The notes beneath the pieces were generated by a model, which saw only the letters and a list, made by a program, of their open reading frames with translations, ran no database searches and was not told the origin of the DNA. DNA of 64,000 nucleotides from Candidatus Chloroploca asiatica (GTDB lineage Bacteria > Chloroflexota > Chloroflexia > Chloroflexales > Chloroflexaceae): contig NZ_LYXE01000086.1 in the NCBI RefSeq assembly GCF_002532075.1, forward strand, positions 1-64,000, given 5' to 3'. The translations under genes were made by a program, and so were the position numbers. This document shows, in pieces, positions 1 through 64,000 of this stretch (position 1 is its first letter; each line of letters starts with the position of its first letter).

Positions 1-415
1 GGGGCCGAGCACGCGCTCGCGGATGTCCAGGGCGCGTTCATAGAGCGGACGGGCCGCGTCGTAGTTCCCTTGGGCATAGTGCAGGCCCGCGAGATTGTTG
101 AGGCTTTGGGCGGTAGCGGGATGCTCGGGGCCGAACACCCGCTCGCGGATGTCCAGGGCGCGTTCGTAGAGCGGACGGGCCGCCGCATACTGCCCCTGCG
201 CCCGGTAGAGTTCGGCGAGATTGTTCAGGCTGGTGGCGGTATCGGGATGCTCGGGGCCGAGCACGCGCTCGCGGATGTCCAGGGCGCGTTCGTAGAGCGG
301 ACGGGCCGCCGCGTACTGCCCCTGCGCCCGGTAGAGTTCGGCGAGATTGTTCAGGCTGGTGGCGGTAGCGGGATGCTCGGGGCCGAGCACGCGCTCGCGG
401 ATGTCCAGGGCGCGG
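1..415. repeat. 126-bp tandem repeats encoding TPR units
   Basis: The block containing gatgtccagggcgcgttcg recurs at about 146, 272 and 398, a period of 126 bp or 42 codons. Adjacent units are nearly identical at the DNA level, apart from one diverged unit near the left edge. This suggests recent expansion or gene conversion. Confidence 0.85.
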
Positions 416-816
416 GCGGCGTAGGCCTGGGCGGACGTATAGTTGCCCAGATGCCCCTCCATCGCCCCTGCTGCCACAATCGTGATCGACAACGCCAGTT
501 GCCCCAAAGGTGCACCCCAGCCAGTGACGAGCATCACGTTGAGTTGATGCAGGCCTTCTGTCGTGCCGACAAAGAGCTGAAATTGGGCCGCGCCGTAGCT
601 TCCGCCGAAGCGGTGCAGCACCACTGCGCCCGCGCCCAGAGCCTGGCTGCGTAGGTCTGGCCCACCTTCGAGCATACAATAGACCGCGTACTCTTCTTCG
701 ACGAAAGGCCAAGCTCCGCTGGTGCGCAGATCGACCGTGATTAGGTAACTCTGTCCGGCCACCGCCTCCCGCGGGAAATTCACGCTTGGCTCGACGCGCA
801 GGGTTGCCTCACTCAT
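1..816 (-). CDS. TPR protein with beta-rich N-terminal domain (partial, runs off left edge)
   Basis: The frame starts at an ATG at 816 and stays open to base 1, so at least 272 residues are present and the C-terminus is missing. Residues 1 to about 125 form a beta-rich domain beginning MSEATLRVEPSV, with no signal peptide. From about residue 130 onward come TPR_12/kinesin-light-chain type repeats of 42 residues, each with a core like ATATSLNNLAELYRAQG and YERALDIRERVLGPEHP. The start codon overlaps the stop of the upstream gene as ATGA, which points to translational coupling with the AAA, vWA and CHAT-like genes. I infer a sensor or scaffold role through the TPR surface. Nothing visible identifies an effector domain; one may lie beyond the edge. 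Confidence 0.85.
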   Translation of the reverse strand, partial: MSEATLRVEPSVNFPREAVAGQSYLITVDLRTSGAWPFVEEEYAVYCMLEGGPDLRSQALGAGAVVLHRFGGSYGAAQFQLFVGTTEGLHQLNVMLVTGWGAPLGQLALSITIVAAGAMEGHLGNYTSAQAYAARALDIRERVLGPEHPATATSLNNLAELYRAQGQYAAARPLYERALDIRERVLGPEHPDTATSLNNLAELYRAQGQYAAARPLYERALDIRERVFGPEHPATAQSLNNLAGLHYAQGNYDAARPLYERALDIRERVLGP

Positions 817-2534
817 GGTGTTTGCTCCAGGCGTAGCCGCAAGAGCGGGTTGCCGTAGTAGACGTAGACAGAACTGGCAAGGAAGCCAACCTCCAGATCT
901 TGTTGTCGTTGGCGATAGGTTTGCCGCACCTGTTCTTGTTCATCCTCATGTGCCGCTGTAAAAGCCACCTTGGCCTCCTGACGCAACACGGCGCGGGCCT
1001 GAACATACTTGTTGCGCAGCTGCCGCAGCGCCTCTGAGGGTGAAACATCCTGGACGATCAACGCCACCAGTTCACCCGCAACCTGGGTGCGGATCGGATC
1101 TGGCAAGTGAGGTGCAGCCAGGGTTATTAGCCCATCGGCGACATTGCGCATCAGCGTGTTGGTCAACTGGTCAAAGCTGTGCTGCATCGTGGTTGTCCAG
1201 GTCGTCCCTGTCCCAACCAGCATGATGATCGGACGCCGACTGGTGAGACGATCACCAAGGAAATTGTTCTTCAGGCCGTTGATGAGCGCCGTGCAATGGT
1301 TTACATTCACACCGCTGAGGTAAATCAGCGCGAATGCATCTGGTTTTGCGAAGAGCCGTTCCCAGAGATTAACCATATCGGCAGCGTGGTCAGGGTTGAG
1401 CCGCTGCAGCGCATCGGGGAGCGGCTGGTTATCAAGGCTAAGCGCAAGCACGCGCCCGTTGCGTTCCTCGTCCTGAACAACGAGTTGGCGTGTGGTGAAG
1501 TCTACAAAACGCTCCCAGCGCACCAGCAAACCCTGGCACCCCAGGGACCTCTCCTGGTATTCAAGTAATTCCCAGGGCAAGCCACTCTTGGCAAGATCAA
1601 AAAGGGCATAGATCGGATTATCACGCTGCTGAAAGCGTTGCTGCCAAACCCAGAAATCCTCAAGTTGACCACTAGAGATGGCGCGGATGAGGGTCAAAAA
1701 ACCTGGTTTTGATGCGCCCTGGGCCTGATCTAGCGTAAGATACGGGTAGGTTGCCGCGATGTCGAGCGAAAGCGCAATCTTTTGGGTGGGCACGTTCCCC
1801 TTGCAGAAGGGCAGGATCTCAAGCTGCTGCGCGGGCCGTTGCACGTAGATATAGGCCACATTGCTGGGGGCGACTGCTGGGTCGAGTAGTTTGAGTTCTT
1901 CAGCTCCAAGAAGTTTGATCTCCTCGCTGGAAAAGCCATCAGCTGAGGCAACCCCCTGTCCCTTGAGTTGCAGCTTCAGCGTGGTGACGTCCTGCTCGCC
2001 AAGCTCTTTGATCTTGCCATCCTCAACTTTCAGTCCGGCGCAGGCGTAGAGCACCAGGCGCAACGCCTGCGCCGGAACCTGAGCTGGAACATCGAAGCTG
2101 ACGAGCCAATCGTGGCGTAGTTGCCGTGCCTCAGACAGATCAGCACTGGTGAGGGTTCGCGTCGGTGCGCACAGCAGCGTGACCGGTTCGTCGTCAGCGG
2201 CGCGCAAGAAGGCCAATCGGTATGTGAGGCTGTGATTGGCCACCAGTGCCTGACCAGCATGGCCTACGGTCTGGGTGGTCACCTGGATCTGATACGACTG
2301 CCCAGGGCTCAGGCTATAGACTACTTGCCCATGCCCATCCTGCACGCTCAGACTGGCATAGAGGGCGTTGCCGCTGCCCATATACACCGTGTCGGCCAAG
2401 ATTTGGGTGCTGCTTGTCACTCCCCCACTGCCTGACATTTCCTGCACGCTGCCATCACGCTGCTGGCGCATGACCGCCCCTGCAGCCCCACGTGCGATGG
2501 CTGCGCCAATCGCAATGTTCTGCTCACCGCTCAC
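813..2534 (-). CDS. CHAT-like protein with degenerate catalytic residues
   Basis: 573 residues from a GTG start at 2534 that overlaps the stop of the vWA gene (GTGA). The C-terminal half has the shape of a CHAT (caspase-like) domain: an entry motif LPWELLEYQERS near residue 320, a core strand RPIIMLVG near residue 440, a late helix SEALRQLRNKYV, and the closing VYVYYGNPLLRLRLE. The two catalytic positions look lost. Where CHAT proteins have a strand ending in His-Gly this one reads IYLSGVN, and where they have Asn-x-Cys it reads LVGTGTT. The N-terminal ~250 residues are beta-rich and I do not recognise them. It sits between a vWA protein and a TPR protein in a coupled operon, so I infer a non-peptidase adaptor role. 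The CHAT assignment rests on motif order only. Confidence 0.75.
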   Translation of the reverse strand: MSGEQNIAIGAAIARGAAGAVMRQQRDGSVQEMSGSGGVTSSTQILADTVYMGSGNALYASLSVQDGHGQVVYSLSPGQSYQIQVTTQTVGHAGQALVANHSLTYRLAFLRAADDEPVTLLCAPTRTLTSADLSEARQLRHDWLVSFDVPAQVPAQALRLVLYACAGLKVEDGKIKELGEQDVTTLKLQLKGQGVASADGFSSEEIKLLGAEELKLLDPAVAPSNVAYIYVQRPAQQLEILPFCKGNVPTQKIALSLDIAATYPYLTLDQAQGASKPGFLTLIRAISSGQLEDFWVWQQRFQQRDNPIYALFDLAKSGLPWELLEYQERSLGCQGLLVRWERFVDFTTRQLVVQDEERNGRVLALSLDNQPLPDALQRLNPDHAADMVNLWERLFAKPDAFALIYLSGVNVNHCTALINGLKNNFLGDRLTSRRPIIMLVGTGTTWTTTMQHSFDQLTNTLMRNVADGLITLAAPHLPDPIRTQVAGELVALIVQDVSPSEALRQLRNKYVQARAVLRQEAKVAFTAAHEDEQEQVRQTYRQRQQDLEVGFLASSVYVYYGNPLLRLRLEQTP

Positions 2535-4420
2535 AGCGTCACCTCTGCGTCAAGCGGGGTCATGACTGCCAGCGGGGCATGCATAGCCATGGCCAGCCGT
2601 CGGGCCAACTCCGGGTAGAGCCGTGGCTCGGGGACGATCAGCAGGCGTTCGACGTGGGACAGGCTGGCGAGTTGATGGGCAATGGTGAGCGCATCATCAA
2701 AGCCCTGCCGCCCAACCAGCCCACGCACCGCCCCGCTGTGGCTGGCCACCAGGGGCAGATTGCCGCGTCCGTCGCTCAGGACGACCAGGCGTGCCTGGCG
2801 TACCGCGCTGCGTCCACCTTGGATCAGGTGGCGCAGTTGCTGCAACGCCAGTTCGAGGCCGTGGGCCAGCGGTGTGCCATAGCCTGGGCCAGCGTTCAAC
2901 GCAGTGTTGAGCTGCGGCACCAGTACGTTCGGCGCATTGAGCAGCGTGGCGCGCAACGGGTGTGCGGCATCCTGTGCGCCTACCTGCACCAGTGTCACCG
3001 CTGCCCGCGCCTGGTAGGCCCAGAGAATGTGCGGCATGAGCACATCAACCCAAGCAAAACCTGTCCGGCAGGTATGATCCACCACCAGCACTAGTTGCTG
3101 CTCGATCACCGGGGCACGCCGGTTGCGTCGCAGATCGCCGGGGTGCAGCCGTAAGCGCCCAGGGCACATCTCGGCCCCTCCCTGGCGCATGCGCTGCCAC
3201 TTCGCCGCCTCGATCAAGGTCGCCACCAGAGCCAGATCCTCGGTCGTCGTGGTCTGCTCCACCCCGATGATCGGGCCGGAGGCCGAGGGACTGGCCCGGA
3301 AGCGTCGCGACGGCATGCGCAACGGTTCACTCGCCTGTTGGCGTGGACTATCCTCTGGGTAGAGCCGCATATTCAGGCCGGGAAAGGTTGCTTCCATCCC
3401 GCCCACCAGCGTTTCGGGGCCGGGATCGCTGCCAGGAGCAACGGGCTCGTAGGAGCCAGGGCCACCCTCTGTTGCAGCGTCCGCTGGCTGCGGTGTGGAT
3501 TCCACCATACCAGACCCTTCTGAACCACTGCCGGTTTGGTCTGGTTTCGGAGGCGTTCCCGGAGCACCATCCCCTGGCTGTACTTGCTCAGGTGACCGTT
3601 CAGTCCGTGTTTGACCCTGGCTGACTTCACGCAACAGGTCGGTCGGCGTCTTGCCTTCCAGCCGAGCTAGGGCCATGATCAGGCGCGCAAAGCCCACAGC
3701 CCGCCGTGAACTCTCGGCGTCCGCTGCATCGGGGAAAAGTTGGAGCACATTTGCGGCCACGTCGGACTCAGGGCATGCCAGGGGGCGTTGCATCGCCGCG
3801 CCAATCTGCGCCAGCACCGCTGGCGGCAGCGTAAAAGGCGGTGGCTCCGCTTGCTCTGTCACGACCTGCGTACGCAGCGCCTGGACGCGATTTGGCTCAC
3901 GCAGAACCTCGCCTTCGACACGCAGCGCAAAGCGGTCGAGCAGATGCGGCGCAACCTGAGGCAGTTCAGCAGCGCGACAGGCCGCCAGCCAGCAGATCTG
4001 GGAGCGCCAGCGCCGCGACTGGCCGTGACGTTCCAGGCGTGCATCAGGGTTATCGAGCAAGCTCACACAGGCACGCTGGCCCACCAGTCCAAGTTGGGCC
4101 AGGTCGGGGATGAGTACCAGAGGAATGTTGTTGGCGTTGGTAAGTTCGCGGGTGAGCAGGCCGGGCAGCCAGGTAATTGGTGGCCCGTCAGGCACAGGGT
4201 TGAAGGCAAGGCCACCCCAGAGCGTATCTTCGTCCTGGGCCAGCGCCATGTTGATCAGTTCAACCGGCCGCCCCTCGGCCGCCGTGAGGGCCTCGGCAAA
4301 CGCAGCGGCAACAGTGCGCAACTGGCCCGGCGGCAGGTCAACCAGCAAGATGCGGCGCAGCGCCGGACTAACCGCAGCGGCGGCGAAGTTGCGGGCAAGG
4401 CTGTCAGGTAACTCAGCCAT
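2531..4420 (-). CDS. vWA domain protein, magnesium-chelatase BchD/ChlD-like
   Basis: 629 residues. The N-terminal third resembles the non-functional AAA half of BchD-type subunits (IRRILLVDLPPG-like entry, no Walker A). A Pro/Gly/Glu-rich linker spans about residues 270-350. The C-terminal third is a vWA domain with strand LVLVVDHTCRTG, then GTPLAHGLELAL and VVLSDGRGN, the last matching the conserved BchD SDGR/TDGR motif. The metal-binding DxSxS is altered to DxTxR. It overlaps the AAA gene upstream by 8 bp and the CHAT-like gene downstream by 4 bp. BchI/BchD-like AAA-vWA pairs outside chlorophyll synthesis act as remodelling machines that move a partner. No other bacteriochlorophyll gene is nearby, so I do not call it a chelatase. 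Confidence 0.85.
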   Translation of the reverse strand: MAELPDSLARNFAAAAVSPALRRILLVDLPPGQLRTVAAAFAEALTAAEGRPVELINMALAQDEDTLWGGLAFNPVPDGPPITWLPGLLTRELTNANNIPLVLIPDLAQLGLVGQRACVSLLDNPDARLERHGQSRRWRSQICWLAACRAAELPQVAPHLLDRFALRVEGEVLREPNRVQALRTQVVTEQAEPPPFTLPPAVLAQIGAAMQRPLACPESDVAANVLQLFPDAADAESSRRAVGFARLIMALARLEGKTPTDLLREVSQGQTRTERSPEQVQPGDGAPGTPPKPDQTGSGSEGSGMVESTPQPADAATEGGPGSYEPVAPGSDPGPETLVGGMEATFPGLNMRLYPEDSPRQQASEPLRMPSRRFRASPSASGPIIGVEQTTTTEDLALVATLIEAAKWQRMRQGGAEMCPGRLRLHPGDLRRNRRAPVIEQQLVLVVDHTCRTGFAWVDVLMPHILWAYQARAAVTLVQVGAQDAAHPLRATLLNAPNVLVPQLNTALNAGPGYGTPLAHGLELALQQLRHLIQGGRSAVRQARLVVLSDGRGNLPLVASHSGAVRGLVGRQGFDDALTIAHQLASLSHVERLLIVPEPRLYPELARRLAMAMHAPLAVMTPLDAEVTL

Positions 4421-5384
4421 GGGTGTTGAGCCGCTCGCGGATCAACTGATCATCCTCGGGTTCGCGCCAGAAAGCCTGGGCACCCTGACTGGCCTCGACG
4501 CGGCGATGCTGGAGGGCCAGGCGTGCCACCTTAGCTAGGTGCTCGGTCGTAACCTGGGGCGCTTCTTCAAGGGCTGCTAGGGCCCGTGCAGCGATGAGCA
4601 TCACTAGGTCGCCACGATGGCCCTGCATTTCAAAAGCCGTCGCCGCTGCAATACATGGATCGACTGCCGCCGCCACATCTACGGTGATCAGGCGATCCTT
4701 GGCGGCCAGCAACCGCTGGGCATACACCGCATCCTGTTCGGCGTGGGCCAGCACCACCCTGACTGCCTCCGGTTCATCGGCCAGGGCCGCATCATAGGTC
4801 AGCACGGCATGGATAATACTAGCCCGCTGCTCAGTCTGGCGATCAGCCTCAGCATAGACCATCAGCCCGAAGCGGTCGAGCAACTGCGGGCGCAGCAACC
4901 CTTCTTCCGGATTCATCGTGCCAACCAGGCTAAAGCGCACCCGCGCCTCTTCACGGATGCCATCGCGCTGGATTGAAAGCACCCCGGTCGAAGCGACATC
5001 GAGAATGATATTGACGATATGGTCATCGAGCAGATTGACCTCGTCAATGTAAAGCATGCGACCGTCAGCCTCTTGCAGCAACCCCTCCTGGCGTTCGGCG
5101 TAGCCCTCCATCAGCCGCTTGATCTGCCAGCCACCGACCACGCGATCCTCAGTCGCATTGATCGGCAATGTCACTGGGAGGTGCAGGTACAGCATCTGGG
5201 CAAAGGCGCGCACAACAGTAGATTTCCCGGTGCCACGCTGACCGCTGATCAGCACGCCACCGATGCGTGGCGCAATGAAGCTCAACTCCAGCGCGAGCTT
5301 CATTTGGTCTTGGCCGACAATCATGCTGTAGGGCATGATAGGTGATATAGTGGGCATTGACATAGGCAAAGTGAGCAGCTGCAT
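4413..5384 (-). CDS. AAA+ ATPase, BchI/MoxR-like
   Basis: 323 residues, close to the size of BchI. The Walker A GQRGTGKST lies at residues 48-56 and the Walker B is MLYIDEVNLLDDH. A sensor region LVGTMNPEEG is followed by the arginine-finger stretch LRPQLLDRFGL, and the C-terminal lid reads GHRGDLVMLIAARALAA. All catalytic elements are intact. The first ATG gives a 20-residue leader; internal ATGs at residues 8 and 10 are alternatives and none has a clear Shine-Dalgarno. It is the first gene of the coupled four-gene operon. I infer that it powers remodelling of the vWA/CHAT-like partner. Confidence 0.9.
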   Translation of the reverse strand: MQLLTLPMSMPTISPIMPYSMIVGQDQMKLALELSFIAPRIGGVLISGQRGTGKSTVVRAFAQMLYLHLPVTLPINATEDRVVGGWQIKRLMEGYAERQEGLLQEADGRMLYIDEVNLLDDHIVNIILDVASTGVLSIQRDGIREEARVRFSLVGTMNPEEGLLRPQLLDRFGLMVYAEADRQTEQRASIIHAVLTYDAALADEPEAVRVVLAHAEQDAVYAQRLLAAKDRLITVDVAAAVDPCIAAATAFEMQGHRGDLVMLIAARALAALEEAPQVTTEHLAKVARLALQHRRVEASQGAQAFWREPEDDQLIRERLNTHG

Positions 5385-5612
5385 TAGGTGGATTGACTAA
5401 CTATAGTGTAGCACTGGTGTCAATGGAGGGTCACTTGCCCATGTTCAGGTTTCACTTTACGCCGTTGCGTTTTAGGATCTGCTTATGCATTGGCTCGGCA
5501 GTCAGCGTCAGTGCGAAGTCCCACCCACATCCAACTTTGGAGCACCGAGCACGCCCGCGCCTCATCGTACATACCGGTGCTATAGGCCCTCTACTAGGAA
5601 ACGCGACCCCAT

Positions 5613-5650
5613 AGTCAACCCCTCGTGAATAAATTCACGAGGGGTTGACT
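5613..5650. terminator. 18-bp perfect inverted repeat, hairpin
   Basis: Two perfect 18-bp arms (left arm AGTCAACCCCTCGTGAAT) are separated by only AA. The AACCCC/GGGGTT ends could serve as a bidirectional terminator. It lies in non-coding DNA next to a dispersed repeat, so a mobile hairpin element is an alternative. Confidence 0.6.
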
Positions 5651-5715
5651 CAACTGATACCAGAAAGAACATTCTGGGACGACGACATGCAAGGGATCAC
5701 GATGTCTACCTTGTT

Positions 5716-5764
5716 CCACGTTACAGTTTGATGCGGCTGGTGACACGAAGCTCGGATCAAGGCC
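5716..5764 (+). repeat. Dispersed repeat, copy A
   Basis: Contains the core ATGCGGCTGGTGACACGAA, followed by a form of CTCGGGTCAAGGCC. Other copies are at 9995-10043, 11101-11147 and, inverted, 10608-10656. Confidence 0.7.
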
Positions 5765-5892
5765 TACTTGTTCTTCTTACTCGGTTTGATTGTCTGCTGG
5801 TACGTCGTCTTGGGGCTTTTCTTCAGCTGATCGTTGGACACAAACCGTCCCGTGTCCGCGCTCTTATTGACTGTCTTAGGAGTTTTCGACAT
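5764..5892 (-). CDS. Small basic protein of the TGRFVS...PKTT type
   Basis: A 42-residue frame, ATG at 5892 to TAG at 5764. It encodes a Lys/Thr-rich peptide with TGRFVSNDQLKKSPKTT and ends KPSKKNK. I recognise the TGRFV...P-T-T pattern from widespread short conserved proteins of unknown function. No strong Shine-Dalgarno is visible (a purine stretch AGAAACGG precedes the ATG). The stop codon lies at the edge of dispersed repeat copy A, so the C-terminus may have been set by that insertion. No function can be assigned. Confidence 0.6.
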   Translation of the reverse strand: MSKTPKTVNKSADTGRFVSNDQLKKSPKTTYQQTIKPSKKNK

Positions 5893-6379
5893 CTGCCGTT
5901 TCTTTCTAGCTTTCTGTAGCGTGGGTTCAGGGCCATACATGCATTATCCGATACCAAGTACATACAATACAATAGCTCAAAGGTACTACCTCACCATGAT
6001 ACCTGGGCTCTGTGCAACAGAGGAACAGAAAACGCAATAATCGTTGCCGTGGACGAGCCCCCTTTCTTGCCACGAGAATCCGTAGCAGAGGCCACTCGCT
6101 GCGCTGAAGATCCTCCGGCAGGCTAAAACTGCAGGGGTAACAGTCGAGATACGTGTAAAAACGGAAGGGAAGCGCTGCGAAGAGAGATGTTGGGCAAGTG
6201 AACATCCCAACGATGATGGAACGGATAAAACTCAAGGTACCCTAAGAACCGCCCAAACACGCACCGTGGTCGTGGACGGCGTAACGGCGACGCAAGCCCA
6301 GGTGTGATCAACGACAGCCCCAGGTTTCCCAGCGCATTCCAGCGCTTCCGCTGCATCAGCCGCACGCCCCCGCGACCCC
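5893..6379. other. Intergenic, no supported gene
   Basis: About 490 bp of mixed composition. Frames on both strands are short and not protein-like. I see no repeat or clear promoter. Confidence 0.5.
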
Positions 6380-7453
6380 TCAGGCCCCGCCATCCGGCGG
6401 CTCTTCCTCGTCCGCGGCGGCCAGTTTCACCCGCTCATTGGCAATCACCGCCGCTTCAATGTAGCGGCGCGGCATCGCCAGACTGCTCCACCCCCCCGCT
6501 TCTTGCAACGCCAGCGGATCCGTCCCGGCCCGCGCCGCCCGCGTCGCCCAGTCGTGCCGACAATCATGCGGGCTCAGCCCCGCCACGCCGACCCGTTGGC
6601 CCAAGAGACGCACGCGGTCGCGGAGACCCTGGATGGAAATGGGGCCGCCGAGGTTGACCGCGCGCGGGCCCGTGGTGGCGCGAAGCACCTGGCCTTCCGT
6701 GCGCAGATCGCCCGCCGCGGCGTAGCGCCGGACGGCGCGGAGGGTGTCCCCCGTCAGGCGGTGGGTCTGCGTGGCATCCACTTTGCGCCGATAGAAGCGC
6801 AGCAGGCCCCGTTCCAGGTCAAGATCGCGTACCTGGAGATCGGCGACTTCGGAGACGCGCAGCCCGTGATCGAGCAGCAGGCACATCAGCACCGCATCGC
6901 GCCGTCCCTGCGGCGTCTCCGCGTGCTCATGCTTGAGGCGGCGCACCTGAGTTGCCGTGAGCTTCGTCGGGGCCTCTTTTTTGGCCCCCCGGCGCGTCGT
7001 CGTGCGCTGCGCATCACGGTTGCGGCCAGCCTTGGAGCGTGGGGCCGGCGCTTTGACCGTCTGGATCAACGCCAGCGCCTCCGGGCTGAGGGTGCCCGCA
7101 CGGGTGGCCTGGATGCAGTAGACCCGGATCGTCGCCAAGGCCCGCGCGATGCTCGCCAAACTATAACCAGCGGTCTCTTGCCACCGCAGGAACCCTTCGA
7201 CGAGGCCCCAGGTCACATGCGTCCAGGCGCTGGGTTCCGTGGCCCACGCCGCGTCCTTGGCTTCCCCCACGCCGACGGCAGTGAGATAGCGCTGCCAGCG
7301 GGCCAGGTCAGCATCCTGCGCCCGGCGGGTCTGTGCGGCAAGCTCGGCGCGGTAGCGGGCGAAAACGCCGTGCGCCGCAGCTTGGTCAGCCGCCGCCGCC
7401 GCACGCGCCAGCGTGTCGGGCGCGGGAAGACTGAGGGCATGATCATCAAGCAT
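6380..7453 (-). CDS. Tyrosine recombinase / phage-type integrase
   Basis: 357 residues from the ATG at 7453, chosen because GAGG sits 6 bases upstream; the frame stays open 13 codons further. The N-terminal half is an all-helical SAM-like core-binding domain (FLRWQETAGYSLASIARALATI). The catalytic domain shows Arg in DHGLRVSEV, the HxxR box LSPHDCRHDW, the GGWSS box (Trp in place of the second His, as in many integrases) and the nucleophile in RRYIEAAV. It is complete. An excisionase-like gene diverges from it across a 230-bp gap, a typical integrase/excisionase layout. It probably belonged to the element whose remains fill 6-11 kb. Confidence 0.9.
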   Translation of the reverse strand: MLDDHALSLPAPDTLARAAAAADQAAAHGVFARYRAELAAQTRRAQDADLARWQRYLTAVGVGEAKDAAWATEPSAWTHVTWGLVEGFLRWQETAGYSLASIARALATIRVYCIQATRAGTLSPEALALIQTVKAPAPRSKAGRNRDAQRTTTRRGAKKEAPTKLTATQVRRLKHEHAETPQGRRDAVLMCLLLDHGLRVSEVADLQVRDLDLERGLLRFYRRKVDATQTHRLTGDTLRAVRRYAAAGDLRTEGQVLRATTGPRAVNLGGPISIQGLRDRVRLLGQRVGVAGLSPHDCRHDWATRAARAGTDPLALQEAGGWSSLAMPRRYIEAAVIANERVKLAAADEEEPPDGGA

Positions 7454-7684
7454 GGGCGACCTCATCAAGGCGTCGATACAGTTGGCGGGCACGAGACCCG
7501 TGGGCGGACGGCCCGGCCCCGGCGTGACGCGCAGCGGGCCAGGGCGCTGGCGTTCATTATACCGTGATAAGGCCGTATTATCAAGGGGTTGTTCGCCCCC
7601 CGACGGCTACCGGCGAGCCTGCCCCATCCTCCCCGCAGATCAAGTAAAATAGAGCAGCTCTGTTTTCTGTGAAAGACGCCGCCC

Positions 7685-8239
7685 ATGCAGCTCACCACCG
7701 TGACCGTCATCAACGGCCACCTCGCCGCCGCCGAGGACACCGTCCCTAGCACGCTCGCCGTCGCGCCGCATGCCCCCGACGCCCCACGCGGCCTCTTCGT
7801 CACCCTCGTGAGCGTGGAAGATGCCGCGTACGATCTTGCCTACGCCGCCGTGATCTGCGGGGCGCTGCACCTCGATGCGGCGCAGCGTCCCGTGGCCGTC
7901 GATCTGCTCCACCCGCTGACCACCCTCACCCTGGTCGAGCAGGCGACCCTGCGGAACCACCTGATCCAGCAGGCATGGCGGGCCTGGGCGCGTGCTCCGC
8001 ACCATGTGCGCACCCTGCTCGGGTGTCCCGCCGCCCCGCTGCGCCTGGCGGACGCCGCCCGCCAGCTCGGGTACCCCTTGCCCACCCTTGCCAAGGCCGC
8101 CGCAGAGGATCGGCTGCCCACCATCCATGTCGGCGACCGTCACCTGGTCTACCTCGCCACCGTGACGGAGGCGCACGACCGGGGGCTGCTGCACGATCAG
8201 CGCGGGCGGCCCCCGCGCAAGAGAACGCCGAGGCGCTGA
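7685..8239 (+). CDS. Excisionase-like DNA-binding protein
   Basis: 184 residues. The C-terminal part has a MerR/excisionase-type winged helix-turn-helix: LRLADAARQLGYPLPTLAKA, followed by the wing LPTIHVGDRHLVYLATV. The tail is basic (GRPPRKRTPRR). The N-terminal ~110 residues are Ala/Leu-rich and unassigned. It is divergent from the integrase at 6380-7453, which supports a role in recombination directionality or in control of the element. The Shine-Dalgarno is weak. A longer frame on the opposite strand (7640-8746) covers it but has no recognisable domain. Confidence 0.7.
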   Translation: MQLTTVTVINGHLAAAEDTVPSTLAVAPHAPDAPRGLFVTLVSVEDAAYDLAYAAVICGALHLDAAQRPVAVDLLHPLTTLTLVEQATLRNHLIQQAWRAWARAPHHVRTLLGCPAAPLRLADAARQLGYPLPTLAKAAAEDRLPTIHVGDRHLVYLATVTEAHDRGLLHDQRGRPPRKRTPRR

Positions 8240-8490
8240 GCCGGTGGGGGTCGCCCGCTGCGGCGGTTCCCTGTTGGTGTCACAAGGGCGCATATGTGCC
8301 TTTGTTGCGCATATTCTGCGCCACCAGCACGGTCTCAGCGGCCATCCTTGCCCCACCACCCGCGTGCCTGCCCGTGGCCCCCGCAGCGCACGACGACCAG
8401 TGGGGTGAAGCGGCCAAGCGCCAAGCGGTCGCGGGTGGCGGTGGGCCTTGCAGGATGCCAGCGCACAATGCGTCGGGGCGTAGCGCAGGC

Positions 8491-8718
8491 TCAGTTCCGC
8501 TGCCAGGCCCGCCGCTGCCGACACCGCGTGCAGAGGCCGTCCGCGCCCTGGCGCTCCGCTGCCGTCAGCACAGCTTCGCAGCCAAAACAGCGGCTCAACA
8601 ATGCGACGAAGAACTGGCGATCTTCCGCGTCGACGAGGGCCAGATAATGACTCGTCAGCGCTTCGATCGTCAGGCGGGCGAGCACAAAGCGGGCATAACG
8701 CTGTGGGGTTGGTTCCAT
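8491..8718 (-). CDS. Small zinc-ribbon-like protein
   Basis: 75 residues from an ATG at 8718 preceded by GGAGGG six bases upstream, a strong ribosome-binding site. The N-terminal half is helical (RYARFVLARLTIEALTSHY). The C-terminal half has CFGCE and, about 18 residues later, CTRCRQRR, four cysteines spaced like a zinc ribbon. I do not know the family. Its position next to an integrase and excisionase suggests an accessory gene of the same mobile element, possibly DNA-binding. Confidence 0.6.
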   Translation of the reverse strand: MEPTPQRYARFVLARLTIEALTSHYLALVDAEDRQFFVALLSRCFGCEAVLTAAERQGADGLCTRCRQRRAWQRN

Positions 8719-8769
8719 GCTTCCCTCCGCTCGGGGGCGTGGGCACGCGCCCTTCGCGTACCTCTCTCT

Positions 8770-8970
8770 ATAAAGGATAGACCGCTGCCGGTCGCCAAAA
8801 GATACGGGGATGGGGCAAGGAAAGCTGATGATCTTCGATTCGCGTGCGCGTGATCGTCACCGGCACGCCGCAGCATCAGTGCAGCCCTGGGTGGACAGCG
8901 TGAACCCTGGCATGGTCGTCCCAGCCTATGCGCCGCGCCCCCGTAGATAGCAGGCTAGACCGCTACCGGT
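8770..8970. repeat. ~200-bp repeat block, left copy
   Basis: Runs from TAAAGGATAGACCGCTGCC to a second, related motif GGCTAGACCGCTACCGGTC. A highly similar copy at 10390-10770 is interrupted by a 151-bp insert. Each end carries the short hairpin GACCG-CTGC-CGGTC or a near version. Confidence 0.75.
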
Positions 8971-8992
8971 CACCGTGATGTGCATACAAAAA

Positions 8993-9252
8993 ATTGTTGT
9001 GCGTAGCAAGAAGATATAGACACACAACAAATCAGTAGATCGCACGACCATTCCACCAGGTCGCACTGCACGCCCCCGGCTTGCCTTCTTAAGCTAGGTG
9101 CCGCAGGTGGGTTGACGCAAGCCGCTGGCTACTATACAATAGTTGTGTGTTAAAAGTATAGGACTACACACAACTTATAAAGATAACCCAGGGATCCTGA
9201 TAGGCTGGGCAATCGATGCTCGTCGTGTGTCCTTAAAATAGAACGACACACC
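8993..9252. promoter_or_regulatory. Repeated TTGTGTGT-type inverted sites upstream of 9256 gene
   Basis: AGTTGTGTGT (9141-9150) faces its perfect complement ACACACAACT (9166-9175). A similar pair ATTGTTGTG / ACACACAACAA lies at about 8998-9032, and CGTGTGTC / GACACACC flank the AT-rich stretch just before the start at 9256. This looks like a set of operator or initiator sites. No binding protein can be named. Confidence 0.45.
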
Positions 9253-9255
9253 ACC

Positions 9256-9975
9256 ATGAGCCGCACCCTTCATCGTCAAGAACGCGCCAGGCGTGCCAAC
9301 GAGCGGGCGAAACGGCGGAGGGATCTGCTGACCCAGGCCGAGCAGGTGCGGGCCGACCTAGCGCGAACCGCCCGCGACTGTGCCATGTTCGCCTTTGGCC
9401 CTGGCGATGAACCACGCGCTGAGCGGCTCGATGCCCACCTCGCCCGCCTGGAAGCCGCGCACGCCGCGCTGCGCCTGGCGCACATCGTCCTCACCGAAGA
9501 CCACCCGGCGCACCTGGGCCCCCTGCCTGACGAGCTTCAGGCAGCACTCGGACGTTGGAAACGCGCCAGCGAAGGCTGGTGGGAAGCGCGGCTCATCTGG
9601 CGGCTACGGCTCCAGATCACGGTCGATCCCACCACCAACCGCCTCAGTCTCACCCTTGTCTTGCGCCCCTTCGGCCCCTACTACTACCGGCATTGGCGCC
9701 AAGAAGGCACCCAGCATACCCAGTACCTTGGGCGCAAGCGGCCAGACGACTATCCTGAAGATCAGGAAGTCCTGGAACTGCCTCCGCCCGAACCGGTCGC
9801 CCCCGGCTCCGCCCTGGGCCAGGAAGCCATCGCCCTGGCCGAGCGGTTGGCCGTGCGCTACAACACAACCGAGGACATTGCGCAGCGCCAACGGGTGCTG
9901 CGGGTGCTGCGTGCAGCCGGGCGACGCGTGGAACGGCGGGTTCAGCAACAACCTTCTGGGACGAGTTGCAAGTGA
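9256..9975 (+). CDS. Hypothetical protein with DUF6788-like motif
   Basis: 239 residues. The N-terminus is a charged helical segment (RQERARRANERAKRRRDLL), probably a coiled coil. The middle is beta-rich and includes PYYYRHWRQEGTQHTQYLGR, close in pattern to the 'GPY-Y-RW-EGG-hhsRYLGK' motif common in plasmid and phage proteins of the DUF6788 type. The C-terminus is helical and basic. No Shine-Dalgarno precedes the ATG; the gene may be leaderless or controlled by the upstream inverted sites. The 3' end runs into dispersed repeat copy B, so the last residues may not be original. Function unknown. Confidence 0.6.
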   Translation: MSRTLHRQERARRANERAKRRRDLLTQAEQVRADLARTARDCAMFAFGPGDEPRAERLDAHLARLEAAHAALRLAHIVLTEDHPAHLGPLPDELQAALGRWKRASEGWWEARLIWRLRLQITVDPTTNRLSLTLVLRPFGPYYYRHWRQEGTQHTQYLGRKRPDDYPEDQEVLELPPPEPVAPGSALGQEAIALAERLAVRYNTTEDIAQRQRVLRVLRAAGRRVERRVQQQPSGTSCK

Positions 9976-9994
9976 TGACGAGGCTCCTCGTATT

Positions 9995-10043
9995 ACACGT
10001 TACCGCTTCATGCGGCTGGTGACACGAATCTCGGGTGAGGGCC
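9995..10043 (+). repeat. Dispersed repeat, copy B
   Basis: ACACGTTACCGCTTC then ATGCGGCTGGTGACACGAA. Lies immediately downstream of the 9256 gene. Confidence 0.7.
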
Positions 10044-10084
10044 CTGTTGCGTAGCGGTGGCGAAGCTGGTGCAGGGTACCAGGA

Positions 10085-10386
10085 CTGTTAGGAGCGAAGA
10101 TGTAATTTACAACGCTAACTGTATCCGTGTAGAAACTGGCTTTTTTTGGGCGGCAAACAAAACTCAAATCAGGGGTTGAAGCGATTCTCCGACAGGTTTC
10201 AGCCGGAAACTATCCCTGCTTCCACACCTTCTGGTCTCTCACGCAACTGCTTCACAGCTAACTTGTCCGAGTTTGATCGTACTGAGCCGAGTGTTCTCAG
10301 ACGAGTTGATCCAAGAGCTAGATTCATGCTGCTGACTTTGTGAAATATTTCGATAACGTTGTAAATTGCACGTTCGCTCCTAACAG
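10085..10386. mobile_element. 302-bp MITE with 30-bp terminal inverted repeats
   Basis: The left end CTGTTAGGAGCGAAGATGTA continues to ATTTACAACG at 10114. The right arm 10357-10386 is its reverse complement at 27 of 30 positions. No transposase frame lies inside, so it is non-autonomous. The right end abuts the repeated block that starts at about 10390. No target duplication is evident. Confidence 0.75.
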
Positions 10387-10389
10387 GCC

Positions 10390-10770
10390 TAAAGGATAGA
10401 CCGCTGCCGGTCGTTAAAAGATACGGGGATGGGGCAAGGAAAGCTGATGATCTTCGATTCGCGTGCGGTCGTGATCGTCACCGGCCCCCCGCAGCATCAG
10501 TGCAGCCCTGGGTCGGCATCGACGCCATGCACGACCAAGCGTCAGAGCCGCAAAGTCGGCTTTGAACGACAGAGCCTCCTTTCGAGAGAGAGCCGGGCCG
10601 GATGATCGGCCTTGACCCGCGCTGCGTGTCACCAGCCGCCTGAAGCGGTACCGGGTCACCAGGTGGACAGCGTGAACCCTGGCATGGTCGTCCCAGCCTA
10701 TGCGTCGCGCCCCCGTAGATGCAGGCTAGACCGCTGCCGGTCGCCAAACGATACGGGTATGGGGCAAGGA
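10390..10770. repeat. ~200-bp repeat block, right copy with a 151-bp insert
   Basis: Matches 8770-8970 except for extra DNA at 10514-10664. The insert is bracketed by GGT and contains dispersed repeat copy D in inverted orientation (10608-10656). A further partial copy of the end motif (CTAGACCGCTGCCGGTCGCC) is at about 10726-10748. Confidence 0.75.
10608..10656 (-). repeat. Dispersed repeat, copy D
   Basis: On the minus strand it reads GGTACCGCTTC then GCGGCTGGTGACACG and GCGGGTCAAGGCC. It lies inside the 151-bp insert. Confidence 0.7.
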
Positions 10771-11100
10771 AATCTGACGCTCGCTCTATCCCTGATCGTG
10801 CGCAGGAGAAGCATGCCGGGAACCTGCCCACGCGCCGCACCGTGACCTAGCCAGCGGCGATTGCCCCGATCTCGCTCAGCATCGTCACAGAAACGCCGCA
10901 CCACTAGTTCTCCCTCCAAATGCCCATCGACCAGGGTGAGTGGCCCCTGCTCACTGCTCAAGACCATGGTTCAGGAGGAGGGACTCCTACAGGTTCTCGT
11001 TTTTTGATGGTTTCCGTTCCGATTCTAGCGGGAGCCCAAGCATCCGTCGTTGTCAACTCGTGCCAGAAAGAACATGCTGGCACGACATGCCAACTTGTGC
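10771..11100. other. Intergenic, no supported gene
   Basis: About 330 bp of non-coding DNA between the repeat block and dispersed repeat copy C. The stretch AACTCGTGCCAGAAAGAAC near 11056, also seen in altered form at about 5657, suggests that the dispersed repeat is longer than its core. Confidence 0.4.
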
Positions 11101-11147
11101 CACGTGAGCACTTTATGCGGCTGGTGACACGAAGTTTGGGTCAAGGC
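11101..11147 (+). repeat. Dispersed repeat, copy C
   Basis: CACTTTATGCGGCTGGTGAC continuing to GGGTCAAGGC. It adjoins a truncated gene on the minus strand. Confidence 0.7.
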
Positions 11148-11224
11148 TCAGCAGCAAGCTCCAACGCCAGAGGAACGGGCCCATCTGGTGGCGGGCTTGA
11201 TCCAGCGGTTTTGGAGAGGATACA

Positions 11225-11402
11225 CGGAATCCTCACATTCAAGTAATTGTCCCTTTTCAAGGGTTATGTCTCTAACATCTGGCCTGTATTGGAAGCTGAA
11301 AGACATTGTGGATTTTGCTCCCATATCGGCATTTATTTTCTGTGGGTACAAGAATAAGATCGTGAAAGCAAGCAACAACAATACATGGTTCCTGGCTTTC
11401 AT
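11225..11402 (-). pseudogene. Truncated exported protein (ADMG.K.SM.F.F type)
   Basis: From the ATG at 11402 the frame gives a typical signal peptide (MKARNHVLLLLAFTILFLYP), then ADMGAKSTMSFSFQY and a Cys in LLECED. I recognise this N-terminus from Chloroflexota exported proteins that normally go on to several membrane segments. Here the similarity stops at about 11225 and the frame runs into dispersed repeat copy C within 90 residues. I therefore read it as the 5' remnant of a gene cut by the repeat. The family recognition is from memory and unverified. Confidence 0.5.
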
Positions 11403-11441
11403 GGCGCTGGCATCAACCATGATCTAATTCCTGCCGATGAG

Positions 11442-11480
11442 ATTTTGGCGCAATGGGCTGGTTGCCTATTGCGCCAAAAT
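11442..11480. terminator. 13-bp perfect inverted repeat
   Basis: ATTTTGGCGCAAT (11442-11454) and its exact complement (11468-11480), loop 13 nt. It lies downstream of the minus-strand gene ending at 11564 and just upstream of the truncated gene at 11402. It could terminate the first or act as an operator for the second. There is no T-run. Confidence 0.45.
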
Positions 11481-11563
11481 AGCGCAATACCTTGTTTAAA
11501 GAAGTGATTAGAGCTTTCCCTTTGGAATCACCTACAAGTCAGACGAATCCATACAGAATTTAA

Positions 11564-14500
11564 TTACCTGAGGATAGCAGGCAAAAAAATCGTCCACGTG
11601 AACTGATTGCTCAAAGGAGCACATTGATCAATGGTGCCATTACTGCCAATATCTGTACATAACTCAATATCACCTTGTCCGTCCCAGGCACCAAAATCAA
11701 AATAGTGTGTGGCACCACCATTGACAAGGATGTTTTTATGAAGAAAGGTGGTTTCTCCAGAAGTACCAACACGAGAGATATTAACAGAGTAGGTGCTATT
11801 TTCGGCCATAGATTGATCAACAACTAGCAATCCCTCTGACATATTTGCCCAATAGCCCACTGTCTTGTTTGCTGCAATATCAGAGCCAATTACGGCGAAA
11901 GAGTAGCTTTGATCTGCCCCATCTAATGCCAATGTGACTGTTGCTTCTTTACTCTCACTGGCATTATAAGTTAGCAAAGAACCGTCTGAGGCAACTGTAA
12001 TTTCATCGCTAGAGGTTGGCCTCAAGTTAATATCACTAACTACAGTAGCATAACTTGGCCCAAATTGCATCACAGATACTGTTTCTGTGGATGTAAGGGT
12101 TTGTCCATCAAGTGTGATTGTATAAGTGTCATTAAGAGGGAGGAAATAAGTTGGTTCTGCCTCGTCCAGCCCTAGTAGCATAGGCATAGCGTGAGCATCC
12201 TCGATTCCGTCAACAAAGATGCTTCCATCATAACCAAGTCGTTGTCCAACTTGATTGGTTATCAAGAGACGCCCACCAGTCGTCCACACTTCGGCTGAAA
12301 TAACTGAAGTAGCATTGGTTGCCTGGTTACTACTGCCACACCAAGGACAGTCTGGCTGTTGAGTATGCAGCGAGATCGGAACATATCCCAACGAGTTTGT
12401 AGAAGCACTACCAGTCCAGGTCATGCTGCCACTGAGAGCGTAACTCCAAGTATTAGCCTGTGTGTCAACCACAACAAATCGGTTATTGTCATTGGGGTGA
12501 TTATTGTCATAAACATAAATATGCACCGTCCCGTTTCCCTGATCTTCAATAGCGTAAGGCGTTATGGCGTGCCCAGAACGCATGTCCTGTCGATAAACAA
12601 ACAAGATAAGCGGATCTGACATCGTGTACAAATCATTGACGATGGTGGCTGGCGATGCTTGTCTAATCTGCTGGATTTGTGTACCCACTGGGTTAGTCAA
12701 TTGTAGGACAAAATAGTAGGCAATATTTCGCCTACTATTTGCAAGTGTCAAATCATATGTGTTACTTGCTCCAGACTGGAAATCGGAAGGCCTGTCGGTA
12801 CCATCGAAAAAGCGAGAACTGGTAGCCGCCATGCCATAGCAATGCCCGCCGTTCATTGAACGGTTAGCGCGGTAGTGCCACAAGTCTGCTGATGGCTTAA
12901 CAAAGCAGACACTCCCCGCCATCCAACAGACGTTATCCTGGCCAAACATCTGAACTAAAGAATCATACCGGTAATCATAGTCTCCAAATGGGAAGTTTCC
13001 TTCATAATTTTCAAACCCATATCCGTCAGGATTGGAGCGGAATCCGGCATCTTGAATAGATAGAATATTTGAGAGTGCGGAAGTATCACCGTTTGTATCA
13101 ACAGATTTGATTGCGAAGTACCATCGCGTGTTTGTTGTTAGCGTACCAAAGGTCATGGTTTCAGAACTTCCAGGTGCTCCCGGTGTAGGTTCGCCAGAAA
13201 TCTGGGTTGCACTTGTCCAGTTACCTTCACTTATTGGACTGTCCAGATAGCGAATATCATACTGAACAACAGAATTGCCGTCAGAATCACCTGGGGCCGT
13301 CCAATTGAGGCTTATTTCCCCTAAATTAGATGTTGGAGAGACACGTAGATCGTTTAGAGTAGGAGGCGATGTTCCCCAATCAACCTCGTGAACAAAGACA
13401 TCCGCTGTAACGTTTGTATCATCACTGACAAGATTACTCTCAAATGATGTAAAAGCGACCAGAGACCCATCGTTAGAGATTGTCGGCAACCCTATCGGCC
13501 CATCACCAGGCCATAGCTTATCGGACGACCTTGCAATGTGTTTGGTCTGGCCGGTGGTTCGATCATGCACAAAGATGTCTGGCGAATTATCTGTATCACC
13601 GCTCAACACATTACTGGCAAGCGTTTCGAAGACAACGTAGCGTCCATCGCCAGACATCGTAGACGAAAAAGCCCACCCATTTGATTCGGTGCCATCAGAG
13701 CCAACCGAAACCCGGCTGGTTTGATTGGTTTGGCGGTCATAGACAAAAATATCGGCTTTACTGTTTGTGTCACCACTCACGAGATTCGTTGCCCAAGATG
13801 AGAATGTCACAGAGCTTCCATCAGCGGATATTGCGGCGGATCCGGAACCATCATTTGCCTGTACACCATTCAATCCTCCTGATACTCGGATTGTTTGTCC
13901 TGTTTGGCGATCATGCACAAAGATGTCACCTTTACCATTGGTATCGTCACTCACAAGATTTGTAGCATTAGAATCAAAAACAACATACCTTCCGTCAGCA
14001 GAAATAGCAGAGGACGAAGACGAAGAATGGCTATTGGCCTGTATGCCATCAGATGAAATGGAGACACGAGTCGTTTGGCTCGTTTGACGGTCATGGACAA
14101 AAATATCAAGAGTACCATTTGTGTCATTACGAACAAGGTTTGAGGCAAAAGATGAGAAAACTACATACCGTCCATCAGCAGAAATTGCAGGTGTATTCGA
14201 AAGCCCTACACCTGGCCCTGGAGAAAAATATCCACTAGCTTGAGTGCCGTTGGAACTTACGGAAACACGCGATGTCGTGCCTGTTTGGCGATCATGAACA
14301 AAAACATCCCGTTCATTATTTGTGTCTCCGCTGACAAGATTTGTAGCATCAGAGGTAAACGCCACAAAGCGTCCATCAGCTGAAATGGCTGGTTGGTAGG
14401 AATCTCCATTTGCTTGGGTAGCATTGGAGGCAAGAGAAACACGTGTCGTTTGCTGTGCCTCTCGATCATGGACGAAAATATCAATGCTTTGGTTTGTATC

Positions 14501-14731
14501 ATTACTCACCAGATTGGTTGCCCAAGATGAGAATGCAACGTAGCGCCCATCCGCCGAGATCATCGAACTGTCAGACAAGCGATTCCCTTGTTCCCCACTT
14601 GAACTCACCGATACCCGCGTCGTAGAACCCGGTGCTGCATGGACGTGGCTTGGCTCGCGTACTACGGTAATTGAGGTAAGGAGGAGGCTGAGCACGAGGA
14701 GAAGACTGGAAAGAGTGTATGTGCGGGACAT
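11564..14731 (-). CDS. Secreted beta-propeller / Fn3 / cysteine-peptidase-like protein
   Basis: 1055 residues from the ATG at 14731, chosen for its GAGGT Shine-Dalgarno and the signal peptide that follows (TYTLSSLLLVLSLLLTSIT). Residues ~40-440 are WD40-like/PD40 TolB-type propeller blades, each with ISADGRYVAFSSWATNLV and DIFVHDRQTGQTTRVS. Next is a fibronectin type III domain (about 450-550; ISLNWTAPGDSDGNSVVQYD). Then comes a region with GGHCYGMAATSSRFF, later GHAITPYAI and VYDNNHP, the Cys-His-Asn/Asp order of papain-fold peptidases. The rest is beta-rich. GC is clearly lower than in neighbouring genes, which suggests transfer. It probably acts outside the cell. The peptidase call is inference from motif order. 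Confidence 0.8.
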   Translation of the reverse strand: MSRTYTLSSLLLVLSLLLTSITVVREPSHVHAAPGSTTRVSVSSSGEQGNRLSDSSMISADGRYVAFSSWATNLVSNDTNQSIDIFVHDREAQQTTRVSLASNATQANGDSYQPAISADGRFVAFTSDATNLVSGDTNNERDVFVHDRQTGTTSRVSVSSNGTQASGYFSPGPGVGLSNTPAISADGRYVVFSSFASNLVRNDTNGTLDIFVHDRQTSQTTRVSISSDGIQANSHSSSSSSAISADGRYVVFDSNATNLVSDDTNGKGDIFVHDRQTGQTIRVSGGLNGVQANDGSGSAAISADGSSVTFSSWATNLVSGDTNSKADIFVYDRQTNQTSRVSVGSDGTESNGWAFSSTMSGDGRYVVFETLASNVLSGDTDNSPDIFVHDRTTGQTKHIARSSDKLWPGDGPIGLPTISNDGSLVAFTSFESNLVSDDTNVTADVFVHEVDWGTSPPTLNDLRVSPTSNLGEISLNWTAPGDSDGNSVVQYDIRYLDSPISEGNWTSATQISGEPTPGAPGSSETMTFGTLTTNTRWYFAIKSVDTNGDTSALSNILSIQDAGFRSNPDGYGFENYEGNFPFGDYDYRYDSLVQMFGQDNVCWMAGSVCFVKPSADLWHYRANRSMNGGHCYGMAATSSRFFDGTDRPSDFQSGASNTYDLTLANSRRNIAYYFVLQLTNPVGTQIQQIRQASPATIVNDLYTMSDPLILFVYRQDMRSGHAITPYAIEDQGNGTVHIYVYDNNHPNDNNRFVVVDTQANTWSYALSGSMTWTGSASTNSLGYVPISLHTQQPDCPWCGSSNQATNATSVISAEVWTTGGRLLITNQVGQRLGYDGSIFVDGIEDAHAMPMLLGLDEAEPTYFLPLNDTYTITLDGQTLTSTETVSVMQFGPSYATVVSDINLRPTSSDEITVASDGSLLTYNASESKEATVTLALDGADQSYSFAVIGSDIAANKTVGYWANMSEGLLVVDQSMAENSTYSVNISRVGTSGETTFLHKNILVNGGATHYFDFGAWDGQGDIELCTDIGSNGTIDQCAPLSNQFTWTIFLPAILR

Positions 14732-15012
14732 GGGTGACCTCGTTCTTATGGGCGTAGACAGCGTTACTGCTTGTCGCCCTTGATGTGATGGTAGGCTACG
14801 CTGGTGCCAAGCATGTGGGTTTGGGCACAACTGCTCCAAACTCGCATCCTGCGTCGCTGCGTTGAGCAAAGCGCAGCAGCGTTCTTTCCCGATGGAGTGA
14901 CGGTTTGAGCTTAGAGTACTATGAATAAAGATATAATACTAGTCTCATTTTTGTCTAAGAAGCTGTCTGAAAAGGGTGGCGGTCGCCGGGCCATGTTGGG
15001 TACACTTGGAAT

Positions 15013-15582
15013 ATGAAGTACCAAACTTACCCAACAGACCTGACCGACCGCCAGTGGAATTGTATCAAAGATCTCATCCCTGCCGCCAAAGCCGGTGGTC
15101 GTCCGCGTCGTGTGGACATGCGCCACGTGATCAATGCCATCCTGTACGTCGTCGTGAGTGGAATTCAATGGCGGATGCTCCCGAAGGAGTATCCGAAGTG
15201 GAAGACCGTCTACCATTATTTCCGGATGTGGCGTAATGACGGCATCTGGCAACGCATCCATGATACGTTGCGAGCGCAGGTTCGCCGGAAAGCCGGGCGG
15301 CACAAACACCCAACGGCTGGCTGCCTCGATAGTCAAAGCGTCAAAACCACGGCGATTCCGGGCGAACGGGGGTATGATGCGGGGAAAAAAGTCACCGGAC
15401 GGAAACGCCATATCCTCGTTGATACGATGGGGTTGCTGCTGGTGGTGGTCGTCACCGCAGCATCGGTCTCTGATCCCGCTGGGGCGCGGTTGCTGTTTGC
15501 CAAACTTGGCGGGGCAGGGAAGAAGTTGCGGCGCATCTGGGTGGATGGCACGTATCGCGGGAAGGTGGTAGCGTGGGTGATC
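15013..15582 (+). pseudogene. IS5-family transposase, N-terminal part (split)
   Basis: Starts at ATG 15013 (MKYQTYPTDLTDRQWNCI) with the IS5 N-terminal helix-turn-helix region and WRMLPKEYPKWKTVY. The first catalytic Asp is in CLDSQSVKTT and the second in WVDGTYRGK. The frame is cut after KVVAWVI at 15582, where the Tn3-family left inverted repeat begins. It continues in transposon DNA to a chance stop at 15663. The missing third of the protein is at 20357-20569. The joined product would be a complete transposase, so the break is recent and caused only by the insertion. Confidence 0.9.
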
Positions 15583-15620
15583 GGGCTCCCGGTAGAATCG
15601 GAACGGAAAATCCCAATAAG
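15583..15620 (+). repeat. Tn3-family left inverted repeat
   Basis: 38 bp beginning GGGCTCCCGGTAGAATCGG and ending CCCAATAAG. It shares the GGAACGGAAAA core seen in Tn3-type ends. It pairs with 20313-20350 with three mismatches. Confidence 0.95.
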
Positions 15621-15634
15621 CGAAATCGTGTACC

Positions 15635-18634
15635 TCAACTCTGACTCGTCGTCGTGGTATTGAGCGGATGCCATGCGCCCTGAGCGATGGGCTCTTGGAG
15701 GGCGAAGGTGTAGCGGCCCAAGACATTGATGTGGGCGTAGCCAAGCGGCGAGAGCCGCGCCACGTCGGCAGCGAGAACCGGCTGGCCAGTGGCGCGAAGA
15801 TGATCCAGGACTCGCTCCATGTACATGGTGTTCCAGACAATGATCGCATTCACCACGAGACCGAGCGCCGTGAGCTGATCTTCTTGCCCTTCACGGTAAC
15901 GTTGGCGCAATTCGCCCCGCTGCCCGTGGAAGACCACCCGGGCCAAGCGATTACGGCCCTCGCCGCGGTTGAGTTGGGTCAAAATCCGTCGGCGGTACGC
16001 TTCGTCGTTGAGGTAGTTCAGGAGGAAGAGGGTCTTGATCACCTGCCCGAGTTCCTGAAATGCGCGCGCGAGTTTCGTGGGCTGCTTGCCGCGCTGGAGG
16101 GTGCGCATCAGCGTTTCGATGTGACAGGATCCCATCGTCAGCGAACCAGCAATGCGCAGCATGTCGTCCCAGTGCTCGACGATGCGCTGGGGCTGGATAC
16201 GATGGGTCGCCAGGTCGTTCAGCACGCCGTAGTCAGCTTTACGGTCGATGCGCCAGAAGCGCGCGCCGCCAATGTCGCGCAGCCGGGGGCTGAACTGGAA
16301 GCCAAGCAGCCAGAGCAGCCCAAAGATGATATCGGTGTACGCTCCGGTATCGGTCATAATCTCGCGGGGATGCAGTGGGGTCTGCTGGCCGAGCAGGACG
16401 CTGAGTAACACCAGGGAGTCACGCAGGGTGCCGGTAACGACCATGCCGTGCAGCCCGCTATACTGATCGGCAGTGAGGTTGTAGAAGGTGATGCCACGCT
16501 CCTTCCCGAAATACTCCGGGTTTGAGGCGGCATGCACGGTGCGCAAGGGCACCACAAAGCGCACCCCATCGGCGGAAGCGACCTCGCCATGCCCCCACTG
16601 CTGGGTGAGCGGGAGCTGACGGTGGGCCTCAACGAGCTGGGCATTGGCCTGCTGGAGGGTCTCGCTGCGCACGAAGTGCTGCTGCACCCAGCGGAGCCGA
16701 TCCTCCCGGAGCGCTGGGATGGTTGGGCTGATCAGGGGGGCGAGGCCAATGTTGCAGGCATCGCCTACCAGGATTGCGCAAAGGCTGACAGCCAAGCGCT
16801 CGACGGTGGGAGGACGTTCGTTCAGGTGGGTGAAAGCGTCGAGGAAGCCCGTGCGCTGATGGACTTCCAGCAGGAGTTCGGGGAGGTCAACGCGTGGAAG
16901 GAGCGTGGCGACCTGATCGCGCAGCGCAATGAGGCTGGCTGGCTCTTCCAAGCGTTCGAGGGGGCTCAGCACCAAATCCGGTTTGCCATCCACCGTCGTG
17001 ATCGTCACGGCGGCATTGGTCGGGAGGGCGGCAACCGTGGTTGCATAGGCGTGGGCGAGCTTCTCGGTAAGGTGGGCCATCGCCTGCTCGCCGTCGGCGG
17101 GATGATTCAAGGCCCGACAGACCTGCGCGCGGGCCGCCTCCCAAGCGTCGCCGTGGAGCATGCCCAGGCGTGGGTCGGCGTAGCGCAGGCTGGGCGTCAC
17201 GAACACCTCACGCCGACGGATTGCGGTGACGAGTTGATCCAGGACGCAGTAGGTGTAGCCAATGCGGTCAGCCTGTTTGTCGGTGATGAGCGCATAGGGA
17301 CGCCATGCGGAGGTGACCACCTGGAGCGGGGCATCCGCGAAGGTGGTACTGCGGCGTTTTTCGACCCGTTGGAGGTACTGGTAGGCGTGCAGGACGCGCT
17401 TCCCAGCGGGGAGGGCATCGAACTGCATGGTGGCAAACAGGCGTGGGCGAAAGCGGCTCACCCGCCGGTAGCGATCCACCAGCGCGTCGTACGTCGTATC
17501 GGCCGGAGGGCGGGCCAGGGCGCGTACGCGGGCCACCACATCGGTCAGCGTGGTGGCCGCAACCTGAGCGGATACCGCCGTACGCACATCCGCCGCCGCA
17601 ATGGCGGGGTCAAGGATGATCGTGGCGACCTCGGCCAAGCACAGCGCGGCGGTATCCAGATCGTGCAGGGTGCGCAAACGGGTCTGCGTCCCGGCCTTGG
17701 TTGCCTCGGCGAGCAGGGCGCTCAGCACTTCGTCGAGGAGATCAAGGATAGAGTCGTGCGCCAACGCGACGAGGCTATGCAGAGCGGCACGCAGGGTCGC
17801 GGCCCGGCGTGGCGCGGACATGCGCGCGAGCGTCTGGGCCTTGGCGGTCAGCGCCACGCGCGCCAGGGCATGCAGCCGGCTGTGGGGGATGCGTGGCGGC
17901 AGCGCGGGGGTGAGGGGCAGAGTGCGGATGTGGGTCAGGTGGTTTAGGGCATCGAGAAGGCCCTGACTACTGGGCATGCTGGGGAGGCGCCGAATCTGCT
18001 CGAACGGCGTGAGCGTGGCATCGGGGGTGACGACGAGCAGCGTATCAAGCTGCTGGCATTGGGCTGGGGTGAGGTCACGGGTCAGCATGCGCCACACGCG
18101 TTCGCTAGCCCGATCGCGCACCCGGGCCACATCGCGCGCCAGCGTGGTGATGCCGGGGAGCAGCACCTGCGCGGCGCGGAGCCAGATGACCGCACGCTCG
18201 AAGAGCAGACTGGGACGTTCGGTGCCCAGCCAGGCCCGCGTAAAGAGCCAGCGCAGGAAGCGTCGCTTGCGCTGCGGATCGGGGTAGTCGACATAGCCGT
18301 AACGCGCGCGAATGTCGACGGTGTGGAGCCACCGCATGTCCGAGCCCTGGTAGCGGGCCAGGTGGTCGGAGGGCGTGATGGCGAGTTGCTGCGCGAGGGT
18401 CGTCACCAGAATGGGTGGGACATCGGCAGGGTTCTGGCGAAACGTGCCGGTGCAGCGGACGGTGGCAAGTTGCACGGCGTAGCCGAGGCGTGTATGATCA
18501 GCACGCAGCGCGGCGATGACGGCCCGATCGGTGGCGTCAAGATAGGCGTGGCGGGCAAGGTCGTCGGCGGAGAGGGGCTCAGGGAAGGCGGCATAGCGCG
18601 CCTCTTGAGCGGGTGAGAGATACGTGACGGGCAC
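15635..18634 (-). CDS. tnpA: Tn3-family transposase
   Basis: 999 residues, the normal length for Tn3 TnpA. The N-terminus (MPVTYLSPAQEARYAAFPEP) matches the DUF4158 region. The C-terminal DDE domain includes IMTDTGAYTDIIFGLLWLLG, FSPRLRDIGGARFWR and the helix NAIIVWNTMYMERVL, which carries the last acidic residue. It is intact from start to stop. Transcription runs toward the left inverted repeat. It catalyses replicative transposition by co-integrate formation, and the neighbouring recombinase at 18778 would resolve the co-integrate. Confidence 0.96.
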   Translation of the reverse strand: MPVTYLSPAQEARYAAFPEPLSADDLARHAYLDATDRAVIAALRADHTRLGYAVQLATVRCTGTFRQNPADVPPILVTTLAQQLAITPSDHLARYQGSDMRWLHTVDIRARYGYVDYPDPQRKRRFLRWLFTRAWLGTERPSLLFERAVIWLRAAQVLLPGITTLARDVARVRDRASERVWRMLTRDLTPAQCQQLDTLLVVTPDATLTPFEQIRRLPSMPSSQGLLDALNHLTHIRTLPLTPALPPRIPHSRLHALARVALTAKAQTLARMSAPRRAATLRAALHSLVALAHDSILDLLDEVLSALLAEATKAGTQTRLRTLHDLDTAALCLAEVATIILDPAIAAADVRTAVSAQVAATTLTDVVARVRALARPPADTTYDALVDRYRRVSRFRPRLFATMQFDALPAGKRVLHAYQYLQRVEKRRSTTFADAPLQVVTSAWRPYALITDKQADRIGYTYCVLDQLVTAIRRREVFVTPSLRYADPRLGMLHGDAWEAARAQVCRALNHPADGEQAMAHLTEKLAHAYATTVAALPTNAAVTITTVDGKPDLVLSPLERLEEPASLIALRDQVATLLPRVDLPELLLEVHQRTGFLDAFTHLNERPPTVERLAVSLCAILVGDACNIGLAPLISPTIPALREDRLRWVQQHFVRSETLQQANAQLVEAHRQLPLTQQWGHGEVASADGVRFVVPLRTVHAASNPEYFGKERGITFYNLTADQYSGLHGMVVTGTLRDSLVLLSVLLGQQTPLHPREIMTDTGAYTDIIFGLLWLLGFQFSPRLRDIGGARFWRIDRKADYGVLNDLATHRIQPQRIVEHWDDMLRIAGSLTMGSCHIETLMRTLQRGKQPTKLARAFQELGQVIKTLFLLNYLNDEAYRRRILTQLNRGEGRNRLARVVFHGQRGELRQRYREGQEDQLTALGLVVNAIIVWNTMYMERVLDHLRATGQPVLAADVARLSPLGYAHINVLGRYTFALQEPIAQGAWHPLNTTTTSQS

Positions 18635-18777
18635 GATGGAACCTCAGGGGTGGGCGCGAATTCCTGCGAGAATGAACGTTCTCACAGTAAACGCGGTCAG
18701 AGCCCCGGATTGGGAAGCCTTCAACGCCTTCCCCAGATGTGCCGCCAGAGCAGGATTATCACAGGAATGAGACGCTG
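18635..18777. promoter_or_regulatory. Candidate internal resolution site and divergent promoters
   Basis: 143 bp between the divergent tnpA and recombinase genes. It contains the near-palindrome GAGAATGAACGTTCTC (about 18668-18683) and GGGAAG...CTTCCC (18712-18733). In Tn3 elements with a TnpI-type recombinase the IRS/DR site lies exactly here. The individual boxes are my guess. Confidence 0.55.
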
Positions 18778-19659
18778 ATGGAGACGTTACCGCTCCCCGA
18801 GGCCATCGCGCGCTTCCTCGCCGACCTCCAGCGGGCCGCGTGCTCGCCCCATACCACGCGCGCCTACCGGACAGAACTGAATCACCTCGTCGCCTGCCAC
18901 ACCGGCCCCGTTGGGGCAATTTCCGTCGACGTGGTGCGGGCGGCCCTGGCTCGCCGCGACGGACGGAGCCCCGCGAGCCGTGCTCGAACCATGGCCGCGC
19001 TGAATAGCTTCCTCACCTGGGCGGTCAAACACGACCTGCTCGACGCGAACCCGCTCATCAAGCTGAACCGGGTGAAGGTGCCGGAGCCAGGGCCACGTGG
19101 CGTGCCGCGCGACCAGATTGACGCGGTGCTGAAGGGTATCCCTCGCGACAACCTGCGCGACCTGCTCCTGTTTCGGCTGCTCGCCGAGACCGGGCTGCGC
19201 ATCAGTGAGGCACTCCAGCTCGATGTGGACGATCTCGACTTGACCCGGGACGACGAACACCTGCACGTGCTCGGGAAGGGTGGCCATCGACGTACCGTGC
19301 TGCTCGACGACCCGAAGCTGGTGACCCTGCTGCGGCGCTACCTTAAGGAGACGCAGGCGCGGCACGGGCCGCTGTTCCGGGCGCTGAAGAACGGCGACGG
19401 CCAGCCGCTGCGCTACCAGACGGTTCAGGCGCGCTGGGCTTCCTACTGCGGCAAAGCTGGTGTTGAGTGCTCCCTGCACCAGCTTCGCCACAGCCACGCG
19501 ACCGCCCTCGTCCAGGACGGGGTGAGCTTGGCGACGATCCGCAAGCGCCTAGGCCACAAGCATATCCAGACGACACTGCGCTACGCTGAGCAGAGCGATG
19601 CAGCGTCTGATACAGAGCTTCGTGCTCGGCGCCGGCGAGTTCTGAGCCGCAAGAGCTAG
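18778..19659 (+). CDS. Tyrosine recombinase acting as Tn3 resolvase (TnpI-like)
   Basis: 293 residues from the ATG at 18778, which begins METLPLPEAIARFLADLQRA like XerC/D-type proteins; an earlier in-frame ATG at 18739 is possible. The N-terminal domain is the helical core-binding fold. The catalytic residues are all present: Arg in ETGLRISEAL, Lys in LGKGGHRRTV, HxxR in LHQLRHSH, His in LGHKHIQTT and the nucleophile in LRYAEQSD. The length and intact motifs fit a resolvase that resolves co-integrates at the adjacent intergenic site. It is divergent from tnpA. Confidence 0.9.
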   Translation: METLPLPEAIARFLADLQRAACSPHTTRAYRTELNHLVACHTGPVGAISVDVVRAALARRDGRSPASRARTMAALNSFLTWAVKHDLLDANPLIKLNRVKVPEPGPRGVPRDQIDAVLKGIPRDNLRDLLLFRLLAETGLRISEALQLDVDDLDLTRDDEHLHVLGKGGHRRTVLLDDPKLVTLLRRYLKETQARHGPLFRALKNGDGQPLRYQTVQARWASYCGKAGVECSLHQLRHSHATALVQDGVSLATIRKRLGHKHIQTTLRYAEQSDAASDTELRARRRRVLSRKS

Positions 19660-19748
19660 CGGGCATGAGGAGGCTGTTTTCATGAGGATATGCGTGTCGT
19701 AGACCGTACTGCTGGCATAATTGCAAAGACAAACGGGAGAGAGTCCGT

Positions 19749-20144
19749 ATGCATCCTGTGATTGATAATCTGGACTTCGGAAAGGTCGGAAGTTACACCT
19801 CCGTTGCCGAGGTCGCCCAGTCTCTCAAGAGAACGCACGGCGACGCACAGCGATCAGCAGCGGCCGCTTACGGAATGGCTTTGGCTGCTGTCGGCGCCAT
19901 GACTGGCGGCAAGTATCGGGATGATGCGCTTGAGGTATTGAATGTGCTGGTACGGGCGAAGGCCGAGATTGATATCGCCGCTCTTCATCTCCGGCCAGTC
20001 GTACATGTTACGTCGTGTATACTTTTGGCGGCTCAGTGTTTTGCGGATGAGGCAACCATCCCCTGCACAGAATGGCCCACACAAGAAGAAATTGCCGAAG
20101 TGGTTTGTCGTCAAGCGCAGAAGTACGCATTAAGCGCGCAGTAG
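19749..20144 (+). CDS. Tn3 passenger gene, unknown function
   Basis: 131 residues starting MHPVIDNLDFGKVGSYTSVAE, with GGGAGAGAG upstream as ribosome-binding site. It is predicted mostly helical, with small-residue patches (AAAAYGMALAAVGAMTGG) and scattered cysteines late in the protein. I see no membrane segment, helix-turn-helix or catalytic motif. It is the only gene in the transposon beyond the transposition functions and lies between the recombinase and the right inverted repeat, where passengers of small Tn3 elements usually sit. It is not a recognisable resistance or toxin gene. Confidence 0.65.
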   Translation: MHPVIDNLDFGKVGSYTSVAEVAQSLKRTHGDAQRSAAAAYGMALAAVGAMTGGKYRDDALEVLNVLVRAKAEIDIAALHLRPVVHVTSCILLAAQCFADEATIPCTEWPTQEEIAEVVCRQAQKYALSAQ

Positions 20145-20312
20145 CACAAAGTGCCGGGATCAATGGCATGAGAACAAAAAGAGCTTTGGTTTAAGCTCAA
20201 GCGAACAAGGCCAGGAATCGCCTAACCATGGGCTGAAGTCGACGGGAGAACCGTACCTGATCTCCCGCGGCTCAGTCCGGTCGTTAGGGCAGCAAGCCCC
20301 TACACGTTCTCG

Positions 20313-20350
20313 CTTATTCGTATTTCCCGTTCCGATTCTACCGGGAGCCC
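20313..20350 (-). repeat. Tn3-family right inverted repeat
   Basis: Reverse complement of the left repeat with three mismatches. It ends at 20350 directly before the GTGATC duplication. Confidence 0.95.
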
Positions 20351-20356
20351 GTGATC

Positions 20357-20569
20357 CTGCATTGCCAGTTCATCCTGCAGCCCGTGCTGCGATCCGATTC
20401 CCAGAAGGGCTTTACGGTACTCCCGCGTCGCTGGGTCGTAGAACGTACCTTCGCCTGGCTGACCCAGTGCCGCCGCTTGAGCAGGGACTACGAGGTGCTG
20501 CCAGCCAGCAGCGAGGCGATGATTTACCTTGCGATGACCCGCCTGATGCTACGGAGATTGGCCCCATGA
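20357..20569 (+). pseudogene. IS5-family transposase, C-terminal part (split)
   Basis: In frame with the N-terminal part once the transposon and one GTGATC are removed. It gives [19 protein letters not shown] and then the conserved IS5 block [20 protein letters not shown] with the third catalytic acidic residue, ending at 20569 just inside the right inverted repeat of the IS. No ribosome-binding site precedes it, so it should not be made alone. Confidence 0.9.
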
Positions 20570-20590
20570 CCCTTTTCAGACAGCTTCTTA

Positions 20591-20863
20591 GGGGGCTGTA
20601 TCGCCCATACGCTAGATGAACTGCGCAGCATCGCCAACGATGTGGGACGAGCCGGGGGCCATGCGCAGATCGCGACTGGCACGCTCGCGATGCTGTGTCC
20701 GTGGTTGGATGTTCCGTATGCCATTGATCGCTTCGTGGGTCGCCAGCCTGAGAATAAAAGCTTGCCGCACCCAACGTGGACGGTTGCTTGTGGGCAACCC
20801 TGCGAACTCGTCCCAGTTCAGCTTGAGCTTGGCCGCCACTTCATTGACAAAACTCCACGCTAA
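20591..20863 (+). other. Possible remnant of an interrupted gene
   Basis: From the IS right end a plus-strand frame stays open to the stop at 20861-20863 and reads in a protein-like way (HTLDELRSIANDVGRAGGHA, then LCPWLDVPYAIDRFVGRQPE). No matching 5' part is visible left of the IS. A minus-strand frame (20612-20839) also exists and looks less convincing. I cannot name a family. Confidence 0.3.
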
Positions 20864-20878
20864 TGATACTTTATATCA
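20864..20878. promoter_or_regulatory. TGATA-N5-TATCA dyad upstream of metal importer
   Basis: TGATACTTTATATCA lies 43 bp before the substrate-binding protein start. An imperfect GATAC/GTATC pair overlaps it. The position suits a metalloregulator (Fur/Zur/MntR-type) operator. The regulator is not identifiable. Confidence 0.4.
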
Positions 20879-20920
20879 GTAACGTATCGATATCCTGGAA
20901 GAAGAGAGAAAGCGTTTCCT

Positions 20921-21847
20921 ATGTTCACCCACATGGCTCTCCACCTGTCCACCCAACGCTACCGATGGGGTGCTTTCGTGATGGTTCTGTTGCTATTGAC
21001 CGCGTGTGGGCAACCACAGGCCGCCGCGCCCATGGTCGAAGCCCCTGACGCGCCTGCTGAAGCAGTGGTCGCCGAACCAATGCAAGTAATGGTCAGCATC
21101 CTTCCCCAGAAGTACTTTGTCGAGCGGGTTGGCGGCGACCGCGTTCAGGTCAGCGTGATGGTTCCCCCCGGGAGTTCGCCCGCCACGTATGAGCCGACGC
21201 CAGCGCAGATGACGGCGTTGAGTCAGGCGCAGGCCTATTTCAGCATTGGTGTCCCGTTCGAGAAGGCCTGGCTCGAGCGCATCCAGGCCGCCAACGCGAC
21301 GATGCAACGCGTTGATACGACGGCAGGAATCGAGCGCATGCCAATGGGGGCCAGTTCCGAGAATCTTGATCCGCATGTCTGGCTGTCGCCGACCCTGGTC
21401 AAGACTCAGGCCGAGATCATTGCCGCGACGCTGAGCGACCTCGACCCTTCTGCCGCACCAATGTATGCGAGTCGGCTTGCTGACTTTAGCGCCGACATTG
21501 ATGCGCTTGACACCTCCATTCGCACTACCCTTGACGGGGTGAGCCAGCGCAAGTTTATGGTCTTTCACCCAGCATGGGGCTATTTTGCCCGTGACTATGA
21601 CCTCGAGCAAATCCCAGTTGAAGTTGGCGGCCAAGAGCCGAGCGCGGCTGAACTCGCCGCACTGATTGATCGTGCCCAGACTGAGGGCATCACCGTGATT
21701 TTTGCCCAGCCCGAGTTTAGCACCCGCGCTGCCGAAACGATCGCAAGCCAGATCGGTGGCGAAGTCATGCTGATCAGTCCGCTCAATCCCGACTGGCTCG
21801 GCAATCTGCAGATGGTCGCCGACACCTTTGCCCGTGTGCTCGAGTGA
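20921..21847 (+). CDS. Metal ABC transporter substrate-binding lipoprotein (ZnuA/TroA family)
   Basis: 308 residues with a lipoprotein signal ending LLLLTACG, so it should be anchored outside the membrane. The TroA fold is evident from VMVSILPQKYFVERVGGDR and the long central helix. Expected ligands are His in DPHVWLSP, His in VFHPAWGYFARDY and the acidic residue of AQPEFSTRAAE. The usual first His (in G-x-x-PH-x-YEP) is replaced: the motif reads SSPATYEPTP. There is no His-rich loop, which argues against a high-capacity zinc protein. It is the first gene of a three-gene importer. Zn, Mn and Fe cannot be told apart from sequence. Confidence 0.88.
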   Translation: MFTHMALHLSTQRYRWGAFVMVLLLLTACGQPQAAAPMVEAPDAPAEAVVAEPMQVMVSILPQKYFVERVGGDRVQVSVMVPPGSSPATYEPTPAQMTALSQAQAYFSIGVPFEKAWLERIQAANATMQRVDTTAGIERMPMGASSENLDPHVWLSPTLVKTQAEIIAATLSDLDPSAAPMYASRLADFSADIDALDTSIRTTLDGVSQRKFMVFHPAWGYFARDYDLEQIPVEVGGQEPSAAELAALIDRAQTEGITVIFAQPEFSTRAAETIASQIGGEVMLISPLNPDWLGNLQMVADTFARVLE

Positions 21848-21893
21848 CCTCGCTTCTGCTCTCGGTAGTGGCTTCGACGTTTTCCGGCCTTCC

Positions 21894-21971
21894 GCCCCCC
21901 TCCCAACCTCCCCCCGCTGGGGGCAGGAGTCGGACTCCCTCCCCCAGCGGGGGGAGGGCTGGGGAGGGGGG
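21894..21971. repeat. Large inverted repeat (REP-like hairpin)
   Basis: Two ~38-bp arms built on CCTCCCCCCGCTGGGGG face each other with almost no loop, in the 212-bp gap between the binding-protein and ATPase genes. It could form a strong hairpin that lowers downstream expression. The G/C-tract composition is typical of dispersed REP-type repeats. Confidence 0.7.
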
Positions 21972-22059
21972 AAATAGGGGGAAATTTACTTCCCAGACCA
22001 CTAATCCACCCGCACCCTCGTGCTAACGAAGCCTATGTGCGCGGGTTCTGCTGGATGGA

Positions 22060-22878
22060 ATGTTGCATAGAAGATGGATCAGGATTGTGATAGAACAGGA
22101 CAAGAGTCACGTGCCGGTTGTTGACGTGCGCGGGCTGTGGGCTAGCTATGAGCGTGAGCCGGTGTTGGAGGATGTGCAACTGACGATCAGGCCAGGTGAT
22201 TTTATCGGGCTGATCGGCCCCAATGGTGGCGGCAAGAGTACGCTGCTCAAGGTATTGCTTGGCCTGATGCCACCCACGCGTGGCGAGGTACGACTGTTTG
22301 GCGAGCCGCCCGCCCAAGGGCGGCGGCTGGTTGGCTATGTGCCGCAAGCCTTTGCGTTTGATCGGGCCTTTCCGATTCGGGTACGCGAAGTTGTGCGCAT
22401 GGGACGGCTGAGCCGACGTGGTCTGGGGCGGCGCTACAATGCAGCCGATGATGCCGCCGTGCGCGTTGCGCTCGAACAGGTTGACGCCTGGCATCTGCGC
22501 GACCGCCCCTTCGGTGACCTCTCGGGCGGTCAGCGTCAACGCGCCTTGGTGGCACGTGCGCTCGCCGCTGAGCCGCAACTGCTCATCCTTGATGAGCCAA
22601 CGGCGAGCGTTGATCCCCAGGGACGAGCCGACCTCTATACCATTCTCCGTGAACTCAATATCCACCTCACCATTCTCCTGGTGACGCACGATATGCTCGC
22701 GATCTCGAGCTATGTCAAAACCGTTGGCTGCCTCAACCGACGGTTGATCTACCATGGCACGCAGGAGGTAACCGCTGAGATGATCGATCTGGGCTATCCA
22801 TGTCCGGTTGAATTGATTGCCCATGGCCTACCACACCGCGTACTTGCTACCCACCCAACCCACCGTGAGGAGACATAA
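22060..22878 (+). CDS. Metal ABC transporter ATP-binding protein (ZnuC family)
   Basis: 272 residues in this frame from ATG 22060; a GTG at about 22087 is an alternative start. The Walker A is GPNGGGKST, the Q-loop is GYVPQAFAFD, the signature is LSGGQRQR, the Walker B is LLILDEPTASVD and the switch His is in LVTHDM. The family marks (ASYEREPVLEDVQL, LLKVLLGLMPPTRGEV) fit the Mn/Zn importer subfamily. It is separated from the binding protein by a strong hairpin and followed after 2 bp by the permease gene. It powers the importer from the cytoplasmic face. Confidence 0.93.
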   Translation: MLHRRWIRIVIEQDKSHVPVVDVRGLWASYEREPVLEDVQLTIRPGDFIGLIGPNGGGKSTLLKVLLGLMPPTRGEVRLFGEPPAQGRRLVGYVPQAFAFDRAFPIRVREVVRMGRLSRRGLGRRYNAADDAAVRVALEQVDAWHLRDRPFGDLSGGQRQRALVARALAAEPQLLILDEPTASVDPQGRADLYTILRELNIHLTILLVTHDMLAISSYVKTVGCLNRRLIYHGTQEVTAEMIDLGYPCPVELIAHGLPHRVLATHPTHREET

Positions 22879-22880
22879 CC

Positions 22881-23711
22881 ATGATCGAGGCGCTCCAGTA
22901 CGAATTTATGCGCAATGCGCTTGCGGCCGGCCTGCTCGTCAGCATTGCCTGCGGCATCATTGGCACCTTCGTGGTCCTGAATCGGATTGTCTTTATCAGC
23001 GGCGGCATTGCCCACGCCGCGTATGGTGGGGTGGGGCTCGGCTACTTTTTTGGCTTCAGCCCCGTGCTCGGAGCGGCTGGCTTTGGCCTGGTCGCGGCGC
23101 TGGGCATGGGCCTGGTGCAGCGGCATACCCGCCAACGGGCGGATACCCTGATCGGTGTGCTCTGGGCCTTTGGCATGGCGGTCGGGATCATCCTGATTGA
23201 TCTGAGTCCCGGCTACAAAGCCGATCTGCTCAGCTATCTCTTTGGCAGCATCCTGGCGGTCCCAACCAGCGATCTCTGGCTGATGGTAATCTTGAACCTG
23301 GTGATTGTCACGCTGGTGAGTATGCTCTACAAAGAATTGCTGGCGCTCTCGTTCGATGAGACCTACGCCACCGTTGCGAACGTTCCCGTCGGAGCGCTCT
23401 CGTTCGTCCTTATTGCGCTGATTGCCCTCACCGTCGTGATGATGATGCGTGTCGTTGGCCTGATTATGGTCATTGCCTTGCTGAGCATCCCGGCGGCGAT
23501 CGCCGGGCAATTTGTGCGTGACATGCGAGCAATGATGATCCTGGCAAGTGGGTTCGGCATGCTCTTTACCACCAGCGGCTTGTGGCTCTCCTATCGCTTA
23601 AACCTCACTTCGGGGTCAACCATCATTCTGGTCAGCACCCTGGCCTTCGCGCTCAGCTTGCTCATCCGCGCCTTGATCAGGCGCAGCGCAACGCAGAGGC
23701 CGCAGCTATAA
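22881..23711 (+). CDS. Metal ABC transporter permease (ZnuB family)
   Basis: 276 residues starting at ATG 22881 after GAGGAG seven bases upstream. About eight hydrophobic segments are visible, starting with the typical MIEALQYEFMRNALAAGLLV, then GGIAHAAYGGVGLGYF and the coupling region SFDETYATV. These are hallmarks of the ABC-3 permease family. It completes the binding protein-ATPase-permease set. The order and spacing suggest one transcript starting upstream of 20921. Confidence 0.93.
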   Translation: MIEALQYEFMRNALAAGLLVSIACGIIGTFVVLNRIVFISGGIAHAAYGGVGLGYFFGFSPVLGAAGFGLVAALGMGLVQRHTRQRADTLIGVLWAFGMAVGIILIDLSPGYKADLLSYLFGSILAVPTSDLWLMVILNLVIVTLVSMLYKELLALSFDETYATVANVPVGALSFVLIALIALTVVMMMRVVGLIMVIALLSIPAAIAGQFVRDMRAMMILASGFGMLFTTSGLWLSYRLNLTSGSTIILVSTLAFALSLLIRALIRRSATQRPQL

Positions 23712-23723
23712 GACCATTTTGGA

Positions 23724-23744
23724 TTTTAGATTTTAGGTTTTAGA
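23724..23744. repeat. Short heptamer array (RTTTTAG)3
   Basis: ATTTTAG ATTTTAG GTTTTAG in direct order just after the permease stop. The 7-bp period matches other arrays in this window. Confidence 0.6.
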
Positions 23745-23857
23745 TTGCCGCGCATGGCGTTCCAATGAGCTCTGGCAGCAATACCTATCCGGATTGCTCA
23801 ATTCCAATTGGTATAATACAGGGAGGTTTCAGCATACGGGAAAGTTCCAGGCGCTTG

Positions 23858-24274
23858 ATGTTTCGTACCGTGCCCCGGATCGTGCTTTGGATAGGCATTT
23901 TCTTGATCATCCTCGGGCTGATCGGACGCTATCTGATCGGCCTGCGTGGGGTCAGTTCCTTGATTCCCGCTATCTTTGGGATGCCCATTGCCTTGCTGGG
24001 CTTTCTGGCGACTGAACCAACCTACCACAAATCCTCGATGCGAGGGGTAACAGGCTTAGCCTTGCTGGGCCTCCTGATCAACCTTCACGTCATCCCCCTT
24101 TTGCGCGCCCTGCTGCATGGGGAACCGATCCCCGACAGCATCACATCAATCATCGCCCGCAGCACCATGCTCTTCTTGTGTGGCCTGCTCTTGATGGTCT
24201 GTGGTGCCATGTACGTCACTGCCGGGTGGAAGCGGCTCCGTGGAAGCGGCTCCGTGGATGAAGGATCACCCTGA
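23858..24274 (+). CDS. Small membrane protein, unknown function
   Basis: 138 residues if read from the ATG at 23858 (MFRTVPRIVLWIGIFLIILG); the frame is open back to 23765. Four hydrophobic segments: RIVLWIGIFLIILGLIGRYL, SLIPAIFGMPIALLGFLA, GVTGLALLGLLINLHVI and STMLFLCGLLLMVCGAMY. The ribosome-binding site is not clear. It lies between the metal importer and the regulator gene in the same direction, separated by gaps that make co-transcription uncertain. No family recognised. Confidence 0.6.
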   Translation: MFRTVPRIVLWIGIFLIILGLIGRYLIGLRGVSSLIPAIFGMPIALLGFLATEPTYHKSSMRGVTGLALLGLLINLHVIPLLRALLHGEPIPDSITSIIARSTMLFLCGLLLMVCGAMYVTAGWKRLRGSGSVDEGSP

Positions 24275-24407
24275 AGCTCACGTAGGCGGGTGGGATGCTA
24301 GTGCTCCCAGTGACATAGCTACACGGTGCATCTGGCTCAGCAGTTCGCGCAAGGCTCTGAGTTGTTCACGCCCCGGCCCGATCCGCTATAGTTGCCGAAA
24401 TACAACA

Positions 24408-24446
24408 ATTAGTATATAATAATTCTATTTATTAGTATATACTAAT
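24408..24446. promoter_or_regulatory. Palindromic operator-like site upstream of STAND regulator
   Basis: A perfect 16-bp palindrome ATTAGTATATACTAAT (24431-24446) is preceded 23 bp upstream by a half-like copy ATTAGTATATAAT (24408-24420). The region is AT-rich in an otherwise GC-rich setting. It probably contains the promoter and a regulator site for the gene at 24521. Confidence 0.5.
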
Positions 24447-24492
24447 GACGTATAGTCTACCTAATCCATCAAAGGAGAGCCAGGCAGAGGCC

Positions 24493-24549
24493 ATGAGCAA
24501 CGCCCTTGAGGAGTCTCTTTGTGCTACAACAGTTTGCCAACCCTGGTGA
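24493..24549 (+). CDS. Possible 18-aa leader peptide overlapping regulator start
   Basis: ATG at 24493 to TGA at 24549 encodes MSNALEESLCATTVCQPW. It overlaps the GTG start of the large gene at 24521 in another frame. AAAGGAG lies about 15 bases upstream. It may be chance; if translated, it could couple or attenuate the regulator. Confidence 0.25.
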   Translation: MSNALEESLCATTVCQPW

Positions 24550-27379
24550 CGCATCTCGTCCAGTTGCGCTGGTCGTTGCTCCCAACAAACTCCGGCCGCC
24601 GCTCGTCCGCGTGCGTTCGATTGAGCGCCCCCAGCTGCACCACCGCCTCGACGCCGCACGTGAGGTGCCCCTTACCATCATCGCCGCGCCGGCCGGGTAC
24701 GGCAAAACAACCCTGCTGGCAACCTGGCTCGCCAACGCAGAGCGCCGCGCAAGGCAGGTCAACGAGCCTGCCCTCCAGGCTCCGTCCGATACGCTCCGTT
24801 CAGCATGGCTCGCGCTCGATGCAGGCGATAACGATCCGACGCGTCTGCTCGCCGGGCTTGTTGCGGCCTTGCAGACGGTCATTCCTGAACTTGGTGCCGC
24901 GGTTCTTCCGTTGCTTGGTGCCGCACCAGTGCTGGATTATGCGGCTGCGCTGGCGATCATCAGTGGCGATCTGTTGACGCACGATCAGCCAGTGCTGCTA
25001 GTGCTTGACGATACACACCTGCTGACTGATCGGCGTGCCACCGCACTGCTGGCCGACTTCGTCGAGCGCCAGCCACCACAGCTGCACCTGATCCTCGCTG
25101 GTCGCGCCGATCCACCGCTTCCGCTGGCCCGGCTCCGGGCATGTGGCGTGCTCAACGAGGTACGTGCCGCTGAGCTACGCTTTACGGCGCCCGAAGTCGC
25201 GGCGTTTCTGCGCACGACGATGCAGATAACGCTTACCGATGCCCAGGCAGCGCACCTGGCCGAACGCACCGAAGGCTGGCCTGCTGGCGTGCAACTGGCG
25301 TCCCTGGCCTACCGACAGCAGACTGACGCCATCAGCACCGCCTCGTTCGGACGGCATCGCTTCATGCTCGACTACCTCGCCGATGAGGTGCTCGCCCAGC
25401 AGTCGCCAGCGATCGCGCAGTTCCTCTTGATGACGTCCATCCTCGGGCGCATGTGTGGCGAATTATGTGACGCAGTGCTGGATGCGCACCCATGTATGAC
25501 TGACAACTGCCGTGCATCCACGACGGAACCCTCATCAGCCCCCAACATTCGCGGCGCAGCCCTGCTCGCAACGCTCGAACAGGCCAACCTGTTCCTCATT
25601 GCGCTAGACGATGAGCGACGCTGGTATCGTTACCACCACCTGTTCGCCGACCTGCTGCGCTATCATCTGCAGCAGCGCTTGCCTGACCATATTCCAGCCT
25701 TGCATCGTCGCGCGGCCCACTGGTTTGCGGCACAGGGGTTGATTGACGAAGCCGTTCATCACGCCCTTGCCGCCGACGATGTTGTGCTGGCGGCCACGCT
25801 GGTTGCAACGGAAGGGCGCAACCGGCTCATCCGTGGCGAACTCGTGACACTGCGTGCCTGGCTGGATGCGTTGCCGCTCGAACAACGCCGCGCCGCGCCA
25901 CACCTGCTGCTCCTGGAGGCATGGACGCAGGTCTGGGCCTACCAACCCGAAGCGGTTGCGGCGGCGCTGGCCGAACTCGCAAAGCGAACTGAGCCCCTGG
26001 CACGCGCACTTGCCGCCGAAGTACTGGCGCTCGAAGCTTTTGTGGCCTACAGCCGTGATGATCAGGCGGTGGCGCTCTGCCTAGCACAGCACGCGCTTGC
26101 CCAATCGGGTGACGACCCCTGGTTGCACGGCGTTCTCTATGCGAGCCTGGGCGACATGGCCTGGTTTGCCGAGGATGCGACCAGGGCGCTGGCATGTCAC
26201 CGTTGTGCGTTAGCCCACGCCTGTCGTTGTGGTGACCTGGTGCAACTGGTGGATGCTTGCCACAGCCTGGCGCAGTTCGAGTTACTTCAGGGGCGGCTGA
26301 CCGCTGCCGAGGCCGCCTACGCCTATGGTGACCAGCAACTGGCCGAACGTGGTTCGGCGGCCCAACCGTTCCGTGAACTGCTCGCCTTGAGTCGCGCCGG
26401 CATGCTCTACGAGCGCTACGATCTCACCGCAGCGCGCGCAGCCGCCGAGCTTGGCCTGGTCTGGACGTCGCGCTGCGGATTGAGCGCCTATGAACCATTT
26501 GCGCAGATCGAATTGGCCCGGATTGCCGCTGCGCAGGGCGATGCCCTGGCGGCCCGGCGGGCCTTGCTGGCGATGCAACAGGGGCGGCACCACCTGGCCG
26601 GGACAAGCGGGCGTGAACTGCCGGTCTGGTTTGAGACGCTGAACTTACGGCACGTAGAGATCTGGATCAGCCTGGGCGACACAGCAGCGCTGATCGGTTG
26701 GGTGCGCGATCACTGGACGCCACCCGACCCCAAGGCCGCTGTCGGGCCGTTGATCCGCCAGTTTGCCCTAGCTGCCGCGCTGGTGGCGTGCCTGGATCAC
26801 GCCGAGCAGTTGGCACCGCTGGTGCAGCAGACCGGACGGCCAATGGCGACGCTGGCCAGCCAACTCATTGCCAGTTGTCGTCAACGCTTCACCGCGTGGG
26901 GGTTGGGTGCGGTTGTCCTTGAACTCGAAACCCTGGCTGCCGTCTTGCACTGGCACATGGCCGAGCCGGATCACGCCTTTGCGGCGCTTGAGCGTGCGCT
27001 GGTTCTGGCGAACCCCGAAGGGTTCGTGCGCCCATTTCTCAGTCGCGGTGCGCCCATGCGTACCCTATGCGCAGCCGCATTAGCGCGCCGCAATGGTCGG
27101 CGCGATCCTTTGACCGGCTTGCTGCGTCGCCTGCACGACCTCTTTCCCCCTGCTGCACCCTCCGCTCCAACACCGCGCACCCTCGCCGAACCACTCACAC
27201 CGCGTGAGATCAATGTGCTGGCCTTGCTCGCCAACGGCTGTTCGCACCGCGAGATTGCGGCCCACCTCACCATTGCGCCAGATACTGCACGCACCCACAT
27301 CAAAAACATCTACGGCAAGCTCCAGGTGCAAAACCGGGTGCAGGCTGTCGAACAAGCGCGGATCTTGGCGCTGGTATAG
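24521..27379 (+). CDS. LuxR-family STAND regulator (MalT/LAL-like)
   Basis: 952 residues from GTG 24521, chosen because TTGAGGAG lies seven bases upstream. The N-terminal STAND NTPase has Walker A APAGYGKTT (residues 56-64) and Walker B VLLVLDDTHLL, followed by the winged-helix and superhelical (TPR-like) sensor region rich in Ala/Leu. The last ~65 residues are a LuxR-type helix-turn-helix: LTPREINVLALLANGCSHREIAAHL, then ARTHIKNIYGKLQVQNRVQAV. It is complete. It lies directly upstream of the transporter operon starting at 27492 and in the same direction, so it may respond to the transported molecule and activate that operon (inference). Confidence 0.92.
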   Translation: MLQQFANPGDASRPVALVVAPNKLRPPLVRVRSIERPQLHHRLDAAREVPLTIIAAPAGYGKTTLLATWLANAERRARQVNEPALQAPSDTLRSAWLALDAGDNDPTRLLAGLVAALQTVIPELGAAVLPLLGAAPVLDYAAALAIISGDLLTHDQPVLLVLDDTHLLTDRRATALLADFVERQPPQLHLILAGRADPPLPLARLRACGVLNEVRAAELRFTAPEVAAFLRTTMQITLTDAQAAHLAERTEGWPAGVQLASLAYRQQTDAISTASFGRHRFMLDYLADEVLAQQSPAIAQFLLMTSILGRMCGELCDAVLDAHPCMTDNCRASTTEPSSAPNIRGAALLATLEQANLFLIALDDERRWYRYHHLFADLLRYHLQQRLPDHIPALHRRAAHWFAAQGLIDEAVHHALAADDVVLAATLVATEGRNRLIRGELVTLRAWLDALPLEQRRAAPHLLLLEAWTQVWAYQPEAVAAALAELAKRTEPLARALAAEVLALEAFVAYSRDDQAVALCLAQHALAQSGDDPWLHGVLYASLGDMAWFAEDATRALACHRCALAHACRCGDLVQLVDACHSLAQFELLQGRLTAAEAAYAYGDQQLAERGSAAQPFRELLALSRAGMLYERYDLTAARAAAELGLVWTSRCGLSAYEPFAQIELARIAAAQGDALAARRALLAMQQGRHHLAGTSGRELPVWFETLNLRHVEIWISLGDTAALIGWVRDHWTPPDPKAAVGPLIRQFALAAALVACLDHAEQLAPLVQQTGRPMATLASQLIASCRQRFTAWGLGAVVLELETLAAVLHWHMAEPDHAFAALERALVLANPEGFVRPFLSRGAPMRTLCAAALARRNGRRDPLTGLLRRLHDLFPPAAPSAPTPRTLAEPLTPREINVLALLANGCSHREIAAHLTIAPDTARTHIKNIYGKLQVQNRVQAVEQARILALV

Positions 27380-27491
27380 GCAGGCTGTTGGGCGGCGGAT
27401 AAATACCGCAAATGGGTGATCCCGTACGTTGTTCATCTGGGTAGACTACCTTCACCGACCCGTTTCGCTCCTGTGCGGTGTGGAGATGCCA

Positions 27492-27743
27492 ATGCTGCAA
27501 CCACGTCCAACCAATCGGCTCGACCTGGGCCAACCGGCATACTATCGCATTACGGTGCATTCGCGCCTCGATCCAGCCCGGGCCGCATGGTTCGATGGGT
27601 TCGAATTGGCCGTGTACGGCGAGACGACCGTGCTGAGTGGGCGGGTGGCTGATCAGGCCGCGCTGCACGGATTGCTGGCGAAAGTACGTGACCTGGGCCT
27701 CCCGCTCATTGAACTGTGCTTGATCGAGGCTTCTGTAGTCTAG
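27492..27743 (+). CDS. Small conserved protein of unknown function
   Basis: 83 residues from ATG 27492, preceded by GGAG six bases upstream. Core: YYRITVHSRLDPARAAWFDG, then TTVLSGRVADQAALHGLL and KVRDLGLPLIEL. I recognise this RG-RLDP-W-WF-G...L-G-V-DQAALHGLL-RDLGL pattern from many short conserved proteins next to unrelated genes in Chloroflexota and Actinobacteria. It is 14 bp upstream of the double ABC exporter and probably its co-transcribed leader gene. Role unknown. Confidence 0.75.
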   Translation: MLQPRPTNRLDLGQPAYYRITVHSRLDPARAAWFDGFELAVYGETTVLSGRVADQAALHGLLAKVRDLGLPLIELCLIEASVV

Positions 27744-27757
27744 AGAGGATCAAACCG

Positions 27758-30700
27758 ATGTCTTCTGCAACCGCAACGGAAACCGCCCAGAGCGGAGGCC
27801 ATCACGCAACGCTGCGGCCAGACACGGTCAGCGTGCGGTCTACGATCAACCGCCGCCGCTGGCAGCTCGCCCTATCTGGTCTGCTCAGCGCCATCGGCAA
27901 TGCGGCTGGCATTGTGCCCTACCTGGTGATCTACTTCATTGCGGTTGAAGTGTTGGGCAAACCGTTGGCCGACGTCAATGCTGGCTGGCTCTGGATGCTG
28001 GCGGGCATCGCTCTTGGGGCGGTGGTGATCAAGGCTGCCGGTACTGGTATGGCGCTCTATGTCTCTCATATCGCCGCCTACCGCATCCTCTACGATCTGC
28101 GCCTCGCCCTGGCCGAGCATCTCGGCCGCCTGCCCCTGGGCTACTTTAGCGCCCGCACCACCGGCCAGATCAAGAAAGTCATTCACGAGGATGTCGAGCA
28201 GATGGAGGAAGGGTTGGCCCATATGATCCCCGACCTGGTCGGTGGGTTGACAACGCCAATCCTGACTGCGATAGTACTCTTTGTCGTGGACTGGCGGCTG
28301 GCTCTGGCAACCATTGCCCTCTTGCCAATTGCGATTGCGCTGTATGGCTGGGTTGCCGCGCACTCGGGTATCGCGAAGTACAACGCGATCAATGGGCGGA
28401 TCAATGCCGCTATTATCCAGTATATCAATGGGATGAAGGTGCTCAAAACCTTTGTACGCGCCGACGCCTCATTCGAAAAGCTCCGTGATGTGGCCGAAGA
28501 GATGCGGGTCTATTATACTGGCCCGTACGCTGCTTCAGCACCGACACTGGCGGTGATCTTTGCCGTAGTACGGGCCAATCTGCTGCTGATTGTGCCGCTC
28601 GGGATCCTGCTTTTCCTGGGTGGAAGCCTGGACATCGCCACCTTCGTCCTGTTCCTGGTGTTAGGCCTGGGCTTCAACCGCCCACTCTGGACGCTCTTCA
28701 CGAGCTATGGTACGGCGGCCTGGCAGGTCAATCAGGCCAGCAAAAACATCAGCGCCGTACTGGATACGTCACCGCTTCGCGAACCAATCCAGCCGCTCGC
28801 GCCGCGTGATGCAAGCATCGCCTTTGATCAGGTGAGCTTCAGCTATGGCGGTCAGGGGTCAGGGGTCAGGGGTCAGGGGTCGGAGGCCGGTGCGCAGGGA
28901 GAGGGCGGTGCCGATCAGACCCAGGTGCTCAACACGGTCTCCTTCGCGATCCCGGCTGGCAGCGTCACCGCGCTGGTCGGGCCGAGTGGCGCGGGCAAGA
29001 GCACGCTTGCCAAGCTCATTCCGCGCTTCTGGGACGTGCGTGCCGGGCAGATCCTGGTTGGCGGCATTGATGTGCGCCAGATCGGCACGGCTCGCCTGAT
29101 GCAGCATGTCGCTTTTGTTTTTCAGGATGTCTTTCTCTTCAACGATACCGTGGCGGCGAATATTCGTATTGGCAAGCCAACCGCCACCGACGGCGAGGTG
29201 GAAGCCGCCGCGAAAGCCGCCCGCTGCCACGAGTTTGTCATGGCATTGCCGCAGGGCTATGCGACCTCGGTGGGCGAGAATGGCAACCGGCTGTCGGGCG
29301 GGCAGCGCCAGCGCCTAAGCATCGCTCGGGCGATCCTCAAAGATGCCCCGATCATCGTGCTCGACGAAGCCACGGCATTTCTCGATCCTGAAAACGAAGC
29401 GCTGGTACAGGAAGCGCTTGCCGCCCTGGTCACCGCCGGTAAAACGGTCGTGATCATCGCTCATCGCCTCAGCACGATCACCGAAGTCGATCAGATCCTG
29501 GTGGTCGATCGTGGCCAGATCGTCGCACGCGGCACCCACACCGAACTGCTCCAGCAGAGCCCGCTCTATCAAGAATTATGGCAGGCCCACATCGCCTCGG
29601 AGGAGTGGCAACTTGCTCAGGGGTCAGGAGTCAGGGGTCAGAGCGCAGGGGTCAGCAGTCACGCGTTGAGCGTGCGCGAACCGTCACCGGTGTTTACCAA
29701 TCCGTATCGTGACCTCAACCCCGACGAGCATCTGATGCGTACGATGCTGAAGCTGGTGCCAGGACAGCGCAAGCGGTATCTCGGCGGGATCGGCTGGAAA
29801 ATCCTCGACGGCATCGTTTCGGCCTGGCCCGCACTGATCGTCTTTCTCATCTTAGTCGAGTTGTTCCAGGAGCCGATCAACACCGGACGAATCTGGGCCT
29901 ATGTTGGTGGGCTAGCGACGCTCTTTTTGGCTCAGGTGCTCTTCAACTGGCTGGCCCAGCGTGCGATGCTCCGCGTTGTCGCTGATATGCATTACGACCT
30001 GCGCATCTTTCTGGCCGACTATCTGCGGCGTTTGCCACTTGGCTTCTTCACGCGTCGCGACACAGGTACGATTGATTCGCTCTTCACGACAAACATCTCG
30101 TTTCTCGACGTGCGGTTCCCTACCGATATGTTCATCAGCGGCGTCGTAGCGCCGAGCATTCTTTTCCTCACGATGCTTGTGATCGACTGGCGCCTCGCGC
30201 TAGCCGTCGGCCTTGGCATGCCCATCGCGCTGCTCATCCTGCGCGCCACCACCCGTGTCTTCGCCAAGGTCTGGGCCGAGCAACGTGCGGCCCGAACCAT
30301 CGCCAACAGCCGCATGGTCGAGTACATCCAGGGCATCGGCGTGATCCGCGCCTTCAATCTGACCGGGGCGCGGATGCAACCGTTTGCGCACGCGATGGAG
30401 GTTTATCGCGATGCGAGTACGGCCACAACCACCCGGATCACGCCCGCGATGATCGGCTTTATGAGCGTGCTGGAAGCAGGCTTCGCCGCGTTGATCGTCC
30501 TGGGTGTCTGGCTCTTGCTCAGCAACAGTCTGGACGGCGTCACCTTGCTGCTCTTCCTCTTTCTGGGGCTGGCCTTCTACCAACCGCTTATGCTGCTCGG
30601 CGAACTCCAGGCCTTCCAGCGCATCATCGAAAACGCCGTGCGCAACCTGAACGAGTTTCTCAAAACGCCGACGTTACCTGAGCCAGAGTTCGGACAGATG

Positions 30701-31585
30701 CCTATGAGTGCAAAGGTGACGTTCGACCAGGTGAGCTTTGGGTATGAGGAGGGAGCAGGAAGCAAGAAGCAAGAAGCAGGAAGCAAGGGGCAGAGCGCCG
30801 ATGCTACATCCCACATCCTCGCCCCCCGAGTCCCCCGCCCCCCGATCCCCGCCCCCCGCCCCCCGATCCCCGTACTCGACAACGTCAGCTTTCGCATCCC
30901 CGAGCGTGGCATCACCGCCCTGGTCGGGCCGAGTGGGAGCGGCAAAACGACGATCACCAGTCTGATCGCCCGATTCTGGGACATCAACAGCGGGAGCATC
31001 AAGGTTGGTGGTGCAGATGTGCGCGAGTTGAGCAGCGCAACGCTTCAGGCCCAACTCACGATGGTCTTCCAGAATGTCTACCTTTTCAACGATACCATCC
31101 GCGCCAATATCGCCATCGGCAAGCCCGACGCAAGCGACGCCGCGATCGAAGCCGCAGCGCGGGCCGCGCATTGCCACGCGTTCATCACAACCTTGCCTGA
31201 CGGCTACGAGACGATGGTTGGCGAGGGCGGGTCAACCCTCTCGGGTGGCGAGAAGCAGCGCATCAGCATCGCCCGTGCATTGCTGAAGGATGCGCCGATC
31301 GTCATGCTCGACGAAGCAACGGCGAGCGTCGATCCAGAGAATGAGTGGCTGATCCAGCAGGCCTTCGACGCGCTGGCCGCCGAGAAGACCGTGATCGTGA
31401 TCGCTCACCGTCTGGCCACGCTCCAGCGTGCCGACCAGATCCTGGTACTCGACGGGGGCAGGCTGGTGCAGCAGGGCAAACACGTTGACCTGCTTGCCCA
31501 GGAAGGGCTCTACCGGCGCTTTTGGCGCGAGCGCGAGCGGGCCAAACATTGGAAGCTGGGTGCGGCGCAGCCGATAGACGAGTAA
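27758..31585 (+). CDS. Fused double ABC exporter (TMD-NBD-TMD-NBD)
   Basis: 1275 residues from ATG 27758 (GAGAGG upstream). Two complete half-transporters sit in one chain. Half 1: membrane domain ~25-340, NBD with GPSGAGKST, LSGGQRQR and IIVLDEATAFLD. Half 2: membrane domain ~665-960, NBD with GPSGSGKTT, LSGGEKQR and IVMLDEATASVD. The family resembles siderophore-type exporters-turned-importers (YbtP/YbtQ, IrtA/B), and separate relatives occur at 35698 and 37509. In each NBD a low-complexity stretch (rich in GQGSGVRG or KKQEAGSKGQ) interrupts the loop between the FSYG/FGYE strand and the VL--VSF strand. A third stretch links the two halves. The catalytic motifs are intact, so it is probably functional. 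Confidence 0.9.
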   Translation: MSSATATETAQSGGHHATLRPDTVSVRSTINRRRWQLALSGLLSAIGNAAGIVPYLVIYFIAVEVLGKPLADVNAGWLWMLAGIALGAVVIKAAGTGMALYVSHIAAYRILYDLRLALAEHLGRLPLGYFSARTTGQIKKVIHEDVEQMEEGLAHMIPDLVGGLTTPILTAIVLFVVDWRLALATIALLPIAIALYGWVAAHSGIAKYNAINGRINAAIIQYINGMKVLKTFVRADASFEKLRDVAEEMRVYYTGPYAASAPTLAVIFAVVRANLLLIVPLGILLFLGGSLDIATFVLFLVLGLGFNRPLWTLFTSYGTAAWQVNQASKNISAVLDTSPLREPIQPLAPRDASIAFDQVSFSYGGQGSGVRGQGSEAGAQGEGGADQTQVLNTVSFAIPAGSVTALVGPSGAGKSTLAKLIPRFWDVRAGQILVGGIDVRQIGTARLMQHVAFVFQDVFLFNDTVAANIRIGKPTATDGEVEAAAKAARCHEFVMALPQGYATSVGENGNRLSGGQRQRLSIARAILKDAPIIVLDEATAFLDPENEALVQEALAALVTAGKTVVIIAHRLSTITEVDQILVVDRGQIVARGTHTELLQQSPLYQELWQAHIASEEWQLAQGSGVRGQSAGVSSHALSVREPSPVFTNPYRDLNPDEHLMRTMLKLVPGQRKRYLGGIGWKILDGIVSAWPALIVFLILVELFQEPINTGRIWAYVGGLATLFLAQVLFNWLAQRAMLRVVADMHYDLRIFLADYLRRLPLGFFTRRDTGTIDSLFTTNISFLDVRFPTDMFISGVVAPSILFLTMLVIDWRLALAVGLGMPIALLILRATTRVFAKVWAEQRAARTIANSRMVEYIQGIGVIRAFNLTGARMQPFAHAMEVYRDASTATTTRITPAMIGFMSVLEAGFAALIVLGVWLLLSNSLDGVTLLLFLFLGLAFYQPLMLLGELQAFQRIIENAVRNLNEFLKTPTLPEPEFGQMPMSAKVTFDQVSFGYEEGAGSKKQEAGSKGQSADATSHILAPRVPRPPIPAPRPPIPVLDNVSFRIPERGITALVGPSGSGKTTITSLIARFWDINSGSIKVGGADVRELSSATLQAQLTMVFQNVYLFNDTIRANIAIGKPDASDAAIEAAARAAHCHAFITTLPDGYETMVGEGGSTLSGGEKQRISIARALLKDAPIVMLDEATASVDPENEWLIQQAFDALAAEKTVIVIAHRLATLQRADQILVLDGGRLVQQGKHVDLLAQEGLYRRFWRERERAKHWKLGAAQPIDE
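28850..28884 (+). repeat. Heptamer array in coding DNA, NBD1 loop
   Basis: GGTCAGG repeated four times then GGTCGGA, in frame. It encodes part of the GQGSGVRGQGS insert of the fused exporter. Confidence 0.9.
29620..29661 (+). repeat. Heptamer array in coding DNA, between exporter halves
   Basis: Six 7-bp units: GGGGTCA, GGAGTCA, GGGGTCA, GAGCGCA, GGGGTCA, GCAGTCA. It encodes the linker between half 1 and half 2. Confidence 0.9.
30751..30871 (+). repeat. Heptamer arrays in coding DNA, NBD2 loop
   Basis: First array: GGGAGCA, GGAAGCA, AGAAGCA, AGAAGCA, GGAAGCA, AGGGGCA (30751-30792). After a 28-bp spacer, a C-rich array of GCCCCCC and GATCCCC units follows (30821-30871). The frame stays open. 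It occupies the same NBD loop as the array at 28850. Confidence 0.9.
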
Positions 31586-31599
31586 CGAGGAAAAACCGT

Positions 31600-32202
31600 A
31601 TGCAGAACCAAACCTCACCCCACCCCGTTCGTGGCTTGATGGCCTGGAAGACGCGCGACCTAATGGTAACGTTGACCATCAGTCTGGCAATTGGCATTGC
31701 GTTCATTCCGCTTAACAACATCTACACCGCTGTTGCGGCAGTGAACCCGATTGCCGGCTGGGCAATGAGCGGATTCTTCGCCCTGCCACAGTTTTTCATT
31801 GGCTATGTCATTCGCCGCCCCGGCACGATGTTGCTCTACGCGTTCGTATCAGGAACAGCCTGGGCCATGGCCTCGCCCTTTGGACTCTTCGGCCTGATCG
31901 CAAGCCTGATTGGCGGCCTGATGAGCGAAAGCACGCAGTGGGTCGCCACGCGCTACCGCACCTATGGCCGCGCTCAAATGGTGCTCTGGGCAATCTTGCT
32001 GGCCGTGTTTGGCATCCTGGTTGCCGGCGTGCTCTTCGGTGGCCTGATCATAGCACCAGTGATTGCCATCAGTGCTGCGCTGGCCAGCATAAGTACGCAT
32101 ATTGTTGCCGCACTGCTTACCCCGTATCTGGCGGTGGCCCTCGCACGCACAGGCGTCGTGAGTGGTACGGCAGTTGGGCAGCAACTCCAGCAGGATATCT
32201 AA
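31600..32202 (+). CDS. ECF transporter S component, copy 1
   Basis: 200 residues from ATG 31600 (CGAGG upstream), 14 bp after the fused exporter. After a soluble leader with GLMAWKTRDLMV there are about five to six hydrophobic segments (AIGIAFIPLNNIYTAVAAV, GYVIRRPGTMLLYAFVSG, GLFGLIASLIGGLMS and others). The size and segment pattern fit ECF substrate-binding membrane components of the YkoE/MptD kind. It is a clear paralogue of the next gene (GLMAW-TRDLM and RRPGT in both). It would bind substrate and dock on EcfA-EcfT. Substrate not deducible. Confidence 0.75.
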   Translation: MQNQTSPHPVRGLMAWKTRDLMVTLTISLAIGIAFIPLNNIYTAVAAVNPIAGWAMSGFFALPQFFIGYVIRRPGTMLLYAFVSGTAWAMASPFGLFGLIASLIGGLMSESTQWVATRYRTYGRAQMVLWAILLAVFGILVAGVLFGGLIIAPVIAISAALASISTHIVAALLTPYLAVALARTGVVSGTAVGQQLQQDI

Positions 32203-32223
32203 CACTTATTTGGGAGGATTACG

Positions 32224-32829
32224 ATGACTGCTCATTCTTCGACAACGCCAAAGCGTGGCCTGATGGCCTGGACGACGCGCGATCTCATGATCTTGATGGC
32301 TATCGCGCTCGTTTTCGGACTGCTTCTGACAGGCATGACCTATGCATTTGTGCTGACGATGGTGTTCCTCACGCCGATGCTCAGCAATGGCTTGTTTGGG
32401 GGAATCTGGTTATTGCCGGCCTTTATGGCGAGTTATGTATTGCGTCGCCCTGGCACGGCATTGCTCACCTCGTTGCTCTACAGTCTGGTGATGGTGCCGT
32501 TTAGCCCCTATGGCGTCGGGGTCGTCTTTGGCGGGCTGATCGGCGGCCTGTGCTACGAACTGCCCTTCCTGTTCACACGGTATCGCAGTTACGGCCTGCC
32601 GATGCTTGTATTCGGCGGGGCATGGGCCAATCTCGCCACCGTCTTGATCCACGTTCCGCTTTCCGGTGGCGTCAATCTTGCGCCAGGCATCTGGGTACTG
32701 GTTGTGCTGGTCGCCCTGGTGAGCGGTGCGCTCGGAGGTTGGTTGGCAACCGTGCTTGCCAACGCTCTTTCGCGCACTGGCGTGTTACGCGCTACGGCTA
32801 TGGAGAACGATCAAGGTACAGTTGTATGA
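32224..32829 (+). CDS. ECF transporter S component, copy 2
   Basis: 201 residues from ATG 32224 with GGGAGG upstream. It shares the GLMAWTTRDLMIL leader, the RRPGT element and about six membrane segments with copy 1 (GMTYAFVLTMVFLTPMLSNG, GGLIGGLCYELPFLF). Its stop overlaps the EcfA start as ATGA, so it is translationally coupled to the energising ATPase. Two divergent S components may mean two related substrates or a heteromer. Confidence 0.75.
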   Translation: MTAHSSTTPKRGLMAWTTRDLMILMAIALVFGLLLTGMTYAFVLTMVFLTPMLSNGLFGGIWLLPAFMASYVLRRPGTALLTSLLYSLVMVPFSPYGVGVVFGGLIGGLCYELPFLFTRYRSYGLPMLVFGGAWANLATVLIHVPLSGGVNLAPGIWVLVVLVALVSGALGGWLATVLANALSRTGVLRATAMENDQGTVV

Positions 32830-34616
32830 CGATGCGTGAAACGCCGTATCTCGAACTGGCACACCTGACCATCACATATCCCGGGCGCAAACTGCCGACC
32901 GTTGCTAATGCGTCGCTCACAATCTCCGTCGGCGAAACAGTGCTGTTGCTTGGCGCGTCGGGCAGTGGCAAGAGTACCCTGGCGCTCACGTTGAACGGGC
33001 TGATCCCGCATGCGCTCGGCAGCATCACGGCGGGCTGCGTGCGGGTTGACGGCCTGGAGACGCAGACCACACCCATTGCCGATCTGACCCAGCGTGTCGG
33101 CATCGTTTTTCAAGATCCCGAGGCGCAGTTTGTCACGCTGAAGGTCGAAGATGAGATCCTCTTTGGCCTAGAGAACCTGTGCGTGCCACCAGAGCAAATG
33201 GACGCTCGCGTGACGGCCGCGCTGACCCAGGTAGGGATGGCCGACTATCGCCACCGACCGGTTGACCGGCTCTCGGGCGGGCAGAAGCAGCGCGTTGCCC
33301 TGGCGGCGCTGCTGGCAATGGATCCGCAGGTGCTGATCTTTGATGAGCCGACGGCCAACCTCGATCCGGTGGGAACCGAGGATGTCTTTGCGCTGATCGC
33401 TGCGCACAAGGCGCAGCACAATCATACGATCATCTTGATTGAACACAAGCTCGACGCACTGATGCATCTGGTTGATCGGGTGGTCGTGCTCGGCGAGCAG
33501 GGCGTCATCCTGGCCGATGGCCCGCCGCGGAGCGTCTTTTTCCATCATGCCGACGCACTGGCGACGCACGGGATCTGGATGCCGCAGGTCTGCCTGCTCG
33601 CGCAGCAACTGGCGACACGGGGGGTGACACTGCAACCCTTTCCGGTCACGCTTGACGAGGCCGAGCATGTGCTAGGGGGCGGGGAGCAGGGGTCAGGGGT
33701 CGGGGGTCAGGGATCGGGAGTCGAGGGGCAGAGGGCGGGGGGCAGCGTTCGCGAACCCCGACGCTGGAGGCCCGATCCGCGTCCGCTGGCGCTGCGCCCG
33801 CTGGCGGTTGAGGTTCGCAACCTTACCTTTAGCTATGGTCCGACCCCGGTGCTCAACGACGTATCGCTCCAGGTACCGCACGGCGACTTTCTGGCCATCG
33901 TCGGGGCCAACGGGGCGGGCAAGACGACACTGGCCCAGCACCTGATGGGCATTTTGACGCCACCCCGTCATACCGTCTTGATCAACGAACATGACGTGAG
34001 CCAGGTCGCCGCACGCGAACTGGCGCGGCAAATCGGCTATGTGTTTCAGAACCCCGAGCACCAGTTCATCACCGACAGCGTCTTTGACGAGGTGGCCTAC
34101 GGCCTGAGCGTGCAAGCGATTCCCGTACACGAGGTGGCAATCCGCGCTACCACGATGCTCGAGCGCTTCGGATTGGCCCGTTACGCCAAAGCCAATCCCT
34201 TCACGCTCAGCCACGGTGAAAAGCGGCGCCTGAGTGTTGCAACGATGCTCGCGGTCGGCCAGCATATCTTGATCCTTGATGAGCCGACCTTTGGCCAGGA
34301 TCAGCGCAACGCCGACGCAATGATGGCCCTGCTCCAGGCGCTGCACCGCGAGGGGCACACGATCATCATCATTACGCACGACATGGCGCTGGTGGCCGAG
34401 CACGCCACCACGGTGGCGGTGATGAACCATGGGCGGTTGCTCTTCCATGGCGCGACCCACGACGCCTTCGCCCAGCCCGATCTGCTCTCGCAGGCCCGCC
34501 TGAAGCTGCCACCGCTCGCCCAGCTTGCCGTACGCCTCGGCTGGCACGGTGTCTTGACCATGGAAGACGCCATACATCAATGTGGTGCCAGGCCGTTAGG
34601 CGTGACGTACCGATGA
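32826..34616 (+). CDS. Fused ECF ATPase (EcfA1-EcfA2)
   Basis: 596 residues from the ATG at 32826, which overlaps the upstream stop. NBD1 has Walker A GASGSGKST, Q-loop VFQDPEAQFVT, signature LSGGQKQR and LIFDEPTANLD. NBD2 has GANGAGKTT, VFQNPEHQFIT, a less usual signature LSHGEKRR and LILDEPTFGQD. The VFQ(D/N)PE-QF form is the ECF-type Q-loop. Between the NBDs is a linker of about 45 residues encoded by ten 7-bp repeats. It supplies energy for the S and T components on either side. Confidence 0.92.
   Translation: MTMRETPYLELAHLTITYPGRKLPTVANASLTISVGETVLLLGASGSGKSTLALTLNGLIPHALGSITAGCVRVDGLETQTTPIADLTQRVGIVFQDPEAQFVTLKVEDEILFGLENLCVPPEQMDARVTAALTQVGMADYRHRPVDRLSGGQKQRVALAALLAMDPQVLIFDEPTANLDPVGTEDVFALIAAHKAQHNHTIILIEHKLDALMHLVDRVVVLGEQGVILADGPPRSVFFHHADALATHGIWMPQVCLLAQQLATRGVTLQPFPVTLDEAEHVLGGGEQGSGVGGQGSGVEGQRAGGSVREPRRWRPDPRPLALRPLAVEVRNLTFSYGPTPVLNDVSLQVPHGDFLAIVGANGAGKTTLAQHLMGILTPPRHTVLINEHDVSQVAARELARQIGYVFQNPEHQFITDSVFDEVAYGLSVQAIPVHEVAIRATTMLERFGLARYAKANPFTLSHGEKRRLSVATMLAVGQHILILDEPTFGQDQRNADAMMALLQALHREGHTIIIITHDMALVAEHATTVAVMNHGRLLFHGATHDAFAQPDLLSQARLKLPPLAQLAVRLGWHGVLTMEDAIHQCGARPLGVTYR
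33676..33745 (+). repeat. Heptamer array in coding DNA, EcfA linker
   Basis: Ten consecutive 7-bp units, including GGGTCAG twice, GGGTCGG, GGATCGG, GAGTCGA and GGGGCAG twice. It encodes the GGGEQGSGVGGQGSGVEGQR linker. Confidence 0.92.
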
Positions 34617-34738
34617 CCAACAAACCCAACGCGCCCATCGACTGGCAGGCTATGCGCGGTCAGCCGACCGCACCAAGCCAGAACAAAGACCCATTGGACA
34701 GAGGATATCACGATGCAGACCTTCTATATCAAGCGTGA
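34613..34738 (+). CDS. Possible 41-aa protein between EcfA and EcfT
   Basis: ATG at 34613 overlaps the EcfA stop as ATGA, the same coupling used elsewhere in this operon. The frame runs to a TGA at 34736-34738, inside the EcfT start region. It begins MTNKPNAPIDWQAMRGQPT and is polar without membrane segments. The coupling argues for translation; the short length and overlap argue for chance. Confidence 0.35.
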   Translation: MTNKPNAPIDWQAMRGQPTAPSQNKDPLDRGYHDADLLYQA

Positions 34739-35531
34739 TGCGCCCTTGCAGCGCCTGAATCCGCTGAGCAAAGTGCTCGCCACTCTGCCGGTACTGGTCT
34801 TTGTTGCCCTCACGACAGAACCGTGGACGCCGCTGGCCTTCATCGGCCTGATCGTCGTGACCATCCTTGGCTTGGGGCGCATACCGCTTGGTCGTTTTCT
34901 GCGCGTTGCGTTGCCGCTGATGCTGCTGATGGTCGGTTTTCTGTTGATCTACCCCTTTGTGGTCCGCGAAGAGTTGGTGCGCAATTCGCCGTTGCTCTTC
35001 GAACTCGGGCCGCTACGCGTCTACCAGGCTGGGGCGATCTACGGCTTGGCGACAGGGCTACGCGTCTATGCGCTGGTGTTGCTCTCGCTGATCTTCAGCT
35101 TCACCACCGACGCCAGTGACTTCATCCGCGCACTGGTGCAGCAGTGGCGTCTACCGTACAAGATCGGCTATGGCGCGATGGCCGCCTTTCGCTTTGTGCC
35201 TATGCTCCAGAGCGAACTGCGGGTGATCCAGGCTGCCCACCGTGTGCGCGGCGTCGCCGGCGGCGGCGGCGTACGTGGGGCTTCCACCCAGGCCCGGCGC
35301 TATGCCGTGCCGCTGCTGGCGACGGCCATCCGCCAGGCCGAGCGCACCGCCCTGGCGATGGACGGGCGCGCCTTTGGGGCTTACGAAACGCGCACCTCGT
35401 ATCGTCACTTTTGCTTCCATTCACGTGACTACCTCTTTGTCGGGGGCTTTTGGTTGGCAAGCCTGCTGATCATCGCTGGCCTCTGGCAAGCGCGACTCCT
35501 TGGGCCGCTCATCTGGCTGCAGCAACTCTAA
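34713..35531 (+). CDS. ECF transporter T component (EcfT)
   Basis: 272 residues. The N-terminus MQTFYIKRDAPLQRLNPLSK matches the CbiQ/EcfT entry motif. There are about four to five hydrophobic segments between 20 and 140 plus a C-terminal one (FVGGFWLASLLIIAGLW). The cytoplasmic coupling helices carry the two short Arg-Gly motifs: AHRVRG and ALAMDGRAFG. The second deviates slightly from the usual A-R-G. It transmits ATPase movement to the S components encoded at 31600 and 32224. Confidence 0.88.
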   Translation: MQTFYIKRDAPLQRLNPLSKVLATLPVLVFVALTTEPWTPLAFIGLIVVTILGLGRIPLGRFLRVALPLMLLMVGFLLIYPFVVREELVRNSPLLFELGPLRVYQAGAIYGLATGLRVYALVLLSLIFSFTTDASDFIRALVQQWRLPYKIGYGAMAAFRFVPMLQSELRVIQAAHRVRGVAGGGGVRGASTQARRYAVPLLATAIRQAERTALAMDGRAFGAYETRTSYRHFCFHSRDYLFVGGFWLASLLIIAGLWQARLLGPLIWLQQL

Positions 35532-35585
35532 CAACCCTGAGCCGTTGATGAGCACAAAGCCAGAAGATATTTGAGGAATAACCCT

Positions 35586-35693
35586 ATGCATATCTTGCCG
35601 TACATCCGTCTAGCAGGCTTTCCCATTGGTCTGGGCTTGACCAGCGCCCTCGTCGGAGGGACGCCCAACCGCGTGATGATTAAGGAAGAGTAG
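35586..35693 (+). CDS. Possible 35-aa hydrophobic microprotein
   Basis: ATG at 35586, preceded by TGAGGA seven to eight bases upstream, to TAG at 35691-35693, four bases before the next ATG. It starts MHILPYIRLAGFPIGLGLTS and has one short hydrophobic stretch. The good ribosome-binding site and exact fit in the gap support translation. It could act as a small transporter subunit or a coupling leader for the exporter downstream. No family recognised. Confidence 0.4.
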   Translation: MHILPYIRLAGFPIGLGLTSALVGGTPNRVMIKEE

Positions 35694-35697
35694 TCGC

Positions 35698-37512
35698 ATG
35701 CAACAAGATTCGATGCCCGCTCCGAAGCGGAAGACCGGGCTACTCCGGCTGATCGAGCTCGCTGGCACCAAAAAGTGGTGGCTGTTCGCCTCGATGGCCC
35801 TGGCGGTTGTCGCCACCCTGGTCCAGTTCGCGCCAACGATCATTGTCTACCAGATTATCCGTGAATTGGCCGCGCACGCCACTGACCTGAGCGGGGTTGA
35901 TCGCGATCTGCTCTGGCGTCTTGGCTGGATCAGCCTGGGTGCAGTGGGCGTCTTTGGCCTGCTGCTCTACACCTCCTCAATGCTTTCGCACATCGCCGCC
36001 TTCAACATCCTGTATGAAATCCGCATCACGTTGGCCGAGAAGCTGCCACAGCTCTCGATGGGCTACTTCACCAATACCGCCAGCGGCAAGATCAAGAAAG
36101 TCCTGTCCGAAGACGTGGAGCAGATCGAACTCTTTGTCGCCCACCACATCCCCGACATCACCAGCGCGGTGGTCTTCCCGCTACTCGTGATCGGCTACCT
36201 GTTCGTAGTCGACTGGCGACTGGCCCTGGCCGCGCTGATCCCGTTCCCGATCGCCATCGCGCTGATGTTCAAGGTAATGCTGAGCGCCGAGAGCAAGCGG
36301 CTCTACCACGAGTACCACAGCGCACTCGAGAAGATGAACAGCGCTGTGGTCGAGTATGTGCGCGGCATGCCCGTGGTCAAGGTCTTTGGCACAGACAAAG
36401 AATCGTTTCGCCGCTTCAAGGAGACGGTCATTGCCTATCGCGACTGGGCGCAGCAGATGAGCCGGAGCTACAGCACGATCTACCCCGCCCTGCTCACGGC
36501 GGCCTCCTCTTCACTCATGTTCATCGTGCCAGTCGCAGTATGGCTGCTCTATCGCGCAGATGATCCTAACGCACTCATCCCGACGGTGCTCTTCTTCACC
36601 CTGATCGGTGGGGGCTTCTTCTTCCCACTGCTCAAGCTTACGTTTATGGCGGGGCTGCTGGGCCAGATCAGCATGGGCGTCGAGCGGATTGACGCCATCC
36701 TTGACGAGGCCGAGGTTCCCGAGCACGACTCCGGCCGCCAGCCCAGCGATGCCACGATCACCTTTGAGAACGTTGCCTTTGCCTACGATCAAAGCTCCAT
36801 TCTTCAGGGGGTCTCGTTTCGCGCCAGCCCCGGTACGGTCACCGCTCTAGTGGGGCCATCGGGGGCCGGCAAAACAACCATTGGCCTGCTCACCGCCCGT
36901 TTCTGGGATGTGCAGTCCGGGGCCATTCGCATCGGCGGCGTGGACATCCGCGAGCTGAAGCTCGAAACCCTAATGGAGCACGTCTCCTTTGTTTTTCAGG
37001 ACGGCTTGCTCTTCTTCGACACGATCGAAGCGAACATCCGCATGGGCAACAGCACCGCCACAATGGACGAGGTCATCGCCGCCGCAACAGCTGCCCAGTG
37101 CCATGCGTTCATCGAGCGCCTGCCCAATGGCTACAAAACCCTGGTGGGTGAGGGCGGCACCTACCTCTCGGGCGGCGAGCAACAGCGCATCGGCATCGCC
37201 CGCGCCATCCTCAAGGGCGCGCCGATTGTCGTCCTTGATGAGGCCACCGCCTACGCCGATCCCGAAAATGAGGGCCAGATCCTGGCGGCGCTGGCCCGCC
37301 TGATCCAGAACAAGACCGTGCTCATCATCGCCCATCGCCTCTCGACAATCACCCAGGCCGACCAGATCCTGGTGGTGAATGAGGGCCAGATCGTCGAACG
37401 CGGCACCCACCCCGAGCTGGTCGCGGCGCAGGGCCTCTATCGCAGAATGTGGGATACCTATGCACGGGCGCGGCAATGGACGTTGGCGCCGCAAGGAGCA
37501 GCTTCACAATGA
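35698..37512 (+). CDS. ABC half-exporter, siderophore/YbtP-like type
   Basis: 604 residues with six membrane segments (1-340) and a C-terminal NBD: GPSGAGKTT, VFQDGLLFFD, LSGGEQQR, IVVLDEATAYAD and IIAHRLS. The TMD motif GYFTNTASGKIKKVLSEDVEQIE is shared with half 1 of the fused exporter at 27758, so the two are paralogues. The stop overlaps the start of the next half-exporter (ATGA), strongly suggesting a heterodimer. Exporter-type pairs of this clade act as importers of iron-siderophores in some bacteria; direction cannot be read from sequence. It has no heptamer insert in the NBD loop (FAYDQSSILQGVSF). Confidence 0.9.
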   Translation: MQQDSMPAPKRKTGLLRLIELAGTKKWWLFASMALAVVATLVQFAPTIIVYQIIRELAAHATDLSGVDRDLLWRLGWISLGAVGVFGLLLYTSSMLSHIAAFNILYEIRITLAEKLPQLSMGYFTNTASGKIKKVLSEDVEQIELFVAHHIPDITSAVVFPLLVIGYLFVVDWRLALAALIPFPIAIALMFKVMLSAESKRLYHEYHSALEKMNSAVVEYVRGMPVVKVFGTDKESFRRFKETVIAYRDWAQQMSRSYSTIYPALLTAASSSLMFIVPVAVWLLYRADDPNALIPTVLFFTLIGGGFFFPLLKLTFMAGLLGQISMGVERIDAILDEAEVPEHDSGRQPSDATITFENVAFAYDQSSILQGVSFRASPGTVTALVGPSGAGKTTIGLLTARFWDVQSGAIRIGGVDIRELKLETLMEHVSFVFQDGLLFFDTIEANIRMGNSTATMDEVIAAATAAQCHAFIERLPNGYKTLVGEGGTYLSGGEQQRIGIARAILKGAPIVVLDEATAYADPENEGQILAALARLIQNKTVLIIAHRLSTITQADQILVVNEGQIVERGTHPELVAAQGLYRRMWDTYARARQWTLAPQGAASQ

Positions 37513-39290
37513 TGAACATCATGGCTATCATTCGCGCCGCCACCATGGGCGATCCCAGACGGGTGTGGCCTATGGTGGCGTGGGCTGTGCTGGAGTACAT
37601 GCTGCGCGGCGCACCCTACGGCATCGTGCTAGCGGTCACCTGGGTGCTCTTTGATCCGCTTACCAACCCTGGAACGCCGATCAATATCACCGCCCTGGTC
37701 TGGTTGAGTGTCTCGCTGCTGGTCTCGCTGACGCTCTTGCATCTTGTCAGCAGGTGCTCCTATCTGGCAATGTTCGACGATGCCTACGGGCTGTGCACCG
37801 ATGGGCGCCTGGCGATGGGCGACCACCTGCGCAAGCTACCGATGGGGTTTTTCAACGCCCGCGACCCCGGGACGATCGGTGCCTACTTGATCAACGACTA
37901 CGCCAACATCGAACACCTCTTCACCCACCTGGTGCCGCAGGCCATTGGTGCGCTGGCGATGCCACTCATCCTGCTGCTGGCGCTGGCGACCCAGAGTTGG
38001 CAACTGGCCCTGGCGGCGGCGCTCGTCATCCCACTTGCCATCCCCTTCACCTTCGTCTCGCGCGCCTTCATCCGCTTCTTTGGCAAGCAACACCAGAAGG
38101 CTAAAGTCGAGGCGGCCTCGCGCATGCTGGAGTATGTGCAGGGCATGCACCTGATCAAAGCCTTCAACCTGGCCGGTGCCAAGTTCGAGCGGCTCGAACT
38201 TGTCTTCCGCCGCCTCAAGGCGCTCAGCATCAAGCTCGAGGCCGGCAGCGGGCCAACCGTGCTGCTCAGCGGCTTCGTGTTGCAGAGTGGGCAGACCCTG
38301 ATCATCTTGTTGGGCCTGACGTTGCTTTTTGCCGACACCATTGCGCTGCCGGTCTACATCATGTTCCTAATCCTAGGCGTGCGCGTCTACGAACCGCTGA
38401 TGCAGGCCTTGACCTTCCTGGCAGAGCTGAACTATTTCAAAATCAGCGTGGATCGCATCGAGGATGTGTACAAGACGCCGGCGCTTAGCGGCACGCAGCC
38501 TACGCTCCGGCCGACCAGCTACGACCTCGCCTTCGAGAACGTCTCTTTCCACTACCTCGACAACGACGTGCTCAACGATATCAGCGTCAACATCCCGGCC
38601 CGTTCGCTGGTTGCCCTCGTCGGGCCATCTGGCTCGGGCAAGACCACGATGACCCGCCTGATCGCCCGCTTCTGGGACGTGACAGCGGGCCGGATTACGC
38701 TGGGTGGTCACGATCTGCGCGCATACGACCCGGCGACGGTACTGGCCGCCATCTCAATGGTCTTCCAGGATGTCTACCTGTTCAACGACACGGTGCTAAA
38801 CAACATCCGCGTCGGCAGAACCGAGGCGACCCAGGATGAAGTCATCGCCGCCGCGAAAGCCGCCCGCTGCCACGACTTCGTCAGCAGGCTACCCGAAGGC
38901 TACGAAACGCTGGTTGGCGAGGGCGGCTCGACCCTCTCGGGCGGCGAGAAGCAGCGCATCTCGATCGCCCGTGCCATCCTCAAAGATGCGCCCATCATCC
39001 TGCTCGACGAGGCCACCGCCTCGCTCGATCCAGAGAACGAGTTGTACATCCAGGAGGCGATCGGCGCGCTGGTGCGGGACAAGACCGTGATCGTGATCGC
39101 TCACCGGCTCAACACCGTCGTCCACGCCGACAACATCGTCGTCCTAGAAGGCGGGCGGATCGTTGAGCAAGGCAAGCATGACGACCTGATGCGCGTCGGC
39201 GGGCTCTATTGCCACATGTGGGACGAGCAACAGCAGGTACGCGCGTGGAAGTTTGCCCAGGAGGAGTCACTGGCCGCAATCCCAGGCTAG
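37509..39290 (+). CDS. ABC half-exporter, siderophore/YbtQ-like type
   Basis: 593 residues from the ATG at 37509 that overlaps the previous stop; a second ATG follows at once. Six membrane segments, then an NBD with GPSGSGKTT, VFQDVYLFND, LSGGEKQR, IILLDEATASLD and VIAHRLNTV. The GFFNARDPGTIGAYLINDYANIE region and the NBD pair it with half 2 of the fused exporter at 27758. It has all catalytic residues and is probably the consensus-site partner of the 35698 protein. It ends the operon. The NBD loop (FHYLDNDVLNDISV) is of normal length. Confidence 0.9.
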   Translation: MMNIMAIIRAATMGDPRRVWPMVAWAVLEYMLRGAPYGIVLAVTWVLFDPLTNPGTPINITALVWLSVSLLVSLTLLHLVSRCSYLAMFDDAYGLCTDGRLAMGDHLRKLPMGFFNARDPGTIGAYLINDYANIEHLFTHLVPQAIGALAMPLILLLALATQSWQLALAAALVIPLAIPFTFVSRAFIRFFGKQHQKAKVEAASRMLEYVQGMHLIKAFNLAGAKFERLELVFRRLKALSIKLEAGSGPTVLLSGFVLQSGQTLIILLGLTLLFADTIALPVYIMFLILGVRVYEPLMQALTFLAELNYFKISVDRIEDVYKTPALSGTQPTLRPTSYDLAFENVSFHYLDNDVLNDISVNIPARSLVALVGPSGSGKTTMTRLIARFWDVTAGRITLGGHDLRAYDPATVLAAISMVFQDVYLFNDTVLNNIRVGRTEATQDEVIAAAKAARCHDFVSRLPEGYETLVGEGGSTLSGGEKQRISIARAILKDAPIILLDEATASLDPENELYIQEAIGALVRDKTVIVIAHRLNTVVHADNIVVLEGGRIVEQGKHDDLMRVGGLYCHMWDEQQQVRAWKFAQEESLAAIPG

Positions 39291-39324
39291 GGAGAGGATG
39301 ATCGTAGACACCCAGACGTGAGGC

Positions 39325-39918
39325 GTGATTGTGGTCGTGCCATTCAAAGGCAATATGCCTGACCTGTTATTCAACTACGTGTGCCAAAAACAGGGTCTTG
39401 ACCCCACGACAGACCTGACCCTGTATTATGCCAACTCGCCCCAACAGGCGGCTCAGTTGCTTCTGTCGGGGGAAAAATCCATTGCTGTCCTGACCGAGCC
39501 ACTCTCGACCCAAATTTTGCTCAAATCCAAGGCCACCGAATCCTCGCTGTACCGCTCCATCGATATGCAAGTCGAATGGAGTGCGGCTTCGGGATTGGGG
39601 CAGCGCATCCCAATTGCTGGCACCGTTGCCCTGCCAGCGATCCAGGATAACCCCGAAGCGATCGAGCGCTTTATGCAGGAATACAGGCTGGCGGTTGAAT
39701 GGATCAAAGCCAACCCGGATCAAGCCGGACAATTAGGGGCAGCGATTGAACAGTTGGGCTTTGAGGCCCCGGCAATTGCCGAATCACTCAAGAACACCCG
39801 CTGGGATTTTGTCCAGGTTAAAGACTGCCAGGAGGATCTCGAGGCCTTTTTCATGGCCCTTTCTAAGACAAAGCTCCTAGATAGGAATAGTACCTGGGGC
39901 TACATTTTGGGTCTCTAG
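39325..39918 (+). pseudogene. ABC substrate-binding protein remnant (NMT1/SsuA-like), lacks N-terminus
   Basis: The readable part begins VVVPFKGNMPDLLFNYVCQK and continues with LTLYYANSPQQAAQLLLSGE and IERFMQEYRLAVEWIKANPD, typical of the second half of NMT1-type periplasmic binding proteins. These are usually ~320-350 residues with a signal peptide. Here a stop codon lies directly upstream of the GTG at 39325, and no signal peptide or first lobe is present, so only about 197 residues remain. Read as a truncated gene left 35 bp downstream of the exporter operon. Its original substrate is unknown. Confidence 0.7.
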
Positions 39919-40253
39919 TCGACGAGATGAGGGCAAGGCTGAGGTACAGTATGACGCTGGGTGCGGTGCTGCGTCGCAGGACGGATCCACTGCTCTCATT
40001 TACTTAGTACCGATTCGGGTCGTTTTGCGCTTGTCTTTTTGATGATTGTTGCGACTGTTGCACTTAGTTGTGGCGGCAGAACTGTGAATTGGCAGCCCCG
40101 AAGTGGGCCACCGCTACTGTGCCCTGGCAAGCACAGGCGTTGGCGCTCATCACAGCTGAGCTGTATGGTGACGGCATGATTGCGTACACCCGCTGCCCCG
40201 CAGCGCATCCCGCCTTCTCTCGCTAGGCTGCATCCAACCATTACAGGGACTTA

Positions 40254-40376
40254 ATGACGGCCTGTCGCTTTGATTGGCCCCTAGCACAGATCGCGACGGT
40301 AAACGAGGCGCTCGACGAAACGCGGGATGAGCCAGCACCAGGCGACCTCTTCACGCTGCCACGGGGCACCTTATGA
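40254..40376 (+). CDS. Possible 40-aa protein or gene fragment
   Basis: ATG at 40254 to TGA at 40374-40376. It begins MTACRFDWPLAQIATVNEAL and ends FTLPRGTL. The composition is protein-like and acidic, but there is no ribosome-binding site and it lies in a decayed region, so it may be a remnant. Confidence 0.25.
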   Translation: MTACRFDWPLAQIATVNEALDETRDEPAPGDLFTLPRGTL

Positions 40377-40481
40377 TGCCGGGAACATCGTACGCGAAGG
40401 GGTCGTAATGCCAACGATTCGTGCAAAGCGGGGATGCGGGGACACGATGAAGGGATCATGGCAACGGTCGCTGCTCGCTCA

Positions 40482-40542
40482 GCGCCGCCTGCGTTGGGGT
40501 GGCCGCCGCCCGCTGGCGCACTCACCCCAACGCAGGCGGCGC
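40482..40542. repeat. Hairpin with perfect 20-bp arms
   Basis: GCGCCGCCTGCGTTGGGGTG (40482-40501) and its exact complement (40523-40542), loop 21 nt. Part of it (GCGGGCGGCGGCCAC on the minus strand) is shared with the vWA remnant at 43.5 kb. Confidence 0.7.
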
Positions 40543-40579
40543 AGTCAGCTTGACCGAGACACCGTCATCCTTGTCCCTA

Positions 40580-40690
40580 TGCGGTCAATGTGACAGCGAA
40601 CCCCGTTCATACGCAGCGCTTTGCGGTCAATGTGACAGCGAACCCCGTTCATACGCAGCGCTTTGCGGTCAATGTGACCGCAAACCCCGC
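40580..40690. repeat. 42-bp tandem repeat, 2.6 copies
   Basis: Units start at 40580, 40622 and 40664 with TGCGGTCAATGTGACAGCGA; the third is partial and varies (GTGACCGCAAACC). Closely spaced repeats of this kind resemble the multiple terminal repeats at IS21-family ends, so this may be a solo end of a lost element. Confidence 0.75.
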
Positions 40691-41014
40691 GTCGGCTACG
40701 GTGATCACGCCGCGTGGCGGGCCGACCCTGCCCGTACATACCCCCCTGACAACCGAACACCCCCGCCGTCCACCGCGCCAAGCAGCGCGGTGAGCAGCGG
40801 GGGTGCGTGGACACCAGGGAACGATCACGGCAGGGTCGTGCCCCTGCCTGTCAGTTTAGGCCCTATACTGTACCAATCGGTTGCAGCGAACGGGTACCAC
40901 CCACTTGTGGCAATGGGGTACCAGCATCCTTGCAGCAGACGGGTACCATCGCTTCCGTAGCTCCCGATATTGCCGTATGCTCTCCCAAAGGTTCATCCTT
41001 ACAGGGAGATAGCT

Positions 41015-42568
41015 ATGGCCGGACGGAGCACAGACCTCATGGACGTACGTGAACTTCTTCGCCACTTACGGAGTATCTCCAGTGACCGGGCAGTCGCCCG
41101 CACGCTGGGACTCCATCGCAAGACGGTATTGCGCTACCGCATCTGGGCACGTCAGCAGGACTTGCTCAGCGACACCCCGCTGCCGGCGCTGGACGAGTTG
41201 CAGGATCTGGTCCAGCGCACGCTGACTAGTCCACCACCCCCACAGACCGTCTCTTCGGTCGAGCCGCATCGCGACCTCGTCGTCGACCTGCGCGCACGCA
41301 AGGTCGAAGTGGCGGCTATCCATCAGCGCCTCACCGAACGGGGCTTCACCGGCAGCTACGATGCGGTCTATCGCTTCGTCCGCCAGCTTGAACCCCGTAC
41401 GCCCGAGGCCACCGTCCGGGTCGAGCGCGCCCCAGGCGAGGAAGCGCAGGTCGACTTTGGCGCGGCGGGCAAACTCATCGACCCCGTGACCGGCCTGCTC
41501 CGCACCGCCTGGGCCTTTGTGATGACCCTGGCGTTCAGTCGGCACCAGTATGTGGAGTTCGTCTTTGACCAGACCATCGCGACCTGGATCCGGCTGCATG
41601 TCAACGCCTTCGCCTCCTTCGGTGGCGTGCCCGAGCGCGTGGTCTGCGATAACCTGAAGGCCGCCATCGTCGTTGCCCTGCGTGACGACCCACTCGTGCA
41701 GCAGACCTACCGCGAGTGTGCCGAACACTACGGCTTTCTCATCGACCCGTGCCGCGTCGCCACGCCCGAACATAAAGGCAAGGTCGAGAGCGGAGTACAC
41801 TACGTCAAGCGAAATTTCCTGGCCGGGCGTGCCTCGTCCCGCCTGCCGGATGCCAACGTGGCCGTGCGCGAGTGGTGCATGACGACAGCCGGTGAACGGA
41901 CGCACGGGACGACCTTCGCGCAGCCGCGCATCCAGTTCGAGACCATCGAGCGGGCCGCGCTGCGCCCCCTGCCGTTACCTGCCTACGACCTGGCGATCTG
42001 GAAGGAGGCCACCGTCGCCCGCGACTGCTACGTCGTGTTTGAGAAAAGCTTCTATTCCGTGCCATTCCGGCTCATCGGTCAGACGGTGCGCGTGCGGGGC
42101 GGCAGCCAGCGGCTGCAGATCTACACGACCGACTACGCGCTGGTTGCAACCCATCCCCGGGCCACGGCTCCCGGCGAACGGCATACGCACCTTGACCATT
42201 TGCCACCCGAAAAGATTCCCGGGCTGCTGCAGACGCGTGACGGCTGCCGGGCGGCAGCCCAGGACATTGGCCCGGCCACGGCCGAGGTGGTGGAGACGCT
42301 GCTGAGCGACCCGGCTCTGGAACGTCTCCCCACGGTGGGACGCCTGCTCCGCCTGCGGGAAGCCGCTGGCGACGAGCGACTGGAAGCGGCGTGTGTGCGT
42401 GCGCTGGCCTTTGACGACCCGCGCTACCAGACCATTAAGGGCATCCTGGATGACGGGAGCGAGCACGCGCCGCTCCCGGAACCAGCGCATGCGGCACCGG
42501 CGAACACGTTCGCCCGCAATGCGCACGAATTGCTCGGCCATCTGTTTGGAGGTGTGCAATGGACGTAA
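41015..42568 (+). CDS. istA: IS21-family transposase
   Basis: 517 residues from ATG 41015 with GGGAG six bases upstream. The N-terminal helix-turn-helix (SSDRAVARTLGLHRKTVLRYR) is followed by the rve-type DDE integrase core: Asp in EEAQVDFGAAGKL, Asp in VVCDNLKAA and Glu in HKGKVESGVHYVK. The C-terminal domain is beta-rich (SFYSVPFRLIGQTVRVRGG). All catalytic residues are present and the frame is intact. It overlaps istB by 10 bp, the standard arrangement. Confidence 0.95.
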   Translation: MAGRSTDLMDVRELLRHLRSISSDRAVARTLGLHRKTVLRYRIWARQQDLLSDTPLPALDELQDLVQRTLTSPPPPQTVSSVEPHRDLVVDLRARKVEVAAIHQRLTERGFTGSYDAVYRFVRQLEPRTPEATVRVERAPGEEAQVDFGAAGKLIDPVTGLLRTAWAFVMTLAFSRHQYVEFVFDQTIATWIRLHVNAFASFGGVPERVVCDNLKAAIVVALRDDPLVQQTYRECAEHYGFLIDPCRVATPEHKGKVESGVHYVKRNFLAGRASSRLPDANVAVREWCMTTAGERTHGTTFAQPRIQFETIERAALRPLPLPAYDLAIWKEATVARDCYVVFEKSFYSVPFRLIGQTVRVRGGSQRLQIYTTDYALVATHPRATAPGERHTHLDHLPPEKIPGLLQTRDGCRAAAQDIGPATAEVVETLLSDPALERLPTVGRLLRLREAAGDERLEAACVRALAFDDPRYQTIKGILDDGSEHAPLPEPAHAAPANTFARNAHELLGHLFGGVQWT

Positions 42569-43335
42569 GTGCCAGCCAGTTGACCGGCAAGCTCAAGCAA
42601 CTGCGCCTGTCTGGCGTGCTCGACACGCTGGCCGTCCGTGAGCGGCAGGCGATTGACGGGACGTGGTCGTACCTTGCGTTTCTCGAACAGTTGCTGGAAG
42701 ACGAGGTAGAGCGGCGGGCGCAGAAGCAACTGGCGCTGCGGCTGCGGCGCGCGGCCATCGGGAGCAGCAAGACCCTGGAGGGGTTCGACTGGCAGTTCAA
42801 CGGGAGCATCAACCGGCAGCAGATATTGCAGGTGGCAAGCGGGACGTACCTCCGCGAGCGGCGGAACGTGCTGATCTACGGGCCGAGCGGGGTAGGCAAA
42901 AGCCACCTCGCGCAGGCGCTGGCGCACGAGGCATGCCGACAGGGCTATGACGTGCTGTTTGCCAACACACACAAACTGCTCCAGCACCTCAACGGTGGAC
43001 GGGCGGATGGAAGTTGGGAACGGCGATTGGCGAGCGCGGTGCGGCCTGACCTGCTGATCCTGGACGACTTCGGGCTCAAACCCCTGACATCCGTGATGGC
43101 GGAAGATCTCTACGACGTGATTGCCGAGCGCTACGAACAGGGGAGCATCCTGTTGACGAGCAATCGGGCACCATCGGAGTGGCCGGATCTGTTCGGCAGT
43201 CCGCTGCTGGCGTCAGCGGGGTTAGACCGGCTGGCGCATCGGGCCGAGACGGTGATTATTACGGGGCAGAGCTACCGCGCCCAGGGGCGGGTGCGGTTTG
43301 AACAGGAGGTGCGTCAGGCCGATCCAGTGGCGTAG
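42559..43335 (+). CDS. istB: IS21-family helper ATPase
   Basis: 258 residues, normal for IstB, starting at ATG 42559 with AGGTG five bases upstream. The N-terminus has the IstB-specific segment QLTGKLKQLRLSGVLDTL and LAFLEQLLEDEVERR. The AAA+ core has Walker A GPSGVGKSH, Walker B LLILDDFGL and a sensor in ILLTSNRAPSEW. It regulates target choice and assembly of the IstA transpososome. Complete. Confidence 0.95.
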   Translation: MDVSASQLTGKLKQLRLSGVLDTLAVRERQAIDGTWSYLAFLEQLLEDEVERRAQKQLALRLRRAAIGSSKTLEGFDWQFNGSINRQQILQVASGTYLRERRNVLIYGPSGVGKSHLAQALAHEACRQGYDVLFANTHKLLQHLNGGRADGSWERRLASAVRPDLLILDDFGLKPLTSVMAEDLYDVIAERYEQGSILLTSNRAPSEWPDLFGSPLLASAGLDRLAHRAETVIITGQSYRAQGRVRFEQEVRQADPVA

Positions 43336-43515
43336 ACTCAGTTAAGCGTGACAGGCGGCATGGTCGTGGGAGCTACGGAGCCGCCAGTCACCCAGCGGGT
43401 GGGACAGGATGCCTGCCTGCTGGTACCCAATTGCCGCAAACGCTTGGTACATTCCTGCCACAAAACCTGGTACACTCCCGGCCACAACTTGACACCCTGC
43501 CCACACAGTGCGTGC

Positions 43516-43923
43516 TCAGCGCCGCCCAAGGCGGCGCGTGGCCGCCGCCCGCTGGAGCACCCGCCCCAACGCCTGCGGTACCTCGCGCAGCCGCGCCACC
43601 GGCAGCGTGTCCGCGGCGCCAAAGATGCCCTCCAGCCGCTCCAGATGTTCCTGGGGGCCGACATAGACACCCACCACGAGCGTGCCCTGCCGCCGCACCG
43701 TCGCGACCGTCGCGCTCACCATGGCCGCCGGTTCGTCCGTCGGCACCCCATCGTGCAGGTACAGGATCAGGCGCGTCGCTTCGGGTCGCTGGGCCAGCAT
43801 GGCTTGCACTGCATACACCGATGTGCTTTGCCAGACGATCGATGCAGCGATCAACGCTTTGGGGCCTTGCTGCGCAACGATCTTGAGCCTTGTCGACGGG
43901 ATGGTTGACACCACGAGACACAA
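43516..43923 (-). pseudogene. vWA-domain protein, C-terminal remnant
   Basis: The minus-strand frame reads RLILYLHDGVPTDEPAAMVS, RRQGTLVVGVYVGPQEHLER and LEGIFGAADTLPVARL. This is the distal half of a vWA domain with the conserved HDG and GVY(V/L)G strands. The metal-binding N-terminal half (DxSxS) is missing: upstream sequence (STIPSTRLKIVAQQGP) is only partly protein-like and the open frame begins at 43923. It probably derives from a relative of the MoxR-partner vWA protein at the right end of the window. The IS21 element lies 22 bp downstream of its stop. Confidence 0.6.
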
Positions 43924-44301
43924 GCAAAGCTCCGCAACTCCGCGCCGCTACGCCCTGGGGCCTTTGCGTTGTTACCCGTGCCCGCTCCGGTCAGGCAGTA
44001 CAAACCATACGGCACCGAATGATGCTTGCACAAAACGACTGAAATCAGGTATACTTTCTATGTTACACATCCCAAAAATCAACTGGACTTCTCGTTCCAA
44101 CGAGGCGTCCCACGAGCAGATGGTGGTGCGCAACCAAACCATACGAGATACGAGACGGTTATCTGACTGCGAGGCCTCACTGGGAGGCCTTCTATCAAAC
44201 CAGCGTAAACGTGCATCCGCCCAACGACACCGGTGTGAGCCGTCTCAAGCGCTCAGATCCCCTTCTACACCGTCGGTCTTGTGCGACAAGGAGGCCGCCC
44301 C
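43924..44301. other. Intergenic upstream of the zincin/CHAT cassette
   Basis: No gene supported. A TATACT box near 44050 (ATCAGGTATACTTTCTATG) could be the promoter of the cassette. A strong AAGGAGG precedes the ATG at 44302. Confidence 0.4.
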
Positions 44302-45438
44302 ATGCCAGCCACCCCCGCAGGCAATGATCCGCTCGACCAGTTCATCCTTCGTCCAGAGTTGCTCACGCCCGATATCATCTCCCTAGAATTTCTGCCTCTC
44401 CCGGAAACCGCCGTTGCAAATGCCACCGTTGATCTTAGCCGATTCTTTACGGAGGACTCGGCGCAAGTCAAACGCTTTCGGGCCTTGGAACGACTGATCG
44501 ACCGACAACTCCAGGCTTTCCAGGCAGAGAAAGGCGTCAAGTCAGTCGTAACGCTTGGCGATATGGAGAAAATTAGGACGTGGCTCAATCCCAACACCCT
44601 CTACCTCTACGATAAGAACGCACCGATCGTGAGCCTGGATTGGATGCCGGTCGATACCCATGCTCTGGTTGGTGAATTGATGAGGTTGTGCAAAGAGACT
44701 CAAACCTGGATCGCCCCCCTGCGCACCAGGCCGCTGCCAGGAACTTGGAAAAACATCATCCGGTTGCCCTTTGATATCATCAAAATGCAGGACTCGCGTA
44801 CGGATCGTTATAATTCGTTTTTCGGGCAGGCCATGCACGAACTCATCCATCATGCCGAATTTGAGCGTGGATTGCACCAGACTGAGAACTGGGCGTATAC
44901 TGCCTACAAGGAGCGCAATGCCACCTTTTGGGATTATCAATTCCAAGCCGTGTCTGACATCGCTCAAGCCGAAGAAATCTTGATGGATGATGCACGTGAG
45001 TCTGAATTCTTCGCGGCACTTGACCGTTTGTTGAATGCTTTTCTGGGCATGCAGCAATGGGAAGCCGGGAAGGCGGTTGCGGGCATTCAAAATATCAAGC
45101 AGGAGCGCTACCAAACCTGGGGACCCGATCATGCTCAATTGCATGATCTGATGGGTATCTCCATGCGTTCGCGCGCCATCCTGGAACATTACGATAGTGG
45201 CGTGTGTGGCGCACGCCTCGCCGTGGCAGCGCGGTTGATTATCTGGCGACTCTCGTTTGATGCTGAAGCACAGAAAGTGCGACAGCAGGCATTGCAATTC
45301 ACCAGGCTCCACGCAATGAGCGACCAAGAAGCGCAAGAACATATGCAGATGATTGATGCCCAACTGCATGCAAAGCGCCTAGCGTTTGAAAAGGAGTTTG
45401 AAGCAACGTACTATCCTCCACCGCTACCAGGTGAGTGA
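44302..45438 (+). CDS. Putative zinc metallopeptidase-like protein (HEXXH)
   Basis: 378 residues from ATG 44302 with AAGGAGG seven bases upstream. Residues 179-183 are HELIH in the context GQAMHELIHHAEFERG, matching the zincin pattern of an uncharged residue before HExxH and small residues after. A third ligand cannot be assigned; candidates are the acidic residues of QAEEILMDDARESEF. The rest is helical, with GVCGARLAVAARLIIWRLSF near the C-terminus. There is no signal peptide, so it is cytoplasmic. It is first in a same-strand set with two small membrane proteins and a CHAT protease. No family recognised, and HExxH in a helix can occur by chance. Confidence 0.6.
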   Translation: MPATPAGNDPLDQFILRPELLTPDIISLEFLPLPETAVANATVDLSRFFTEDSAQVKRFRALERLIDRQLQAFQAEKGVKSVVTLGDMEKIRTWLNPNTLYLYDKNAPIVSLDWMPVDTHALVGELMRLCKETQTWIAPLRTRPLPGTWKNIIRLPFDIIKMQDSRTDRYNSFFGQAMHELIHHAEFERGLHQTENWAYTAYKERNATFWDYQFQAVSDIAQAEEILMDDARESEFFAALDRLLNAFLGMQQWEAGKAVAGIQNIKQERYQTWGPDHAQLHDLMGISMRSRAILEHYDSGVCGARLAVAARLIIWRLSFDAEAQKVRQQALQFTRLHAMSDQEAQEHMQMIDAQLHAKRLAFEKEFEATYYPPPLPGE

Positions 45439-45548
45439 CGATGAGCAAGCAAGACAGCGTTGCGTGGGATAAGGCGGTGACCTGCCCATATCCAGCCGTA
45501 CAAGCATATGCGATACGCGGTGGGGATGAATGATGCGGAGCGTTCATC

Positions 45549-45809
45549 ATGAGCATGCTCATAACATTAGGTAGTTGCGGCATTGGCTTAGTCTGGGGAT
45601 GGTTACTCGGTAGCTTCGAGGGCCATCTTCGTAAGGCAAGCCTCAGTGTTCCCCTCCTCGCAGGTGCGAGCCTGATCCTGGGAGGCAGCTTTGTTGTTCT
45701 CTACGGTTGGGTTCCCGTCATCTTTGCCGGCATTGCAGCGGGTGGTGCGGTTCTCTTGCATCTCGGATGGCGCCAGGAGTTGCGTCGGCGTACTTCTGAG
45801 ACCCCGTGA
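45549..45809 (+). CDS. Small two-to-three-TM membrane protein
   Basis: 86 residues from ATG 45549. Hydrophobic segments are ITLGSCGIGLVWGWLLGSF, SVPLLAGASLILGGSFVVLY and VPVIFAGIAAGGAVLLHLGW, with a basic tail RQELRRRTSE. It is separated by 25 bp from the next small membrane gene. Placed between the HEXXH and CHAT genes, it could be the membrane component of that cassette (a pore, anchor or immunity-like factor). No family recognised. Confidence 0.65.
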   Translation: MSMLITLGSCGIGLVWGWLLGSFEGHLRKASLSVPLLAGASLILGGSFVVLYGWVPVIFAGIAAGGAVLLHLGWRQELRRRTSETP

Positions 45810-45834
45810 AGGTTTTTTGTTGAGGAGAAAACGT

Positions 45835-46251
45835 ATGGAGACCACAGAGACTGCTACAACGATTCAGTTAGTCGGTGCTGGAGCTTTTGGGGTCGTTATC
45901 GGGTGGTACATCTATTTCATCAATCGCTATCGGAAAGGCGATGTGCAACTCAGTGATTTAGTCACGCTTATCGGCATCCTGGGTGGTGGTAGCATCCTCG
46001 CTCTGTTTCCAGCCCGTAGTGATCTCTTTGGAGCCTTCGGGATCGGGTTAGCGATCGGATTCTTTGGCTACTTCATTGTGCTCATCTTTCTCGTCGGCAC
46101 TTCAAAGAATTTTACCGTTGACTGGTTCCTTGATGGACGGCGCACCCTCCCAGATGGCAAGGAGGGCTATCCAGATGACCCCGATCGTCGCGATCGTCCA
46201 ATGGAAGGGGGGGCATCTGGGACAGGCGGCGGACCGACACCAATTAATTGA
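45835..46251 (+). CDS. Small three-TM membrane protein with acidic tail
   Basis: 138 residues from ATG 45835 with GAGGAG eight bases upstream. Three hydrophobic segments (LVGAGAFGVVIGWYIYFI, LVTLIGILGGGSILALF, GAFGIGLAIGFFGYFIVLIF) are followed by a soluble tail with GRRTLPDGKEGYPDDPDRRD and a Gly-rich end. The layout resembles small TM proteins that accompany CHAT/caspase effectors, but I cannot name a family. It lies 96 bp upstream of the CHAT gene in the same direction. Confidence 0.65.
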   Translation: METTETATTIQLVGAGAFGVVIGWYIYFINRYRKGDVQLSDLVTLIGILGGGSILALFPARSDLFGAFGIGLAIGFFGYFIVLIFLVGTSKNFTVDWFLDGRRTLPDGKEGYPDDPDRRDRPMEGGASGTGGGPTPIN

Positions 46252-46347
46252 AGCGTGCTGAGCAGGGATGGAAGATCGTGGAACTGGCGATCCAACCTGA
46301 TCATATCCACATAAGCAAAGACCGTACCGCATAGCAAGGAGGGGGCG

Positions 46348-49260
46348 ATGTCAAGGCAAAAGCAAGAGCGACTACTTGCAGACGTAGTTGGTCGGGCATT
46401 CGTCACGTTTGATCCGACAGGACGACTTGCAACCCAGAGGCACGAACCTGGGGAAGCCTTGAACCTTCAGGTGGTGAGCCTGTTCCAGTTGTATGCTGCC
46501 ATAAGTGTGCTGGTACGCGATACATGGCTTTACCTGGAAGATTACCCTCGCGATGACGCGGTCAACTTTCAAGCAATCGTCATCCCAATCATCGAAACTG
46601 ATCAGCGGCAGTATCCTGCTACGACCATTTTCCGCTCAGCGGAGCAACTGGCTGCACGCGATCCAGCAGGATCATGGAAGACCCCTGAGGGTTTTATGGC
46701 TGCAGCTGCGGCTGCGCGTCCTACCATCGAGGGCCTTGACGCCTGGCAAATAGTTCATAAGCAAACCACAGAACCGGGTCAACAGATCGTCAGCGCGTTA
46801 TCCCGACAATGTGGTGAGGCCTTGAGCCAGATATTCCGCCAACGTGATCTCGTTCATAGGGAACGCATCTTACGTGTTGTCAACATCTATCAGCAGCACT
46901 GCTTCGCAGAGGATCCTGTGTGGTATTCCCTCGTTGCCGTCGTAAGCACCGCTGTGGTTAGTCAATGGTCACTGGTTAACAATCTCGCTCCTCTCTTTCA
47001 TGAGAGCGCATGGCCGTTCTCTCAAGCATCACCTCTGCTCTTTCCCGATCTTCCAGACGTTCCGTTAGTTCCCACTAGCCCAAAATCGCTATCATCCTTG
47101 CTAACTGAAATAATCAATCGCACGGGTGGCAAATTAAAGACCGAGACAAGTTCTGATTTCCGTTTTCATCAAGATAACGTTGCTATGGATCTGTTAACAC
47201 TTGGGCTAACAGACAAGAGCAATAGCGGCCCGCTCTGGGAGGACTCCCCATGGACGGGCGCGCTCACTCCCAATCCCAGAAAAAGCGTGAAGAAAGACGC
47301 TTTTGGTCGAAGCAAAGTGGGAGGCATAGGATTAGTTGGTCGTCAAAGATCTGAAACGCTTCGATCAGACTTTACACCTGAGCCTGAGGATTATGAGACT
47401 CCAGAACCTCAGGACGAGGACACACCTAGAGCTGAAGCGGTAGACTTTGCTGCCACGCCAAAGCGTCAACCAAGCTATGCGCATACTGGTTTCAGCGAAG
47501 ATGAGGCTTACGAGCGTGAGCTTGACCCCACCATACCCCTGAAAGCTGGACAGTCCTATCTGTTCTGGTTTGAGCTTAGTCCAAACCCCACCCTCCCTGG
47601 TGCAATCGAAGAAGACAATGTTCCCTTCGATCCAAAGGGTGAATTGCCCCTCGATGCGGAGATCGATGTGGTGCTATATACCTTTCCCAATGGCATTGAC
47701 ATAGATCTTGGCGAAGCTGATTTTGGTCAACTAACACTACAGCCAGACGGATCAGGGCGCGTAACTCATCAACCGGGGGGGCGGGTCTCAATTAAAGGCA
47801 AAGGTACCCAGCGGCTTTTCTTCCCCGTCCGTACCCCATCACTCGATGGAGAGGCACAACTTCGCTGCAGCATCTATTACAAACAGATCCTGCTTCAATC
47901 ACGTTTGATTCAGGTGCAGGTAAGCCATAACCCAAGTAAACAAGAGGCAGCAATGCTGCGCTCATTTGTTGAATACACACGGATGGACTTGCATTCCGAC
48001 ACACTCAATGATGTTGAGGAACAAAAACTCAGTGTTATGTTTAATCCGAACAGTAATGCTACGCATGAGTTGCGCTTCTTTGGCTCGACAAAGGTCACAA
48101 GCAGTGCGCATCCGGATGCACATAAGCTTCAAGCGTTCATTGACATCGCTCGTGATGCATTACGAAAAGTAGCATGGGGAACTACAGAAGAATGGGATGA
48201 GAAAAAACACTCATATCGGTATACACAGGAGAGGGTTATTACACATGAACAACTCAAAAAAGATCTTGTCATCCTAGCCAAAGCGGGTTACCGGATTTAT
48301 GATGCTATTATCAATGCGTTCGCAGGGGGGAATCAAGCCGCCGATCAGCTTGCAGAACTTATGCGTGCCTCCGGAAGGTTGGAGTTGGTAATTAAAAAAG
48401 AACCCAATCATATTCTTCCGATCGCGCTGATGTATGATTACCGTCTAGATGACGCTTTAGATCCTGACGCCTACACCCTATGCCCCGCTTTTTGCGACGC
48501 GCTTAAAGATAATACGCCTCTGTGGGAAACACGCTGTTTCACTGGCACTTGCCCGAGTAGGGATAGAGAAAACAACATGATTTGCCCAAGTGGCTTCTGG
48601 GGTTTTCGCCATCCCCTGGGCATACCGATATCGATCCCAGAGGCAACCAATCTGCCAGTTGTGATCACCTGGCGTCATCAACTGAATCTTATCATAGGCG
48701 TTGCGACGGATCTTGAATATAAACAACATCATCAACAGTTCAAAGATCGTCCAATTCCTCCCCTGCGCATTCAAACTGGAGATAGTCGTGACAATTTAAT
48801 CAAATATCTTCGAGGTACACCACCTCCTGAATTAGTGTATTTTTTCTGTCATGGTGGAGAGGACGGGAATGTTTGTTACATCAGAGTAGGTTCAGAGTCA
48901 GAAAGGGGTTTTACAAGATCTAATATAAGAGGCCATAAGATCAACTGGTCACAGTCACATCCACTCGTTTTCATCAATGGCTGTCATACGGCTGCGCTTC
49001 AGCCGCAACGGGCGCTTGATTTGATCAGTGGCTTCATTGAAAATGCGGCTGCGTCAGGGGTCATTGGTACCGAGATAACGTGCTTTGAGTCACTGGCACG
49101 CCCTTTCGCTGAACATTTCTTCGATCACTTCTTCGCTGGGGTCGAAGCCGGAGAAGCCCTCCGCAGGGCGCGTCTGGCTTTGCTAAAGTTGAAAAATCCA
49201 CTTGGCCTGATCTATCTCCCTTTCATGTTGCCAAGCTTGCGGCTCAAAGAAGCTAGCTGA
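46348..49260 (+). CDS. CHAT-domain caspase-like protease, multidomain
   Basis: 970 residues from ATG 46348 with AAGGAGG seven bases upstream. The first ~290 residues are mainly helical. Residues ~290-390 are a polar linker (EPEDYETPEPQDEDTPRAEA). Residues ~390-530 are a beta-sandwich (AGQSYLFWFELSPNP, then LRCSIYYKQILLQSRLIQVQV). The C-terminal CHAT domain has a Cys-containing insert (CPSGFWGFRHPLG), the catalytic His in FFCHGG (residue 835) and Cys in FINGCHTAAL (residue 879), then GVIGTEI and GEALRRARLALL. Both catalytic residues are present, unlike the CHAT-like protein at 813-2534. CHAT proteases in bacteria act in conflict and programmed-death systems. Here it follows an HEXXH protein and two TM proteins. 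Confidence 0.88.
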   Translation: MSRQKQERLLADVVGRAFVTFDPTGRLATQRHEPGEALNLQVVSLFQLYAAISVLVRDTWLYLEDYPRDDAVNFQAIVIPIIETDQRQYPATTIFRSAEQLAARDPAGSWKTPEGFMAAAAAARPTIEGLDAWQIVHKQTTEPGQQIVSALSRQCGEALSQIFRQRDLVHRERILRVVNIYQQHCFAEDPVWYSLVAVVSTAVVSQWSLVNNLAPLFHESAWPFSQASPLLFPDLPDVPLVPTSPKSLSSLLTEIINRTGGKLKTETSSDFRFHQDNVAMDLLTLGLTDKSNSGPLWEDSPWTGALTPNPRKSVKKDAFGRSKVGGIGLVGRQRSETLRSDFTPEPEDYETPEPQDEDTPRAEAVDFAATPKRQPSYAHTGFSEDEAYERELDPTIPLKAGQSYLFWFELSPNPTLPGAIEEDNVPFDPKGELPLDAEIDVVLYTFPNGIDIDLGEADFGQLTLQPDGSGRVTHQPGGRVSIKGKGTQRLFFPVRTPSLDGEAQLRCSIYYKQILLQSRLIQVQVSHNPSKQEAAMLRSFVEYTRMDLHSDTLNDVEEQKLSVMFNPNSNATHELRFFGSTKVTSSAHPDAHKLQAFIDIARDALRKVAWGTTEEWDEKKHSYRYTQERVITHEQLKKDLVILAKAGYRIYDAIINAFAGGNQAADQLAELMRASGRLELVIKKEPNHILPIALMYDYRLDDALDPDAYTLCPAFCDALKDNTPLWETRCFTGTCPSRDRENNMICPSGFWGFRHPLGIPISIPEATNLPVVITWRHQLNLIIGVATDLEYKQHHQQFKDRPIPPLRIQTGDSRDNLIKYLRGTPPPELVYFFCHGGEDGNVCYIRVGSESERGFTRSNIRGHKINWSQSHPLVFINGCHTAALQPQRALDLISGFIENAAASGVIGTEITCFESLARPFAEHFFDHFFAGVEAGEALRRARLALLKLKNPLGLIYLPFMLPSLRLKEAS

Positions 49261-49668
49261 GAGCCTGTGATCATCTGCGTGCGTGCTAGGTACGTGCAAT
49301 CAGAGAAGATAGCGGTCGTCCCATCCCGTGCTTCCCCGGACGCCGTGACCACGACGTGTCTGCTTTGTTGCGCTTGACCCGTCCCCACCCCTGGATCAGT
49401 GCAAAACCTTGTACCATCACGACTCCAACGCAGCGACCGCCGCAGCACGGCGCGCGCCGCATGCGCAGATCTGGCCGGACCCGCCTCGGCCCGCATAGGC
49501 AAGGCCCGCAACGGATGCCCTGAGGCCCCGCTGGAAGCACGCAGCGCGAGAGGTCGCATCAGGCAGCACTCCTCACGAAGGCGGTCATACCGCCGCCGCC
49601 ACGGGTGCGCAGTATGACACGAGGCCGCGCCGTACGCGGGTGGCTGGCCCTGGTACGCGCCCCTTCGC
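49261..49668. other. Intergenic, no supported gene
   Basis: About 400 bp of GC-rich DNA between the CHAT gene and the next promoter. Frames on both strands lack domain-like sequence. Confidence 0.5.
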
Positions 49669-49713
49669 AAAAGAGACATTGCACGAGTATAATACTGAAG
49701 CGATGTCTCTTTT
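49669..49713. promoter_or_regulatory. Promoter enclosed by an 11-bp inverted repeat
   Basis: TATAAT at 49688-49693 with TTCGCA 18 bp upstream. Perfect arms AAAAGAGACAT (49669-49679) and ATGTCTCTTTT (49703-49713) flank the -10 box, as expected for an operator at which a repressor blocks this promoter. GGGGAGGTG and the GTG start follow. Confidence 0.65.
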
Positions 49714-49728
49714 TCGGGGAGGTGACCA

Positions 49729-51162
49729 GTGTTTGTTGATCGCACCGCTGAACTAGCCATGCTCCAGACGTTGCTTGAGCGCAAGCAGAGTGAATTGTTG
49801 CTGCTCTACGGCCGCCGCCGCGTTGGCAAGACCGCGTTGTTACGCGAATGGGCAAGCCGCAGCGGCCTCCCCTGGAGCTATTGGATGGCCCAGAAGGAGT
49901 CGGCAGAACTGCAGCGGCGCCGCCTGGCTGCGATCCTCCGCGGACGACCGCCCTCCGCCACCGGCCCGGCCTTCGCCAGTTGGTCTGATCTGTGGGACGA
50001 TGTGGCGACCCTTGTCCGTGATGATCGCCGCATCCTCATCCTCGATGAATTGCCTTGGGCCGTCGAAGCTGATGGTGCCATGCTCTCCGCACTCCAGTAT
50101 GCCTGGGATCTGCATTTCCAGCAGCGCAACCTGATCCTCGTGCTCTGCGGCTCCCACATCCGCACCATGGAAACGCTGCTCAGTCGCCAAACACCCCTCT
50201 TTGGGCGTCTCACCGCTCAGTATTATCTCCAACCCTTGCCATTCGGTGCCCTGCGCGACTTCTTTCCTGACTGGAGTCCTGAGGCTCAGGTGGCTGCTTA
50301 TGCGATCCTCGGTGGCGTCCCTCAGTATCTCGCTTGGTTTCGCCCTCAGGTCGGGCTGAGTGCGAACATCCGTCAGGCGATTCTCGCACCGATCAGCATG
50401 GCCCTGGCTGAAATTGAACTGTTACTGGCCGACGAGGTGCGTGATATCCGTACCTATCTGACCGTCTTGAACGCGCTTGGCGAGGGTGCTCATGCCTTGA
50501 AGGAGATCGCCAATGCCACGATCATTGCTCCAACCAACCTCACCAAGTATCTGGGTGTGCTGCAAGAGTTGCGGCTGGTTGAGCGGCGCATCCCCGCGAC
50601 CGTCCCGCCAGCCTTGCAGGCACGCTCCAAGCAGGGGCGGTATCACCTGATCGATCCATTCCACCGGTTTTATTTTCGCTTCCTCCGGCCGCATCAGGCC
50701 GAGATTACCTATCAACCCGATCAGGTGCTCACCCAGATCCAAGCCGGGCTCCGGGCCTTTGTGGGGCAGACGGCCTGGGAAGAACTGGCTCGCACCTGGG
50801 TGTTCACGCAAGGCCTGCGTGGGGCACTGCCGTTGACACCTGAGGTGATCGGGAGCCACTGGAGTCGCAGCGTGCAGGCGGATGTGGTGGCGGTGAGTTG
50901 GCGTGAACGGACGATCCTGATCGGTGAATGCAAATGGAGCACCGATGCGATCAATCGCCAACTCGTGCGTCATCTCATGGAGCACACCATCCCCCACACC
51001 GTTGCCGCACTGCCGGAAGGAGGTGCCGGGTGGCGGGTCATACCGGCGCTCTTTGCCCGAGCTGGGGCAACGCCTGAGGCCCACGCCCTGCTACGTGCGC
51101 AGGGCGGGATCATGGTGGATCTGCCAACCCTTTATGCCGATCTCGGTGCGGAGACCAGGTAG
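49729..51162 (+). CDS. ATPase_2-type AAA ATPase with DUF234 nuclease-like domain
   Basis: 477 residues from GTG 49729 (GGAGGTG upstream). The N-terminal archaeal-ATPase-type P-loop domain opens with FVDRTAELAMLQTLL and has Walker A GRRRVGKTA, Walker B ILILDELPWAV and the sensor LVLCGSHI. A winged helix follows (LKEIANATIIAPTNLTKYLG). The C-terminal DUF234 region has YHLIDPFHRFYFRFLRP and a restriction-like core with Asp in VQADVVAVS and ILIGECKWS. This two-domain family is common in archaea and mobile islands; function is mostly unknown, with proposed roles in stress or defence. The strong promoter/operator suggests a single-gene unit. Confidence 0.88.
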   Translation: MFVDRTAELAMLQTLLERKQSELLLLYGRRRVGKTALLREWASRSGLPWSYWMAQKESAELQRRRLAAILRGRPPSATGPAFASWSDLWDDVATLVRDDRRILILDELPWAVEADGAMLSALQYAWDLHFQQRNLILVLCGSHIRTMETLLSRQTPLFGRLTAQYYLQPLPFGALRDFFPDWSPEAQVAAYAILGGVPQYLAWFRPQVGLSANIRQAILAPISMALAEIELLLADEVRDIRTYLTVLNALGEGAHALKEIANATIIAPTNLTKYLGVLQELRLVERRIPATVPPALQARSKQGRYHLIDPFHRFYFRFLRPHQAEITYQPDQVLTQIQAGLRAFVGQTAWEELARTWVFTQGLRGALPLTPEVIGSHWSRSVQADVVAVSWRERTILIGECKWSTDAINRQLVRHLMEHTIPHTVAALPEGGAGWRVIPALFARAGATPEAHALLRAQGGIMVDLPTLYADLGAETR

Positions 51163-51340
51163 CAGGAGCGCATGGGGCAACGATGGGAGGCCCGAACCAT
51201 GCGGTTCCACCGCATGGGTTCGCATCATACGCACGCGTCCCGTCGTCAACGACGCCAACGAGGCCTGCATTGGCAGTTCCTCGGTTACCCCGCGCCCAAC
51301 GTGCCTTCCTGAACACCGTCCTCAGCCGCAGCGGCAGCGT

Positions 51341-51359
51341 ACCGCGCCCGTGGCGCGGT
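51341..51359. terminator. GC-rich hairpin between ATPase and ComM-like genes
   Basis: ACCGCGCC-CGT-GGCGCGGT, an 8-bp perfect stem, lies 47 bp before the ATG at 51406. Another stem (CCATGCGG/CCGCATGG, about 51198-51219) lies just after the ATPase gene. Neither has a T-run. Confidence 0.4.
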
Positions 51360-51405
51360 GTGGGGGGCGTGCGATCATGAAAGCCTGACCTGAAAGGAGC
51401 CCCCT

Positions 51406-52335
51406 ATGAATGATGGTGTGTCCGCCTCGATCCCGCCGGTTGATCTCCAGCACGTCTGCGGCCAGGAGCATGTCAAGCGAGCACTGGAAGTCGCCGCCGC
51501 CGGTGGGCACGCGATCGTGCTCACCGGTGCCCCTGGAGCTGGCAAGAGCTTGCTGGCCCGCACGATCGGGGGCATTGTCCCACCAGGCCCCGAGGCATCG
51601 TCCCGCCCCGTGTATGCCCCGAGCGTGACCTGCTCGGCCAGAACCCTCTTCGGCAGCAGGGCCGGTCGCGTGGTGCGTCCGGGCCTGGTCAGCCAGGCCG
51701 ACGGCGGCGTTCTCATCCTCGATGACATCCACGCCTTCGCGAAGCATGTGCCCCGGTTGGTGTCGGTGCTCGACACCGGTGTGGTCACCCTGGCAACCGC
51801 GACCGGCACGACGAACGTGCCTGCCAACACGATGCTGGTCGCCACCACGCGCCCGTGCCCCTGCGGTTGGCACGGCGATGCCGCGCAGGTGTGCCACTGC
51901 TCACCGGCCCTGATCGCCCGCTGGCAGGCCAAGCTCCCCGCGCACCTCCGAGAGCACTGGGCCATCCACGTTGAGGTGCCTCGCATAAGCTATGAGCGCC
52001 TCAGCACCTCGCGGCTGGCAGAGGCCTCGGCTGCGGTGCGGGCGCGGGTGACCGCAGCCTGGCGCATCCAGGCCCAGCGCGCCGGGGGCAGCGATGGCTG
52101 GCGGGTCAACGCCCAGTTGAGTCCGGCCGATATCCGTACCCACTGCACCCTCGACGGCGCAGGCCAGAGCTTGCTGAAAGCTGCGATGCGCCAACTCGCC
52201 CTCTCTGCCGCCGCCTACCACAACGTGCTCCGGCTCGCCCGTACCATTGCCGACCTCGCAGGGGCCGAGGCGATCAGACCAGCACACGTGGCCGAGGCCA
52301 TCCAGTACAGGCCACGACGGACTGGGGCTGCCTGA
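51406..52335 (+). CDS. ComM/YifB-like magnesium-chelatase-type ATPase, shortened
   Basis: 309 residues from ATG 51406 with AAAGGAG seven bases upstream. The core is clearly ComM-like: CGQEHVKRALEVAAAGGHAI, Walker A GAPGAGKSL, Walker B VLILDDIHAF, the Zn-type cluster RPCPCGWHGDAAQVCHC, and the lid with NAQLSPADIRTHC and AIQYRP. ComM is ~500 residues with an N-terminal Lon-type (ChlI) domain that is absent here. The conserved PLLDRIDIHVEV arginine-finger segment is altered to HLREHWAIHVEV. It is therefore a stand-alone, possibly repurposed motor. ComM itself drives branch migration of recombination intermediates. It probably belongs to the plus-strand island up to the vWA gene. Confidence 0.85.
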   Translation: MNDGVSASIPPVDLQHVCGQEHVKRALEVAAAGGHAIVLTGAPGAGKSLLARTIGGIVPPGPEASSRPVYAPSVTCSARTLFGSRAGRVVRPGLVSQADGGVLILDDIHAFAKHVPRLVSVLDTGVVTLATATGTTNVPANTMLVATTRPCPCGWHGDAAQVCHCSPALIARWQAKLPAHLREHWAIHVEVPRISYERLSTSRLAEASAAVRARVTAAWRIQAQRAGGSDGWRVNAQLSPADIRTHCTLDGAGQSLLKAAMRQLALSAAAYHNVLRLARTIADLAGAEAIRPAHVAEAIQYRPRRTGAA

Positions 52336-52911
52336 TCGGTCGCGCACCGCAGGCGGCTTGATGGTGTCCACGACCGCGCAAGTGGCTCATCCGCTCGCAC
52401 GGTCAGCCTGGGCATGACCGGCCAGGTCAGCCTCGAGACCGGAGAGGCTGGCTGAAAAGGCCTGATCGGGCGAAGGAGTCGTGCGCTATCCTGGGAGCGT
52501 GGGCAAGCCGCTCGCGCTCCTAGGACATATCCACACCCTCTTCAGCCAACTTCTGAGGGCCATCCCCAGGGCAGCAGTGGGGCCAACACATCGCGGGCAG
52601 AGGCCCTATTCAGGCTCAGCCCCCGCTGCGCTTCCAGGGAGACCGCAGGGTACTGCAACGCCGCCGCGTCGAGGCACGCCAGGCGGATGCGCAGGGCCGT
52701 GCGCTGCGCGAGCAGGGCACATGGGCCGCGATCAGATCCCGCGGTGGGCACAGGGAACAACGGGCGGAAGGGCGATCACCCGCTCGCATCAGTTACACGT
52801 GTCGTCACGCAAGGCGCACGTGCTCCAACGGGTACCACCTTGCGGTGGTGATGAGGCCGCACGCTGGATCTGCCGCCAGAGGGGCGGTTGGCGATCAGGA
52901 GGAACACTGAG
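52336..52911. other. Intergenic, no supported gene
   Basis: About 575 bp, GC-rich. Overlapping frames on both strands are Arg/Pro/Gly-rich and look like composition artefacts. AGGAGG near its end belongs to the gene at 52912. Confidence 0.5.
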
Positions 52912-53241
52912 ATGGGACAGCATCGACGGATCACGGTTGTCCATCAACGGGCGATCACGGCGCAGCCAGGCGATCATTACATCGGGCGACCCTCGCCGCT
53001 TGGCAACCCCTTTGTCATCGGACGCGACGGCACGCGGGCAGAAGTCATTGCGCGCTACCGCACCTGGTTGCAGACGCACGTGGCCGCCGGGCCGGGAAAT
53101 CGCGTATACGACGAACTCCAACGGCTCCGTGCGCGGGCGCACCAGCACCCGCTGCGGCTCGTTTGCTGGTGCGCCCCGCTGCCATGCCACGGCGATGTCA
53201 TTGCGGAGGTGCTGCGCGACGGGATGCCTGGTTCGAAGTGA
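52912..53241 (+). CDS. DUF4326-family protein
   Basis: 109 residues from ATG 52912 with AGGAGG upstream. The family signature is complete: YIGRPSPLGNPFVIGRDG, then EVIARYRTWLQ and the Cys/His block LVCWCAPLPCHGDVIAEVL. DUF4326 proteins are small and frequent on phages, plasmids and islands; the CWC-PCHGD block suggests metal or nucleotide binding but no activity is established. It is near a ComM-like ATPase, a RadC-like protein and MoxR, consistent with a plasmid-type backbone. Confidence 0.88.
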   Translation: MGQHRRITVVHQRAITAQPGDHYIGRPSPLGNPFVIGRDGTRAEVIARYRTWLQTHVAAGPGNRVYDELQRLRARAHQHPLRLVCWCAPLPCHGDVIAEVLRDGMPGSK

Positions 53242-53287
53242 GGGAGCGTCATATGACGCCCCCTTGTTGCAGCCCGCAACCAGATCC

Positions 53288-53372
53288 CTTTTGAACCCGT
53301 CCTTTTGAACCCGTCCTTGCCCACCCTGGCCTGCCCCCACCCCGGCCCGCCCCCACCCTGGCCCGCCCCCGC
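53288..53372. repeat. Two short tandem repeats
   Basis: TTTTGAACCCGTCC-type unit twice (about 53288-53316), then a 16-bp unit close to CCCGCCCCCACCCTGG about three times (to 53372). They lie in a 370-bp gap (53242-53611) that holds no gene. Confidence 0.7.
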
Positions 53373-53611
53373 CGCGCCCAAACCCACGCTCCTGGGGGCG
53401 GGAGGGCATGGCCCGCGTGGGCGGGCCATCAGGCGGACGGTGATCGACGGCAGTTACGCTTGGTGAAGCGCAAACGTTTCAGCCAAACTTCCTGGCGATA
53501 ACCTTGGCGCATCAAGGTCTCTGGGAACAACGTGATCGCCTCGACAGCAGCTAGCACAGGTGGAAGGTAGCCCGCCCTCTTTGGTTTCAACGTGACTGCG
53601 CCATCATCGCC

Positions 53612-54394
53612 TCATTCTTGCGGACGTGATACGAGGGAACGTTCTGACCAGATTTCAAGATCATCGATCAGGAATTGCATGGTGAGTGGGGCCTCACTGG
53701 ACGTTTTTTCAAACCGAGCAAGCACCGCCAGACCTAACAGATCGGTGGTGGCATTTTCACGCAAATTGAAGGCAATGGTCTGCCAACGACCCGGTGTTTG
53801 GGGAAGCCCTTCGCAGATATATTCACCACCATCAGGACGCACGCAGAGTACGGCATACGTTATGCGCACCCCTGTGTATGCTGGCCAGTAGACCCGGGCC
53901 ACAATGGCATTGGCCTGAAAGCGTGGCGGTTGCGGTACATTGTCCAGGACATGAATGGCATGCAGATCAAACTCTTCGGTCGATGAAATTGGGGCTGAAA
54001 AACTGAGCGCTCTGCGCCCAGTAAATCCTGGGTCACGCAGTTCAATCTGTTGATTAGACGAAGCTCCATCGCCCGATGCCCAGAGCTTCAGATCAACTGG
54101 TTGCTCGAAGGTGTAGTAAGCAACCGTCTGTGTCCGTATGGGTTGGGTTGCCGCATCACGGTTGAAGTAGGTATACAGAACCAATGGCACCACAGCCACC
54201 AAGGCTCCGATGACGGCTCCCAGCAACGCGAATTGCCACCATGGGCGCGTAACCGGAACGGTTGCGGAGGTTGCGGAGTGGGCCGACGAACGCTCGATAA
54301 ACTTGACCACCAGTGGCCCAATAATGGCCGTAATGATCGCTGTCGTCACGGAACTAGCCAGGCTGATCAACGCAATGAGGAGCGTATCCGACAT
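53612..54394 (-). CDS. Membrane-anchored protein with extracytoplasmic beta domain
   Basis: 260 residues. Two hydrophobic segments lie near the N-terminus (LIALISLASSVTTAIITAII and FALLGAVIGALVAVVPLVLY). From about residue 90 follows a predicted beta-sandwich (TVAYYTFEQPVDLKLWASGD, RWQTIAFNLRENATTDLLG, QFLIDDLEIWSE), similar in style to carbohydrate-binding-like jelly rolls. It is monocistronic on the minus strand within a plus-strand island and of lower GC. No family recognised. The beta domain probably faces outside. Confidence 0.65.
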   Translation of the reverse strand: MSDTLLIALISLASSVTTAIITAIIGPLVVKFIERSSAHSATSATVPVTRPWWQFALLGAVIGALVAVVPLVLYTYFNRDAATQPIRTQTVAYYTFEQPVDLKLWASGDGASSNQQIELRDPGFTGRRALSFSAPISSTEEFDLHAIHVLDNVPQPPRFQANAIVARVYWPAYTGVRITYAVLCVRPDGGEYICEGLPQTPGRWQTIAFNLRENATTDLLGLAVLARFEKTSSEAPLTMQFLIDDLEIWSERSLVSRPQE

Positions 54395-54726
54395 CGACGA
54401 CCTTCCCTTTCTGTGGCGATTCTGCGCCCATCGTTTGTCCGTGCTTGAGGAGCGGCTGCGCTGAGCTACGTCTAAAGCACCGTGGCTGATCGGCCCACCT
54501 ACCCAGGCTCCCTAGGAAGAAGATCCGATAAGCATGGCTTGCTGTGCTTTGAGTTCCTGGTACGACTTGGTCGCGTAGTCATCTAACTCCCTTGGGATTT
54601 TATGGAAATAGCCCGTAAAACCCAGGAGCTTTAGCCCTGGGAGAGAAGGGCTTCACCCGCTTGAGCGGCTTTAGCCCAGACTAGCACAAATTTGCGTTTT
54701 AAACAAGGACGTGCTATGCTTAACCT

Positions 54727-55833
54727 ATGCGAAAGAGTTTCAAATACCGCATCTACCTCACGAACGGCCAACGACGCATCCTTGAGCAGCAGCTTGAGGA
54801 GTGTCGTTGGGTGTATAACGAGACGCTTGCCGAACGCAAGCGGGCGTACGAGGAACGAGGCGAGTCGCTTCGGTTGTACGACACGCAAATGATGCTGCCG
54901 GTCTGGAAGATGACTCGTCCGTCGCTCACGTTGGTGCATAGTCAAGTCCTTCAAAACGTAAACATCAGGGTGGATCTCGCATTCCAAGCCTTCTTTCGTC
55001 GGGTAAAAGCGGGCGAAAATCCGGGCTATCCCAGGTTTAAAAGCTTCGGTCGGTACGACTCGATCACCTATCCGCAGTACGGGAACGGTGTGCGACTGGA
55101 CGGCGAGCGGCTGATCCTCTCGAAAGTCGGCGCGGTGCATGTCGTGTTGCATCGCCCGGTGGAAGGCGCACCCAAGACGGTCACACTCCAGCGGTCGCCA
55201 ACCGGCAAGTGGTACGCCTGCTTCTCGTGCGAAACGGAAGCGAACAAACTGCATCCGGTAGACAAGATCGTCGGCATTGACGTGGGACTGGCGTCGTTTC
55301 TCACCACATCCAGCGGCGGAACGGTTCCTAATCCTCGGTTCTACCGCAAGGACGAGGCAGATCTGGCGCGTGTTCAGCAACGATTGAGTGATGCGAAGAA
55401 CCAACAAGACTGGGTTGCGTACCGCAAACGAAAGCGAGCAGTCGCTCACATTCACGAGCGAATTGCAAACCGGCGCACCGATTTTGCTCACAAGCTCAGT
55501 CGCGTGATGGTAAACACCTATCAAGTGATTGCCCTTGAGGATTTGGCCCCACTGGAGATGGGGCGCAGCCGTGGGATGCGCAAAAGCATTCGAGATGTGG
55601 CGTGGAGCCAGTTTGTCAGCATGACGTGCGTCAAAGCGGAAGAAGCTGGACGCACGGTGGTGTTGGTAGACCCCGCGTACACCTCTCAACGATGCTCGTC
55701 CTGCGGCGAACGCGTGAAGAAGACGTTGAGCGACCGCACCCACGCCTGTCCGCACTGCGGGCTGGTATTGGATCGGGATCATAATGCGGCGCTCAACATT
55801 CTGCATCGGGGTCTCCAGCAACTTCGTTTGTAG
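54727..55833 (+). CDS. tnpB: TnpB, RNA-guided nuclease of IS605-type element
   Basis: 368 residues. The N-terminal domain KSFKYRIYLTNGQRRILEQQ with VYNETLAERK is followed by the RuvC-like nuclease: Asp in VGIDVGLASFLT (about residue 184), Glu in IALEDLAPLEMG (about 279) and Asp in DRDHNAALNI (about 351). The zinc finger reads CSSCGERVKKTLSDRTHACP, then CG. All three catalytic acids and the four Cys are present, so it should be active. A promoter TTGCGT-N17-TATGCT (54692-54720) ends six bases before the ATG, so the transcript is nearly leaderless. TnpB cuts DNA guided by an RNA from the element's right end. Confidence 0.95.
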   Translation: MRKSFKYRIYLTNGQRRILEQQLEECRWVYNETLAERKRAYEERGESLRLYDTQMMLPVWKMTRPSLTLVHSQVLQNVNIRVDLAFQAFFRRVKAGENPGYPRFKSFGRYDSITYPQYGNGVRLDGERLILSKVGAVHVVLHRPVEGAPKTVTLQRSPTGKWYACFSCETEANKLHPVDKIVGIDVGLASFLTTSSGGTVPNPRFYRKDEADLARVQQRLSDAKNQQDWVAYRKRKRAVAHIHERIANRRTDFAHKLSRVMVNTYQVIALEDLAPLEMGRSRGMRKSIRDVAWSQFVSMTCVKAEEAGRTVVLVDPAYTSQRCSSCGERVKKTLSDRTHACPHCGLVLDRDHNAALNILHRGLQQLRL

Positions 55834-55889
55834 TCGTATGCGTGTGGGGCGGCACACTCTGAAGCCCAGGTGCTTGATCCCTGGGAGCC
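55700..55889 (+). ncRNA. Candidate omega RNA (reRNA) scaffold
   Basis: In IS605-type loci the guide RNA derives from the 3' end of tnpB and the right end, with the guide taken from the flanking DNA. Here that region ends with the hairpin CCCAGG...CCTGGG at 55865-55885. The guide would start at about 55890 (GTCACGGATCGGAAGGTAC). The 5' limit is a guess. Confidence 0.45.
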
Positions 55890-56289
55890 GTCACGGATCG
55901 GAAGGTACTCTGTTCGATCACCTTGTTCCCAGGTTGCCACCATGGCTTTGTAGGCTGATGCATGGACGATACATCTCAGGAGACAGGCCGGCCTCTCTTT
56001 TTCACGAATGAGCTGCGCTTTAATGAGCTGCGCTTTGTGGATAATCAGGTCTTCGCTGATCTGATTGAGGGGAACAAAAACATGGATGACCCACACGCGC
56101 CATGCGGCGAGGGTTGCTGCATCAGGGGTCTGATCTGGGGCGAAGAGATCGTTTGTGTCAAGCTTCGCGCGCAGTGCTTGGAGGAACATCGCGCCTGCCT
56201 TCGATGCAACCTACAAGGGGCCATAACATTCGTTCAGCATGCGGTTGATCAGTTCTCAACGCTCTTTTCTGCGCACTAATGCTCACTCA

Positions 56290-57192
56290 TTGCGTTTCGT
56301 GATCCAGGAGCCGATCAGGGCAAGGAACACGGTTACCACCTATGGAGATCATTTCGATCCTCATGGCAGCTTGCTTGGGTCATGCTGATCACAACGCATG
56401 CGCGTATTGTCTCATATGGCGTAGCTGAAGGAAGATCTGCGCCTCCTTCGTCCTCACCCGCTGCCGGGCTAGCAGGCTGATACGCAGGCCGCACATGGTT
56501 GCGGCCTGCCGTGCGGCGGGCAGGCATCGAGCCCGCCCGCCCCACCTGCGCCCCTGCGCAGGGTGGTCGCCGCCATCCGGCGGACGACGCTGCCGCGTGG
56601 CCTGCCCCAACGGAGGTGCCCGCGCCCTGGCAGGCTCAAGCCCGGGCTAGGCGAGGAACCCCGCAACCTGATGCCGAGGCCCCGACGCCGCACGACCCCA
56701 CCCACGAGGGAGGGCCACGCACCGCTCAGGCCAGGCCACGATCCCCCACCGCTGCCGTTGCGCGCGCCATCCATTGTGCGCCTGCGGCAGCATGGTCACG
56801 GGGGCTGCCGCCACCCGCCCGCCATGCGGGACCCACCCCCGCCGGGCCGGGCGCATGGCGGGGGGCGGGCCGGGCCTGGCGGGCCGCAGGCGGCCCCGCC
56901 CGCCCCCATCGTTGCGTGGGGGGCCTGGTCACGAGGCGGCGGGTGACCAGGCCCCCACGCCCCGCCCGGAAGGAGTGGAAGGTGCGTGCAGCAGGGCTCC
57001 GCAGCATACCACCTTGCGCCTCGCTCGCCGGAAGCGGCACACCTGCGGCGGGGCGGCGGCTGTGCCCCCAGGCCTGGGGGAGGCCGCCCCGCCTGGCTGC
57101 GCTCGCGCCGGCGGCTCGGGAAGCGCGGCGGTGGGGGCCGCAGGCACCTGCTGGCGCACTGGGCGTCAGCGTTGTGCTGTTACGGAGACCCC
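56290..57192. other. Long GC-rich stretch without a supported gene
   Basis: About 900 bp at very high GC. All six frames are largely open but give Ala/Pro/Arg/Gly-rich translations with no domain (for example 56499-57353 plus, 56726-57208 minus). Short inverted GC stretches abound. I see no defined element. Confidence 0.5.
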
Positions 57193-57993
57193 ATGAAGAT
57201 TCGTGCAACCATGAACCACCTCGCGACCGTGGCCGTCCAGGAGATTGGCTTCTGTGTTGGCATCCACTGGCACACCGTTCCCCTCACCGCCCCGCCGCCC
57301 GGAGCGCTCACCGCCCGCTGTCGTTTGGTCACCGTGCTCTTTACCGGCCGTGAGCCGGCGCACCGCTACCATGCCGTGCTCCAACGTCAACACCTCGACT
57401 GTCACCCCGCCGCGCACATCCGTGAGCGCACCGTGCAGGCCGCTGACCAGACCTTGCGCGGCTTTGGCGTGACGGCCGTGCTTAGCCCACAGCAGACCGC
57501 GGCGGAAGGGCTGCGTCAGGCGCCACCGATCCAACACCAGGCGGGCACCCGCCGCTTCTTTGCCAGGCTGGCCCAGGCCGCGCGTCCGCAGCGACCCTGG
57601 TGGGACGACGACGCCGAGGCAGACAACCCCACCGACCGCTGGGCATACGATGCCTTTGTGCATCGTGCTGACGCTGCCTACAACGACGAACTGGAACACG
57701 AATTGGCGCAGATCGAGGCCGCCTACAATGCCAAGCTCAGCGGGGCGGGTGGCGCGAGCCGCCGAGCGGCGCTGGCCTCGGTCGAGGCGCTCGTGGCCTA
57801 TGCCCGTCGCCGCGAGGTGACCCCTGACGAGTTCGCGCGGCGCAACGCGGCGCGGCAAGCTGAGCAAGAGGCCTGGCTCGCCACGCAACGCCAGCGTGAA
57901 ACCGAGCGGGCACAGGCCCTCGCTGCGGATGCCGCTGAGGTTGCCATGGCCCTGCGCCGCTCGCCCAGCGCACGCCAGCGGCGCACAGCCTGA
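57193..57993 (+). CDS. Hypothetical island protein
   Basis: 266 residues from ATG 57193 with GGAG six bases upstream. The N-terminal half is mixed alpha/beta (HLATVAVQEIGFCVGIHWHT, RYHAVLQRQHLDCHPAAHIR). A central acidic stretch PWWDDDAEADNPTDRWAYDA is followed by a long charged helix, probably coiled coil (ELEHELAQIEAAYNAKL, EFARRNAARQAEQEAW). No family recognised. It shares the strand and island-type ribosome-binding sites of the genes around it. Confidence 0.65.
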   Translation: MKIRATMNHLATVAVQEIGFCVGIHWHTVPLTAPPPGALTARCRLVTVLFTGREPAHRYHAVLQRQHLDCHPAAHIRERTVQAADQTLRGFGVTAVLSPQQTAAEGLRQAPPIQHQAGTRRFFARLAQAARPQRPWWDDDAEADNPTDRWAYDAFVHRADAAYNDELEHELAQIEAAYNAKLSGAGGASRRAALASVEALVAYARRREVTPDEFARRNAARQAEQEAWLATQRQRETERAQALAADAAEVAMALRRSPSARQRRTA

Positions 57994-58343
57994 CCGACCG
58001 CGCGGCCACGCTGCCAGGCAGCGTGGCCGCGCCAATGGGCCACAGGGCGTGGGCCCAGCTGGGTGATCATCGTCCGCAGGCTACGTGCGACCGTGACCGC
58101 CTGATGGGTTCCCCGCCGCAGTGCGGCCGCGCCCTTTCCCAAGCGATCGCATCCAGCACGGGCCTACCGCACCCGCCGGTGCGGTCAGGGGAGGACACGG
58201 CAAGCCGCGCCCGCGCCCAGGCGCACGTGTACGTGTGCCCACCGCACCAGGATGATGCCCACCGCACGGGCTGCGACTGCGTCGGTCAGGCATCCCACCA
58301 GCGCCTGACCGACGCGGTGGTTTGAACGAAAGGAGTCGCTCCG
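57994..58343. other. Intergenic, no supported gene
   Basis: 350 bp, GC-rich. AAAGGAG near its end serves the gene at 58344. Confidence 0.5.
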
Positions 58344-58760
58344 ATGACCGCACCATGCTGGCCCGCTGATGACTCATCCGCCACCAGTCCCTTTGGCTTG
58401 TGGCAAGATGACATGCTGACCGCCTACGAAGCCGCAGCCGCCTTAGCCCGTGAGTTGATGGAAGACCTGGAACCGCGCTTCCAAGCGCTTGCCACCCGAC
58501 GTGCGCAACGAATGCACGAACTGGCAACCCTCATGCCGCTCTTCGAAGGCCCGCTCTTCATCAATGGACGCTGCCTCCACTGGGTCGAACCCACCGTGAT
58601 CACTGGCGTCAACGAGCACGCCCTGCGTCGCCTCCGCGACGACCTGCGGGCGCAAGGCCATGAACGCCTGGCCGACCGCGTGGACGCCTGTTTCCTCACG
58701 CGCACGGCAGGCGGCAGGCTCGTGATCGAAGCACGCCCACCGGCTAAGCGCACGCCGTGA
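58344..58760 (+). CDS. Hypothetical island protein
   Basis: 138 residues from ATG 58344 with AAAGGAG nine bases upstream. Helical N-terminus (DMLTAYEAAAALARELMEDL), then FEGPLFINGRCLHWVEPTVI and a helical segment NEHALRRLRDDLRAQGHERL, ending TRTAGGRLVIEARPP. No catalytic or membrane motif is visible. It lies in the same direction 258 bp upstream of the radC-like gene. Unknown function; probably part of the island backbone. Confidence 0.65.
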   Translation: MTAPCWPADDSSATSPFGLWQDDMLTAYEAAAALARELMEDLEPRFQALATRRAQRMHELATLMPLFEGPLFINGRCLHWVEPTVITGVNEHALRRLRDDLRAQGHERLADRVDACFLTRTAGGRLVIEARPPAKRTP

Positions 58761-59018
58761 GGGTGATGCCGTTACCGCACGCATCCGTCCATGCCATGCC
58801 ATGGCGTGCCTAGCCAGGGTCATGGAAGAACGAACCGGTACACCAGGGCGAGAGGGATGCGGAGGGTTGAACGCCACCAACCACCTCATCGTCGCCACCC
58901 ACGCCAGGGACGCTTGCATGTGGGTCGTGCCGCATACTTCCTCCGTAAATACCAGCCGCCTCCGCGGCTGGTGTGGCAGGGCTGTGTTTGATGTGCCCAT
59001 CACGAAGGAGATGCCCCG

Positions 59019-62000
59019 ATGACCCGCATTCGTGAACTGCCGCTCCATGAACAGCCTGCTGCCCGCCTGGCGACCACGGGCCCCGCCGCCCTGAGTGACG
59101 CCGAATTGCTCGCCCTCGTCGCGGGACAAGACGATCTCGCGGTCTGTGCCGCCACGCTGCAGGCGTTCCACGGTTGGGTTGGCTTGCTCCGGGCCGATCT
59201 GTCTTCCGTCACCGCCAGCCTCGGCACGCCGCGCCGGGCGACCCACCTCAAGGCCGCGCTCGAAATCGGGCGTCGCCTCACGCTTGCAAGCTATGATGAC
59301 CGCCTGCAAATCCGCTGCCCCACCGATATCGCCCAGGTCTTGATGGTCGAGATGCTCGCGCTGGATCAGGAAGAGCTCTGGGTGGCCTGCCTCGATACGA
59401 AAAACCGCGTGCAGAAGCTCGCCCGTGTCTATCGCGGCTCCGTCAATACGGCCCTGGTGCGCGTCGGCGAGATCTTCAAAGAACCCTTGCGGATCAATAG
59501 TACCGCCATCATCATCGGCCATAATCATCCCTCCACCGATCCTACCCCGTCCCCCGAGGATATTCTGCTCACGCGACAACTCGTCGCGGCCGGGAAGCTC
59601 CTCGACTGCGAAGTGCTCGATCGTGCGCCGTGCAAGTGCGCGTAGCAATACGCGCATGAAGTGTGTGTAGCAATGCTCCGAAAGGAGACAGGTTCCTACC
59701 AAGCCTGAGCCTAACCAGGCAGGCGACGGATGCGATACCCTCCGTGGTCTGAAGCCCTGGGAACACGCGGGAACGGGCGGCAATCCAGCCCGACCCCTGA
59801 CCGCAAGGCTGAGTGTGGACATGACGAACGCAAGTGAACGCTCAGTAGAACCGCCTTCATACATCGCCTCACCCCGAACGCTGGAGCTATGGGTGAGAGA
59901 CAGCTTACCTGATGCGAGGTCGAGCAAAGGGATGGCCCTCTGATCTAGGGGCGCGGTCTGACTGGTAGGTACGTCAGACCGAAGCTGTCGAGCCTGCAAG
60001 GAGCAGGTACAGGCGAATAGAGCGCGTCTACCTCCACACGACGACGGTTACGCACGCAACACGGGAAGGCGTGGGAGCTACCCGCAAGGGTTCGGCAGGT
60101 ATGCGGCTTACATACTCCCACGCTGGCGGAGCCGCCGTAGTAGTCCGAGCCGGGGAAAGCCCGGTACATGGCGAAGGGCGGCAGGTTTTACGGCCACTGT
60201 TGTCATTAGGAGATTCACATGAATATGCCGACGGAATTGTGTCGGATGCAGGTCTCCGAACTCCAACGGAGGCTGGCGAAGAAGGCGACCGACAAGCCCG
60301 AACATCGGTTCACGAAGCTGTACGACCTGCTCACCTGGGAGCCGCTGATGGCGTGGGCCTTCGACAAGCTCATGACCAATATCGGCTCGCGCACCGCTGG
60401 CATTGACGGCATGGACAAGAGGACAGCCCAGCAGAACCGCGACAACATCATCGCGGAACTCCGAGGCCAACTCAAAGCCGGAACGTACAACCACCAGCCA
60501 GTGCGCCGGGTGTATATCCCGAAATCCAACGGGAAACGCCGCCCGCTAGGTATCCCGACGCTGGTAGACCGATTGGTTCAACTGATGGCAAAAGCCATCC
60601 TCGAGCCCATCTTCGAGAGCGACTTCCGACCGGAAAGCCACGGTTTTCGCCCTGGGCGCAGCTGTCACACCGCGATGGCCCATCTCTTCCAAGCGACGGC
60701 TCCCCGTCAAAAGAAGATGTATTGGGTCGTCGAAGGCGACATCACCGGCTGCTTCGACCACATTCAGCACAACATCCTGATGCGTCTGCTCCGGCGGCGC
60801 ATCCAGGACGCCAAGCTGCTTGGGGTCATCTGGCAGATGCTCCGGGCCGGGGTCATGGAAGGCGAGTTGTTCAAGAAATCCCCAGCAGGCACGCCGCAGG
60901 GCGGCATCATCTCGCCGCTCCTCGCGAACGTCTACCTCCACGAGATAGACGCGTGGTTCTATCAGAACTACACGGGCCTGAACTACAACGAGAAGAACAA
61001 GCGGCGGAAACGCAAAGAGGGGAACGCCTTCTACGTGCGGTACGCCGACGACTTCGTTGTGGCTTGGAATGGCACGAAGGAAGGGGCAGAGCGGCTGAAA
61101 GCCGAGCTGTCTACGTTCCTCCGCGACGAGCTGGGGCTGGAGCTATCAGCAGAAAAGACGCACCTCACGCACGTCACCGAAGGGTACGACTTCCTCGGTT
61201 TCACGGTGAAACGGTACGAAGGCCGCGGAGACGGCAGAAACGACCTGATCATCCGACCGAGTGAGAAAAGTGTGATGAAGCTCAAAGCCAAGATCAAGGC
61301 CATGACCAAGCGGGGAACCACCCTCGATGCGGTCAGGGATAAGATCGAGGCGATGAACTATCTTCTGAAGGGCTGGGCAAACTACTACCGGCACCAAGCC
61401 TCAAGTAGTACCTTCGACTATATAGGCAGCTACGCCTTCAAGCGAATGGAAACCTGGCTCCAGAAGAAGACGCGCCAACGGATACGAGCAATCTACCGAG
61501 CGTATTACCGCAAACCCGGACGCTATCACACCTGGGTAGCCGGGGGGATGGCCCTCTATCACCCTGGCGTCCTCACCAAGATAGAACGGATGCGGTACGC
61601 TCACCGTCCCAACCCGTACCTGAACACGACAGACGAAGTGTATCTCACCTACCACCACGACCCGCATGCCGGGAAGGAATGGGGAGGGGCGCACTTCTAC
61701 GGCGAGGAATGGACGAAAGTGCGGGCAGAAGTGCTTGCACGGGACGGGCGGAAATGCCGAGTTTGTGGCAAAGGCGGGCGAGTAGAAGTGCATCACCTCC
61801 GGCCTCACCAGCCAGGACGACCGCACGAGCTACATAACCTGATTACGCTCTGCGCGACCTGCCATCGACAGGTACGCGACCCACAGAGCGAAGTCAGTCG
61901 CCAACTCGCCAGAATAACACCGTAGGACTGGAGAGCCGGATGCGTTGAAAGGCGCACGTCCGGTTCGGAGAGGGGCGTGGGGAAACGTACTCACGGAAAC

Positions 62001-62094
62001 GTGGGCAACGCGCCCTGCGCCTACTCTACATCTTGTCGTTGGCGGCAATCAGTATGTCAGCATGCGGGAACGCGGCCTGGGCTTTGGCCCCTAG
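59019..62094 (+). CDS. RadC-like JAMM/MPN protein, interrupted by a group II intron
   Basis: Two exons: 59019-59622 and 62030-62094. Joined, they give 222 residues, the usual RadC length. Exon 1 has the helix-hairpin-helix-like N-terminal region (ALSDAELLALVAGQDDLAVC) and the JAMM metal site IIIGHNHPSTDPTPSPED. It breaks inside the His codon of the conserved EVLDH motif. Exon 2 supplies the rest: LVVGGNQYVSMRERGLGFGP, with the RadC-typical SMRERG end. Without splicing the frame would end at 59645 after DRAPCKCA. Mobile-element RadC homologues are common on islands; their role in DNA processing is unclear. Confidence 0.92.
59623..62029 (+). mobile_element. Group II intron, 2407 nt, complete
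   Basis: The 5' end GTGCG (59623-59627) and 3' end CTACTCTAC (62021-62029) give perfect exon joining in radC. Domain V is at 61933-61966 (GAGCCGGATGCGTTGAAAGG continuing to GTCCGGTTC), followed by domain VI with the late adenosine in GCCTACTC as probable branch point. The intron-encoded protein lies in domain IV. All parts needed for splicing and retrohoming are present. Confidence 0.93.
60219..61925 (+). CDS. ltrA: Group II intron-encoded reverse transcriptase/maturase with HNH nuclease
   Basis: 568 residues from ATG 60219. The RT domain has RRVYIPKSNGKRRPLGIPTL, GFRPGRSCHTAM, GDITGCFDHI, PQGGIISPLLANVYLHE and the catalytic YADD in FYVRYADDFVVAW. The maturase (X) domain includes LLKGWANYYRHQASS. 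The C-terminal HNH endonuclease carries CRVCGKGGRVEVHHLRPHQP and LHNLITLCATCHR. All motifs are intact. It promotes splicing of its own intron and its insertion into DNA. Confidence 0.96.
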   Translation: MNMPTELCRMQVSELQRRLAKKATDKPEHRFTKLYDLLTWEPLMAWAFDKLMTNIGSRTAGIDGMDKRTAQQNRDNIIAELRGQLKAGTYNHQPVRRVYIPKSNGKRRPLGIPTLVDRLVQLMAKAILEPIFESDFRPESHGFRPGRSCHTAMAHLFQATAPRQKKMYWVVEGDITGCFDHIQHNILMRLLRRRIQDAKLLGVIWQMLRAGVMEGELFKKSPAGTPQGGIISPLLANVYLHEIDAWFYQNYTGLNYNEKNKRRKRKEGNAFYVRYADDFVVAWNGTKEGAERLKAELSTFLRDELGLELSAEKTHLTHVTEGYDFLGFTVKRYEGRGDGRNDLIIRPSEKSVMKLKAKIKAMTKRGTTLDAVRDKIEAMNYLLKGWANYYRHQASSSTFDYIGSYAFKRMETWLQKKTRQRIRAIYRAYYRKPGRYHTWVAGGMALYHPGVLTKIERMRYAHRPNPYLNTTDEVYLTYHHDPHAGKEWGGAHFYGEEWTKVRAEVLARDGRKCRVCGKGGRVEVHHLRPHQPGRPHELHNLITLCATCHRQVRDPQSEVSRQLARITP

Positions 62095-62169
62095 GGTCGT
62101 GCCAGACGGCCTCTTCGGGCCGTAGCGCAATGCTGAACGCGTCCAGATGCGCTGCACCCCATCGCACAT

Positions 62170-62206
<37 letters not shown>

Positions 62207-62237
62207 CACACGACCGCTCCCCCTGAAGGAGGTACCT

Positions 62238-63419
62238 ATGACCCCGACCCTTGGGCTTGACCTGACGCCGTTGGCTGGCCCGTTGACCACGCTCCAACGC
62301 CTTGAAGCGGATCTCGCGGCCCGCTTCCTCGAACGTGATGACGCCGTGCGCACCTTGCTGGTCGCCGTCCTGGCCCAGCAGCATGTGGCCGTGCTGGGGC
62401 CTCCAGGGACGGCCAAGAGTCTGCTGGTGGAGCGTCTCGCCGCACGCATCACCACGCCGGGCAGTCCCACCCAGCCCTTCGTCTGGTTGCTCACCCGCTT
62501 TACCACCCCCGATGAACTCTTTGGCCCGATTAGTGTGGTCGGCCTCAAGCGGGACGAGTATCGCCGCATCACGCGCCACAAACTCCCCGAAGCTCGCTTT
62601 GCGTTTCTGGATGAGATCTTCAAGGCGAATTCCGCCATCCTGAATGCCTTGCTCGCCCTGCTCAACGAGCGCGTCTTTGATAATGGCCCGACTCGTCTGC
62701 CGGTACCCCTCGTGACCTGCGTCGGCGCGGCCAATGAGCTCCCCCAGGGCGATGAGCTCGCGGCGCTCTGGGATCGCTTTGCCCTGCGCTTCATGGTGGG
62801 CTATGTCTCCGAAGCCGCGTTTCCGCGCTTGCTTCGCCTCGCCGCCCTCGCCACGCCACCCGTGACGATCAGCGCGACCGCGTTGACCTCGCTCCATCAG
62901 GCCGTCCCTCAGGTTGCCATCCCTGACCCGATCATTGCCGCCCTTGCCCAGTTGCGCACGGAGCTCGCAGGCAAACACATTGTCGCCAGTGATCGCCGCT
63001 GGCGCCAAAGCCTCGATCTCCTGCGGGCGCATGCGCTGCTGGAAGGGCGCGGTCAGGTGGAGGAGGATGATCTGACGATCTTGCGCGAGGCGCTCTGGCA
63101 GACGCCGGAGCAGCGCAGTGAGATTGGGCGTCACGTGGCCCGGCTCGCCCATCCGCTCATCGCCCGCGCCGTCGAACTGAGCGATCAGGCGCTCAGTATC
63201 CACGAGGCGACCATGGCAGCCCAGCGCGAGCCGCACCAGGACGATCAGGCCAAGATGCAGGCCGCCGTCGAAGGAGCCACGCGCCTCAAGACCGTCGCCA
63301 CGCAACTCAACCGGCTCGTGGAACAGGCCCAGAGCCAGGGGCAGAAAACCGATCGCCTCATGCGCATGCACACGCAGGTGCAAACGCTCCGTCAGCAGAT
63401 CGCTGAACTGGTGCTGTAG
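62238..63419 (+). CDS. MoxR-family AAA+ ATPase (RavA-like)
   Basis: 393 residues from ATG 62238 preceded by GAAGGAGG, a strong site. MoxR hallmarks: LERDDAVRTLLVAVLAQQHV, Walker A GPPGTAKSL, PDELFGPISVVGLKRDEYRR, Walker B FAFLDEIFKANSAILNALLALLNER, sensor GAANELPQGDELAALWDRF. The C-terminal lid and a long helical tail (KTVATQLNRLVEQAQSQGQK) match RavA-type members. It is followed after 67 bp by a partner gene, the classical MoxR-vWA arrangement. It likely remodels or activates a protein or complex with that partner. Confidence 0.93.
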   Translation: MTPTLGLDLTPLAGPLTTLQRLEADLAARFLERDDAVRTLLVAVLAQQHVAVLGPPGTAKSLLVERLAARITTPGSPTQPFVWLLTRFTTPDELFGPISVVGLKRDEYRRITRHKLPEARFAFLDEIFKANSAILNALLALLNERVFDNGPTRLPVPLVTCVGAANELPQGDELAALWDRFALRFMVGYVSEAAFPRLLRLAALATPPVTISATALTSLHQAVPQVAIPDPIIAALAQLRTELAGKHIVASDRRWRQSLDLLRAHALLEGRGQVEEDDLTILREALWQTPEQRSEIGRHVARLAHPLIARAVELSDQALSIHEATMAAQREPHQDDQAKMQAAVEGATRLKTVATQLNRLVEQAQSQGQKTDRLMRMHTQVQTLRQQIAELVL

Positions 63420-63486
63420 GCCGACCTGGCCCCGTGACCGCGTCCCAACCCTTGTCCGTCAATCGATCCCGAAAGGAAGCTATGCA

Positions 63487-64000
63487 ATGGAGTTCCCCGA
63501 TGTCGTACCCGCTGATGCCCCGCCGACCACCCTGCCGCCGCCGCCGCCCATCTGCTCGTCCACGCCGCAGGCCCCAGCCGACCCAGCCGTTCTGCCGCCG
63601 CCGCCGTCGCCGCCGGCACCATGCGACGAGGCTGCCCTCCTGGAGGCAGCGGGCTCCATCGCGACCCTCCCCGCCGAGGACGCCTGGCTCAGCGACGGCA
63701 TTGCCCCCACCGCCATCCAGGACGGCAGCCAGGTGCTGCGCCACGATGGCTACGATGTCCAGGCGTGGCAGACGACGCTCGCGCAGCTTGCCGCGCTGCA
63801 GAACCTCGTGACCAACGCGGCCTCGCAGGTCGTCACCGGCCCGGCCCTTGTTGCCGATCTCTTCTGGAGCGTCTTCAAACGTGCGCCGATGATCGCCCCG
63901 GTGGCCCCGCTCCGCCCGGCCTACCAGTGGCATGAACCCATCCTCAGCGAGATCATGCAGACAGTGGAGTGGGCGCACCTCCGCGCCGCAGGGACGCTCG
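63487..64000 (+). CDS. MoxR partner protein, probably vWA type (partial, runs off right edge)
   Basis: Begins at ATG 63487 after GGAAG. The first ~45 residues are Pro-rich (LPPPPPICSS and similar). Then a helical domain begins: DGYDVQAWQTTLAQLAALQN, LVTNAASQVVTGPALVADLF, WSVFKRAPMIAPVAPLRPAY, QWHEPILSEIMQTVEWAHLR. This N-terminal helical segment is what I recall from vWA partners of MoxR in Chloroflexota; the vWA domain itself would lie beyond the window. At least 171 residues are visible with no stop. The 43516-43923 remnant may be the distal end of a paralogue. Confidence 0.65.
   Translation, partial: MEFPDVVPADAPPTTLPPPPPICSSTPQAPADPAVLPPPPSPPAPCDEAALLEAAGSIATLPAEDAWLSDGIAPTAIQDGSQVLRHDGYDVQAWQTTLAQLAALQNLVTNAASQVVTGPALVADLFWSVFKRAPMIAPVAPLRPAYQWHEPILSEIMQTVEWAHLRAAGTL

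What the first reader, a model, noticed from the sequence alone, without database searches (positions are those of the whole stretch)
54512..56189. TnpB-only element inserted in a conserved gene, with exact boundaries and a readable guide
The minus-strand gene continues in frame across a clean deletion of 54602-55889 (PIRD joined to KIPREL). This gives the element limits and therefore the predicted guide, starting at about 55890. The TnpB has all RuvC and zinc-finger residues. A functional guide would target the empty site and so favour re-copying of the element.
Basis: partly seen in the sequence, partly recalled or inferred. Interest (0 to 1): 0.56.

Follow-up and report, generated by a model that had tools for sequence, protein, structure and literature searches.

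The report
TnpB-only jumping gene, readable target code
A small bacterial mobile element carrying only the RNA-guided DNA cutter TnpB sits in an already broken, uncommon gene; its relatives show where it starts and ends, and suggest that the DNA letter choosing the insertion site changes together with the protein letters thought to read that site.

Summary
(1) The limits are 54604-55894, not 54602-55889: the target is TTAT (54600-54603), the right end is CCGTCAC, and the predicted guide starts at 55895. A 95-96% identical relative in a sister genome occupies a site that is empty in this genome and a third congener, and the join is exact. (2) The host gene is not conserved. It is a remnant with three in-frame stops, from a sporadic family; the syntenic locus of the sister genome lacks it. 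(3) No cognate TnpA was found in the three congeneric genomes. The element itself is a new member of a known kind. Reading the ends of relatives gave more. The left-end base before the hairpin is Watson-Crick to the last target base in 59 of 60 cases, the IS608 code. TnpB residue 54, aligned with a TAM-contact residue of ISDra2 TnpB, goes with the same base in 17 of 18. The one exception is this window's TnpB: a TTAC-type residue beside a TTAT target. Its own donor joint may therefore be cut poorly. Independent origins are few and TAM preferences are untested.

The parts
54599..54603 (+). Target site TTTAT kept at the left flank; predicted TAM (core TTAT 54600-54603)
   Evidence: TTAN immediately before the left end in 60 of 68 pattern matches among held loci (one of the 68 is a chance match); exact consensus match at 54600
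54604..55894 (+). Whole element, 1291 bp, no target duplication
   Evidence: Ends of relatives; natural empty sites of a relative copy; length 1291 by script
54604..54726 (+). Left end; guide tetranucleotide AAAA just 5' of the hairpin CCCAGG...CCTGGG
   Evidence: Alignment of 23 left ends, covariation with target, DNA fold z -1.99
54727..55833 (+). tnpB, 368 aa, RuvC motifs and zinc ribbon intact
   Evidence: NF040570 328 bits, Pfam, ISDra2 TnpB chains E 4e-55, dN/dS 0.14-0.16 against 6 relatives
54874..54888 (+). TnpB codons 50-54 (L50...Q54), aligned with ISDra2 Y52/S56 which contact the last TAM base
   Evidence: Alignments; contacts as stated in PMC10097598
55838..55894 (+). Right end and 3' part of the predicted omega RNA: nested stems GGCGGC/GCCGTC and CCCAGG/CCTGGG, guide GAAG, cleavage site TCAC
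   Evidence: Alignment and consensus fold of 20 right ends; no Rfam match; fold energy of the longer 155-nt stretch not better than shuffles
55895..55914 (+). Predicted 20-nt guide, GGATCGGAAGGTACTCTGTT
   Evidence: First bases after the conserved right end; length by analogy with ISDra2
55895..56339 (-). 5' part of the broken host gene; in-frame stops at 56211-56213, 56256-56258, 56283-56285
54512..54603 (-). 3' part of the broken host gene, ending in a stop codon

Best explanation
A TnpB-only (IS1341-type) member of the IS200/IS605 family. Shown by comparison: the ends, the precise insertion 3' of TTAT, and the IS608-type code in which the left-end tetranucleotide AAAN just before the hairpin is complementary at its last base to the last base of the target. 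Inferred: a Y1 TnpA acting in trans peels out and pastes the element as single-stranded DNA. TnpB processes the 3' end of its own transcript into an omega RNA whose guide begins at 55895, and cuts the empty donor joint TTTAT+GGATCGGAAGG..., so that repair from an occupied sister copy restores the element. Also inferred: this copy was retargeted from TTAC to TTAT by a single guide-base change (G to A) that its TnpB has not followed, so its self-targeting may be weakened.
For: TnpB family and intact motifs. Conserved ends in relatives. A 95-96% relative in G002 (contigs C164 and C151) at a site that is empty in G000 and G001, with an exact join GCATTTAG|A(A/T)CAAATG. Guide/target complementarity 59 of 60, reached by 0 of 100,000 shuffles. 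The relative in G013 is a complete LE-tnpA-tnpB-RE element with TnpB 84% identical. dN/dS 0.14-0.16. The G002 copies on C5 and C25 have G at the guide base and sit at TTAC; the first 20 bp of the window's left end differ from theirs only there, and the C5 copy's TnpB start (50 residues) is 98% identical.
Against: No expression, RNA or cleavage data. No cognate TnpA (67% or more) in G000, G001 or G002, so present mobility of this copy is unproved. The energy of the folded right end is not better than shuffles. The empty-site comparison concerns a sister copy on two contigs, not this locus; at this locus the sister genome lacks the host gene.
Confidence: 0.82

Rival explanations
1. A stranded, non-mobile remnant: ends and TnpB are intact but no TnpA in the cell can move it, and TnpB is kept only for a while or by chance.
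For: One TnpB of this clade in the genome; five Y1 transposase loci, those aligned at most 44% identical to the cognate TnpA.
Against: Nearly identical copies occupy other sites in a congener that also lacks a cognate TnpA; coding sequence open and constrained between species.
Confidence: 0.35
2. The TnpB has been taken over for a host or element role other than donor-joint cutting (for example RNA-guided regulation).
For: TnpB-only layout; single copy in this genome.
Against: All three RuvC acidic positions and the zinc ribbon are intact, the family's transposon ends are conserved, and the syntenic locus of the sister genome lacks the element.
Confidence: 0.05
3. The link between TnpB residues 50/54 and the target base is shared ancestry of a left-end segment, without any role in TAM reading.
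For: On well supported branches only one independent pair can be counted; the segment tree puts the TTAG set together; left end and the TnpB start lie within about 300 bp in TnpB-only copies and can travel together.
Against: The two positions are the ones aligned with ISDra2 residues that contact the -1 base. The rest-of-protein tree does not hold the TTAG set together (AU p 0.0086 without L245). Within TTAT elements 3 of 4 show I/L instead of Q.
Confidence: 0.45

Closest known systems
ISDra2 (IS200/IS605) TnpB, Deinococcus radiodurans
   Same: Same protein family over 2-362 (E 4e-55); inserts 3' of a short motif without duplication; guide from the right flank (PMC8612924 passages)
   Different: Target TTAT/TTAN instead of TTGAT; no tnpA; residues at the aligned TAM contacts differ
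IS608 of Helicobacter pylori
   Same: Guide code: GL AAAG/CL TTAC and GR GAAT/CR TCAA there (PMC5934647 passages); here GL AAAN/CL TTAN' and GR GAAG/CR TCAC
   Different: Here three natural target versions (TTAC, TTAT, TTAG) within one family; window copy lacks tnpA
IS1341-type TnpB-only elements
   Same: tnpB alone between hairpin ends, 1291 bp (PMC9956272 gives 1252-1393 bp for the short ones)
   Different: Close relatives with the same ends still carry tnpA, which places it inside an IS605-type family
SisTnpB7 IS605 elements of Sulfolobus islandicus
   Same: TTTAA insertion site and TAM; scaffold ends in UUCAC before the guide (PMC11043419 passages), compare GTCAC here
   Different: Archaeal, not a close relative by any search made here

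Membership tests
IS200/IS605 family | Subterminal hairpins with guide tetranucleotides pairing with the flanking target | tested here: met
IS200/IS605 family | Insertion 3' of a short motif, no target duplication | tested here: met
   Empty sites of a sister copy
IS200/IS605 family | Y1 TnpA moves the element | tested here: inconclusive
   Absent from this copy; present in relatives with the same ends in other genera
IS1341-type (TnpB only) | Only tnpB between the two ends | tested here: met
RNA-guided TnpB nuclease | RuvC D-E-D and zinc ribbon | tested here: met
RNA-guided TnpB nuclease | Omega RNA with guide from the right flank | tested here: inconclusive
   Conserved right-end stems in 20 sequences, one pair with changes on both sides; no Rfam match; no transcript data
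RNA-guided TnpB nuclease | TAM-dependent double-strand cleavage | not testable with these tools
   Needs biochemistry

The most novel reading that the evidence does not exclude
In this family two separate codes for the same site are coupled: the DNA guide in the left end that tells TnpA where to insert (AAAG/AAAA/AAAC for TTAC/TTAT/TTAG) and the TnpB residues that read the last TAM base (Q54 for C, I/L54 for T, K54 with W/F50 for G). The left-end module carrying both has been exchanged between elements. Copies that changed only the DNA guide, such as this window's (TTAT with Q54) and a sister copy (TTAG with an unchanged TnpB start), have escaped or weakened their own RNA-guided self-targeting.
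Probability: 0.45. Interest if true: 0.68.

Novelty: new member of a known kind. Interest (0 to 1): 0.5.

Why it matters
The element is ordinary, but its family offers natural near-identical copies that differ at one guide base and in target. That makes two questions testable: whether TnpB TAM reading has to follow TnpA target changes, and which residues to change to re-set a TAM. It also gives exact occupied and empty sites for a TnpB-only element in a genus where no cognate TnpA was found; a paper seen here calls the autonomy of IS1341-type elements unclear (PMC9956272).

Tried and rejected
Empty site at this very locus: the syntenic region of G002 (C13, 95-96% identical in its long matches at 49.8-64 kb) lacks 54384-56368 and 53672-54234, so the host gene is missing there; G001 gave only matches to element sequence. 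A direct nucleotide-level empty site for this copy was not found; intact host-gene homologues are at most 39% identical.

Empty site for the TnpB-less copy of G006 (L110): relatives have about 2.4 kb more between the flanks, so it gave no clean join. Right flanks C128 and C140 did not match the G000 locus; C151 did.

Rfam: no match up to E 1. RNA fold energy of 155 nt: z +0.73, no support. Wider relatives (24 loci of viral contigs, 15 plasmid records, 4 phage records): too distant for the left-end code to be read, so they neither support nor oppose the residue-54 idea; the plasmid and phage records were not opened.

Independence of the residue/target link: 17 of 18 fit, but on starred branches only one independent pair exists, so the shuffle result (0 of 100,000) overstates it. 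Left out of the 18: three copies with TnpB cut off at residues 49-50 (L100, L145, L241); L100 (TTAG with L50) speaks against a strict rule at residue 50. The rule 'I/L for T' was named after seeing the data.

Full report
What is there. Window 54727-55833 (+) encodes a 368-aa TnpB. It matches NF040570 (guided_TnpB, 328 bits) and the Pfam OrfB_IS605, HTH and Cas12f1-like TNB models. The nearest natural solved structure is ISDra2 TnpB (8bf8/8h1j, E 4e-55, residues 2-362). The RuvC motifs GIDVGL (from 183), IALEDL (from 268) and LDRDHN (from 348) and the CxxC pairs (from 323 and 341) are intact. Against six relatives dN/dS is 0.14-0.16; this speaks for the lineage, not for activity of this copy.

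Limits. In relatives the left end begins right after TTAN and the right end stops at CCGTCAC. Applied to the window this gives 54604-55894, target TTAT at 54600-54603, guide from 55895. An independent test came from a sister genome of the same genus, G002. Its contigs C164 and C151 carry the two halves of a copy whose left end is 96% and right end 95% identical to the window's. The flanks are contiguous and unoccupied in this genome (C181, GCATTTAG|AACAAATGCC) and in G001 (C83, GCATTTAG|ATCAAATGAC); the occupied copy reads GCATTTAG|element|ATCAAATGCC. The two contigs were paired through this homology; they are not one contig. The closest intact host homologue (L051) has the same length across the join as the corrected version.

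Host gene. Read with stops as X, the minus-strand frame aligns with intact homologues from its start (VVTVFLALIGSW...), but has stops at 56211-56213, 56256-56258 and 56283-56285. Homologues were found in 3 of 158 class genomes including this one, one of the other two being weak (E 0.003). 18 loci came from the one-per-species collection and three from Streptomyces plasmid records. No Pfam or NCBIfam model matched. It is an accessory gene already broken, or broken since; the order is unknown. In G002 the syntenic segment 54384-56368 is absent.

Mobility. In the relatives sample 23 of 61 genomes have a TnpB match at E 1e-60 or better. Of the 21 left ends with a right end in reach, two are the same G013 element; the 20 distinct elements are 3 with tnpA and tnpB, 8 with tnpB only, 1 with a shortened tnpB and 8 with no or a 37-aa trace of tnpB. 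A cognate TnpA (67-99% identical) occurs in 5 of 61 genomes: G009, G013, G045, G046 and G057. In G000, G001 and G002 the best Y1 proteins are at most 44% identical. These are draft assemblies, so absence is provisional. TnpA acting in trans is what Sadler et al. propose for similar sets (PMC7290912, passages); whether TnpB-only elements are autonomous is called unclear in PMC9956272 (passages).

The target code. IS608 recognises TTAC by pairing with a tetranucleotide AAAG just 5' of the left hairpin, and its target can be reset by changing that guide (PMC5934647, passages). Here a pattern search of held loci gave 68 matches. One is not a left end (L172). At the fixed distance 60 have TTAN; in 59 the guide base is complementary to N (C-G 41, T-A 10, G-C 8) and one is C-A (L215). 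0 of 100,000 shuffles reached this. Of the other seven, five have TTAN at a shifted distance with a matching base (judged by eye), and two (TTGC, TTTC) match at the last base. Relatedness was not removed from this test, but closely related copies in one genus differ together in guide and target: window AAAA/TTAT, G002 C5 and C25 AAAG/TTAC, G002 C164 AAAC/TTAG.

TnpB follows, mostly. ISDra2 residues Y52 and S56 contact the last TAM base (PMC10097598, passages). Under three alignment settings they align with positions 50 and 54 of this family. TTAG elements have W or F at 50 and K at 54 (8 of 8); TTAC or TTGC elements have L or V at 50 and Q at 54 (6 of 6); TTAT elements have I or L at 54 in 3 of 4. 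The exception is the window (L50, Q54, TTAT). A tree of residues 90-368 does not group the TTAG proteins: with L245 included the AU test gives p 8e-68, probably driven largely by that distant row; without it p is 0.0086. A tree of residues 30-84 does group them (0.997). This fits exchange of a left-end module carrying both the DNA guide and the TnpB segment. Starred branches give only one independent pair, so the link is a lead, not a proof.

Consequence. The published model is that TnpB re-cuts the donor joint so that the element is restored (PMC8612924, passages). For this copy the donor joint is TTTAT followed by GGATCGGAAGG. Its TnpB looks like those of TTAC elements, so cutting of its own joint may be reduced. 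TnpBs can be tolerant (PMC11043419, passages), so the opposite is possible; the TAM assay decides.

Literature. I searched the held library nine times and saw no paper in the listings or passages that describes joint variation of the TnpA guide base and TnpB TAM-contact residues; many subscription papers are not held, and the engineered resetting of IS608 targets is known.

Noticed in passing
L142, L212, L215, L216, L218, L222, L223, L224, L225, L226, L227, L229, L230, L232: About 51-bp mini-elements: target, left-end tip with guide, one hairpin and the right-end CCGTCA(C/T), nothing else; 14 among held loci, with guide and target matching in all but L215. They resemble single-hairpin REP-like units.
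   Followed up: partly
G000 C126 140476-141612 (L002, L008): A second, distant TnpB (27% identical over 152-361) behind a left end whose hairpin region is 81% identical to this one; similar left ends in G001 C11 and G002 C136.
   Followed up: partly
G000 C48 84-238 (L003): A right-end remnant of this family split by a palindromic insertion of about 100 bp that begins AGACTGCTGAAAAAGT.
   Followed up: no
G000, G001, G002; query L100:601-1500: A palindromic repeat of about 75 bp near the G002 insertion site gives most of 85-95 matches in each of the three congeneric genomes.
   Followed up: no
window 53400-56370 against G002 C13: An otherwise closely syntenic region shows ragged loss in G002: 53672-54234 and 54384-56368 are missing, and about 2.7 kb extra lies between 53466 and 53508.
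   Followed up: partly
left ends in L100, L104, L112, L115, L117 against the others: The outer left-end stem AGCCC/GGGCT is flipped to AGGGC/GCCCT in most TTAG elements; the G002 C164 copy has the flipped tip but the unflipped inner partner, as after an exchange of the tip alone.
   Followed up: partly
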